From Tetraselmis striata (taxonomy: Eukaryota > Chlorophyta > Chlorodendrophyceae > Chlorodendrales > Chlorodendraceae): 64,000 bases of DNA. A program made the position numbers and the translations under genes. Below the pieces are notes generated by a model that made no database searches, had not been told where the DNA came from, and saw only the letters and a list, made by a program, of their open reading frames with translations. How positions within the stretch are numbered: position 1 is the stretch's first letter; every line of letters begins with the position of its first letter. Positions 1 to 64,000 of this stretch are shown one piece after another. The DNA lies in NCBI GenBank assembly GCA_006384855.1, contig VCJN01001679.1, positions 1-64,000 on the forward strand, given 5' to 3'.

Positions 1-317
1 ACAAACGGACAACGTTTTCGACCCCCCTCCCCCCCCCCCCCCCCCCCCCCCCACCCCCCTCGCGAAGAGGGAAAAACTATAAAAACGGAGAAAAATCCAG
101 AATACAGAACGAATACAGCACGAAAACTACACTGCAAAGGTGCAGCACAATTCATTATTTTTTTAGGCCTCGGACCATATTCAATTTATGGGAAGCGGGG
201 TCTTGAATACACAGATCCATCGCGCGTTTCTCGTTGCCTCGCACTCTTGACTGGAGCTGTCCGCCTCAAAAGCCTTCGTTCCCCTACCGACAGGTTGTTG
301 CAGGGATGTACGGGATA

Positions 318-3300
318 CTACATACTGGGTGGCACATTAACAGGTGGTAAAGCTTCGGATATACACATAAGGCTTTGGATATATGTACACAAATGCGCAT
401 CGCACGTTTTCTTGGGTCTCAGTGTAATCAATGGTACTTTCACGGGGTTCCTGGCGTTTGCCTGCGTGAGATACTTTGTCATACAATAACTAAAGGGCTG
501 CGCGGGGAACGACCCCGGGGGCGCACTTTTGACTCCCCGCATCTTCCGGCACCGCTCTCTCAGAGCCGCGGGGCACACGGTTGGGCCAACCGAGCGGGGA
601 GGGAGGGGCGCACCTGCATGCGCCCCACAGTGCCCTCCAAGTTGGACATCGTGGCGTCCGCCGCCATCTGCGCCCCCTTCGCCCGCACCTCCGCCGCCGA
701 CAGCGACGCCCGGAGCTCCGCCAGCTCCGAGGTCGCGCCGTCCAGCTGCACCCGCAGCGCGGCCTCCTCGGCGCCCGCGTGGGACAGAGCCACCTGCAGC
801 TCTCGCACCTGCGGGAGGGGCGGACAGGGGCGGCGGGGACGACTGCAATATAAATCACCCAGTCGAAAAAATCTTTAATGTTTTGAGAGAAGCATCTGGC
901 GGGAGTTAATTATTACGGTGGGAGGACGGTATCGTCTTGTTGATGGAAAGGGGATTCATGATTGCAGTATTCGTCTAGAAGTCACAGTTATAGTCATGAA
1001 TTCACGATATACAAATCGAATGATTTGATACCGGTTTATGCGGGTGTGCATATACCTAATAACCTTATATACAATATAACAATATACATTCATTCATTCA
1101 TTCATTCATGCAGGTATTCGTTTGTTGGCACAGTCTTTATATTGACGGCAGCAGTCTTTATATCCATGTCATGGAATCAAAATGCGGGGCCGTTCCCCTT
1201 TCGTGAGGGTCACCCTGGCTGCGCATGCGGATGAGCACGGACGCCGAGCTCGTGCCGGGGAGGGCACTTGCCTGGCCCCTCTCCTGGTCGTACGACACAG
1301 CCAGCGCGTTGGCCCGGTCGCGCGCCTTCGCTTCCGCGTCCACCAGCGCGCGCAGCTGCCGCTGCAGCGTGGCCGTCTGCATGGACGCGGCGCGGAGGCT
1401 GGCCTGCGCCTCGGAGCCGCGCGTGCGCTCCGCCGCCAGCTTGGCCTTCAGCAACTGATCAGGACAGGAGGAGGGGTGTGTGTGTGTGGGGGGGGGGGGG
1501 GGGGGGGGGATTTCTGCGTCAGCCGGCACGTGAGGCTGCGGCCCCACAACGTCACAAGCCATCCTCCCTCACTAGCGGTAGTGAAGGGTGCCACATTTGC
1601 CTCTACGGGTGTTGACGTAGTAATAAGAACACTACGGATAAGGAACCGGCCCTGCTTGGCAGAGGCCAAATGCAGATTACCTCTATGGCGGAACTATAGC
1701 GAAACTATCGGAACTATCGGAACCTTCTCGTGTAAGTAATCGTTACAGGTTTAGCGTTTGATGCAAATGCAGGCCCAACTTGAGGGTGATACTAAATGTG
1801 ACTAGCGTAGGTGCATTGACACCCGTAACTGCTCAACGCCGCTGCGCCGGGACAGTGCTGAGAGAAGGAGCGGCTTCGGCGCAGCAATCGTGCATAGCCC
1901 ACGAGCGTATCGGAGTATCTCTGGCTTGATGTTGCTGAGCCCTTTGTTTTTCATTGTCATGTCGACCCGCGAGGCCAGTTGTATTTCATGGGGTATGGGG
2001 TTGGTGGGACTTGGTGAAGATTTGTTGGCGCTGGCTTCAATGACGCGAGGAGGCAGGGGGGGGGGGGGGGAGGGCGCACCTTGAGGTCGCCGATGCGCTG
2101 CGCGTGCTCCCCCGCCAGCCTGGCCGCCCTCTCCCGCAGCGCCTCCGCCTCCCGCGCCGCCTCCCCAAACGACACCAGCCGCTCCACCGCCGCCGCGCGC
2201 CCCGCCTCCGCGTCCGTGACCCGGCGCTCAAGGGACAGCAGCCGCCGGCGGAGGCGCATGCCCTGCGCACGCCGGCGCGCAGCGTCTTAGGCGGGGTGTG
2301 CTAATACTTAAAAAATGATTAATTCACCTACAAAACTACTAATTCCAGGTAAACCAATACTAGCCAGTCTGCAGAATAGAAACAATTTAACACTCGGCAT
2401 AGCAAGAGCACGTCCTCCGTAATATCTCAGTTTTCGTGTTTGGTGCCTGTCACTTACAGCTGCCACCCATAAGAACAATGCCGGAGATACTAACCGGTGA
2501 CGAAACAAACGAAGTTAACTTCCTTCAATTCCTTAAGCATTAAGGCTAAACGTCCCAATAGTTGCAAGGTCCACACTGGCGTTCCATCCCACAAGCTCGG
2601 GGCAAGGCGGCTGTTTATGGCATGCGTCAAGCATCGACCGAAGAATAACATGAGATGATGATGTCAGTCGTATGGAGCCGATTCACCAGATGCATCAATC
2701 ATCCGGTCCCGAGTTAGGTACCATGATAAAGATGAGATGAGGTTAGGCTGCTACATCATCTCAGGAATGGCCGATTCATCGTGGGTCTTGGTCATTAGCT
2801 TGGCGGTGACCCTTCGCGGCCGCTGCGTACATTACCTTGACGGCCGCGGGATTCTCCAGCAGGTGCACGCCCCCGAGCTCCCCGCTGGCGCCGACGCCGC
2901 CGAGCAGCAGCAGGCGCGCGCCCAGCCACGCCATGCTGTGGTTGGCGCGCGGCGCGGGGGCGCTGGCGGGCGTGCCCTCCACCTGCCGCGCGCCGGATTG
3001 GACCGGGTCAGTCCGGCAACCAATGTGGCAGAACATGGAGGGCAAGCAGAGGGGGGGGGGGCGGGGGTTGTTCGCAGTGTCACAATCGAGGCGACATCCG
3101 CCTCAAAAGCACAACGCTTGCCACACGGCAGCATTGTATCGCACACATACTCGTAGTCTCAGGAACACATCGCACACGTACTCGTACTCGTACACATCGC
3201 ACTCGTACCCACCCGTGGTATGCCATACTCGTAATTGTCATCGTACACTAACCCCCCCCCCACCCCCCCCCCGCCGGGACAGATATTCTGCCGGCTGACA

Positions 3301-6096
3301 TCATCATGATTCGAACTGGTGACCTCTAGGTCCCTGGATATTGACAACTCATGCTCCGAAACCAGTGTCACAATCGAGGTGACATCCGCTTCTAAGCACA
3401 ACGCTTGCCACACGGCAACATTATATCGCACACATACTCGTAATCTCAGGTACACATCGCACTGGTACTCGTACTCGTACACATCGCACTCGTACTCACC
3501 CGTAGAACGTCGTACTCGTAATTGTCATCGTACACTATACCCCCCCCCCCCCCCGGACAGATATTCTGCCGGCTAACATCATCATGGTTCGAACTAGTGA
3601 CCTCTCGGTCCCTGGATGGAGAACTCATGCTCCGAAACCAGTGTAACAATCGAGGCGACATCCGCCTCAAAGCACAACGCTTGCCACACGGCAGCATTAA
3701 ATCGCATACATACTCGTAATCTCAGGTACACATCGTTTTATCACTCAAATACATCGTACTCGTCCTTACCCACAATATATCGTAACCGTAACTGTCACAG
3801 CGAGGCACCTCCACTATGCTCCCCCTTTTCTCCCTATGTCCCTCTTCCTTGCCCAGGCACATTACGGTTGAGTGCAGCAGGGAGAGTAGGAACAGCACTG
3901 GTATGTCGAGCAATCCGAGCTCGAGGGTCTACTCAAGGATAGCTAAGGGACATCACCTGGTGGCAGAGCTGGGACCCATGCTATATCCCCAGTGACCCGG
4001 TGTACGAACAAACCCCCCGTTATGGTATGGACAGCAACCCCCCGTTTAACTGAAGAGGCAGCAGCGGCACTGATGCCGAAAGCCGCGTTTGCAGCATTGG
4101 CAGGGAGAATGCAAGCAGGGGAAGTCGGGAGGGGGAGGCTACCTCCAAGCGGCACCAGGTGCGCGTCTGGGTGTCAAAGGCGAAGCTGTCCGATACGAAG
4201 GCCGCCCCGTTGTAGCCGCCGTGCAGCACGAGGTAGCGCCCCTCCACCACCTCCGCCGCGGCCTGCCTGCGCGGGCTCGGCGCCAAGCCCTGCCATGCAC
4301 CGGCGCACGCGGCCGCAGCATCAATCCCCACCGCCCCCAGCCTCCTCCTCCCCAGGTAGCCACACACCCCAGGGCAATGCGAAGAAAAGCGGAGGGGGGG
4401 TAAGGGGGGGCAGACCAGCGGCGGCAGCTCCTCCCAGTGCCAGGCGTCCAGGTCCAGGGCGTGGACGTCCCCAAAGTGCACGCCGCCGCGCCCCGCGCCG
4501 CCCGCAACGTACAGCACGTTCCCCACCACCGCGCTGGCGTGCCCGCGGCGCGGCGCGGGCGGGGTGCCCGTCGTCTCCGGCAGCCACCACTGCTCCGCCT
4601 CCAGATTGTACGCCCACAGGTCGTTCAGGAAGCCGGAGCACTGCGCGCTGTAGCCGCCAAACACCATCACGGTGCCTGGGCACACGCACGCATGCCCCGA
4701 CAGCGAGAAGGGCGCCCCCGGGAGGGGAGGGAGGGGGGGGGGGGGGGGGTCAGTAGGCGCTACAGGTCATCTTGAAATCTCCCCACCAATATGTGGGAGG
4801 CAGCCCCCCGCCGCCCGCGCAGCACCGGAGGCGCACCTGTGTTGGGCTCGTAGGCAAGCGCGTGCTGGGAGCGCCCGGGTGGCGGCCGCGTGACGGGCGC
4901 GGGTCGCTCCCAGTGCGCCGTCCAGCTGCGCAGCCGCGGGGCGCCCGCCTGCACCTGCCCACCGGGCAAACACGCATGCCGTGTTACGGCATGCGGCATG
5001 CAACTTGTAAAACAGGTGTTGAATCGATTTGTACATCTACATCTACATCTACATCTACATCTACATCTACATCTACATCTACATCTACATCTACATCTAT
5101 ATCTATATCTATATCTATATCTATATCTATGTCTATATCTATATCTATATCTATATCTATATCTATATCTATATCTATATCTATATCTATATCTATATCT
5201 ATATCTATATCTATATCTATATCTATATCTATATCTATATCTATATCTATATCCGTATTTGTAACCACCACTACATGATCTTTTTCTATGGTGCAGGCGG
5301 GCGCCCACAAAGAAATAAAATATTACCTTTGCCGACATTTTCCGGCGGAAACCGCAAATTAAACTGTACATTCGTACCCTATCCAATTCCCCACCGCTTC
5401 GCCCGGTCGGCGCGATTCGAGAAATAGTCGGTAAAGTCCTCTCGCGCGGCCCCCTCACTGCGGCCGGCGTCCCCAGGCAACCCGGCAGAGTCGTGTTCAG
5501 CATGTCGACAAGGGCGGAGCACACCCTCTCCCCCTGGTCACCTTGGAGAAAAACACCACCATGACCGTCGAGATGGCGAGCGATGACCCGCGTGCGCTGA
5601 CACGAAGCACGTGGTCTATGTCGGTAACTGTACGTTTGTGTTGCACAATAGCAGAACTAGCCCAAAAGGATTCCACGCGGGCCGGACTTGTATGTTGCGT
5701 TGCTCTGTCCTGCTGTTCCCACCACTATCATGTGGTGGCCTTAGCCTTGCGCTATTCCCACCACTATCATGTGCGGGTGGAGCATTCGAGTCGATGTACG
5801 TGCATGTCGATGTACAGCCGATCGATGATGCGAACCGACTCGACGCCGGGAGTGTACGAAAGGCCCGAGGGGAGCTGGCCAGGGAGTAGGGCACCTCGGC
5901 ATTGGCGCGCCGCTTCGAAATAAGGGCGTCTTGCTCCAGCTGGCTGAGCTCGGTTGGCTGGCCGCCCTCATCCCCGCTGCCCAGTTCGGCCAGCGAGTCG
6001 CCGTAGTCCGGGCGGATGTGCGCGATGTGGACGTCGCAGGTCTCCTGTCACACACGCAGGGCCAGAAGGCCATAGGTGCTCAGCCTCGTGCTCGCA

Positions 6097-6127
<31 letters not shown>

Positions 6128-6631
6128 GATGTCCGAAATGGGGGATGTTGAGCGGGTCAGCAGGGTGCAGAGCGGGAGCAGCAGGGATGGACCTGTTGGC
6201 CGTCAAAGCCGCCAATGAGCACCAGTCGGCGGGGTCCAGCCGCCACGGCGGCGTGATCCCGGCGCGCTGGGGGTGGCTCGCCGCTCACTGCGCCGGGCGC
6301 GTGCCATTCCACCGAGGCGACCACCCCGCTGCCGCTGCCGCTGCCGCTGCCGCTGCCGCCGCCGCTCTCGCCTCCATCGGCGTCGGCCTCGTGCACCGTG
6401 AGCAGCCACAGGTCAGACATCCAGTCATCGCCGCAGCAGCCCCCAAAGACCGCCACCGCGTCGCCGCTCGCGCCCGTGTCCGCCCCGGCCGACGGGTGCC
6501 GCAGCAACGAGAGGCGCACGCCCGTGTGCCGGTGGCGCCGCGGCCCGGGATGCGGCTCCCCGCCGCGCGCGGCCAGCTCCCAGCGCAGCGGCCGCCCCAG
6601 CAGGCCTGCATGCCACGACAGCACCGCGTGC
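318..6631 (-). CDS. Kelch-repeat plus C-terminal coiled-coil protein, 5' end unresolved
   Basis: Exons in transcript order: 6631-6193, 6044-5895, 5533-5459, 4954-4837, 4675-4416, 4289-4143, 2982-2836, 2262-2080, 1454-1272, 808-614. All junction phases agree, giving about 632 codons. The first half carries kelch blades with paired glycines and distal aromatic residues ([18 protein letters not shown] then [44 protein letters not shown]). The last three exons are Ala/Glu/Arg/Leu heptads typical of a coiled coil. Kelch plus coiled-coil proteins often act as cytoskeletal or polarity scaffolds; that role is inferred here. The intron after 1272 starts GCAAGT, a GC-AG intron. The small exon 5533-5459 is the weakest call. 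A terminal exon ending at the stop at 318 is open in phase but does not look like a coiled coil, so the gene may instead continue left of the window. The first exon was not found; an ATG at 6845 is one candidate. Confidence 0.72.
3068..3795 (-). repeat. Three tandem copies of a tRNA-derived SINE-like repeat
   Basis: Units recur about every 275-290 bp. The block CACAATCGAG starts near 3081, 3369 and 3646, and each unit is separated by a poly-C run followed by GACAGATATTCTGCCGGCT. Read on the minus strand, copies two and three contain GGTTTCGGAGCATGAG, which resembles a tRNA D-arm/A box, then GTCACTAGTTCGAACCA with a good B box, about 35 bases apart. That is the layout of an internal RNA polymerase III promoter in a tRNA-derived SINE. 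A related copy lies on the plus strand near 57830-57965. The block sits in a large intron of the kelch gene, in the same orientation as that gene. Confidence 0.65.
5031..5252. repeat. Hexanucleotide satellite (ATCTAC)n then (ATCTAT)n
   Basis: About 10 units of ATCTAC change abruptly to about 25 units of ATCTAT, with one GTCTAT interruption near 5130. It lies inside an intron of the kelch gene. The long open frames over it on both strands are artefacts of the period-6 repeat. Confidence 0.97.
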
Positions 6632-7121
6632 CTGCAGCAAGCGCCCGACCAAGGCGTGTGCATGTCAGCCTCTCTGCCCCCCCCCCCCCGACCCGGCGCC
6701 CCCAGCCGAGGGCCAGCGGCATCTGCAGTGTGCCTTCCAGACGCTCCTTGGTGAGCCCCCGGAAACCGCTGCAACCGCATTTAGACCAGTCGCATCCTCC
6801 CCCACACTTGGACCCGATATGCCTGTCCCTCACAGCGCATGACATGACGTAACCGATCTTTTCGGGGAGGCGCTACATTCTGCTGTTTTTTACCCCCTCC
6901 CGAGGCAAACAGCGTTCACTGTACATAGATGGAAACGTGTCAGAATGCGCCAAGACTACAGCAGGGAATCTCTCAGTCGATGGTGAGAAACAAGTCGTCA
7001 CTCGGCCGACCCCCGAGCCCAATTTAATGTTACGGGTACATGTCACCCGCCACGGCCGTAGCGCCCTGCGGTCATTGCTAGGGCGTGCTGGCGGCGTGGC
7101 GGCACGAAGGCGCCGCGCCAC

Positions 7122-10100
7122 TCAGGCGCACCGATACGCAGCGTGCCGCAGCTCCTGCGCCTCCAGCTGGTACGCCGCTGCGCGGTCGCATGCCGCCGCC
7201 CAGCGCTGCTTCTCTCGCTGCCGCGCGGCGTCCAGTCCCGCCCCCTGCGCCGCCAGCTTCTCCAGCCTGCAGACATGGCGAGCCAGGCAGGCAGTCACAT
7301 GGCGGCCGGCGTCAACAGTAGAAGGTAGTAGAACTGGCATGGAGCACCTCCCCATGCCAGGGCAAAAGAAACCCTAAACCTTCCCCCAAGGGCGCGGGCT
7401 GCTCGCAGGCTGCTGGGGCCCGCACCTCTCCTCCAGCGCCGCGCGCTTCCGCGCCTGCAGCGCATGCGCCCAGCCGGCCAGGCAGGCGGCCAGCAGGTCG
7501 CGGTGCATGGCCGCCCAGCGCGCCGCCAGCAGCGACGACGCGCGCCTTTGCCGCCGCACGTGTGCGCCCCAGGCCTGGAGCACCGAGCGCTGTCCGACCC
7601 CCGCCAGCCGTGCCGCCATGCGCCGCACCAGCCTGCGGGAGGGAAAGACATCGCGCCGCGGTCGATAGGGTTCTCAGGCTCGGCAGCTGATTGGCGCCAT
7701 CACAACGGAACGGCGGCCAGTACCTCCCAAGCTGGACGAACAGAGGGGTCGAAAACACCACATATGGCCACCAGACTTCATGTGGCGGATGTGAAAGGGA
7801 AGGGGAAGGGGAAGGGGGCGCACCCCATGCGCCTGAGCGCTCCAAACGCCCATCGCAGCGCGGCCATGCGGTGCCGCTCCCGCAGGACATTGCCCGCCCG
7901 GCGCATCAGGCGCAGCGCGCGAGCCTGGCCGCCCCACTCCTGCAGCAGCTCCCCCGTCATGCGGTTGCTCCACAGGCCCTGCCAGGCACATGATGCCCTC
8001 TGAGCTGACCAGCCCCCCAAGTTGCCGGCGCCCCATCTCCCCGAGGCCCCGTCAATTGCGGGCTGGTGCTAGCTGGACCAACCCCAAACTATTCTTCAGG
8101 GACACTCCGACGAGCGGACAGTGTCATGTCACAAGCGGTGAAGATTTGTGGACCAATCTGGTACAGTATATGCAGCAACAGGACCGTAGTCATATGCTCA
8201 AAGTTCCATTCACCACTCCACACATCACGTGCATCACCCGCCGCGCCCGCTGGCCTCACCTGCATGCGCGCCACCCGGCCCAGGACCTGCTGCTTGCGCT
8301 CCACGTACGCTGCCCACCGCAGCAGCATGGTGCGCTGCCTGGCGAAGAGCATGCGCCGGATGCGGCGGCCGCGTGTGCGCTCGTGGGCGACGACTGCCCC
8401 CCATGCGTGCAGGGATGACATGAGCATCCGCTTGTGTGCACGCAGGGACATGATGCTCAGAGCGGCGGCCGCCTCCTCGACCGCCGCCTGCGCCAGCGTT
8501 CGCGCAGTGTCAGCCACGGCGCAGAGGCTCTCCAAGCAGGGCCCGGTCGGAAGGGGGTGTCACCTGCCAGAGCCGCCAGCTGTGGAGGAGGGAGCGGCTC
8601 CGCCAGAGGGCCAATGCGTTTCGGAGGCGCCCGTCGCGCGCCACCCTAGCAGCGGTGCCATCGGCCCAGGCGGCAAAGGCGCGACGGCACGTGATTGCCG
8701 CCATGCGCGCTCGCAGCTTTGCCTCGCGCCGCCGGCGCTCCGCCGCCTCGCCCGCCAGAGCCCCCCACTCCCGCAGCGCCGCCGCCAGCTCCAGGCCGAG
8801 GCGGCGCGCCTCCACGCGCTGCATCGCCACCCGCAGCCGGCGGCTTTCCTGCACACGCTTGACCCAGGCGGCAAACGCCAGCCCGGCGCGACGGTGGGCC
8901 CACCGCCGGCTTGCCACGCCCAGCGCCCTGCGACGCGGCGCCCCGCGCGCCACCTGCCATGCAACACCCCGGCAGCCACGGCCACTTGGCGAGTCGCGCC
9001 CAGGCGGCATGGCTTGCTGCGCAGTTCTGGGCTCTCTGACTGGCCAGGCAGTAGCGCCGATGCAGAAGTGCAGTGGGTGAGGAGGGGCGGGAGCGTGCGC
9101 TCCGCCTCACCGAGCGAAAGGCCGCCATGGCGTTGCGGCACAGGCGGGCGCCTCGCTCGCGGTCGCGGGCCCGGATGACCTGCCAGTAGAGCTGGTACCG
9201 CCGCTGGCGCGCCTGCCAGGAAGGGGACATGCGCATTCCGCAACAATGGGTAGCCCGTCCCGAGGCAGGCCACGTGCAGATGACGACATGCCCCCCTTGC
9301 CGGGCACCTTGCACCATGGGGAGGGAGGGGGTGGGGGGCACCTGGGCGCCACAGGCCTCCACGCGAGCGTCTCCCTCCGCCCGCGTCGCCTCGATGCGCT
9401 CCATCAGCTCCGCCTCACGCTGCGCCTGCCGCCGCAGCGCCGCCTGCGCCAGCTCGCGCTCGTGCTCCATCCGCAGCAGCGCTGCATTGCGGTCCCGCTC
9501 CCATGCCTGCAGCGCCAATCCACACCAGCCGCGCACCCAGCAATCCCGCTCGTGAAACAGGCTTTGCATCCAATGCAATGCTGTGAAACGCACCCCCCCC
9601 CCCCCCCACCCGCCTGACACTCGGCCTGTCGCACTGAAGAGGCAGCAGGTTGCCAACCAGGGCGCGCCATTGCAGGCGCCTGCGCAGATGCGCCCTCCAA
9701 ACCTCCCACCCACCTGCGGCTTCGCCTTGGTTCGCTGCACTGCGCGCGCTATGCTCCGCTCCTCCTCCGTCAGACCCGGCGGCAGTTCGCACGCAGCGGC
9801 GTCCATGTGCCTGCGCGGGTCGAAGCCGGCGCCGAGCACGTAGCCCCCTGCCTGCGGGCCCGTGGGCTGGGCTGGCGGCGCGCCCCTCGCGAGGCTGGCC
9901 GGAAGCTCCGAGCTCGCGGGCTTGGCGGCCCCGGGCGCCAGCTCCGGCGCAAGTCGGCCTGGTAGATTCTGGATGGGCTGCAGCGGGGGAGGCTGTGCCA
10001 GCGGCGATGGCACGCTGTCTTTGCGTGTTTCATCGCCGCGCCGAGGGGAGCCACCCGCCGCCAACCGCCGGCTTAGCTCCACGATGGTCTGGTTCTTGCG

Positions 10101-11133
10101 CTGCTCCCAGGGGGAACTCGCCTCGGCCCGCTCCGCCGCCGCGCCGCGCACATGTGGCGGCGTCACGCTTCGCAGCGCCGACGGCACCTGCGCCTGCGCC
10201 GCGCCCGGTGAGGCGGGTGGGTAGAAGACGACCTTGGCGCACCCGACGGATGTCTGGACAGGTGAGCCGGGCAGGGCTGGGCGGCGCTGGCCGGCGGGGC
10301 GGATGAACTCCTGGCCTAAGCGGGGGCGCGGCGGGGAAGGAGAGCCAATCGGCGATGGGGGCGGCAGCGGCGGCGAGCCAGCGTCCTCCAGCGGGCGCGG
10401 TTGCAGCGAGGCCATCATCGCGCTCTGCATCTCGTCCAGCCGCGCCTGCAGCGCCTGCGTGAGAGGCCAGCGAAGAGGGGCAAGAGAACGGGAGCGGGTT
10501 AGGCACCGGAGATCTCTCGACGTCCCCGTCGCCGCCGCCGCTTTCGTGTTTCCGTCCTCGCCGTTGGAATTATGGTGCTCGAAGAAAAGCAATACTGCGG
10601 ATGGGCGCCCCTTCCCGGCAACCACCACCGCCGGGCCTGGCCGTTGTTTTCGCGCAGCCTGGTGGCGGTGGCCTCACCAGAAGCGCGCCGTCCTTACGCC
10701 GCTCCCACGTTCCGTAGTGCCCGCTCTCCAGAGGCAGCCCGCCACCGCGCGCGCCCGCCTCGCCTCGCGCACCTGGCGACAGCCCGGAGCTGGCTGGACT
10801 ACCTGCATCACACCACCGCTGCACACGTAAGCGGAGCAGATGGACCGAATGCAAGGGGATGGAGTTCTCTGTCGCTGCAGAAAGGGCCGAGGCGAAGGGT
10901 GGCCGGGGGGGGGGGGGGGGGGGGGGGGGGGGCGCACCTGGGTAGTACTTGACCGGGCGCGCGCCAACTGCTTCCGCGCCTCTGGGCCTAACACCCTCCC
11001 CCGGGGGCACCCCACCTCGGCCCTGCTCCTCCTCCTCTCCCCCCTGCCGCCCCTGCCCCTCGTATCCCTCATCTCGCTGCTCCATCACCGCGGCATCCTC
11101 AGCGCCGGGCACGCTGTCGTTGCCATCATCCAT
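7122..11133 (-). CDS. SFI1-like repeat protein (putative centrin-binding, basal-body/centrosomal)
   Basis: Exons: 11133-10938, 10802-10678, 10454-9714, 9506-9342, 9212-9111, 8953-8564, 8487-8260, 7978-7824, 7632-7426, 7266-7122. Every junction is phase-consistent and the product is 817 residues. The first 300 residues are acidic then Pro/Ser/Ala-rich and probably disordered. Next come a charged helical stretch (MEHERELAQAALRRQAQRE) and repeated units in which a tryptophan sits among Arg/Ala/Leu-rich helix, such as AGLAFAAWVKR, AFAAWADGTAAR, ALALWRSR, SLHAWGAVVAHER, MLLRWAAYVERK, ALRWAFGALRR, VLQAWGAHVRR and LAGWAHALQARKR. This Ala/Leu-x2-Trp-x5-Arg pattern is the hallmark of SFI1-type repeats, which bind centrin at spindle poles and basal bodies. 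Centrin binding here is inferred from family resemblance. The start is the first ATG of the acidic exon and the stop is the TGA at 7122. Other Arg/Trp-rich helical scaffolds are possible. Confidence 0.75.
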
Positions 11134-11680
11134 AGTCGCCCGCCGGGTGGTGCGCGCGTTGACCGCCGCTGACGGAATCGGCGAGGCTGCCGAACGCAAC
11201 GACGCGGCACAAGCACGCAATAAGCAGCACGGAAGCTATTACTGCCGTGGCGTGGAAGCTACTGCACTGCTGGATCCGCAACGGTGCCGCCAAGCAGGGT
11301 AGCGCTGCCTTTGGTGATGCGAAGGAACGGAGTGAAGTGCGCACATCCGCATCGTCTCGCGAGCGATAGAGGATGGCGCAGCAGCCCGCTCGAGCGCTGT
11401 CGCGACGCGTGACTATATTTTAGAATTGTGTTAGCAGTTTATTGAATATATACGTCGCCGTTAGTTATAATCGCTATTATTTTATTGCTATGATGATGAC
11501 AATGTCGAGTCCAATAAGTGAAAGTAAAGTCCGCCCCCCCCCCCCCCCCCCCCCCGACAACCCACAGAATCGCGCGTACCCGGGTACCCTTTCAATTACC
11601 AAGCGCTTAGGGTTTACCAAACCCGCCGCCCGAAGCAGTACAGGGTATTGGTACTACAGTACTACGGTACTACCAGTGAC

Positions 11681-12310
11681 TATACCGATATAATGAATAC
11701 CGATATAGTGAACATACCGATATAGTGAACGGGGGGGGGGGGGACGGATTCTTAACACCGGGAAAAATCCCTATGTATACCCCTATAATAAAGTTACCAA
11801 TATAATAAACTTACCGCTATAGTGAACGGGGGGGGGGGGACACAATGCCCCAAACTATACCGATATACTAAACTTCTCTACATAACGGCAGTGTTGCCGA
11901 CGCCGAACCCGGCCGTTGGCGTGTTCCGATAGCCGGTACCGTTCTAGTACGGGCGCAGAGGCCTCTACAGCCACTCGGCGGCGGCGGCGGCGGCGGCACA
12001 CTGCGGCACATTGCGCCCACCGCCACTCAACTGCCCCACCGCGTCTGTCGCCATCGCGCCATGGCGACGCCCACCGAGCAGCGCTGTTCCTATCTAGACA
12101 ACTGCAGGATAAGGCCTGGAGACTGCTACAGTGAACGGGGTCACCGTTACAATAAACAATAGTACCGATTTAGTAAACCGTTTACTATAGCGGTCGGGTG
12201 GGCCTGCTTATAATGAACACCGATATAGTGAACATACCGACATAGTGAACGGGGGGGGGGGGGACGCAATGTTTATTATATCGGTATAGTCACTGTACAG
12301 GTACCGCGGG
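11681..12310. repeat. Cluster of CCGATATAGTGAAC motifs, several ending in poly-G
   Basis: Variants of ACCGATATAGTGAAC or TACCGCTATAGTGAACG occur near 11685, 11700, 11717, 11812, 12210, 12225 and 12236, several running straight into 10-12 Gs. Related inverted forms (GTTTACTATAGCGGT, TTATATCGGTATAGT) occur near 12180 and 12275. No element boundaries or ORF are apparent. Confidence 0.6.
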
Positions 12311-12421
12311 TACAGGGTGTAGGAAATAAACATTCATGAACTACGAAAATTGCTGATTGCCCGCGGGCATTCGCGGGCATTCGCGTATATTCAAGCCGCT
12401 CAAATAGTAGCAGTAGCGTAA

Positions 12422-12460
12422 GGGTTTCACTGGTGCCAGTCCTGTCCCGGGGGTGAGAAA
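12422..12460 (+). repeat. Dispersed copy of the DIRS-like terminal repeat
   Basis: The sequence GGTTTCACTGGTGCCAGT followed by a GTCCCGGGGG block and poly-A matches the repeats at 17727-17766 (inverted), 27197-27237 (inverted) and 31893-31928. It is probably a solo or orphan end of the element family at 27.2-31.9 kb. Confidence 0.55.
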
Positions 12461-13602
12461 AAAAAGGTAGCAGTAGCGGAGTACTACTTCACTACTACAA
12501 GTACAAGTGCAGTACTCGTATGTATTCTGGCGGTACGTAGGTACCAGTAGCGCCGGAACGCCTGAATCCTGCAGCAAAATAGTGGCGGATCTTACAACTC
12601 AGTCCTTCCATAGTCGCGCAATAAATACAGTCTTATTATATCCCGTGTAGCTCGAGACAACTACCACAGCAAGCACGCAAGGATAACGTAGACGTGCTGG
12701 AAAGATAGTTAAAATGTTGTACATCCCATAACCAAGCAGCCATGCGGACGTAGGGATGCGCCAAGCCCGATGATTGCGCTGCATGCAGGATGAGATTGAA
12801 TGCAAGCGTACGGCGGTGCTGCTACATCAATCTAGCCGTGGGTATTGTGCCATCCCTAATATAAAACACGGTTAAAGCAACATTGTGTCAATATCGCAGC
12901 ATCACCTAAGCACATTAAGTCTTCATAGTGTATTGGCGCTTGGTGTCGATGCGGATGTTACTCATGTCAGCGTTTGTGATATAGCCCTCACATGTGGCAG
13001 TTCATATGAGCGAATGATGATGTAATCCCAACGTAAAGCGGGCAGACATCGTTTAGGCACAGCACCTCGCATGCTGCAATCAAAGTATAAATATTAGGCG
13101 GCGGCCCTCAGATGACTTTCATTCTCGCTTGCGATTGTTTTGGTGCGGATTTTATCGCGGCCTCGCGTGCCGGTAGGTTAGCAGCAGAATTGATTTCCCC
13201 GGCCTGCACACAGGGGCTACGCAAATGCCACAGAATGCAAATGCTTTCAGGTTTGCGATAGCGCATTTGAAAGTGTCTGGAGAGGTGAGCCTATCAAGCC
13301 AGTTTCTCTGGCGCGAGCATGGTCTTCAACAACCAGGTGCCTGAGAACATGTATACATGTCGCACTCCACCATATCCGGCGAAGAGGAGTTCGCTGGTTC
13401 CTTTTGTGAATTTTTACAAAATACAATGATAAATAAAGAAACGTATCTGGTTTCAAAAATGGGTTTTAATACAATTCTATGCTATGTGTATTTCGCTCAT
13501 TTTTATTGTGAATCAATAAAATACAATGCTTTCGTTTTATAAAGGATGTAAGGACTATACAGGATTTTGAATTTGAATTCAAAAATGTTTTTTAATACAA
13601 GT

Positions 13603-13632
13603 TCTATGCTATTTGTATTCAAATAGCATAGA
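13603..13632. other. Perfect 13-bp inverted repeat with 4-nt loop
   Basis: TCTATGCTATTTG at 13603-13615 pairs exactly with CAAATAGCATAGA at 13620-13632 around the loop TATT. A near-copy of the left arm (TTCTATGCTATGTGTATT) lies about 130 bp upstream. No T-run follows, so a pol III terminator role is not supported. Confidence 0.85.
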
Positions 13633-13978
13633 CTACATCCTATCGTATTTGCGCGAGCCCAGTAGACGGGGATGAGACTGGGGCACAAGGTAGGGTGCCC
13701 TGAGGGAGGCAATGCGGCATCTACCCCCTGACCGTCATCTGTACCACTGTGCTCCGGCGTGACATTGTCGCCAAAGGAATTCGCCATCGAATCCGTAAGA
13801 TCCAAGTTAGGCAATAAAGCCTGTCGAGGCCAAGAGTGAGAGAGGGGGGGCAGAGGGAGGCACCAGCAGGCTCATGCCGCCGCATAGAGCATAGAAGTAC
13901 AAGTATTACCATGTATAGAAAATGATGTCAAATGCGAAAGTAGCGCTGGTTGCTGGCATAGATCGATAGGGGGCGCAC

Positions 13979-14234
13979 TTTAGTTCGCGTTTGGCGTATC
14001 CCAGCAGCAGCCAAGCTGTCAGGGCAATGACAACGCCCACGAAAGTGACGGCAATGTGGGTCGTGGAGAGGCTTGCCCCGCCGTTGGTCATCCTCATGCT
14101 TGCTGCCACCGCCGACTGCGCGCTCGGGAAGGCGAACAGCGCGGTGCCGGGCAGAATGGCGAAGCTGCCAAGCATGAGGTCCCAGAACCGGACGGATGTG
14201 AGCGATGCGAAGTAGTTGAGGACCGAGTAAGGGA
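13979..14234 (-). CDS. Single exon of a VTT/DedA-type (SNARE-associated, TMEM41/TMEM64-like) membrane protein
   Basis: The frame reads VPYSVLNYFASLTSVRFWD, then LMLGSFAILPGTALFAF, then after a hydrophilic stretch a strong membrane segment (IAVTFVGVVIALTAWLLLGY) and a basic tail. The PxxxLNY-x5-TSVRFWD-x3-GS-x3-LPGT pattern is the conserved core of the VTT domain of DedA/TMEM41/VMP1 proteins, which scramble or transport lipids. The exon is bounded by a poly-C/TAG acceptor (phase 1) and a GTGCGC donor. The part of the domain that should precede it was not recognised upstream within the 1 kb before the next gene, so the gene is either broken or its other exons are too short to see. Confidence 0.55.
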
Positions 14235-14335
14235 CTAGGGGGGGGGGGGGGGGGGGGGGGGGTTGATCACACCATCGCATGTGCCATCACCAATTGCAAG
14301 AGGGCGCGCAGACGCATGCTGGGGGAGCAGGCATC

Positions 14336-14585
14336 ATAGCCATTATGCCATAGAAGCATTCTTGTACTTGCACACCTTCGATGATATACGTAGAAACAAA
14401 GCAAGGTAAGGAGTATAAACCAAAAGCCAAGAAGTCCCATCAGTCACGTATGATGACAGAAAAATGCTTTGTTACCAGCATATCTGATCATGATTTATTG
14501 TTGTTACACCCCACCTGGCGTACTCATTATGCCATAGAAGCATTCTAGTACTTGCACACCTTCAATGATGTACGTAGAAACACCA
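14336..14585. repeat. Direct repeat of about 57 bp, two copies 187 bp apart
   Basis: CATTATGCCATAGAAGCATT followed by CTTGTACTTGCACACCTTC and a TACGTAGAAACA end occurs at about 14340-14398 and again, with a few substitutions, at about 14526-14583. It lies in the gap upstream of the VTT exon. Confidence 0.8.
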
Positions 14586-14849
14586 CTCAGCGATAGCGTC
14601 ATGATGTGCGCATTACGGAAGAGAGTGGTGCCATTCCGAAGGCGGAAGAACAGCGCGATGCTGTCCATATGTTGGTGCTATTTCACATATGTTGGTGCTC
14701 AGATTTGATCATTTCAGTGTGATTGAGATTTCCTCGCTGTCTCATAGATCAACACTTTGGGGGCTGGCAATGGATGCAACTCTCCCTGCAGTGTCAGGCA
14801 TACAGTCAGGCACCCAATTGGGACGGGATAATGCCCTTCACCTACCCCC

Positions 14850-15016
14850 GGCTCACCACGTTGGGGTTGTTTTGCCACACCATACCATATCATATCCCCG
14901 AAATGCACTTTCTGTTGGATGTTTCCGGCTGCAACAGCCAGCATCAGCGCCGCACCCCCTCGGCCCGCTGCTGCCGAGTCGCAGCCGGCTTCTACAGCGG
15001 CGCCGCCAGTCGCCAA
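14850..15016 (-). CDS. Possible short N-terminal exon, unidentified
   Basis: An ATG at 15016 opens an Ala/Gly-rich frame (MATGGAAVEAG, then GGAALMLAVAAGNIQQKVHF). It could be the start of an upstream exon for the VTT-type gene or chance coding. No donor fits cleanly and no family was recognised. Confidence 0.2.
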
Positions 15017-15303
15017 GCCATGGGTGGGTGGCCATGCTGCGATGTACTGTCTATTGATTATGGATTACTTCACTTACAAAAAATACGTAAGGTCATCCTT
15101 AAGATCAATACACGACAATACAACGAATCAGTGACAAACGATTTTCATGCTGGTTATACGCGGTAATCCGCACTGCCTCAGTAGATACGGTGCTGATACC
15201 CAGTTCCCGTTGTTGGCGGGAATTAAACGAGCTGAACTTGCACCTGCTTAAAGTATTTCCAGCACTTTAGGAAGGCAACATCCGCAATGTGCCCTTGCAG
15301 GCA

Positions 15304-17354
15304 TTACGATGCACGCCTACGCTTCCTCACTACTGTCACTGCGCTGTCCGGCTTGTTGGGGCAGGCAGCGCACCAGCTTGCTGAGGTGGGGTCCTCCCGG
15401 GGCAGCCCGAAGCGTGGCTGGCTCTTGCCGCACTCGCACTTCTTGCTCATCACATTCACTGCAGTGTCCGGCTTGGTGGGGCAGGATGCACACCAGCGTG
15501 CCAAGCTGCGCCCCTCTCCGGGCAGCCCCAAGGACGGGAGGCTTTTACCGCACTCGCACCTCTTGTGCACCACATTAACTGCAGCATCGGGCCTGGTGGG
15601 GCAGGCAGCGCACCAGCGCGCTGACCCTCTGCCCTCTCCGGGCAGCCCAAAGGTCGGGCGGCACTTGCCGCACTCGCACCTCCGGCTCACCACATCCACT
15701 GCACTGTCCGGCTTGGTGGGGCAGGAGGCACACCAGCGTGCCAAGCTGCGCCCCTCCCCGGGGAGCCCAAAGGACGGGAGGCTTTTCCCGCACTCGCACC
15801 TCTTGTGCACCACATGCACTGCGTCGTCAGGCTTGGTGGGGCAAGAGGCACACCAGCGTGCCAAGCTGCGCCCCTCTCCGGGCAGCCCCAATGAAGGCGC
15901 GCTCTTGCCGCACTCGCACCTCCGGTCCACCACGTTCACTGCGCTGTCCGGCTTGGTGGGGCAGGCTGCGCACCAGCATGCTGAGGAGGCAGCCTCCCCA
16001 GGGAGCCCCAAGGACGGGGTGCTCTTGCCGCACTCGCACCTCTTGTGCACCACATTCACTGCAGCATCGGGCCTGGTGGGGCAAGAGGCACACCAGCGCG
16101 CTGACCCTCTGCCCTCTCCGGGCAGCCCAAAGGACGGGCGGCACTTGCCGCACTCGCACCTCCGGCTCACCACATCCACTGCACTGTCCGGCTTGGTGGG
16201 GCAGGAGGCACACCAGCGTGCCAAGCTGCGCCCCTCTCCGGGCAGCCCCAAGGACGGGGTGCTCTTGCCGCACTCGCACCTCTTGTGCACCACATTCACT
16301 GCAGCATCGGGCCTGGCGGGCAGGAGGCACACCAGCGCGCTGACCCTCTGCCCTCTCCGGGCAGCCCAAAGGTCGGGCGGCACTTGCCGCACTCGCATCT
16401 CCGGCTCACCACATCCACTGCACTGTCCGGCTTGGTGGGGCAGGAGGCACACCAGCGTGCCAAGCTGCGCGCCTCTCCGGGCAGCCCAAAGGACGGGAGG
16501 CTTTTCCCGCACTCGCACCTCTTGTGCACCACATACACTGCGTCGTCAGGCTTGGTGGGGCAAGAGGCACACCAGCGTGCCAAGCTGCGCCCCTCTCCGG
16601 GCAGCCCCAATGAAGGCGCGCTCTTGCCGCACTCGCACCTCCGGTCCACCACGTTCACTGCGCTGTCCGGCTTGGTGGGGCAGGCTGCGCACCAGCATGC
16701 TGAGGAGGCAGCCTCCCCAGGGAGCCCCAAGGAGGGTTGGCTCTTGCCGCACTCGCACCTCTTGCTCACCACATTCACTGCAGTATCGGGCCTGGTGGGG
16801 CAGGAGGCACACCACCGCACTGACCCCCTGCCCTCTCCGGGCAGCCCGAAGCGCGGCTGGCTTTTCCCGCACTCGCACCTCTTGCTCACCACATTCACTG
16901 CAATGTCCGGCTTGGTGGGGCAGGATGCACACCACCGCGCTGACCCCCTGCCCTCTCCGGGCAGCCCGAAGCGTGGCTGGCTTTTGCCGCACTCGCACCT
17001 CTTGCTCACCACATCAACTGCAATGTCTGGCTTGGTGGGGCAAGATGCACACCACCGTGCGGAGACGCTGTCCTCGCCAGGTAAGCCCACTGTGGGCCGG
17101 CTCCTGCCGCACTCACACCTCTTGCGTACCACATCCACTACATTGTCTGGCTTGGTGGGGCAAGAGGCACACCAACGTGCGGAGGCGCTGTTCTCGCCAG
17201 GTAAGCCCACTGTGCGCCGGCTCCTGCCGCACTCACACCTCTTGCGTACCATGTTCACTGCGACGTCCGGCTTGGTGGGGCAAGATGCACACCATCGCGC
17301 AGAGCTGACGAGCTCCTCAAGCAGTCCCAAGGAGGGCGCCCCAGTGCCACACAC
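15304..17354 (-). CDS. Tandem cysteine-repeat protein resembling EsV-1-7 modules, with one frameshift
   Basis: About 17 repeats of 120 bp (40 residues) run through the interval. Each unit has RCECGKSQPRFGLPGE, then about 8 variable residues, then ARWCASCPTKPD and a hydrophobic AVNVVSK stretch leading to the next RC. Cysteine spacing is C-x-C-x19-C-x2-C-x14. This resembles the EsV-1-7 motif (from memory C-x4-C-x16-C-x2-H-x12, with FG after the second Cys and an NV..K linker), first described in a brown-algal virus and in the Ectocarpus IMMEDIATE UPRIGHT protein. Here the His is Cys and the first pair is closer. Zinc binding is likely; function is unknown. Two frames (17354-16296 and 16518-15304) overlap because a single base is missing near 16316. 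No convincing start codon or upstream exon was found. Plus-strand frames here are shadows caused by a period divisible by three. Confidence 0.6.
15304..17354. repeat. 120-bp tandem repeat array with a roughly 720-bp higher-order duplication
   Basis: The anchor CCGCACTCGCAC recurs every 120 bp from about 15429 to 16269 and, shifted by one base, from 16388 to 17228. Units near 15661-16020 closely match units 719-720 bp further on (16381-16740), and unit pairs 240 bp apart are nearly identical. This points to recent unequal exchange. The last two or three units on the right are more divergent. Confidence 0.95.
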
Positions 17355-19757
17355 GCACAGTCATTTGGGCATCGCGCCCCCAAAGGCCAGTACCGTGCCC
17401 AACGCACTCGCAAGTCGCGCAACGGTCGGCTGGAGCTGGCTGAACCGCTGAAGCTCGGTGGTCACAGGACAGCCGCCCGAGTGATGATATGGCACGGATT
17501 GTTAGGAGGGCGCAGGCTCCACGAGGACACGCACCATGGGGAGCATCTCCCGGGTCGGACAACTCGCTGTTACGAGTATGAACGGTGAGTCGTGTTGGTG
17601 GTGGTGGCTGTGGTGTTATGGTGGTGGTGGTCCGGTGTTCTGCCTTAAAATAGTCGCCACCGGTTGCCACAACCACGAGGAGTAGAGCGCACCGCCCGCT
17701 GCCACCGCCGGCACATTTTTTGTTGTTTTCCCGCCCCTGGGACAGAACTGGCACCAGTGAAACCCTTGCAGCGTCAGTTAGGCGGCCGCCGTTTGGGCAG
17801 TGATCCAGCTAGGGAAAGCCCTCGGTAGGGGACGCTCCGTTGTACTTGTCAAGCAAATGGCCGAAGCAGAAAAGCTTGCGCAAGACTGATTGAAGGCCAA
17901 GGACCGAATTTCCAACGCTGTTGGATAATCCAAGTGACCAGCCGCCCTGGTTGCCCACTGGACACGGAAGTGGACTGCGAAGCTCTCTGTGGCACAGCAC
18001 ATTTTCCTCGCCGAACATCTCTGTCGGCACGCCGGAAGCCGTCCTCCGGCCATTCGGCTTCGGCGGAAAATCTTTTAGGCCGGCCGGCCGACAATTACCT
18101 GCCACATCGCCGGGCCCCGCGGCCCGGCGCAAAGTGGGTTCTGCTTAAATGTAGGCTTTTTCCTTCCCCAGTACTTTCCGTGCATTCTCTTTGTCGGAGG
18201 GAGATTATTGAAGTGATGGCTGAGTGGCACTGTCACTAGGGGAAGAGTCGGCGAGAGTCGGCACGCATGCGTCGAGTCACGTCGAGTGTCAGCAGCAAGG
18301 TGCAAGCTGGAAAGGCAAAGGGCTACTGTGAGCCGTGGGCGATGGACGAAAGGTAGTCGCTGTCGCCGTGCTGATGGCTGAGTGGCACTGTCACGAGAGA
18401 AGGGGTGAATCAAAACATTTATGGGAAGAGCAGTTGACTGAATTCACAGGAGCCGAGGCTGACAATTTATACCAGCCGGCTAGGTGTCGACTAGGGCAGA
18501 CACCGCTCCATCAAAGAAGGCAATCTGGAAAAGAAGTCTAAGTGCCGTATTCTGGGTGCCGTAGCATCTGCGTGTCGTACATCTTAGGCACATGTACGGC
18601 AGCCAGCATTTCACTGGAAAATGCGGATTTCACAGAGAGAAAATGCGGATTCAGGGTACCGCGGTACCCTGGGTCCAACACTCTTGACGCTCTCCTAGTA
18701 ACCAAAAAGATCTATAATTTAAGTGAACCAAAGATTGCGTGTAGGCGATCATCCAAACTCTGTTGGATCACTGTCCAAACTACTGCCATCCAAATACCCG
18801 GCACTAACCACGAAAGGTCTTCCTTCCCAGTACTTTCCGTGCATTATAATGTAGCTAGGTAATGCGCTAGACGCTAATATCTATCCATGTAACCAATATG
18901 CACTTCACCACAAAGGTATGCCCTACCCGTTTGGGCGTCGGCCCATTCGAGGAATGCGAGTTGTGCCAAGCCCCATCCCGCGGAGCAAAGCTTTTCGGGA
19001 ATGCGATACATGTGCAACAAAAAGGCAGTCACTGTGAGATTCAGATGTGACATACAGGTGACGAAGCACTACTACTAGCGACTATTATTTATCCGTGAAG
19101 GCTGCTGCTGGTGGCGGCACGTCCATCCAGTTACGTGCGAGTACATCCGGCGTTATTGCCGGCGGGCGATAAATCCTTTTTGTCATCATTCTGGTAGTCG
19201 TACGAGCCCGGTAAAATGTTACATGGCACTGACGTACAAGGTACAAGGTTGTCCGTGCAGTACCGGGTAGTACGCGATATATTTATTGAGCCGGTACCGG
19301 GTATCTAGTACCCGGTACCCGGTACCCGGGCACGATGGACAGTGGTCCTGTGGATAACTACGACTATTAGTACATGGGAGCGCAAATCTCAGCCGTACTT
19401 TTTGGCCAAAGTGGGGAATTTTGTGTACATTATAGCTAGTACTGCTGAACGGGCCTGCCAGCCGTCCGATCAAAGGTCATCAGATGGGCGGTTTGGCTGC
19501 CATGTTTTGCCAAAGAGTGCTCATGTTACATAAATATTCGCGAGGGGGAGGGCGGGGGCAGGCAGCGGTTTGCCGAAGAATGATTGAATTACAACATTCG
19601 CGACAGCTGCCATCGGGGAATGTGGCCCGGCGGGGGGGGGGGGGGGGGGGGGGGGGTGTGCGGGGGCGGGGGGACCACGCCCGCCCCGCCCCCCCCCGCC
19701 CCCCTCGCCGCCAGCCGCTCCCGCCTGGGGGGGGGGGGGGGGGTAAGGGGGCGGGGG
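17355..19757. other. Intergenic region without recognisable genes
   Basis: It contains a GGT-rich microsatellite near 17590-17625, a terminal-repeat copy at 17727-17766, two copies of GATGGCTGAGTGGCACTGTC (near 18215 and 18372), two copies of CCCAGTACTTTCCGTGCATT (near 18169 and 18827), and a KpnI-like inverted repeat of CCGGTACCGGGTA/TACCCGGTAC at 19290-19330. Short open frames here lack coding character. Confidence 0.55.
17727..17766 (-). repeat. Dispersed copy of the DIRS-like terminal repeat
   Basis: On the minus strand it reads GGGTTTCACTGGTGCCAGT followed by TCTGTCCCAGGGGCGGGAAAA. It shares CGCTGCA-x-GGGTTTCACTG with the left terminal repeat at 27197-27237. No adjacent reverse transcriptase was found, so it looks like an orphan end. 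Confidence 0.55.
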
Positions 19758-19979
19758 CTACTGCTTGTTCTTGTTCTTGCGTGCCCGCGGGACCCTCCGC
19801 TTCGACGATCTCGCTGCCTCCGCCTCCGCCTCCGCCTCCGCCTGCGCCTCCGACTCCGCCTCCGACTCCGCGACCGTCAGTTTCTTACCTCGGCGTTTCT
19901 TCACTGGCCTCTTCCGCTTCTTGTCATCCGTCAGTGTCTTCACCACCCCGGGAGGCTGTGCCGTCGACGACGCCGCCAT
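19758..19979 (-). CDS. Small Lys/Arg- and Glu/Ala-rich protein or exon, unidentified
   Basis: From the ATG at 19979 the frame gives 73 residues: a short linker, a basic cluster (DDKKRKRPVKKRRGKK), a Glu/Ala/Ser repeat (ESEAESEAQAEAEAEAEA) and a basic C-terminus ending KNKNKQ. The basic cluster looks like a nuclear localisation signal. Plausible exons lie just upstream on the same strand (20337-20245 with KWAASLVVSRVRAAG, and one near 20158), so this may be the end of a spliced gene. The composition could also arise from CTCCGC microsatellite DNA, which keeps confidence low. Confidence 0.25.
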   Translation of the reverse strand: MAASSTAQPPGVVKTLTDDKKRKRPVKKRRGKKLTVAESEAESEAQAEAEAEAEAARSSKRRVPRARKNKNKQ

Positions 19980-20635
19980 GAGCTTCCTTACCTTCGCGTC
20001 GGGACGCCGCCTGTGCCCAGACACCCACAACAAGCCACAATCGTTTCGCCTTTAAGCGGCTGAGGATGCGGCCTCCTCGGCCACCACGAGTTGCGCCGCT
20101 GGCACTGTGGAAGCCTTGGCGTTGAGGTGGGCCTTAACGGCGCTCCCGGACGAACCTGCGCGCGGCACAAGTTAGCCACGAGTGGGTGCGTGCTAATGTG
20201 GAGGATGGAGTGTTTTGTTGCGCGCCCACCTTGTCACGCGTTTCCTCATGTCTTTCTCGTCCTCCTCGATGCCGGCGGCGCGGACACGCGAGACAACAAG
20301 GCTCGCCGCCCACTTTTGCCCGGGGGGGCGAGGTCGGCCATGGCGCTGTGAGCGGTGAAGGGGGGGGGGGCGGGGGGGGGGGGGGGGGGGGGGGGGGGGG
20401 CGCGGCCGAGGTGGAGAAACTAACACCCAGTCGACGACCGCCTTCCGCAGCAGTCAACGACACATCGGAGGCGAGGAGCAGCGCGCCACTACTATTTATA
20501 TGCACGTATTGTCAAGAGCTAGTCGGTGCGGCATTGTGTCGGTGTAATTTCGCAATGTTTATTGTTGAAGTAGCACGGCGTAATGGATACGGCGAGTGAA
20601 TCCGGGATAATGTGTGCGACGAATGTGCGCGCGCA

Positions 20636-20676
20636 GCGGTGTGCGGCGGTGTGCGGCGGTGTGCGGCGGTGTGCAC
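20636..20676. repeat. Decanucleotide tandem repeat GTGCGGC(G)GT
   Basis: About four copies of GTGTGCGGCG occur directly before a stretch similar to part of the 370-bp satellite (TTAATTTAGTGTGAATATT). Confidence 0.85.
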
Positions 20677-20800
20677 CGATGTTAATTTAGTGTGAATATT
20701 ATATCGGCCGTAGACGATCAGGTCTGGCAGCACCGGCCGTGCTTGTAAATAAGCGACAATGGATCTAGTCTCCCGCTAGTCTGTGCACCGCCAGTGCACT

Positions 20801-21950
20801 CCGCAAGCCTCGCCTCCATCCGCGTCGGAACCGGTAGTAAGTGTTGTTGTGTGCGCACATCGTGACAACATTACACGGTGGCAATTGCAATTATTAGCGG
20901 TGGATAATGTGAAGGCGTTTTCGAAATCGACAGAGAATGAGGCGGTGCTGGCGGAGTGCATTGGCGGTGCATAGAATAGCGTGGTGCTGGGGTTTTGGCT
21001 GCATCGGACGCCGTATTCCCACCCATCCGGCACGGAATGTCCGGTTTTTACACATTTGTGTGTTAATAAAGTGTGAATATTACGCGTCTTTTACGCCGGG
21101 TGGATGGGCATCCGGCGTCCGATGCACCCCAATTATTTGCAGCACGCTACTCTACGCACCCCCAACGCACTCCGCAAGCCTCGCCTCCATCCGCGTCTAA
21201 ACCGGTAGTAAGTGTTGTTGTGTGCGCACATCGTGACAACATATTACACGGTGGCAATTGCAATTAGCGGTGGATAATGTGAAGGCGTTTTCGAAATCGA
21301 CAGAGAATGAGGCGGTGCTGGCGGAGTGCATTGGCGGTGCATAGAATAGCGTGGTGCTGGGGTTTTGGCTGCATCGGACACCGTATTCCCACCCATCCGG
21401 CACGGAATGTCCGGTTTTCACACATTTGTGTGTTAATAAAGTGTGAATATTACGCGTCTTTTACGCCGGGTGGATGGGCATCCGGCGTCCGATGCACCCC
21501 AATTATTTGCAGCACGCTACTCTACGCACCCCCAACGCACTCCGCAAGCCTCGCCTCCATCCGCGTCGGAACCGGTAGTAAGTGTTGTTGTGTGCGCACA
21601 TCGTGACAACATTACACGGTGGCAATTGCAATTAGCGGTGGATAATGTGAAGGCGTTTTCGAAATCGACAGAGAATGAGGCGGTGCTGGCGGAGTGCATT
21701 GGCGGTGCATAGAATAGCGTGTCCCTGGGGTTTTGGCTGCATCGGACGCCGTATTCCCACCCATCCGGCACGGTATGTCCGGTTTTCACACATTTGCGTG
21801 TGAATATATATAGTGTGAATATTACGTACGCGTCTTTTACGCTGGGTGGATGGGCATCCGGCGTCCGATGCACCCCGAATCTCACCAACACGCTACTCTA
21901 CGCACCCCCAACGCACTCCGCCAGCCCCGCCTCTTTCCGCGCAGGTCCTA
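20801..21950. repeat. 370-bp satellite, three full copies plus a partial fourth
   Basis: Units begin with CCGCAAGCCTCGCCTCCATC at 20801, 21172 and 21542, and a diverged fourth begins at 21918 (CCGCCAGCCCCGCCTC). Periods are 371, 370 and 376 bp. Copies are nearly identical apart from small indels such as ATT/ATATT and AATTATTAG/AATTAG. Each unit contains an imperfect 30-bp inverted repeat (CATCGGACGCCG to GGC at 21002-21031, partner at 21095-21124, spacer 63 nt). Open frames through it carry no recognisable domain. Confidence 0.93.
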
Positions 21951-22430
21951 CGTTCCATTGTATGTATATACATACGTACATGTACTGCTCCGAAACCAGC
22001 CCAAACTTAATGAGTGCACAAGTGTAAATGGGGGGGGGGGGGGGGGGGGGTGTGGCGGCGGGGCATCCACTCACACATACCCCGGCGATGCATGACAGAT
22101 ATTACATGCCGTGGCGGGTCGGCGGGCCGACCCGGCGGGCCGACCCGGCGGGGGGGGGGGGGGGGGGGGGGGGGCGTCTATTCAACTACACGTGCGACAG
22201 TGTCGTTTCGTGGAGCAGTATATGTGCCCGGCCTCATTTATACCGCCCCCTACCTGCGCTGCATGGTCCACCCCTACGAATTACTTAGCACAAACCGCCA
22301 TTACTTAATAGGAACCTAGCACAGCCAGGCTTATATGCCCGCTTTGCCGATCAACTTCTACGCATTTTCCGTCCCTTAACCGCCGGACATGGGGGTTAAG
22401 CCGCCAGCCTCGGCAGTTGCTTAGCCAGAC

Positions 22431-23549
22431 TTGGCATCCCGTACCGTGTCCATGGCTTCGCAGCTCTGCCGCCGGCACACGCCGAGTCCGGCGCTTGCTG
22501 CCGCGGGGTTGCGCACGCATGCACGCACGGTAATACGCCGCCGACGCCGCCACGCTTATTTCCACCACCTTCGCCAGCCGCAGCTTCGCACGCCTTTCCG
22601 CCGACATACGAAACGCACGAATCCCCCCCCCCCCCCCCCCCCCCCCGTCCCCGCGTCATGTATATTATATTCGAGGCGACTATGCGGGGCGCAGCACACG
22701 CCGCGGCTTGGGTCGGCGGAGCGGCAGGCGGCGGGAGCCCTAATGGCCGGGCAGTATTCGCACCCACACAGGCACCGCCGCTCACCTCCGACGCGGATGA
22801 ACCGCCTCCCAAAGGAAACATGCCGGTTGGTGGTAATCCCAGCAGGCGTGGGGTGCCGGCGCCGGTACTGGTGCGACGGAGCTGTCGCGTCAGGAACCGC
22901 ACCGCATGTGGAGCAACACATGGCGGTGCCGGCCCCACCTACGTCTAGGGCCACCTCCTCACAACACCCCGCCACGACGGCGTCGGCCACCGCCGACGGC
23001 GCCGTTGCGGGGGGGGACGCCCTGCCAGGCGACGATGATGCGCCTGGTGCGCCGCGTCAGGAGGCGGAGGAGGCCGTGGTCGAGGCGACTGATCGGGCTG
23101 AGGGGGTTGTCGAGGCGAGCGAGGCTGCGCTCGCGCCACCCGCCCCGCAGCCACCTGCGGGACATGCCGACTTGCTCGTCGCCATGTTGACCGGAGCACT
23201 ACGAGCAGTGGCGGGAGGCGGCCACATGCACTATCATGTGCGTGTCCTGGCCGGACGCCCGTCATGCGTGGACTGCGGCCAACGGACGGACTGGGAGTGT
23301 TGCTGCGACGGCACCCCGGCTTTGTGCGGCCCCAAGTACCCATGCATGGCGACCCATCAGCGGGCAGTCCTCTGCCCGACCACGGCCACGGTGAGGGCGG
23401 AGTTCCGCCATGTCAGGGACGCGTTCCACGACGCGACTCGCGCCGCCGTGTGTGAGGCTTCCGAGAAGGCACGCGCGGCTGGTAGGGTGCGCAGGGTGAG
23501 GCGGCGGACGGCCCAGGAGCTGAAGGAGAGCGAGACATGCCGTCAGTGA
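22431..23549 (+). CDS. Transposon-like ORF with a C-terminal Cys/His zinc-ribbon cluster
   Basis: The frame is open for 372 codons. The N-terminal third is Arg-rich and crosses a poly-C run at 22623, so the true start is probably later or the run is an intron. The middle is Ala/Glu-rich. The C-terminal part has HYHVRVLAGRPSCVDCG, then RTDWECCCDG, LCGPKYPC and MATH. This CxxC...CxC...LC...C...H order resembles the small zinc ribbon at the end of piggyBac-type transposases. No DDE catalytic domain is visible, so it would be a fragment or a domesticated zinc-ribbon protein. Assignment is by motif resemblance only. Confidence 0.35.
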   Translation: MASRTVSMASQLCRRHTPSPALAAAGLRTHARTVIRRRRRHAYFHHLRQPQLRTPFRRHTKRTNPPPPPPPPVPASCILYSRRLCGAQHTPRLGSAERQAAGALMAGQYSHPHRHRRSPPTRMNRLPKETCRLVVIPAGVGCRRRYWCDGAVASGTAPHVEQHMAVPAPPTSRATSSQHPATTASATADGAVAGGDALPGDDDAPGAPRQEAEEAVVEATDRAEGVVEASEAALAPPAPQPPAGHADLLVAMLTGALRAVAGGGHMHYHVRVLAGRPSCVDCGQRTDWECCCDGTPALCGPKYPCMATHQRAVLCPTTATVRAEFRHVRDAFHDATRAAVCEASEKARAAGRVRRVRRRTAQELKESETCRQ

Positions 23550-23587
23550 GGTCGGGCGCAATGTCATTGGGTGGGGCACACGGACGT

Positions 23588-23912
23588 GTAACACTTGCAC
23601 TTTGCGCGTACTGTTGGGTTATATCCAAGCGGTGTCACACTATGCAACCGGAAAGGCTGCGTTGCTACTGCAAACGATGCGACGCCTCACTCGGTAGCAA
23701 CCGCTGCCCCGCCTATCCCACAGCCGCTGCCCCCCCCCCCCCCCCCCCCCCCCGCGCGCGGGATCCCCGCCATCAGCAGCTTGCACTTGCACTTTGCGCG
23801 TACTGCTGGGTTACATCCAGGCGGCGTCACACCGGAAAGGCTGCGTTGCTACTGCAAACGATGCTACGCCTCACTCGGTAGCAACCGCTGCCCCGCCCAT
23901 CCCACTCGGGAT
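23588..23912 (+). repeat. Duplicated block of about 125 bp encoding a CxCxxC peptide
   Basis: TTGCACTTTGCGCGTACTG through GCAACCGCTGCCCCGCC occurs at about 23593-23715 and 23783-23900, separated by poly-C. In one frame both copies read ERLRCYCKRC then ASLGSNRCPA, another small Cys cluster just after the zinc-ribbon ORF. The end (GCCCCGCCCATCCCACTCG) recurs at 24630, inside the minisatellite. Confidence 0.75.
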
Positions 23913-24490
23913 GCTGAGAGCAGCTAAAGGGCACCGGGGGCGGGGCAAGAGGGAGCAGGGCCAATGATTGTGGAAGAGCGGGGACCCGCTTGCATGCCAT
24001 CGTATTATATCTTGCTCAATATCTGTTGCTGCACTCATATCTCACATCACTAGCTTAGCTATAGTGATCCCCCCCCCCCCCCCCCGCACCGCGGACGCAC
24101 AAGCCTGGGTATACGCATCAACTGCCCGCCGGGATGAGAAACTGGTATTGGTAGTGTGTCTGTGGGGTGGAGGGGGGGCAAAAGAGCTGCCAATTGCTGC
24201 CAAGCTGGTGCGTTACATTGGGGCAGGCGCTGGGCAGACAATTGGGGCTCGCTTCAGAGCATTGTCTAGTGCCTATGCGGCTGCGCCGCCTCCGCCGCAT
24301 GCAGACTCTCCGGGCTCACCAGCACCGCCACCTCAGTCATGCGGCCCTGCATCCCGCAGCCCGCCGCCGCCAGCCAGATCAGAGGTATCCAGAAGCCAGT
24401 GCTGGGGTTGTTGCGGCATGACCGCATAGTTTTCAGCGCCTGCCGTCCACAACTTGTAATGCATCCCTTTCCGCCGATTCCGCTGTATGC
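23913..24490. other. Intergenic sequence
   Basis: A poly-C run lies at 24068-24085. Open frames on both strands are short and show no recognisable domain. Confidence 0.4.
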
Positions 24491-24878
24491 GCTGTCTTGG
24501 CGCCGAGCTGCCCCGGCCGCCGCGCCTTGGCGCCGCGCTGCCCCGGCCGCCGCGCCTTGGCGCCGCGCTGCCCCGGCCGCCGCGCCTTGGCGCCGCGCTG
24601 CCCCGGCCGCCGCGCCTTGGCGCCGCGCTGCCCCGCCCATCCCACTCGCGTTGGCGCCGCGCTGCCCCGGCCGCCGCGCCTTGGCGCCGCGCTGCCCCGG
24701 CCGCCGCGCCTTGGCGCCGCGCTGCCCCGGCCGCCGCGCCTTGGCGCCGCGCTGCCCCGGCCGCCGCGCCTTGGCGCCGCGCTGCCCCGGCCGCCGCGCC
24801 TTGGCGCCGCGCTGCCCCGGCCGCCGCGCCTTGGCGCCGCGCTGCCCCGGCCGCCGCGCCTTGGCGCCGCGCTGGGTA
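24491..24878. repeat. 30-bp minisatellite, about 12 copies
   Basis: The unit GCCGCGCTGCCCCGGCCGC followed by CGCGCCTTGGC repeats without change except for one interruption at about 24633-24652 (CCCGCCCATCCCACTCGCG). Period 30 keeps all six frames open; on the minus strand it would encode a decapeptide containing ARRQGAAAG. Confidence 0.97.
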
Positions 24879-24889
24879 TCGAGTCCTCC

Positions 24890-26371
24890 CCTCCCTAGTG
24901 AGCGCGTCCACCTGCGCCTTGCGCTCGGGGCCGTCCTCCTCCGTCACCACATTCTGCAACCCCCACCGCGTGACGAACCACGCAGCTCCTTGCAGGCGCT
25001 TGTACATGTGCCCAAGCACCGCCAGTCGTGACACCGAACGCACCACCGCTGGGGACGCGAGCTCCTTCTCGGGCATGATCGCCTTCACCCGGGCCTCCTC
25101 GAGGAGCGGACCGGCGTTAAGAATGGAAAACGTTTCCATGTGGTGCAAGCAGTCCTCCATGACCCAGCCGGGCTGCACCGTCACCTTGCCTGACCCTGCA
25201 GTCATGGAGGGGAATGCCGTCACGCCCACGCCCACGCCCACGCCCGGAGGGGGGGGGGGGGGGGGGGGGTTACCTTTCGATTCTTGGACACTGCAAACGA
25301 AGGGCGCAACCCGCGTTCAAAGTTGCTGGGTATCGGGACTAAAGCCTGGCGCCGGTCTTCCTGCTTCATAGCTCGGAATCCAATGTGGCCCTGCACGGTG
25401 ACAAATTTCCTCCAGAAGTCCCTTCCCAAGCCAAAAAAAAACAGGTGGAACGGCGCGAGGGGGAAGAGGTTGACCATGCTGACATAGCCCCGGACCACAT
25501 GCATGCACATGGCACACGCCATGGCAGCCAGTGTTCTGCTTGGCCTCCGCCAGCCGGGTTGTGTTGACCGCACGCCGGGCAAGGTGCGTGATTCACTGGA
25601 CAAGTCATCGCCTTCATGGACGGTTACCAAGCGAGCCTCCCCGTCCGCATCCACAGGGGGGTGCTCCTGGGCAGCCGTCATAGCCTCCACAACCTGCCAC
25701 GCCGACCGGGCGGGTGCGTGTGATTCCATACAACCGCAGTTGAGTGGTGCCACCAGCACGCAGGCCGGGCCCACTCACCTCTGAACGCAGAAGGCCCACA
25801 ATGCCCCCGTCCTCGAAAACAGCGCGCCACTGGGTCGCCCCGCCGTAGTCCTCCAACACCCACTCGGTAACGACGCCGGTTATCACGCCGTAGTGCCATA
25901 CTCCCCGGAACTTCTTGGCGATGACCTTCATGTAGAAGTCGCCGGAATCGCCTTTCCATATCACGCCCTCATCGCGGGTTCCACGCCCGCCGGCGGCCAC
26001 GCAGGCGCGTCGATGTCCATACCGTCTTCGCCAACGGGGTCCTCCCCCACGCCCATCACATCGTCCACCTTCGAGCCGCCGTCGTCCGAGACCGGCGCCG
26101 GCGGGCCGTTTCCGACGGCTGCAGCTACTCCTGCTGCCGCCCCTGTTGTTGTTGCTGCTGCTGCTGCCGCCCCTGCTGCTGCTGCTTGTGATAAGGCGGC
26201 CTTGCGGCGCAACTTAGCCGCACGCTTCAACGAGTGGCCACAGTTCGGGAATTTTAGGAAGTGCCGCTCTCGCGCCATCTTATCACAAGTGCCCGTCACG
26301 TTGCCCCGGCAGTGCTTGCATGAGTACACGCCATCCTTCGACACACTCGCTATCCATCCCTTTGCCGGCAT
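24890..26371 (-). CDS. BED-like zinc finger plus Tudor-like domain protein, possibly transposon-derived
   Basis: The ATG at 26371 opens MPAKGWIASVSKDGVYSCKH; C-x2-C is followed by a His-rich part (ERHFLKFPNCGH) suggesting a BED-type finger, then Lys/Arg and Ala-rich linkers. A second segment ending at 25779 (GTGAGT donor) reads KKFRGVWHYGVITG then WRAVFEDGG, a Tudor/Agenet-like pattern. Exon 25693-25274 follows in phase and contains a hydrophobic patch (YVSMVNLFPLAPFHLFFFGL). The next segment, from 25172, reads PGWVMEDCLHHMETF and onward until it runs into the 30-bp minisatellite. The link between the first two segments (near 25980) does not splice cleanly and may be a frameshift. No transposase catalytic core was recognised. 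Confidence 0.4.
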
Positions 26372-26539
26372 GCCTGCTGCCGCGCGCGAGGGGCGGGGGG
26401 GGGGGGGGGGGGGGGGTTGAGAGTTGGGGTGGATGTAACCCACCACCGGCAGGCAACACAGATGCGAGTGCGCGGCTGTCCGCGCTTGATTCAACGGTGA
26501 GCGGCGGTGACCGTGAGGCGACCCCATACTTCATGCGCG

Positions 26540-27196
26540 TGCTGGGGCGTTACACAATCATCAGCAGTTAGGGCGGCTGCATTAAAACGCGCACCTACGA
26601 ACACCACCTACCGCCTACCACCTACCGTACCACCTACATCCGCCCACACCTCCGCCCGTCGTGCCGCACATCGCGGCACACCGCGGGGTCAGCGGTCAGC
26701 GATGTGCGGTCAGCGATGTGCGGCGATGTGCAATGAGTGCGTACATCCGCCTGTACTTAGCCCGGGTGCTCCGCGTCGGAGGGCGACACGCGAGCCCGCG
26801 TGCGCATATCAATTTGATGAAATTATGGAAACGAGAAATTCATATAGTACTTTACAGGTCGCGCGCGATAGTCGTCGCTACTGGGTATGAAATCCACGTC
26901 CCTCGTCCGTCCCGTATCGTCCCCGTATGTCGTCGTTCGTCACCAGTAGGGCACATTTACGTCACATCTGAATCTCACAGTGAATGTGAGGGAGCGCCCG
27001 GCACAGTCACTTCTCGGGGTGGCATGCACATTTTTAAGAATGTCCGGCAGAGGGAAGTTGAATGAAATGGTTAAAAACCCTAGAGATCGGAGGTCGCGCG
27101 CGACATATGCTCTTTCTGCCACCTTTGCGGAAACAGCAATAAGGATTATCAATAGCAACCCTTCAGCTACTGCAAAGGCCGCAGTGATTTCATATT
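26540..27196. other. Intergenic sequence
   Basis: Contains short tandem variants of CACCTACCGCCTACCAC near 26600-26640 and of GCGGTCAGCGATGT near 26690-26735. No coding sequence was recognised. Confidence 0.45.
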
Positions 27197-27237
27197 TTTT
27201 ACCGCCCCCCGGGACTTGACTGGCAACAGTGAAACCC
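27197..27237 (+). repeat. Left inverted terminal repeat of the DIRS-like element
   Basis: ACCGCCCCCCGGGACTTGAC followed by TGGCAACAGTGAAACCC. It pairs as an inverted copy with 31893-31928, sharing CCGCCCC-GGGAC-x-GACTGGCAACAGTG. Confidence 0.65.
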
Positions 27238-27381
27238 ATGCAGCGTTCATACAGCCGTTGTGAAAGTAGCGATCTGATCTAAACGTGTTTATGGGGTTTC
27301 CCAACACAACCATAGTACCACGGAAAGCCGTGGGTTGGCGACGCTTGGATTATATTTGATTTACAATAAAGCATCATGGGG

Positions 27382-28670
27382 CTAGTCGTTTTTCCACCAA
27401 CTCGCCAATTGGCGTGGCACGATCGCCGGGAGGGCGCCCCATGGCGTCATCCGGCCGAAAAGGTGCCGGGCCGCCGCATACGGCAGCGCACGACTAGGGT
27501 CGATGTAGTCCAGCACCATGTCGGACTCCTCGCCCCAGCCGCCGAAATGATTGATGTTCTGCATCATCACGCCGATGATGTATGTAGGCGGCAGCAGTCG
27601 CGCCCTTCCGTAGAGAGCAGTGCGACATCCAGACGAATCCCTCCGGGGGATGTTCGTCCACGGCCGCGAGGACGAGCTGCAGCCAGCGGGTCAGGGTGTC
27701 TGCTGTCCAAGCAGCGTACTTCTCGCCGTACTCAACGGCCCAGCTAGCCGCGGGCAGTCGTCCGCCAGCGAAAGCCTCGGGGTATAAGGAAACATGGGAG
27801 GCCTTCATGCCCTTGCGGACCTTGCTGACAAGGGGAGCGACGGCCATCGCCGCCAAGCCGTGGTCATGGAAAGAACCATTGAACGCGGACATGTAGGGCT
27901 GTAGGCTCGTGGATTTGATGGTCCTCAGGTTGCCGAGGTAGGTGGCGTACCGGGCCATCGTGCCTGGATCAGCCGCCAGGAGGGGCGCTGCTCCTCGTCG
28001 CAGAAGCGAAAATACATTGATCATGGATCGTGTGGCGGTAGCAGGTGTCCGCGGTCGTAGGGGCCCATGCCGCGGACAGGAGCTCCAGGGTCTGGGCTTC
28101 TAGGTTATCAGACCCTAGTACCTGGGCCATGTAATATGGCCGCATGGAGTGAGCCCACGGGTTCGTACAACCCGCGACTTTGATCGCGTACTTGATCTTC
28201 CGGGCGCACGCATCGCGCGGCCGAACCGCCGGGGGCATGTACTCGCACGTAGCCGGGTGCAGCGCCAACGTGGCACAAATCGTCCCCCGGTTCATGTACA
28301 TGCCAGCCGGCAAGGAACGCGGAACACGGTGACGGGCAAGTGAGGCATGCCGACAATACCGCGGCTCGCCCGCCGCCCGGGACGGAACAATCCAGCGCGC
28401 GGCTCCACCACCAGCTCCTCGCTCGCTGGCCATATCGGTAAGCGCATGATGCCACATCTTGCCCGGCCAACGGAGGGGCACCACAGTACCCGTTGCGCCG
28501 CTCTGGCGCAGCTTCTGGACGAGGGTGGGTAGCAGGTGCCAAGGTGCGTTGCACCAGTTGTTCTCGCGCCGCCATGCCGCATTCCCCAGGTGCAGCGCGT
28601 TTACCGCCTCGCACGTAGAGGCGAGCCACCCCGCGTTGTACCGGGGCAGCAGGGCTTTAAGGGCAGACAC
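27382..28670 (-). pseudogene. Tyrosine recombinase of the DIRS-like element, frameshifted
   Basis: From 28670 the frame gives SALKALLPRYNAGWLAS and ENNWCNAPWHLLPTLVQKL, typical of the linker after RNase H in DIRS polyproteins. It shifts near 28020 into TMARYATYLGNL and SLQPYMSAFNG, the SAM-like core-binding region. The catalytic half follows with SHCSLRKGATAA (the HxxR box), shifts again near 27572, and continues NHFGGWGEESDMVLDYIDPS with the candidate nucleophile tyrosine before a stop at 27382. At least two frameshifts break it. It would insert circular cDNA without target-site duplication. Confidence 0.8.
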
Positions 28671-30030
28671 GAACCGGTCGATCGTGTGGGTTCCGAACCG
28701 CGCATCCAGCTCCGCGAATCAAGAGCACCGGATCGAGTTGCCATGTGTCGCTGTCCAGGTGCCAGCACAGGCGGTTGGCCCACACGTTCGCCGCCGACAT
28801 AATGTAGTGCGCCCGCAGCCGGATATCTTGCGAGTCCAGTAGGTACCACAACCGCCGTAGCTCCGCCATCATAGCCGGGGGCCGGGACGTCAGGGTGGTC
28901 ATGACGTGACTTACTGCCGGATTGTCCTCGTGCAGGAGGACGTTGCGGCCGGCAAGGTGGGGCAGGAACGACTCGACCGCCAGCCGGACGGCCTTGAGCT
29001 CTTTCCATGCATTTGTGTTGCCGCTCGTCCTTGGTGCAACAGAACCCCCGCGCTTCCATCCTGCCATTCAACACACACCCCCAGCCGGAGCCGGAGCTGT
29101 CCGTGTGCAGATAGGCGGTCTCCACCGGGCGGTGGATGGGCTTGCGGTTGGCCTGAGTGGGCACCGCTGTCCACCATTGCATGTCTCGGCGAAGCTGGGG
29201 CGTCATCCGGACCCAGCCGGCGACGCGGTCCCCAAGGACGGAGTGCAACTCCCGCGGGGAGAAACGGGCGGGCGGAATTGCCAAAAAAGGTATATATAGT
29301 GCCTTGCCCGCTAGCGAGTGTAGGTCCCACGCACACACCGGCAGCCATCGTCGGGCGTTGAGGGTCGCCCTGCTGAGCACCTGCTTGGCATGGCTGGCCG
29401 GCTTCAACAGCTTGGCCTCCGGGGCGTAAAATACTACCCCCGTCGCTGAGTCGATGTTGATGCCCAGGTGGAGGCCAAACTGCGCGGGCTCCCTGGAGCC
29501 CTTCTCCGCGTGGCGCTCCGGGCCTAGTGCGTCCAACACGCGCTGTTGGCGGGCTCGGACGCCTACCGCCGCCGCGGCCTCCGTGTCCGCGAAGTGGAGG
29601 AAGTCGTCGACGTAAGGTAGGATGCGCGCGCCTCGCCAGCGCGCGTGCGCCGCAGGTAGCGGTTGGAGGGGGTGGGGGCAGAGGCTGCGGGGGCGGGCTC
29701 CGGCTCCGGCGTCCGCATGTGACGCACCTGAAGGTGGTGAAGTAGTAGGGCCTGAGGTACCAGCCCATGGGCAGCCCCGCTAGGCGGTAGAGGATCCCCC
29801 GGATGTCCACGATGAAGTAGTCCCGGTCGGCCTCCTAGGGCGTAAGACACGTCCTTACCTTGAGGTCGAAGGAGAACATGCATGTAGTCGCCCTTCTTGG
29901 TGAGGTGTCTGAGGCCCATAAGGGTCTCCATCCGGATGCGCTTGCGAACGCGATAGGAGTTGAGGTGGCGCAGGTCGATGATGAATCGCCAGTTGCCGCC
30001 GAGCTTGGGAACTAGGAAGGCCCGGGACAC
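28657..30030 (-). pseudogene. Reverse transcriptase and RNase H of the DIRS-like element, frameshifted
   Basis: The RT opens with SRAFLVPKLGGNWRFIIDLR and HLNSY. A pair of compensating indels near 29840-29865 disrupts the DLK-D region. It continues YRLAGLPMGWYLRPYYF and then ILPYVDDFLHFAD; the catalytic YVDD codons are at 29603-29614. After a connection (GKALYIPFLAIPPARF) the RNase H region starts with TAYLHTDSSGSGWGCVLNG, shifts frame near 29030, and runs WKELKAVRLAVESFLPHL and onward. A further shift near 28715 leads into the recombinase. These blocks are characteristic of DIRS-group RT-RH proteins. The copy cannot be translated intact. Confidence 0.85.
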
Positions 30031-30261
30031 GAAGTCCCGCCGGGAGCCGTACTCCCACGCGCCGCACGCGAGGAAGCGGGCTAGCTCGGGCTCGAGGAAG
30101 GCTAGCTAGGCCGAGGATGCGTCTACCAGGGAGACGCCGTGGTAGAAGGGCTTGGGGCGTCGGTTGCGCTTGAAGGAGATAGACCCCCCCCCCCCCCCCT
30201 TGCGGATCCATCGAGGTACTTGCACTCGCGCCAATAACTTTCCACTCTCGCAAGCTCCGCC

Positions 30262-31370
30262 TCACGCGATGTCGCATGAAGGTAGAGGTTGGGGAGCATG
30301 ACTTGGCGCGGCGGTGCACACCGTCAATCGGCGGTCTGCTCCTCGGTCGATGGCGCAGCCTTGCCCAGACGTACGCCGGTCGGTGTGCAGCTTGGCGGCC
30401 TTCTTGCGGTCCGCCTCCTCGCGCTTCTTCCTCTCCTGCGCCTTGTGGTCCTTCTCGGTCATATTGTCGATGATGGTGCTCGCGCAGCTCCCGCCGCCGC
30501 CCCCGCATGCGCCTCCACCGCCGCCGTCTCCGCCGGCCTTGAAGGCATACGAGGCATGCGCCTTGGCGGCCTGGAGGAGGCTGACCTCGAGGCGTTTGTC
30601 GTCCAGGGAGGCGAGGAGGCCGTCGACGCCGTTGGCGCAGCAGTCGGCGACGGCGGTGTCGAAGAAGCGACGGTAGACGAGACGCTCCGCGACCTTATGG
30701 TCGCCGGTGAGTGCGTGCCTTCTTGCCCTTGATCCGCTTAAGGTAGGTGAGGCGATCCTCGCCAGCCGCGGTGACTGTCTTGAGCGTGCAAAGCGCGGAG
30801 TCGAGTAGGTAGTCGGCGTTCGCTCGGGCTTGGGGAATAGGGTCGTCCGCACGAAGCGTTGCCATGGCGTCGTCGATCGTCGAGTGCGCGGCAGAGGTAA
30901 AAAACGCCATAGCATAGCAAGTATCGGTACTCGTCGCGCGTCGAGTGCCGCTTCTCCTCGGTCACGAACCGGTCGCACTTGTCCAGTCGTGGGGTCCAAA
31001 GGGTCGGGCGGGTGACGCCGATGGGGGCCGCAGCTTGTCGGCGTAGGCCTTCGGGAGGAGGTCCGCCCATTCTCGCGGGTCGATGAAGTCCGCGGCAGGG
31101 GCGTCTTGGCAGAGCAACCGGGCGGAGGGCCGCCCTCGTAGCTCCCACCCTCACGGCCACCGTCCGGCGCTGAAGGAATGGGTTTCGGCGGCTTGGGGGG
31201 GGGGGGGGGGGGGATTCAGGGTACATGCGGGTGTCTCGCGCTTCGACCTTCAGCATAAGATGTCGGACCACGTTAGTGACTCCGGCAAATTCCGCGGTTG
31301 TCGAAGGGACAACGCCGCCGCTATTCCCTACGTCGTCCGGGTAGAGGTCGAATGGCAGGTCGGCTGTCAT
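30262..31370 (-). pseudogene. Gag-like region of the DIRS-like element
   Basis: From the ATG at 31370 the frame begins MTADLPFDLYPDDVG, is interrupted by poly-C at 31195, and later gives LDKCDRFVTEEKR. A shift near 30910 leads to IDDAMATLRADDP and YLLDSALCTLKTV, and another to HKVAERLVYRRFFDTAVADC with a Gly-rich then Lys/Glu-rich tail (TEKDHKAQERKKREEADRKK). Position and composition suggest gag; there is no diagnostic domain. Between 30262 and 30030 lies a spacer with a poly-C run at 30184. Confidence 0.5.
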
Positions 31371-31892
31371 ATTAGCTCATGGCCGGGTACGTAAACGAGT
31401 ATTTGATACATGTACATGTACGGGCGGTTGTCGGCTTCGGCTTCGACGAGGGTAAGTAGAGATCTTCACCGGCTAGACCGCGAGAGTCTAGGTGCTTTGC
31501 GTGAGCGGGAACTCGCGCAAAAGCAGAATAAGATGGTCGCCCCGCTGCGTAACGGATCGGCTTATGCTTGCAGTCGGTGGCGGTTGTCCAGCGCTGCGAG
31601 GCAGGCGGTTAATCATGCGTCGACTATTCCTTGAGTGAGAAGCCGACGCGCCCGGCGTGCATCGCGTATGCACACGTACGAGGACATAGGCCCCGATGAA
31701 ATATAAACCTCTATAATGAGCAAGATGACCAACTATGGTCATGATGAGGCAAAGTGCGGAAGCATTCTGGAAAACGACTAATTTGTTAGAGGCCAATGCC
31801 GGATTTCCATCAAAATTGTCGTTGTATCACCGTCTTGCTAAAGCACTGCTGCCATCTATAATACAATACAAGGTGGTACAGGTGCTACCTAC

Positions 31893-31928
31893 CCCCACTG
31901 TTGCCAGTCGTGTCCCAGGGGCGGAAAA
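31893..31928 (-). repeat. Right inverted terminal repeat of the DIRS-like element
   Basis: CCCCACTGTTGCCAGTCGTG followed by TCCCAGGGGCGGAAAAG, the inverted partner of 27197-27237. Confidence 0.65.
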
Positions 31929-33404
31929 GAACTACCTACCAGCTCCACCGGACGAGCGTGCTCGTTCACAATAACATATCCGATTAGGCGGACGTTCCTA
32001 TCGTACCAGGTATTTCTTGCTGCTTGAAACTTGTCCGGGAATAGTATGCGGCACGGATACGATAGCAGCTGGTACGCCCCGGAAGTTCCTATCGTACAAC
32101 TAATAAGCGCTGCCCGACACCCCGCGTTGCCGTCGCTGCAGCACTCACTCACCACCTCGCAAGAGCGGCAGCACACCGGTTGCTGTATTGTGCATAACAG
32201 TTGCAGATTATATCGCTACCGTCAGCCCCATGCGCACTTGACACGTCTAACCCCCCCCCCCCTCTCCCCGCCCCCTGTTGACCGTCACCGCTCGGGCGCT
32301 CGTCGGTCGCCATGCGACTCCATGACGTGTTGACCGGCGCTGCGAGCGCATCAGGGCAGTAGTTGCGCGATGCCCGGGTGCCCGAAATAGGCCCGGAGAC
32401 CGTTCCGTGTCATACGGACTTTACCGTGGTGGTCGAATAGGGGGCTATGTACACGATACGGGAGCCGGTATGCTGCCGCTTTTGCGTGGTGGTGGGTCCA
32501 ATGGTGCAGCGGTTGCACCGCGGGATGCCAGTTGCGGGGGCGGCGGTGGAAGTACCGTTTTTTTAACTACAGCGGAGATCCGGCAGGACTTTTCTGGTAC
32601 GATATTTCTCCTACCGGAAAACGTCGATTCCAGGTGAAAGTGCGCCCCGTCGATTCGTGGTAATCCTTAGTAGGAGTTTGGTCGTGCGGATTTCCTACCG
32701 GCATGTTCACCTAGGCGATAACGTGGTCAACCGGTGCTTTCGCACCACGTATATATCACTTTAGTAATATGTGTCTTACATCAGTGATTTCACATTTGAG
32801 CACTAAAAGCAGTACTAAAAGCAATTGTGAAAGGTTGCCAGCAAAGGAGAGAAGTAAGCCTGAAACCAAGGGTCAAGCAAGAGGCAAGGGAGCCAAGAAT
32901 CAAGGGAGAGCCACGGGAAGCAAGAAGCCACTAAGTTGCCAGGGAACCAAACGGTCCAGAGAAACATTGAAAGCCAAGGAACGACTAGAAAAAACCGAAA
33001 AGTAAACAAGAAAACCAATGGGATCCACCGCCTAGTGGTCTATGCCTCATTTGTACCTTCAAGCACTTTGGCTAGTGGCCCAACTATTAATGCCTCATCT
33101 GTCTGTAGTATATATACTCTCCCAAAGGGGTGGAGCATCTCATGAGCTGGTCTCATTGCAAAAAATTGTGAGTCGACCAGTACAATATAGAACAAAATCC
33201 TGGCTGCCGGTATCTATCTCCCCTTTGCATGCTGGGAGTCATTACGGAGGCCGCTGGCCCGGTGGCCTCGTCCGCGGGATGTTGGGTTACAGCAGGAAGG
33301 CTGCCATGAGTGTTGCAGATGCATTTGTTGGGTGCGGGTAACCGGGGGCGATGCCACCCGGCCGGTCAGGTTCCCAATTCTTGGCAGCCTCCATATCAGT
33401 CAGC
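31929..33404. other. Gene-poor region
   Basis: A poly-C run lies at 32251-32262. From about 32815 to 33015 the plus strand is purine-rich with AAGCCAAGG-like repeats, giving a low-complexity Lys-rich frame of 78 codons that I do not consider a gene. Nothing else was recognised. Confidence 0.45.
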
Positions 33405-33861
33405 GCACATTGGTCGCCGTGTCATGGGGATTTAATTGCAAGTAGCGGGACAGCGGGGCCGTAGCCGCGAGCGCCATTGCCGTCAACAACTTCAACTGGT
33501 CGACGACGAAGGCTTCCCGCAACTTTGGGTTCCCTAGTGGGTCCTTCTCGATGCACACCTCCAGGGCGCGGTACATCTGAGCCCGCGCCGCAGCGAGCCA
33601 TATCCGGTCGACTTATTCGCTAAACAAATCTAAATCAGAAACCCGGGTATCCTCCGGCGCGTCTATGAGGAAGAATTTCCAGCCCCGGAGACCCTCTGCC
33701 CCAACAATAAGGATGCCCGGCCATGTTTGTTCCTTGTCGAGACAGGCATGCATGCTGGTGTCGCTCTTGCGGGTTGGAATGCACCCCGGCTCGAGATGGA
33801 TGCACCCCATCACGATCAAATGCCGGGTGAGGTAAGGCTGAACTCCGTAGGGACGTGGCAT
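33405..33861 (-). pseudogene. Unidentified ORF with an in-frame stop
   Basis: The frame from 33861 reads LIVMGCIHLEPGCIPTRKSD, SMHACLDKEQTWPG, ILIVGAEGLRGWKFFLIDAP and ends with a TAA at 33613. The same frame then continues without a gap as DRIWLAAARAQMYRALEVC, EKDPLGNPKLREAFVVDQL and onward to a stop at 33405. Both halves look coding, so a premature stop or a very short unrecognised intron is likely. No family was recognised; it may be a remnant of another transposon. Confidence 0.3.
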
Positions 33862-34392
33862 CAGTACGCTGCATGCGGCGGGTGGCGGTTGGCCATACTA
33901 GGTGACGCGAGGAAATATGGATATGGTGGTAACGCTGGGTTCCGGCGGCGGGTGGGTGATGCTTGAGTGCCTGAGTTTGGGCTCGGTAGCGGGGAGAAGC
34001 CGACAACTTTGCTGCACCGTGTCCCTTGCGGCACTGCAAGCCGTTGGCACCCCCTACCTAGTCAGTCGCTTGTCTCACCGCTTGGGCTTGTGCAGACGCC
34101 TACCGTCGAATTAAAAGCCATTGCGCCAAATTACGCGACCCAATCCCCGTTAAGGGATAGCCGAATTACGATTATGTAGCACATCTATGTCAATGTGTCC
34201 TCATTGCAACGCTAAATACGGTCTCCATGCCGGATATATATTGCGCTATGGATACGCAGCAAGCCGGATTGCGCTATAAAAAAGCGGCGCGCGAGAAGTT
34301 TCGAATTTTACAAGCGTTGACCGCCCCGTGATGCGCTTTTGTTGTTGCTCCTGCAGCTCAAAACAAGGCGGTGCTCTCGACCTTGCAGAGGC

Positions 34393-34853
34393 ATGGCAGC
34401 AGACTGGGCGAGCTCGGGAGGTACTACCAAGACGGCAAGTAGTGCCCCCCCTTTTAACGTGATGTTCAAGGGCGAGGAGGAGGTCTGCGAGGTGACGCCG
34501 CACTCGGAAGCCGCAGGTGAGTCGCGTTTGTTTTCGCACTTGTTCGATTACAAATTCACCGCCGCGACAAGCAATCAACACGCATACTGACTTTCGCAGT
34601 TGCTGTGTCAGGTCCCCGCCCAGTCCCTACATTTGGCGGTAAGCTGACTGTATCGAGTCTTCAACGCAACAAGGTCGTGGCGCTGCCGGTGGTGGGCACC
34701 GCTGCGTCGCCGGAGCTCCACAACGTTGTGGGCGCGCTAGAGCATCAACAGATGAAGGCGGGCGGCATCATCAATTTCAACACCGACACGGTCAAGAACC
34801 TTGCCGCCACGAGAGTCTTCCTCGGCGACAACCTACGTCGACAAGGGCAGTAG
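34393..34853 (+). CDS. Two-exon unidentified protein
   Basis: Exons 34393-34516 and 34600-34853 join in phase across a consensus GTGAGT donor and a TTCGCAG acceptor, giving about 125 residues. Segments include FNVMFKGEEEVCEVTPHSE, TFGGKLTVSSLQRNKVVALP and INFNTDTVKNLAATRVFLG. A small upstream frame (from about 34252, MDTQQAGLRYKKAAREKF) and another overlapping frame (NKAVLSTLQRHGSRLGEL) also look coding, and a Pro/Lys-rich frame follows (34801-35064, EPPAKKAKQPAKPAAG). The gene may therefore be longer and frameshifted. No family was recognised. Confidence 0.4.
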
Positions 34854-35064
34854 CCCGGAGCCCCCAGCCAAGAAGGCCAAGCAGCCCGCCAAGCCGGCGG
34901 CTGGAGTCCCGGCCCGGGGCCGAGGCGGTGCTGGGGCCATGGCGGATAGTGGGCCGTTTGGGTCGCGGGCAGGCCACCAGGTCGCAGTGGCGGCAATAGC
35001 CGCTGCCTCTACCAGCGAGCAGCAAGCCCCCCGCCGTGGCGGTCACGGCCGAAACCGGATGTAA

Positions 35065-38000
35065 ATAAGTTATTCCGCCCGCCCACTGCCGCGCGCCTCG
35101 CCGCCCACAGCCGCGCGCCCGCTCATTGGCACTCCGGCGCGCGACACTTCCGCGCGCAATCGTCGCTATAGACAAGAGCAGCGAGATTGTTGGGCTTCCA
35201 GAGCCAGGTGCAAAAATGTACTACCGCGGATATTGCGTCGCGATGACGTGTGATATGCGCCTGATGCAGCTTATTACGAGTATGTCACGGAATGACTACA
35301 GACGACGAGTGTCATTCTTCTGGTAAGATTACGGGGTAAATACAGGGTATTACATGTGAATCACGCAAGGTGTTCCGGGAGCTCAGTGCGGGCGCCAACG
35401 CTGGAGTGGCCAAAGCCTGGTGAATCTAGGACGCCCCAACCAGGTAGAGCCTGTGAGGGCTGGGTACGCCTGACGGCTCGCAAAGGAACGAGCCGGCGTC
35501 GCTCGGGGAGGCGTATTAAGCACGGAGGACAGTCACAACTTGGCCAACCACAAGGGCCACAGCGCCGACGTGGGAGGCATCTGCGACAACCCTATTATCG
35601 CCGATGGCGATAAACGGCTCAACCGCGGAGGTGATGGTGAGTGGAAGTGCTCGGAGCATCTTACAGTGGGAGCAGCGAGCCGGACTCGAGCTGCGGGGAC
35701 TATGGGCAGGAAGAGAGTGAAAGCTTAGCGCCCGGCGGGCCGGGAGACGGGGGCGGGCGTGCAAAGGCGCGCGCGACATGTGCCCGGCCGGTGCTAGGGT
35801 ATCGGGCAGATTCCAACAGCCCCCCTCAATTGTACACGGGGGTCATCCCCGTCTGACCGTTGTGTGCAATTGGAAAATGGTTGGAATCTGGCGCTAGTTA
35901 TGAATAGTACCAAACAGTGGCAGTATTGATCAATAGCGACTACCCTATACATCCTTGATAGCTTCCGGGCGACGCGCTCCCGCGTGATGCAGCGCCTCCC
36001 CGCTGTGTTGCTGTCTTTGGCGGACTTTCGGCTTATCCGCTGGAGCTGATAATCGCCGCCATGGGCGAGGATGTGAGGGCATCATCTTTGTGCTATGGGC
36101 GGTGCCGGACAGTGGCTGCGAAGGACGCTCTCCGGCAGCCTCTCAGCGAGCGGCGGGGCTGCTATGCACGGTCGACTCGCATCGCTCGGAGGGCTGCCGC
36201 TGTCGGCTGAGGACGGATCGACCCCCTCGGTTGACAACATGGCTTTGAAACTCTTTCGGCTGCCTGGTTGACTTGTGAGAAACGACCTGGCTTAATGCTC
36301 CGACCGTAGATCATTGCATGAGCATACTGGTGATGCGGAGGTGCAGGCTACGATCGTACACAAGGTTGCAACCTCGGACAGTCCGATAGAGCGAGGCCGG
36401 GGTGCGTCCCCATGCCGGTAGGATGCTTGGGGAGAGGCTGGGAGCCCCGTCGGACCAGTAGGCGAGACCTTCTCGCAGGCGGGACGTGAGAGGCGAGACC
36501 TGGGTAGGTAGGCGCCTGGGCGGTTTGCGTGTTGTTCTCGCTGCGACGATCATGGATGGCTTCTAGATGACGCGCTCCGCGCTGAAACGCTCCACTGGCT
36601 TGAGGTTTCTCTAAAATCCAAATCTAATAGTTAAGCACAGTATGGGTCGACAAGATCCCGGGGACTTGTTTGTTGAGCGCAGCCCCGGAGGCTGGCTCTC
36701 TCCGGCCGATAGGCGGAACCCCGATACGGTGTCGGGAGGGTTGTGTACTGGCCCCGGAGGCTCAACGTGCATCCCTCGCCCCTTGGGGGGTTGTTTTCGG
36801 CGCCCTTGTGGCAGCCGCCTCGGCCGATTTTCGAACGACTCCGGACGTGCGCCGAACGCACGGACTTCTTCCTGCACCCCACTCGCGCCCACGTGACGTG
36901 TGAGGGCCCATAACCTAAACGGCTCAACCGCGGAGGTGATGGTGAGTGGAAGTGCTCGGAGCATCTTACAGTGGGAGCAGCGAGCCGGACGAGCTGCGGG
37001 GACTATGGGCAGGAAGAGAGTGAAAGCAGAGCGCTCGGCGGGTCGGGAGACAGGCCCGGGCGTGCAAAGGCGCGCGCGACATGTGCCCGGCCGGTGCTAG
37101 GGTATCGGCCGGAGCTAGGGTATCGGGCAGACTGCAACAGGCGAGGCCGCCAGACTGAACCGGGAGGGACAGCTGCGCGCGCCTGGAAGGCGTATCCGAG
37201 AGGTCGGGGCTAACACCCCAAATGCCGGCGAGCGTTGAAAACGCGGCGGCGTCTACATCTTCGAGGAAGGACGTAACAGTGTTGCCATGCAATGCCCCTC
37301 AGAGCGACCCAAGCCCCGAGGCGCGAAGCGGAGGCGGTGGCCGAAAGGGCGGACGCAAACGAACTTGCAACAAACGAGTAGTAGCGGTGTGAGAGTGGAA
37401 GTGGTTGGCCGAACCGATAAGCCGGGAGCCAAATTGGTGAAAATTTTCGACCGTTTTGTCAAAACATATCCCGGGCGTAAGCAGCTGAGCTCACAAAGGG
37501 CACCAAGCACGTACGACTTTCCTGGTTTGAGAAATGATACTTAAATTTTAGGGAAATTTGGAAACCAAATATTATCTGACTTTTTAAACAGAACAGGGGC
37601 AAACCTGTCTTTGCAAACAGGGTGCCATGGAAAATTGCAAAGGGGGGTGCTTTTGAATACTGATAAAACGATGGAACATTTATGGCCTGGTATACACAGC
37701 AGAAGGCGCAACAAGCAGCATGAGCGCACGACGCTGCACGAGTGTAGCCCACCGGCCGCGCAGTCTAAGCTCCTTTAACCTCTTTATATCCTAAACAACG
37801 TTTTTGATGTTAACACTCGCATATATATACCATATAATATGCCCTACTAACTGAATATGCAACCCGGAGATATACTGGCGTACAAGAGCATATGATGAGA
37901 CAGCACCAAGAAGCTAAAGAAACGAGAGGAGGGTGCTTCAGATGTTTTGATCCTATTTATGACCTCTGCATATGTGACTTTGCATGCGCCGATGGTGATT

Positions 38001-38320
38001 GTGTGTGTGCAAAGTCACCGCTACACATGCAGTCGCGAGAATATGATGTGATACCTGCCCGGCCCATGCAGTTGCAACGCTGTTATTACAACCCTCTCTT
38101 TGTGCGCAGTCGCAGCATTATTGACTATGTTGTGGCTACACAATATTCTACGCTGATTGTACAAATATTGCAGTACGTTGCGACTCAAACAGTCATCTGC
38201 TACCGACAGGATTACCCATATATTCAACACAACTTATGACAATGCGGACGCATGTGCTGGCCTGATGTTGGCCTGCTGCCACCACCGCGCTGACGCCTGC
38301 AGCGATGGCCGGCTAAATAT

Positions 38321-38367
<47 letters not shown>

Positions 38368-38690
38368 CATGCATGCATGCATGCAATATATAAATGAGAG
38401 AATGAGATGGCAAGCCGCCAAATGTAGCGAGTGATGGTCTAATTGTTACAAATATGTTATTAGAATCAATGACTGTGCGCAGCAGGGAGCACTGCCAGCT
38501 GATGGCATTCCCGACTGCAGTTCCCAACACAGCAACGTGCGAGATGGTGCACGTGAACGATATTGTTGCTTTTGCCATGGTGCGCAGACGAGGTGATCGA
38601 TTCTGCAGGAGCGCGCTTGACACTATCGCCGCTCCTGCTTATTGTCACCGTTAGCATGTCGCATTATTCGGCACGATGACATCATGCTGC
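35065..38690. other. Gene-poor region
   Basis: It holds a duplicated block (separate entry), a (CA)n and (ATGC)n microsatellite at 38323-38384, and AT-rich DNA from about 37530 to 38320. A 115-codon plus-strand frame at 37892 contains a Cys-rich peptide (CFRCFDPIYDLCICDFACAD) but has no flanking splice logic or family match. Nothing else was supported. Confidence 0.45.
35612..37131 (+). repeat. Duplicated 200-215-bp block, copies about 1.3 kb apart
   Basis: ACGGCTCAACCGCGGAGGTG through GTGCTAGGGTATCGGGCAGA occurs at 35612-35810 and 36918-37131 with very few differences. The second copy carries an extra tandem duplication of about 18 bp (GCTAGGGTATCGGCCGGA). No ORF explains the conservation. 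It could be two ends of an insertion or a segmental duplication. Confidence 0.85.
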
Positions 38691-41600
38691 CTATCGATAG
38701 ACCTGCGATGCGCCGCCATGTACCTGGAACCTGTCCACATGTCGGCGATAGACGTTGACGCAGTGACGCTCCATGCCCCAGTTGTGTGCATCTTTGCCGG
38801 TGAAGACCTTGACTAGGCCCTCAGCGGATGAGTCCGGCTGCATAGCTGGCACAAAGCTCGCGTAGTAGTGCTGTGCCTGATCTTCCGAGAAACCATACAG
38901 TGAGACCTGCAGACAGCCCAAAGCGTCAGATCACATGTGGGGACTGCTGAGGCTACTGTGCTCGGCAATCTAGGACAAGGTGAGCCAGCTTATTTCAAAG
39001 TACCATACAACTCGGACTGTTCCAAATCATGTGCGACTCCGCAGGCATACAGAGGCAGCAAACACAGCCCACATCAGGTTCCTACTTCTCACCCTTCCAC
39101 AGAGATGCATGGCCAGCTGTATTCCAAAGAAACCAGCTGAGAGTGTCTTGCCAAGTGGTTTGCGCTTCTTAAGCGTCTCGCCGTCTTCGGCTGCATGATG
39201 CCTTTGCTCGCCGAGGTCCGTGCTATGCAGCCGGCGGCGGTGCGGTTGCGGTTCCGCAAGATGCTGCGCCGGATGACTGAGATGTTGAGCCGTTCTCTGG
39301 AACACCGAGCGCGGGGAGCGTTGCGTGGCAAAGTCTTTAAGGTTCTGGTGCAGCACCAGCAGGCGGCACACGGGCCGCCCCACGTACTGGTAGCACCGCC
39401 CTATCCTATAATCCGTGGCCGGCAGCAGCAGCTCATCCCCGCGCTCACACCATCCGCAATGCCTGGGGCAGTGCAGTGTCAACATATGCAAGTTGTCAGG
39501 GCATGATCTGCGTCCTGGCCAGAAGACCCACGTAGTCAGCAGGCACCGCCACGTCAATCAATTTCCCAGTGCCGGGCCACACACCGGTTGTTCTGAAGGC
39601 GAAGTGTCGTCCTGCTTCCCACATCAGCTTCGTAACCCTCTGTTGGAGCCTTGTTGAAGCGGATGACGGCTGCATGCGTATCGATCTCAGGCCCGAGGCC
39701 CGACCCTGTGGATGCACGAATAGACCGGAATCAGCAGGTGTTCCGGTCAAGAGCGCGCCGGCATCGGAATCAGGCTGGATGTAATATAATTGGTTTATTG
39801 TAGGGTGTATTGGAATTCATTGTTTGTTGGGTTCTTGTGTATTGGAATCCCTTAGAACCCTGACATAGAACGCTGACGATAGAAAGACAGAATTGTAATA
39901 TTTACACTCCTCCACAAAAGTTTAGCCCTACACGAATCTGCATGTGGGCGCATCGCTGCGCACCAGCAAATAGCCAAACCATTTATAGTCTTTAACGTGT
40001 ACTGAAGCTTAGCTTCGATGACCTTGGTTGCAGCGCACCCTCCGAAATGTCACGCTGATGCATCATTTTCTGTAGTGCCCCTTTTCCGCTCACAGTGGAA
40101 AAATGCCGCGCGTTTCAGTATGAAATTGCATATTGCGGGATTGCACGCGTTTCAGCTTCATGGGGTTGCGCATGCCCCCAAGCTTATACGCACGGATAAT
40201 TTGATAGTGAATGAATGAACTGTGGGAGTGTCGTGCCATTTGGGTGATGACGTGGCATCGCAGCCGTGCACGCGCCACTACCCCTACAGTTTTGTCAGTG
40301 CTCGGAATGGCCGAAAAATGACGTCCATTTGTTGCATAACACGCGATGCGCGATATGGCCTAAGCTTCACCATGTCGATAGCCTATATTAAAGTCCTTCC
40401 GATGCACTGCGGGTTTTTAGGGTTTAGGGTTTCAGGGTTTCAGTTTAGGTTTTTAGGGTTTTCAGGGTTTTAGGGTTTTGGGTTTCCAAAGCACCGATTA
40501 CTGCGAAATCGCAGAAATTTCTACGCATTGCGAGCAAAAAAATGCCTGCCAATTTGGGAAAACGCTAAAATGAAGAGTTGTTTGTTTACTTGAGACCTTT
40601 AGTGGGCTCTGGTCTGAGGCACTATGGGTTGCACCTAGGGGCCCGTTACGGGGCCTAACATTGGGCTCCGCAGTTTGAAAACGTGTTTTTGGGCTCGCAG
40701 GCCCAATAAATGTTGGAAAATGGCAATTCTGAGCGCGAAATAATATCCGGGAAACATATGTCCCCTGAATTGTATGAAAGCGCTTTTGCGACGCGGTTTC
40801 CATGTGATCTCCGTGACACCATTTCACGGAGATATGCCTCTTGGCACACCCCCCAACACAGCATTTGTTTTTCCAACACTCACGGCGCTCAGATTCATGT
40901 ACCCCCTCGCGCAGAGACTCAGTTTTACTCAATAACAACATGGGATGGTCGCTTGGCACCGCTATGTCGGCGAATTTGGAAGACAATCGCACCAATACTT
41001 GCCAATACCGATATTCATATGCTCCAAATCCGCGCATAATGCTAAAAAGTAATGGGGCACTGTTGCAACTGTTCTACCACCTCATCACACACACCTCCGA
41101 GCCAAAATGAGTAACATTAACCAATTTAAGACGATGCACCCAGTGGCTATGGAGTGTACCTGCGGCTGGTCGAATGGCGTCCAATGATATTGCCGTATAC
41201 CCGCGCAATGGTAAATTTCCGCGTGTTGTGTGATTTTGGGGGGGGGGAGGGTGCAAGACTTTTGTGCGGGGTTGTACTCAGCAAGCCATCCCATTGTACC
41301 AGAGAGACATGGGCGCAACTCAGCGGCGGTATATGCACATCTGTGAAGCGCACCTGCTAAGACTCCTGAGCTGCCAACCACAGCGCAAGTGTCCCAGCTC
41401 GCCAGCTGCCTGAGGTCGGTTTCCGGAACATTATCTGTGGGCTGAAGCGGAACCTGGCCACACAAGCAGAGTCAGCCTTGATGTGAGGATGGGTAGGCGG
41501 ACCACGGATGCTTACTGGCATGGCCACGGGCATGGCGTTGAAAAGGTCGAGGCGCACCTCGTTGGGCAACTGTCGGTTGATGCTATCGCTCAGAGAGGAA

Positions 41601-43776
41601 AGCTCCCGCATGGCGCGGCGACCATGTGGCGGCGTTGCATTATTGGTGTGCTCAGCACTTGTTGTCCTCATTGCCATCCTGGGGTACAGCCGTGTGGCGC
41701 GGCGAATTATAAACATATCAGATGCGCACACCCGTATATTGTCCCAGCGCAACCCTCTTTCTAGTTCTCTCCACAACCCCACCGCGGCCGCTCAAAAGAA
41801 ACAGGCAGGAAGAATTTAAAACGCAACTCGCTGCGCGGGACGGGACGGGCCGGGGGCCGGGATGAGACGCTATCCCGTACGAAACATATCAATAGTCATC
41901 GGCTCCCCCATACTGGTATGGGACACCTTCAGGGCCGCAACGCCTGCTCATCCCGGAGGAGTGGGGGGGGGGGGGGGGGGTGGTCCGCCCCCGGCTTGCC
42001 CGGCGGCCCGCCCGGGACGAGACGGGATAAACTGGCCCCAAAACGCCAATTCCGTCCCCCGGCCGGGGGCGGGCGGGATGATGTGGTGTCACATACTTAA
42101 GGTCCCAATATTGATTTATGTCGTCCGGGCCCCGGGCGGGGGCGGGGGGTCGCTCGCGCCCTATGACGTCGCGACCTGATAATCTCTCTCCCACGCGGTC
42201 GCGGCGTTGCCGCCATCCCGGCACGTCTCGCACCTGAGAGTAATGCTGGGCATTGTCATATTAGCAGCTTTGTGTTGGCTGAATACAGAAGGGGACTGCA
42301 GACGCCACGCAGCCTCCATGCCTTTGAGTAGCCGATATAGCGCCGTGGAGATGTGACGCGCTGCCTCAATCGGCGCCTGGGTGGGTACATCATCCCTGCA
42401 CGGGCACGTGGCATGCGATGTGGGTACGCATTCTGGATGAGCATAACAACAGCAAACACTGCATAAGCCTGAACTCTCCGTGCCTGGCGCAGAAAACTCG
42501 ATAGAGCAGGGCTCCACATCTGAGTGGCGATGGCGCCCGCGGCCCCTTACCGTGCCGACAGCCAAGCCGTACGGTTCAGCGTGTGAATTTTAAGTCGCTG
42601 CATCTTATCTTCTCCATGTGGCAAGTCCGACGCATTGGCAATGATAACGCCAGCCATCTCGTCGTAGTCATCCCCGCCACCCTGCTGTTCAGTGGTCTTC
42701 TCAGCAGTGCCCTGCGTCACATTGTGGAGATTCCCGGCCTGCGGTCGCGTAGCGAATTATCAGAGGTAGGAGTGGCTGAGGCGCAGGCAGGGGCTGGGCA
42801 GAAACAGCGATAAGGGGCCAGTAGTCTCCATCGTGGTGTTAGTATCCGAAACAACAGCTACCTGGGAAGCATGCTCCCAGAAGGTCTGGAAGCAGTGCGC
42901 GTCTTCCGGGGGATGCAGCCTGGCTTCCCAGTCTAGCGGGCTGAATTCGCACTGCAAGCACGGCACCACAAGCCGAGTTGAGCTGCGTGTGGCGGGGGTT
43001 GGTTCATGCATCGAGCCAGTGCCCAGGCATCGGCAGCCTGCCCACCTTGCGGTGGTTGCCTGCGATCACGGGGCACGTGCAGGCGCCATCGACGCACAGG
43101 TGCGCGCCGCAGGCTGCCATGCACTTCTTCGCCTTCCTCTCCGTGAGAGCGCATGCAGCGGCCGCTCGTGCTGTGCAGCGCTCCCTGCAGGTTGCATGCT
43201 CTCCTCAGCAGGTTGTGTGGCGGAGCCAGGCACGAGTGGGGTGATGGGACTCGGCGCGTACCGGCACGTCCTCTGAGAGTCGCCATGCAGATGAGAACAT
43301 GTCCGCGATTCGCAATTCACCTGGGAAGGACCCAATGTCAGCCTGCATGCATCGCGGCCTGCTGCTATCCCAAGCTACAAACCCAGTAGCACATGAAATC
43401 GAAACATAAGCACTGGATAACTTACCTGGTTGTCCAGTGTGCACTGGGCCCAGACGGATTGATGCTTCCGCAAGTCCTACGCACACCGTGGATAAATGGT
43501 GGTAAGTCTTACATGAGTCGCCATGCCACTCTCACGTTGTTTACCTGCACGCAAGGCACATAAGCACAGCATCGCACCTCTACCACCTGGCTCCTGCAAT
43601 TGGGGAGGCAGTCGCCCGTGCATGGCATGCTGCACTCCCGTAGCCTGTTGTCATCCAAATACACCACAGTGAGACGCTGCAGCAAGGGTACACAGCGCAT
43701 CCCCCAATCCATCATGCAGCAGTCAACAGTAACGAAGACTTTGCCAATCTGCATCACATTGGACCCCCCCTCTCAC

Positions 43777-43826
<50 letters not shown>

Positions 43827-43897
43827 CCTCCCTCCCTCCCTCCCGCTCTGTCTCCCTATCTATCTATCCATCTATCCATCTATATGTATATGTAGAC

Positions 43898-43964
<67 letters not shown>

Positions 43965-44629
43965 TATATATATATATATATATATACATATATATAATAG
44001 AGAGAGCGAGTGTATATATATATATACATATATATAATAGAGAGAGCGAGTGCTGGGAGTTCCGTTTACCTGTGCGGAGAATCGCACTTGTCTGTCTCAC
44101 ACTCATTGCGGCACCGCTGTCTGCCGCACTGACTGTCCAATGCAGCCACAACGCACTCCTGCAAGCATTTCACCTCGCAATCCAGTCCTCTTGTGCACGC
44201 GGAACCTAGTATCGAGCCATTCAACGTTTTGTCTTAGACATGCAGCCTGCTTTGCGCTGAGTGTCATGGGGATTATACCTGAGCTGCGGCAAAAACGATC
44301 TCAAATGCTCTGCCGCTAACGGCGTACCTGATGGAGAGCGGAAGCTCTTCACGGTATGGGCGGGCTTTACCTGCGAAATCGGCATCAATATGCTTAGCGT
44401 TATTGTTAATGCTTAGCGTTAATGTCCAAGCGTTATCACTTCCCGTCTCCGAAAAAATGAAATGATAAACCTTCCAATACTACAGCAAGCGTGTTCACAG
44501 CGCGTTGTGTTGGCAGAAATTGCTTACCGTGCCGTTTGCGCGGACCACAGGTTGGTAACTGCACAGTTCCAAAGCCACGAGCAGTCGACACCCAATGACA
44601 GCCAGCACTGCGCGCCTGGATGGCCGCAT
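38691..44629 (-). CDS. GT29 sialyltransferase-like glycosyltransferase with a long cysteine-rich stem
   Basis: Exons: 44629-44528, 44370-44328, 44205-44070, 43748-43545, 43476-43426, 43320-43262, 43184-43046, 42951-42862, 42738-42573, 42519-42234, 41678-41516, 41453-41354, 39705-39585, 39507-39093, 38906-38691; about 760 residues. The N-terminus ([20 protein letters not shown]) is a signal anchor or signal peptide. About 450 residues of Cys-rich stem follow ([42 protein letters not shown]) with sequons NVT, NAS and NRT. The C-terminal third has the GT29 sialylmotifs: L ([12 protein letters not shown], spliced to [16 protein letters not shown] and DVGSRTT), S ([14 protein letters not shown] spliced to VSLYGF), III (HYY) and VS (HNWGME, HxxxxE). 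GT29 enzymes transfer CMP-sialic acid or related sugars in the Golgi; algal members are usually only sialyltransferase-like, so the donor is uncertain. One junction (exons 3 to 4) is out of phase by one base, and the 42573 donor is a choice. Confidence 0.82.
40403..40490 (-). repeat. Degenerate interstitial telomere-like (TTTAGGG) array
   Basis: TTTTTAGGGTTTAGGGTTTC and further TTTAGGG, TTCAGGG and TTTTAGGG units lie within the 1.6-kb intron between exons 12 and 13 of the GT29-like gene. Shorter TTTAGGG-like runs occur near 51568, 51965 and 56305. Confidence 0.8.
43770..44050. repeat. Compound microsatellite (CT)n, (CCCT)n, (CTAT)n, (GA)n, (TA)n
   Basis: It fills almost the whole intron between exons 3 and 4 of the GT29-like gene. 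Two copies of ATATATAATAGAGAGAGCGA (31-bp period) close it near 43990-44050. Its instability may underlie the one-base phase conflict at this junction. Confidence 0.95.
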
Positions 44630-45879
44630 CTTGCGCACTTGTCGCTGGCACGTAGAGGTTTGCTGATCGCGAACAGGGGCGTCGTACTTTGGCGTCATTC
44701 GAAAACCCTCCGCCGGCGGAACCCGGGGACGACTTGCGTGCCGACGACACCCTAACCCTTCGAGCTGGGCTGTGGCCACGTAGCACTGTGCTCGCCTTTG
44801 TTGCACCAGCGCAGCTGCTGCACGGCCAAACCTCGACGCAGTTGCTTTGTGCACGCTGCGCATGCCCGGCAACAGATGCGGTTGTAATCGTACCAGTAGT
44901 CGTATCCTGCTATATTGCGAGTGCGTACTAGGACCATTCCAGCACTCGTAGTTTTGCTCGTACGGATACCGACCTGTACGTAGCTATTATCATATCGGGC
45001 GGCGAGTAGACGTCTAGAGATGATGATGATATAGCAATGACCCGTACCGTTTGAACACGAATAATAGAAGCGCGACAAACTACACAGTACTAATAGTATT
45101 GTTGGGTGGTCATTAACCCGTACTGGTACTCCCACCCGCCAGTAATGAAATACTCGTACATGTACCGGATTCATTGCTGACCTTTTATTGATTGTAATTA
45201 CACCCCGGTCCCGGGCCGGTACGGTAAAAGTAAAGTTCGCCCCGGGACATCGGACGAAGCCGCCCCAGCACTCGCTCTTGACCTCTTGCGCCAGCTGCAG
45301 TAAGAGGATTAGCCCGCAGACCATTTGCCTCATCCGAACCCCGGAGGGCAATGAGATACTGTATATTATTACTATTAAGGTGTACCACTCAGATTGTCAT
45401 ATACTATTGCTGATGATTTGATTATGACGACGGCTACAGCCTCAAAGTACTGGTGGCGACGACCAGGATGATGACGATGCTACCGGTACTACAGCGGCGA
45501 CGGCGCTATGCTGACGAATTACGACGGTACGATTGCTGAGCGCTGGTGTGACGACGATGACAACGCCGACAAGGAGGACTGCAACCGCACTCTGCTACCA
45601 AGTCCACCTTCCGCAACGAGTGGCGAACTGGCACCGCGAACGTCGGTCATTTTTTTCCATTGACGGGTGACAGGGTGCCACCAAGTGAGCAGGGTGCCGG
45701 GCGGGGGACCCCCGTCCCACGACGCCCCGGCCCGGTCCAGCACTCGTAGTTGTCCGCGGTCGCCGCGGTCGTCACCCGGAGAAATACATGCATTTCTGGT
45801 ACTCGTACAGTAGTTGCACGGGTGTAGCTGTGTTTGCGTCGACGACGAGCTGCAGAGCTACAGGTACTGTACTGCAAAA
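44630..45879. other. Bidirectional intergenic region between the GT29-like and surface-protein genes
   Basis: These 1.25 kb separate two divergent starts (44629 minus, 45880 plus) and must hold both promoters unless upstream exons exist. No TATA-like element could be assigned with confidence. A signal-peptide-like frame on the minus strand (45333-45204) is entered separately. Confidence 0.5.
45204..45333 (-). CDS. Signal-peptide-bearing exon, possible alternative first exon
   Basis: MRQMVCGLILLLQLAQEVKS is a good secretory signal, followed by ECWGGFVRCPGANFTFTVP and a GTGTAA donor in phase 1. It lies 0.6 kb upstream of the GT29-like gene on the same strand, but no in-phase acceptor linking it to that gene was found. 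It may be an alternative first exon, a small separate gene, or chance. Confidence 0.3.
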
Positions 45880-48800
45880 ATGGACCGCACACGGACCGGA
45901 CTTGCATCGGCAGCGAAGCGTCTCCGAGGCACGTGCGTCTTCGTTGTCGTCGTCGTGTGCGCAACATTGCTGCTGACCGCCGCAGCCTCGGAGACTGGGG
46001 AGGTGCGTTGCCTGGGCTGGCCAGAGAAGGTGAATGGACGCAAGTGTGTCGTTATCAAAGTGGACATACCGTACTCAACTGACGCCAACGTCTCGGGCAC
46101 GAGGCGGATACAGGCGGCTGCTCCCGAGTTGGCTACTGCTTCGCCTCAGCAGGGCTGCCGTTGTAGGGTAGGCGGGAGGTGAACAGAGCTATTGAGTAGC
46201 CCCGCGTCCGGGAGATACTAAGCAAGGGACCATCATCCCCCTCTCCCGCGCACCCTTACTCCCGCCCGCCCCTTGATTAGGTGTGCCAGTGGTATGGCGG
46301 CGACGTCGAAGCTTGCGGCCTCGGCATGGCTGCCTATCTGCAGCAGGCCGCGCGCAACGCAATCATACCCAACGAGGTGGCGCATCTATACTTACAGGCT
46401 CTTTTGCAGTGCTCGCAAGCTGCCGGTGAGGAGTCTTGCCCAAGCACATGCGTGTGGCGAGAGGACAGGTACGCTGCAGACCTGGCCAGCCCGATGGATT
46501 GGCGCAGTGGCCTCCAGTCACCGTGTGCGCCACCCTGACCTAGGCAGTCGAAACCGCACACTAGTTAGGATTGTATATGTGCTGCCTCTGCATGCAGAAA
46601 CGGGGATACCCACCCTGTTGGATCGTTATTGTTAAAGGATGCGGGACCATGGGAGGTTGGGCTTGTTGGAGCCAATGTGCGTTGGTATGTGCCGCTGGAC
46701 GAAGTGCATCAGCGAATCGCCTTTGTTTATCCTGACGAAGCTCAGGAGAGGCGAATGGGGAGGATCATTACTATGAACGTGCTGACACAGGAAAACCAAT
46801 GGCGCGCACCGGTGGCGGTTAGCTCAGGAAGCTCATGATTGAAGTGAATGACGATAAGCGAGGTGCATCGCTGTGTACGTATCAAAAGTGTCGAGTTGCT
46901 GCGGACGTATACCAGCAAGGATTAGCAATCATACCGACTGCGGCCACTCACCCAATGCGTTGTTCTGGGGTTGATTTTTGAACGTATGGTGCTGCTCTGG
47001 TATAATAAGTCAGCTTTACACTTACACATCCCTCTTTATTCTGGTAAAAGATATAAGGCAGCTCAAAGCCGCCATTGTTATATATAAAATATACTTATAT
47101 AAGTGTATATTTTATGTAAATATAATGTGGATGCGCTGACTGACAGATTCCATCCGCCGGCTCATCCCATCCACGCAGATGCCAGACACATCTGGCACAG
47201 CTCCGCCAGAGCCTATTCCAGTATTGCGGCATGGACTACCCGATCATTGCGGCCTCGTCAACGGCGCGGTGCGCTGCTGCCGCACGGCAGAAGGACTGCC
47301 CGCCAGGCAGCTGCGCCTGGGACGCCGCCGCGGGCGTCTGCGGCCTGTCGCGTGCGCAGTCAGAGGCGCTGCGCTTTGTGTCAACGCCGCTGCAGGAAGT
47401 CAAGCTGCTTGACGCGGGACTGTGTGGCGCCATGACGCCCGGCGAGTGCATGTCACCGTGCGCTGAGGCGGCAGGCGGCGATGGCAGGTGCCATCTGAGT
47501 CCGGAGGCCGTCAAGCGCGCGGTGCTTCCGGTGGAGCTCCCTGCTTCGATGGCGCTGTCTCGTCAGCCTAGAGCGGAGATGTCCCGCGACGGCCTCCGGT
47601 TTGAGCTCCAGCATGCGGAGTGCCACCAGCGGCCGCGGCGCTTCTGCTCCGGCCGGTGTCAGTTCAGCGCCGCGCGGCAGAGCTGCGGCGCGAGCCCGGC
47701 GTACCTACAGGCCATTGACTCGCCGCCCGGCAGCTGGGAGATCGCGGTTGCGCTGACAGACATCGAGTGCAGCTGGCGCGCCAAGGACGACGCCAGCGCC
47801 TGTGCTGCCACGGACGTCAACACCACTCTCGCTCTGGCAGCGGGCGTGCTGACAGAGCAGCCTTGCGCCTATGACCACGAGGCGGAGCGTTGCGGTGTCT
47901 CCGCGGCAGCGGGCGAGAAGTTTGTGCTCGCCACCAGCCAGGTCAACCACGCCTTCGGCGCCATCAATGTACAGAACGCGGCGTGCCAAGAGCTCGGCAA
48001 TGCCGCGGCGTGCGCCTCGCAGGAGCGCTGCGTCTGGCGCGGTGGTGGGTGCACTGTCGCGGAGCACTTCAAGATGACGAGGTACGAGCTATACCACCGA
48101 CCTTCCAAGCGTCTTTGTTTGCCGCACACCCCCATTCTGAGCACTCTATTAACACGTTACTTTTAGTTCAAACTCAATTCACAAGTCAGGAGTAATTGCA
48201 GCCAACGTCTCACTACTACATCTGATAATTTAAACTGCCTAATGATATTATTGCTACTAGTACTCGGTACTATAACCATAATATAACTATTAGTATTAGT
48301 AACTATAATCGGAACTAAGTCTATGTGTTTATTGTATTACTGCTACCATTACTATTAGTATTACTATTAGTAATGGGTTTATCTGTTAGATTATATAAAT
48401 ACCATTCATATTGCTATTACTTTGGCCACTCGCCGTAGCCCCAAGATGGCCACTAATAGCTAGCTGTCGGTGCTAATTCGATAGTAGACTGCAGGCCAAT
48501 ATGAGTAGCGCCACATACCTGTGGACGGCTGCGCTCCTCCCCATAGGACGCCGGCGCTAAAGCGTTGCCTCTGTCTTACGCGCCGCGGGCAGGTTCGCGA
48601 ACTCCTCGTCATGCGCCGACGTCGTGCGCTACCTCACCGTCTGCGAGGCCGCTGGCGGTGATGGCGCATGCCGCAGGTTGGCCTCGGCAGGCTGCCGCTG
48701 GAGCAAGCAGCTCGGGGCTTGCCAGCCGACGGCAGGGGGACTGCTGAGCCTGGCTTCTGGGGGTGCCAACTCGCGCCTCGGCTCGCAGATGCTGAACAGT

Positions 48801-49211
48801 CACCAGGTGCGCTGAAGTACCCCCTTCCCTGCCTCGAGCTCTGCTGCTTACCCCCATGCCTTGCCACCCGTCCGCATGTCAAATGCACGGTGCAAACGGC
48901 TTGCATGGCACCATCCACAGAACCCCTCTAGCGAGCTCCGCATCTCAGCTTAAGTTGGGGAAGTGCGTGAGACTCGCCTTGTTGCCCATCGCTCGCAGAT
49001 TTGTAGCAAGCGCACGCAGAGGCGGTGTCAGACGCCGGCGGCGCCGCTGGCGGGCGGGCTCGGACATGCCGCGGCAGCAGACACCGGGCAAGGCCCGGGC
49101 AGCGGGCTGATGCCGCCTACCGCAGGCGCGCAGCGCAGCGCTTCGGGCGACTCGGTTGTCCGCCTGGCTGCAACTGCGGTGTCGCTATGCGCCTGCTGGA
49201 TCCTCCTCTGA
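45880..49211 (+). CDS. Secreted cysteine-rich protein with probable GPI anchor
   Basis: Exons: 45880-46167, 46281-46468, 46598-46817, 47222-48081, 48593-48806, 48999-49211. All phases agree and the product is about 660 residues. The start at 45880 gives a clean signal peptide (MDRTRTGLASAAKRLRG, then TCVFVVVVVCATLLLTAAA); an in-frame ATG at 45814 would bury it. The ectodomain has repeated modules with two or three cysteines before a Cys-x-Trp/Tyr pair and a closing Cys, such as CPPGSCAWDAAAGVC, CPSTCVWRED, CAYDHEAERC, CASQERCVWRGGGC and CRWSKQLGAC. Sequons include NVS, NTT and NSS. The end (SGDSVVRLAATAVSLCACW, then ILL-stop) is a GPI-attachment-type hydrophobic tail preceded by small residues. 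Family not recognised. The donor at 46817 could instead be at 46811. It is divergent from the GT29-like gene. Confidence 0.72.
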
Positions 49212-49806
49212 CCACACTGCTGGTTATCCCCCCCCGAATTGCGATCCGTAAACACTATTCCACAAAGATATAATCATAACAATAGTGGCGTTTTTGACCC
49301 ATAGTCCCACTTACACACCGTCAAACAGCATGATGACGAGCGCCTCCCGTGCAGGAGAGCGAAAACCAAGGCACGAAAACCAAGGCTACGATGCACTAGA
49401 AAGTCTCCTGTAATGCATGAAACCTCTGAAACAGATCCACCCCCACCCAGCCTGCCTGACGTGGTTGGAATTGCATCCTGGCGCTCCTGCTGGAATTGCA
49501 GCCTACCCCGACCCCCCTCGGCGCCTCCGATGCGACTCGCGGTCAGTGCTCTATTCGAACTCCTTCGTGTGCTTGTGCGTGTTCCTCCACAGGGGAGTGG
49601 ACTCAGTCATGGGCTCATGGCGCATGGGCAGCCTTCGGGCACCGGTGCCTAGTTTGCTGTATACACATCGCCGTTTGCCCGCACACTGGGGGGTGGAGCA
49701 CTGAAACGACTGCGCCACAGCCGTTGCTCTGGTTACGTACCGACCACGTCGGAGAGGGTGCAGCCCCATGCCAGGGGCGAACGTGCTAGGGGCGCGGTGC
49801 CGGGCT
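49212..49806. other. Short gap between convergent genes
   Basis: It lies between the stops of the surface-protein gene (plus) and CSN6 (minus). It should contain both 3' untranslated regions; no ORF of note was seen. Confidence 0.5.
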
Positions 49807-52800
49807 TTACAGCATGCCCATGCCGGCGCCCCGGCGCCCCCGCGACGTCTTCTCGTACGCCAGGCTGTACTTGTCCACTACCTGCGGCGGCCCACTGCGG
49901 ACCTCAGGTCCAGGGGGGGAGGGGCAGCAGGGCAGTAGGCAGGGGGGACAAGCTGGGCGGGAAATGGCTGGGGGGGGGGGGGAGGAGCGCGCCTCGTTGA
50001 GGGTGCACGCGCTCTTGGTGAGGGACGCCAGGTAGATGACCAGCTGCGAGTCGGTGTACTCCTGCGCGGCGGCGCCGGGGCGGGCAGGTGAGCCCGGCGG
50101 CACCGGGAGGGCACGGGGGTCGGCGGCGGCGGGCGCGGGATGCTGCCACGACACGTTTCGGTGTGCTGTGCGTTGTGTTGGGCCGCTTCGCAAAGAGAGA
50201 GACGCTGCGCTTTTGCATTGAAGCAAATCAAAAAACGTCACATGCCTGTAAATCCAGACTCGGTGCTGCCATACGACTCCTTTGTTTTGGGGGACTCGGA
50301 AGCCGGAGCTAACGGCGAGGGAAAGCAGCCGGGGGGGGGAGGGGGGGGGGGGGGGAGGGGCGCCCCCACCGTCAGGAACTCCTCCTTGAACGCCTGCGTC
50401 TGGATGGAGGGCAGCATGCGCACGAGCGCCGTGATCTGGCGGACGAGCGCGTGGTCGTAGGGCATCGCGCCTGGTGGGGCGGGCGCGGCGGAGGTGGCTG
50501 TCAGCAGGGAGTGGGGGTGTTGGTGGTGGGGGGGGGGGGGGGGGGGGGGCAGCAGCCACGATGTTTGCCCGCCCCCGGTCTTAAACTGAATAAACCACTG
50601 AGCGCCTGACACCAGGGCACCACCCCCCCCTTTGGCCTCGAGCCGTGCCACATAATTTCACAGGCAGACTTGTCCACGTGGCTGAGAGGCACTGCTTCGC
50701 AAGGGGCAGAGGCCAACGTTTAGACTGCGCACGTCAACACTCAGTTTAACAGTGCGCCATCAAATCACTCGCTCTTTCCAGGAATAATGTGGAAGTCGCC
50801 AAAATAAATAAATAGATAAAAAGAGGGAACTTACGAGTCTATTTGAATGGAAGTTTGGCAATTGGAAACATGATTAGAATAGAATACGTGTTGATAGTTT
50901 GGAATATTTTGAAAGAAAACGGACAGGTACGTCTTTTTTGTATTGAGAATCGTTTCCGGATAGCACTAAGTACATTGTCTGAGTTTGTATTGCCATTTAT
51001 TCAGGAGAAAGGTCAGATACATTGTTTGTAGATTTAGAAAGCGATACAGAAGTGCGTACCGGTGCATGACGATTGGATTACGTCAACGATTACTACACGT
51101 TCTTGTCATCAGGCATGTGGCCGTAATCCTTATCATATCTTTGTATTGTATTATACCGCGGAATTGTACCGGTCATGTCACGCCGGTACCGGTACCATGA
51201 CCGGTGTAGCGTAGAAAACACGCTTGTAGTATACAACGCGCTTGTATACAGGCAAGGATTGTAGGTAGACTATATTGAATCAAGTGCCGACATGAACGAA
51301 TGGTTGTCACTATCTACATAATGCTTTATTGTTCCGCATCTGAAGAGTGTACTGCGATGGAACATCAGCGACAATAAAATATGATAATATACATAGAATA
51401 TAGCGGGCCATATAATCGAAATATAAAGCACTAGAAGGGTGGCAAATTAATCACGGCCAGGCCCTGCCGTTTAAAGTTTTTGCTTTCGACGCGCTAGTAT
51501 CTTCATAACTTGATTCAGTAAGGAATTAATCGCGACATGTCATGCATAGGGACGACCATAATCCTGTTAGGGTTATAGGGCTTTAGACCCTAAAACCTCA
51601 AATCAGATACTTAATTTTGTTTCTGTTGCTCTGTCTGGGCCTGGCCTGGGGAATCATTTGTGGTGGTGGGGAGAGTGGGGGGAGAAGGGGGGGGGGGGGG
51701 GGGGGCGGGGGGTCGCACCGCTCTTCATGTCCTGCAGCACGCGCAGCAGTGCCCCCACCCGGCTGTTGAGCATCTTCATCGCGGAGTGCAGCGCGGTGTA
51801 ATGTGCCGACACTGCACCGGGGGGGCATCGCCTCGCGATCAGGTGCGCACTCCATCAACCGCCCCCCCCCCCCCCCCCCCCTTTATTCCGCCGCGCTCTC
51901 ATCCCAATAACGGCATCGGCAGTACTGACCCTGGAATTGTTTTGAAACAGCGAAAATAAGGCAAACCCTAAACCCTAGGGCTACAGCCAGGCACCCAATG
52001 ATGCCCTTTACGCACTCCCGAGCCTCTGAGCTGGGCGAGTCCAACCATACCATATCATACCAGACCATACCATACCATGCCACACACTCTGCCGCCAATC
52101 ACCACTACAAGGAATGCTGGTGTGTCATAATGACTACAAAGTAGCAGGTGCGCCAGCAGTTCCGCCACCGGGACATAGTTGCAAGCAGTGCGCCGGGCTG
52201 TTTTCAAGTGGCTGCCTACTGTGCGTGGGTGGGCGCGTGAGAGGGAGACAGAGGGAGCTGCTGAGGGGAGGAAGGCCGGGGGCGGGGCGGCGCACGGTGG
52301 TCGGAGCCGCTGGAGGTGCCGGATGGCAGGATCTTGGCCACCTGGTCCACCGCGATGCGCTCCGCCTCCGAGGTCTGCACGAGAGCGGCGCCCGTTAGAA
52401 GCTCCAAGGAGAGGGGATTTCGAGGAGGGGGGGGGAGGGGGGTCCGTGGCCGGAGGGGCGGCCCCCACCTCGATGGAGTACGTGGCCGAGACGAAGACCA
52501 CAGAGGAGCAGCCGTCGATGAAGTGCAGCTCTGCAGGGGAGGGGGCGGCGTGCTGTCAGAGCGCATGTGTGTGAGGGAGCAGCGCCGGCACGTCTCGGCC
52601 TGGGGGGGGGGAGGGGTGCGTACCGCTCTCATACAGCGCGATGGGGAGGTCCTTTGCGGCGGGGTCGATCCGTGGGTTGAGCATCAGGAAGACCGGGCTC
52701 TCGTTCGTCTCCATCATCTGACCCCGGGGATGCGCACGGTTCAGGCGGTGCCGCGCAGGGGAAGGCGGATGGGGGATTGAGGCTACGGGTGTGTTGGGGG

Positions 52801-53798
52801 AAAGAGGGGGGGGGGGTGAGGGGGGGGGGAATGGGCAAGTACCAGCTTATGGATCTGCATGTCTTCGTCCTGCAGCTCCGAGCCCGAGGAGTACCAGCCC
52901 ACGACATCGATCGTGGGGAACACCTTCTTGTCTGCACTCAGCCATGGGAGGAAAGGGAAGTCAGCATGGGCGTCAGAGGTGGCTGTCAGTAGTGGGCAGG
53001 GGAGGCGGCCCGGTGGTGGGGGGCGGGGGGGCACGCACACTGGTCCTGCTTGGTCGCGAGGAACTCCTTGTCCAGGCGCACCTCGCCGCCGTCCGCGTTG
53101 TACTGCAGCTCAAACGAGTTGCTGATCTCCACGACGCGGCCGGTGTGGGAGCCCAGCAGGCAGCCCAGCACCCGCGACGGCGCGTCGTCCACGTTGGCCT
53201 TGGTGCGCGTGAAGTGGTCGCTCACGTTGATGAGCACCAGCTGGGCGGGAAAGCAGAGGGGGAAGGGGGGCGCATCGTGTCACTCTGCCTGCTGGCTGCC
53301 ACACACGCAGAGCCCAGCGACCGGACCACCAGAAGCCGATAATCCAGGGTTCCAGCTCCATCACGGCTGCAGCCCCCCCTCCCCCCCCCCCCCCCCACCT
53401 CCTCCCCTCCGCCACCCCCGCCCGCCCGCCCCACCTCCACACTCTCTCCTGCGCGCGCCCTCTGAGACGCAATGCGCGGGCCACCAACGCTGCCCTCATC
53501 CGAGCGCACCCCCGTGCGTGCATTCAGTCCCTCCCAGGCAGGCGGGCGCAAGCGAGCCGGGGCCAGGGCGCAAATGGACGAGAGTACCCTCGCCGCCCTG
53601 GCCCCAAGCAGGGCGCAGGGGAGTGCAATGCAGGGGCAGCGATGTGCCGAGCTAGGGGGGCACACAGGGGAGCAGGGGGAGGATGGAGGTGGGGCAAGGG
53701 GGGGGGGGGGGGGGGGGGGGGCAGGGGGGGGGTGTGCACACCGGGTGCAGCCGGAACTCCAGCCCGGAGCTGCTCTGCTTGTTTGACAAATCCTCCAT
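49807..53798 (-). CDS. CSN6: COP9 signalosome subunit 6
   Basis: Ten exons: 53798-53742, 53240-53039, 52931-52843, 52717-52624, 52530-52469, 52374-52296, 51811-51719, 50470-50370, 50061-49993, 49881-49807. Phases match throughout, giving 306 residues, close to the usual 300-330. The MPN domain reads GLEFRLHP then LVLINVSDHFTR, GSHTGRVVEISNSFEL, FPTIDVVGWYSSGSE and MQIHKL, then ESPVFLMLNP, DLPIALYES and EAERIAVDQVAKI. The JAMM metal ligands are absent, as expected for CSN6, which scaffolds the deneddylase subunit CSN5. The C-terminal helices (HYTALHSAMKMLNSRV; DSQLVIYLASLTKSACTLNE) and the ending (VVDKYSLAYEK, then Arg/Gly-rich) match the family. The last intron begins GC (GAG then GCGCGC), a GC-AG intron needed to keep the conserved LNE-VVDK joint. 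Confidence 0.93.
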
Positions 53799-54775
53799 GC
53801 TGCTGCCTGGCACCGCCTCGGTCCTCTAGAAGCGCTGCGCTGCCTTGCTCTGTAACTGTTGCTCTGCGCTGGGCTGGGCTGGGCTGGACGAACACTCGCG
53901 GCACCGGCAGTCGAGGAACGCGGTGCTGGGGGTGTATCTGGCGCTGTCGCTGGCGCTACAGTCCAAGGGGGAAAGCCGGCAGTTCGAGGCGGTGGGTGGA
54001 CGGGAGTCGCTGAGGCGAACGTCAGCAGGAGAGGTCGGGTGGAGTGGCTAGCGGGGGATCGTCATCGTTTTGATGCGATTATCGCCAGCACTACTCAAAC
54101 CCACCCGGCTGTCGGCAGCGGATGACCTACACCGGATGGCGGACTCCTGCTGCCGGGCGGTGAATTCGTGATGTTACCCTGCATACGATGTGGAACCAAA
54201 CCCTAGCAAGGTGCCACTACCCTATCACTGAATGGGTGCAGGGTCGGTGAACACAGGGTACAGGTATGGGTCGCCATATTTAGAGCCGTTCTATGCGCGC
54301 TCTAAATGGATAGTGTATAGTATTTGATTCATCCGCGCCGCAGCAGCAATCGTAGCAGCCGCCCGAGCATCGGACGCTTGCAGCAGTTTGCAGACGCGCA
54401 GGACTGAGCGCAGCATGTTCCACGTTACGCCGCCCGGCCAGCCGCGCGTTTTAGCTACTGATAGCCAGCAGCACCGCCGCCACGCCCCCGATTCTCCAGC
54501 GCAGTGTAGGGCTAGTGTAGTGTACTTTGCGTGCATTCTGTTGACGCTCTCCCTGTAACCAAAAAGTATTACCAGTGTAGGGCTACCAGTGTGAACACTC
54601 GACCACGTCCGCTCATCTGCAAACCAGTCTGGTCACACGACCCACCCGTCCTGACGCATTCCGTCATTGCACCTCCTGTTTCCCGAACTGATTGCCCGAA
54701 CCGCCGGCTGCTCGGTCCCGTGGCACGTACCCAGCCCCGGTTCAGCGGCGTTGCGCCACAAGTACAAATCGGGTG
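53799..54775. other. Divergent promoter region between CSN6 and the ABC transporter
   Basis: 977 bp between two divergent ATGs. A short GGGCTGGGCTGGGCTGG repeat lies at 53871-53887, just upstream of CSN6. No coding sequence was recognised. Confidence 0.5.
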
Positions 54776-63146
<8,371 letters not shown>

Positions 63147-64000
63147 GTATCATGACGGGGTTGTATGGGACCAAATGAATGAACGAATTAATACTGTAGT
63201 TTTAGTCGGTGGTTTTAGTCGCAGTTGTTGCAGTTAAGTGAGATGCCGCACGCTTTTGAGTCTCAGCGAGCATGATCAACCACGAAACAGCATGACGGCA
63301 AGTATAGCATATCACAGAACAGCGAATTCCTTGAACAGAACAGTGAATAGCACGAACTTACCTGTGAACAGCGTGAAAACAACCGCGAATAGCGTGAATC
63401 GTATGCTGATTTTGCATGGTCGATGCGTTAGACCTTCGGGGATTGAATGAAGCAATGGTCTGTTAATGGCTATGCCAGACCTATGACTGCAGTTGACGCA
63501 GGATGTCAAGTGTTGGGGCGGCTTTGGCCGATGACCCGGGGCGGACTTTGCAAATCGCTGTCCGCCAACAAAGCAATGTGATCATGTCATGACTTATGCC
63601 ATAGAGGCGTGTGTTTGTGCCACGAGTGCGCATGTCATACGTATATCGTTGGGCGCCAATGCAGATGCCCGGCATGTATAGATACCGAACCATGTTATTG
63701 ACTATGCTAATAAGTGTAGTTTTGACGCCCCCCCCCCCCCCCCCTTTCCCCCCAACCACCGCCACCAAGTGGGATAACAATTATACCCCCGCTTCCCCCC
63801 CTTCCCCCACGTGCAGGCAACTAAATATTGTTGTACACTGAACGTGGCATGATAAGCTATATCAAGTACCTTATCGCCTTGGCAGTACATGATTGGTGTT
63901 GGGGGCCGCCTGATGATTTAACATTATACCGCCGTAGTGCAATAGAGCAAATTGTGAGTTTAAACCCCTGCGCGAATGCAGATCAAAAGTAACTGTGTTG
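63147..64000 (+). other. Probable intron of the ABC transporter, running off the window
   Basis: No further exon could be recognised. A poly-C run lies at 63730-63744. Short repeats of GAACAGNGTGAA-type sequence occur at 63315-63400 (ACAGTGAATAGC, AACAGCGTGAAAAC, AATAGCGTGAATC). Confidence 0.5.

Follow-up and report, generated by a model that had tools for sequence, protein, structure and literature searches.

Does a stretch of DNA from the alga Tetraselmis striata (positions 1 to 64,000 of contig VCJN01001679.1, assembly GCA_006384855.1, called the window below) encode a single GT29 enzyme with a long cysteine-rich stem, and if so, which sugar would that enzyme transfer? On the minus strand, from 44698 to 38691, splice sites and open reading frame on the DNA define 15 exons and 14 GT-AG introns that join into a single frame of 752 residues. 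The initial annotation had placed the four sialylmotifs correctly, and they lie on the minus strand, but it began the gene at 44629, which is Met-24 of the present model; the start is now set at 44698. The basis for exons 2, 5, 6 and 8-11 is splice sites and open frame, and the acceptor of exon 4 was set from phase and from the exon start in the related genes on contigs C2762 and C2182, directly before module B. An Rfam search of the window gave 0 matches. The features are as follows, with invariant columns counted across this gene and other GT29 genes of the same genome.

44528..44698, minus strand: exon 1, predicted start Met, followed by a hydrophobic segment at residues 30-48 that may be a signal anchor or a signal peptide; open frame with gtaagc as donor and a hydropathy maximum of 1.89.
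44279..44370, minus strand: exon 2, linker (residues 58-87); GT-AG and phase-consistent, without homology support.
44070..44189, minus strand: exon 3, stem module A with 7 Cys (residues 92-123); 7/7 invariant columns in 6 genes are Cys.
43545..43644, minus strand: exon 4, stem module B, CxxxCxxxCxxxC (residues 132-159); 4/4 invariant columns in 4 genes are Cys.
43426..43476, minus strand: exon 5, predicted stem linker with 1 Cys; GT-AG, phase 0.
43262..43374, minus strand: exon 6, predicted stem exon with 4 Cys; GT-AG.
43046..43184, minus strand: exon 7, stem module C (C3C..C..C3CGxHxC4CxCP); 11 invariant columns in 6 genes, 8 of them Cys; cross-hits at E 9.7e-5 and 7.2e-5.
42862..42951, minus strand: exon 8, stem, CEFSPLDW...HCFQTFW; GT-AG, weak by-eye resemblance to C2182 and C2762.
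42551..42738, minus strand: exon 9, linker without Cys, three sequons; GT-AG, open frame.
42234..42458, minus strand: exon 10, second Cys cluster (residues 357-375); GT-AG, open frame.
41516..41678, minus strand: exon 11, linker without Cys ahead of the catalytic domain; GT-AG, open frame.
41354..41453, minus strand: exon 12, start of the GT29 domain and first part of sialylmotif L; PF00777 at E 0.019 on the open frame containing it.
39706..41353, minus strand: intron within motif L, 1648 nt, with degenerate TTTAGGG-like repeats.
39585..39705, minus strand: exon 13, second part of sialylmotif L; PF00777 at 1.6e-14 for the exon alone, ST6Gal1 (4mps) at 2.6e-11.
39093..39462, minus strand: exon 14, CGWCE segment and first part of sialylmotif S; CGYCE/CGFCE counterparts in C2762 and C2182, ST3Gal1 (2wnb) aligning over motif S.
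38691..38906, minus strand: exon 15, remainder of motif S, motif III (HYY), motif VS (HNWGME) and stop; open frame to the stop.

As far as DNA can show, this is a real gene, and its product is a member of the GT29 family. PF00777 matches the C-terminal third of the spliced protein, at residues 498-699, with an E-value of 4.5e-31 and 108.7 bits against a curated cut-off of 23, in the search that the initial annotation had proposed as a check. All four sialylmotifs that it had read after splicing are present: L at 507, split as it had said by an intron of about 1.6 kb; S at 665, divided between exons 14 and 15 so that the latter contributes VSLYGF; III (HYY) at 694; and VS (HNWGME) at 722, histidine included. 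The nearest solved relatives are the animal enzymes ST3Gal1 (1.5e-17) and ST6Gal1 (2e-16), in alignments that cover motifs L and S, motifs III and VS being read from the sequence. These animal enzymes share catalytic domain homology and motif order with the window protein, but they use CMP-Neu5Ac and have an intermediate stem region for which the accessible part of PMC10225777 mentions no Cys-rich modules. The same source treats the role of the VS histidine, and the pattern HxWxxExxC at motif VS is also found on C149, C2762, C2182 and C53.

Ahead of the catalytic domain lies a stem of 458 residues (49-506), close to the roughly 450 of the initial annotation, which had described it as cysteine-dense and sequon-bearing. 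Length, cysteine richness and sequons are all there, but the dense parts are limited to two blocks, residues 92-282, with 28 Cys in 191 aa, and residues 357-375, with 6 in 19. Two other stretches, of 74 and 131 aa, have no Cys at all; they carry five of the six sequons, and the Cys blocks carry none. Among the conserved spacings CxxxC predominates, and only module C has a C-x4-C-x-CP tail; enrichment of CxxxC over residues 88-282 is modest (8 against 3.8 by shuffling, p 0.017). The contrast that had been drawn with known GT29 enzymes, said to have short stems, was too strong, as the stem region of Bathycoccus GT29 proteins is described as highly variable (PMC3491373).

The modules had also been likened to EGF-like knots, a comparison that Pfam does not bear out: no EGF model reached its cut-off, the window protein and its stem gave no EGF match up to E 10, no module passed any Pfam cut-off, and the stem alone matched only Ferredoxin_N (0.19). 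We regard it as improbable, if worth keeping in mind, that the modules are diverged EGF-like domains. The precedent would be ExAD, a GT47 Golgi transferase of plants and algae with a structured Cys-rich stem (PMC5371791, in its accessible part); ExAD differs in catalytic fold and donor and has EGF-like domains, whereas the modules here do not score as EGF. The end of module C, C-x4-C-x-CP, resembles the second half of an EGF domain, and weak matches occur in related genes (EGF_Tenascin at 0.31 and EGF_2 at 0.5 in C149; EB at 0.05 in C306), but modules A of three paralogs weakly match TIL or GASA instead (0.03-0.09). PDB profile searches returned nothing for module C and, for module A, only the alpha-hairpinin 2lqx at a non-significant E of 3.7. 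When module C was modelled on its own, from one sequence without an alignment and with low confidence (pLDDT 57.7, pTM 0.33), the model finishes in a short beta hairpin, as an EGF reading would have it, but places four of the eight Cys in two helices; such a model settles nothing about the fold.

Turning to the substrate, the initial annotation called the enzyme sialyltransferase-like. The GT29 catalytic domain justifies the likeness, but sialyltransferase is probably the wrong substrate name, because the alga possesses Kdo genes of its own and the NeuB matches of the assembly sit on bacterial-looking contigs. Kdo is an acidic wall sugar related to sialic acid. Exons for Kdo-8-P synthase lie on C272 and for CMP-Kdo synthetase on C2770 and C1901, scoring, as single exons must, below the NCBIfam full-length cut-offs for KdsA and KdsB. 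Since C1901 also carries a stem-bearing GT29 gene, this contig is the alga's own, and judging from these genes the alga makes CMP-Kdo; the genome also contains a green-type rbcL. For CMP-sialic acid synthesis by the alga we found no comparable sign: both NeuB matches in the whole assembly (C396 and C2034) are on contigs with bacterial gene content.

A true sialyltransferase, countering sialidase-like enzymes of the same genome and using CMP-Neu5Ac or CMP-Kdn that the alga produces itself or takes from bacteria, is an alternative that we consider unlikely. It would agree with the four intact animal-type sialylmotifs, with the animal sialyltransferases as nearest solved relatives, with the production of Kdn in haptophytes (PMC6200933) and, at face value, with 112 matches to the sialidase-type family PF13088, counted over contigs not sorted into algal and bacterial. 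PF13088 by itself, however, does not tell which keto acid is cleaved; the one NeuB match that was classified is a pseudaminate synthase; the CTP-transferase exons on algal contigs are KdsB-type; and Kdo and C9 pathways are reported to be mutually exclusive in algae, with some haptophyte exceptions (PMC6200933). CMP-sialic acid might still be available through outside uptake or an unusual pathway. Very unlikely, in our judgment, is a protein that is no longer an enzyme and serves as a lumenal scaffold or lectin on the GT29 fold: with over 100 GT29 loci, the cell could perhaps afford one, but motifs L, S, III and VS all read as intact, the VS histidine among them.

The stem itself has relatives within the genome. 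In five other genes, modules A, B and C precede GT29 exons in the same order (6/6 genes compared), with 7 Cys of module A and 8 Cys of module C invariant in 6/6. C53 and C306, with a piece of module C only, were left out of this count; the comparison covers modules and catalytic blocks, automatic spliced alignment being unreliable in the linkers, and for C95 and C1901 the enzyme part seen is the motif-L region and the CG segment only. In this closest pair, dN is 0.121 and dS 0.590 over 119 stem codons (dN/dS about 0.2), and 19/19 stem Cys are kept. The pairing of stem and enzyme exceeds chance: stem queries against 224 Mb gave eight loci at E <= 0.01, six of them GT29 genes. The two others gave the weakest cross-hits and were dropped as further stem genes, the GT29 motif being absent from the 4.5 kb examined on both strands at C2387 (E 0.005) and from the 2.2 kb examined on the plus strand at C2590 (E 0.009). 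Used as a genome query, module A of C2182 matched only itself and, at E 0.057, exon 3 of the window. In trees that did not include C95 and C1901, stem-bearing genes form one group in just 60% and 80% of bootstrap replicates. Of 7 pattern matches in viral contigs and 85 in prokaryote genomes, none was confirmed as a relative.

Because five other GT29 genes carry the same three modules upstream, the Cys-rich exons are, on the genomic sequence, part of the GT29 gene, and the fusion that the initial annotation had proposed withstands the comparison. Least likely of all is that the Cys-rich exons form a gene of their own, encoding a secreted Cys-rich protein, and that the GT29 gene starts further down: exons 9-11, between modules and enzyme, lack homology support, but the recurring pairing, the open frame that joins the parts here and the six GT29 genes among the eight stem-query loci all argue against it.

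We therefore favor, with some reserve, a Kdo- or Dha-type GT29 transferase for the cell covering, whose disulfide-rich stem positions the enzyme or its acceptor. The protein would enter the secretory pathway through its one N-terminal hydrophobic stretch, which includes an Arg and a Glu and may be a signal peptide rather than the anchor of a type II Golgi membrane protein, and would work in the Golgi lumen. Its C-terminal domain would be an inverting GT-A-like transferase, with His-722 of motif VS as the base, taking an ulosonic acid from a CMP donor, most likely CMP-Kdo and possibly activated Dha rather than CMP-sialic acid, and passing it on to a cell-covering glycan. The three modules would be of disulfide type, the CxxxC repeats of A and B perhaps forming short helical hairpins and module C running from CxxxC pairs into C-x4-C-x-CP, while the Cys-free linkers would carry glycosylation sites. 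The stem would most likely serve as a rigid lumenal platform, on which the acceptor or partner enzymes dock and which holds the catalytic domain off the membrane.

Comparable systems share parts of this design. The plant GT29 enzyme MGP2/RCKT1, required for Kdo on RG-II (PMC11288761), likewise belongs to the green lineage and to an organism with a CMP-Kdo pathway, but the accessible text of that paper mentions no Cys-rich modules, and Arabidopsis has 3 GT29 members against over 100 clusters of matches here (152 PF00777 matches in about 137 clusters). Two scaled algae, Bathycoccus prasinos and Mantoniella, are reported to show a massive joint expansion of the GT29 and sialidase-like families (PMC3491373, PMC11106453), and the Bathycoccus authors write of sialic acid metabolism (PMC3491373). 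Both families are expanded in the present genome too, with 152 PF00777 and 112 PF13088 matches. Bathycoccus GT29 proteins also combine a hydrophobic segment at the N-terminus with a highly variable stem, and they have all four motifs; their genes, however, are almost all intronless, with no Cys-rich modules mentioned in the accessible part of the source, whereas the genes here are intron-rich with conserved Cys modules.

A more specific idea, which we put forward only tentatively, is that of a Kdo/Dha-type GT29 subfamily in which an apparently undescribed disulfide-rich stem A-B-C is co-inherited with a catalytic signature (CGxxE after motif L, HxWxxExxC at VS), the stem choosing the scale or theca glycan for each of over 100 GT29 enzymes per cell.

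We know of no enzyme that has been shown to place acidic 2-keto sugars on prasinophyte scales or the Tetraselmis theca. These sugars are a hallmark of both coverings, which are reported to contain Kdo-type and Dha-type acids (PMC10762512). As read from the genome, at least five related genes repeat the combination of GT29 enzyme and Cys-rich stem, and Kdo is more likely than sialic acid to be the sugar that the enzyme transfers. The genome combines about 137 GT29 clusters with many sialidase-like matches and Kdo genes of its own. It offers concrete candidates for this step, and with a conserved disulfide-type stem in part of its GT29 enzymes, acceptor choice by the stems of Golgi transferases becomes testable.

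Read by hand, the GT29 sialyltransferase-like gene of the window consists of 15 exons on the minus strand (44698 to 38691), which join into a stop-free frame of 752 residues with GT-AG borders at all 14 introns. The acceptor of exon 4 was set at 43644 because the counterpart exon in two related genes of the same assembly (C2762 and C2182, contig labels that we also use for their GT29 loci) starts directly before its first cysteine, and this start brings exons 3 and 4 back in frame. The initial annotation had proposed a GT29 enzyme with all four sialylmotifs readable after splicing, and both proposals held: the spliced protein matches PF00777 at 4.5e-31 over residues 498-699, with motifs L, S, HYY and HNWGME beginning at residues 507, 665, 694 and 722, respectively. 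No other Pfam family appeared in the whole protein up to E 10. The closest solved structures are ST3Gal1 (1.5e-17) and ST6Gal1 (2e-16), and searches of viral and prokaryote collections yielded no relatives of the catalytic domain.

Features around the GT29 gene and repeats within its introns
4020-4766, minus strand, Kelch-repeat protein segment (PF24681, 5.2e-36)
15304-17360, minus strand, tandem repeats CECGKSxPxxGLPGEGRxxARWCASCPTKPDxAVNVV
28601-29779, minus strand, open frame with a YVDD segment
40410-40500, degenerate TTTAGGG/TTTCAGGG run within the GT29 gene's 1.65-kb intron
43760-44045, intronic CT, GA and AT microsatellites between exons 3 and 4
45880-48166, plus strand, divergent neighbour, an open frame that has a signal-like start and is Cys-rich in segments such as 47144-48166

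The frame at 45880-48166 and the GT29 gene are arranged head to head, and three scanned pieces of the former matched no Pfam family at 0.01. The tandem repeats, which may resemble EsV-1-7 repeats, gave no Pfam family above the cut-off in the part scanned (15304-16545). The YVDD segment suggests that the frame at 28601-29779 may be a reverse transcriptase; a Pfam match at 0.01 is absent from it.

Relatives were sought in the whole genome (224 Mb, 2903 contigs), where the complete protein as query returned its nearest catalytic relatives and the stem alone gave weaker matches at C149, C2762, C2387 and C2182. Three conserved Cys-rich stem segments, modules A, B and C (exons 3, 4 and 7 of the window gene), lie in identical order 5′ of GT29 exons at C149, C2762 and C2182. 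Module C queries from C2762 and C149 recovered the window exon (9.7e-5 and 7.2e-5, respectively) and revealed two more loci, C95 and C1901, with modules A, B and C plus GT29 exons; module B of C1901 was identified by eye from its bases, and the enzyme part seen at both loci is the motif-L region and a CG segment only. At E ≤ 0.01, stem queries matched eight loci genome-wide, six of which are GT29 genes (the window gene, C149, C2762, C2182, C95 and C1901); at C2387 and C2590, GT29 motifs were absent from the 4.5 and 2.2 kb inspected, respectively. With module A of C2182 as query, the sole matches were C2182 itself and the window exon, the latter at E 0.057.

When the six genes are aligned, all seven invariant columns of module A are cysteines, and the 11 of module C comprise eight cysteines plus Gly, His and Pro; module B, aligned for four genes, has cysteine at 4/4 invariant columns. 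Between C95 and C1901, 119 stem codons give a dN of 0.121 and a dS of 0.590, with 62 changes (11, 14 and 37 at codon positions one, two and three) and 19 of 19 cysteines retained. The shared module order, the invariant cysteines across genes and the dN and dS of this pair mark the stem as a coding part under selection in a GT29 subfamily.

In the window protein, the stem covers residues 49-506. Its description as roughly 450 cysteine-dense residues was accurate in length (458 residues) but not in density: the 34 cysteines are confined to two blocks (28 in 92-282 and 6 in 357-375), leaving 283-356 and 376-506 free of cysteine. Five of the six N-glycosylation sequons fall inside these Cys-free stretches, the remaining one being at 55.

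None of the three modules reached the Pfam cut-off. Below it, module A of three paralogs scored weakly for TIL (0.03-0.065), two of them also weakly for GASA, while module C of C149 gave weak EGF-model scores (0.31 and 0.5) and a module C piece from C306 a weak EB score (0.05). Profile searches of the PDB yielded zero matches with module C and, with module A, only the alpha-hairpinin BWI-2c (2lqx) at a nonsignificant E of 3.7. A low-confidence AlphaFold model of the window module C alone, made with no alignment (mean pLDDT 57.7, pTM 0.33), places Cys 2, 6 and 24, 28 of the piece in two helices, followed by a short beta hairpin with Cys 33 and 38; this is only a hint of compatibility with a CxxxC helical hairpin plus an EGF-like tail.

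The genome contains at least 152 PF00777 matches, a lower bound based on 142 of 355 candidates scored. The 150 matches listed form 137 clusters on 122 contigs, and some of the clusters are probably haplotype pairs because their scores are equal. Architectures vary among the clusters, with long uninterrupted frames on C511, C1528, C665 and C586, for example. A CGxxE signature after motif L is present in the window gene, C149, C2182, C2762, C53 and C306. Nineteen other GT29 loci, from a scan that excluded loci with an off-pattern motif L (e.g., L015 and L018), carry neither module C nor this signature; since most were viewed with just ~1.5 kb upstream, their missing stem is weak evidence. Stem-bearing and partial genes cluster in 60% of bootstrap trees from short blocks with 10 rows, where long branches were flagged, and in 80% with 16 rows, C95 and C1901 being left out of both sets.

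Bathycoccus has 69 GT29 and 23 sialidase-like copies, with variable stems in its large GT29 family (PMC3491373), and GT29 families are tied to scales in Bathycoccus and Mantoniella; as in both, GT29 and sialidase-like proteins are abundant in this genome (PMC3491373, PMC11106453). ExAD, a Golgi transferase of the green lineage, likewise has a structured Cys-rich stem, with EGF-like domains of unresolved function, but belongs to GT47, not GT29 (PMC5371791). Large variable-stem GT29 families and the Cys-rich stem of ExAD are known already; the new element is a Cys-rich stem on GT29, of which we did not find a description in the open-access literature.

For the sugar transferred, published work offers both Kdo/Dha-type acids and sialic acid. 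Kdo on plant RG-II requires the GT29 protein MGP2/RCKT1 (PMC11288761), Kdo-type and Dha-type acids occur in prasinophyte scales and the Tetraselmis theca (PMC10762512), and it has been proposed that in streptophytes, and maybe in prasinophytes, GT29 changed its sugar from sialic acid to Kdo (PMC5811610). We consider it unlikely that the window enzyme is a sialic-acid rather than a Kdo-type transferase, although the Bathycoccus authors, who nevertheless mention the sialic-acid-like polysaccharides of Scherffelia scales as well, interpret GT29 in terms of sialic acid metabolism (PMC3491373), and abundant sialidase-like matches slightly favour that reading (112 PF13088 matches genome-wide, bacterial and algal contigs not separated). 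The PF13088 matches include tandem-like groups on C908 and C2498. Against a sialic-acid donor, no sialic acid synthase of the alga's own was found, both NeuB matches (C396 and C2034, the latter beside flagellin) sitting on contigs that are bacterial by their neighbouring genes, as judged by eye; NCBIfam assigns the C396 protein to pseudaminate synthase. The same inspection showed as bacterial the contigs of a second Kdo-8-P synthase match (C240, adjoining enolase) and of a full CTP-transferase (C1804). Given the bacterial gene content of these four contigs, pathway searches in this assembly need contig-by-contig checks. Its rbcL is of the green type, closest to PDB entry 1gk8, from Chlamydomonas.

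C272 carries a Kdo-8-P synthase split across exons, and exons of CMP-Kdo synthetase are present on both C2770 and C1901. Because C1901 also bears one of the six stem-carrying GT29 genes, its Kdo gene, at least, is the alga's own, which likewise speaks for a Kdo-type donor. With Kdo genes on these three contigs, the alga seems equipped for CMP-Kdo synthesis.
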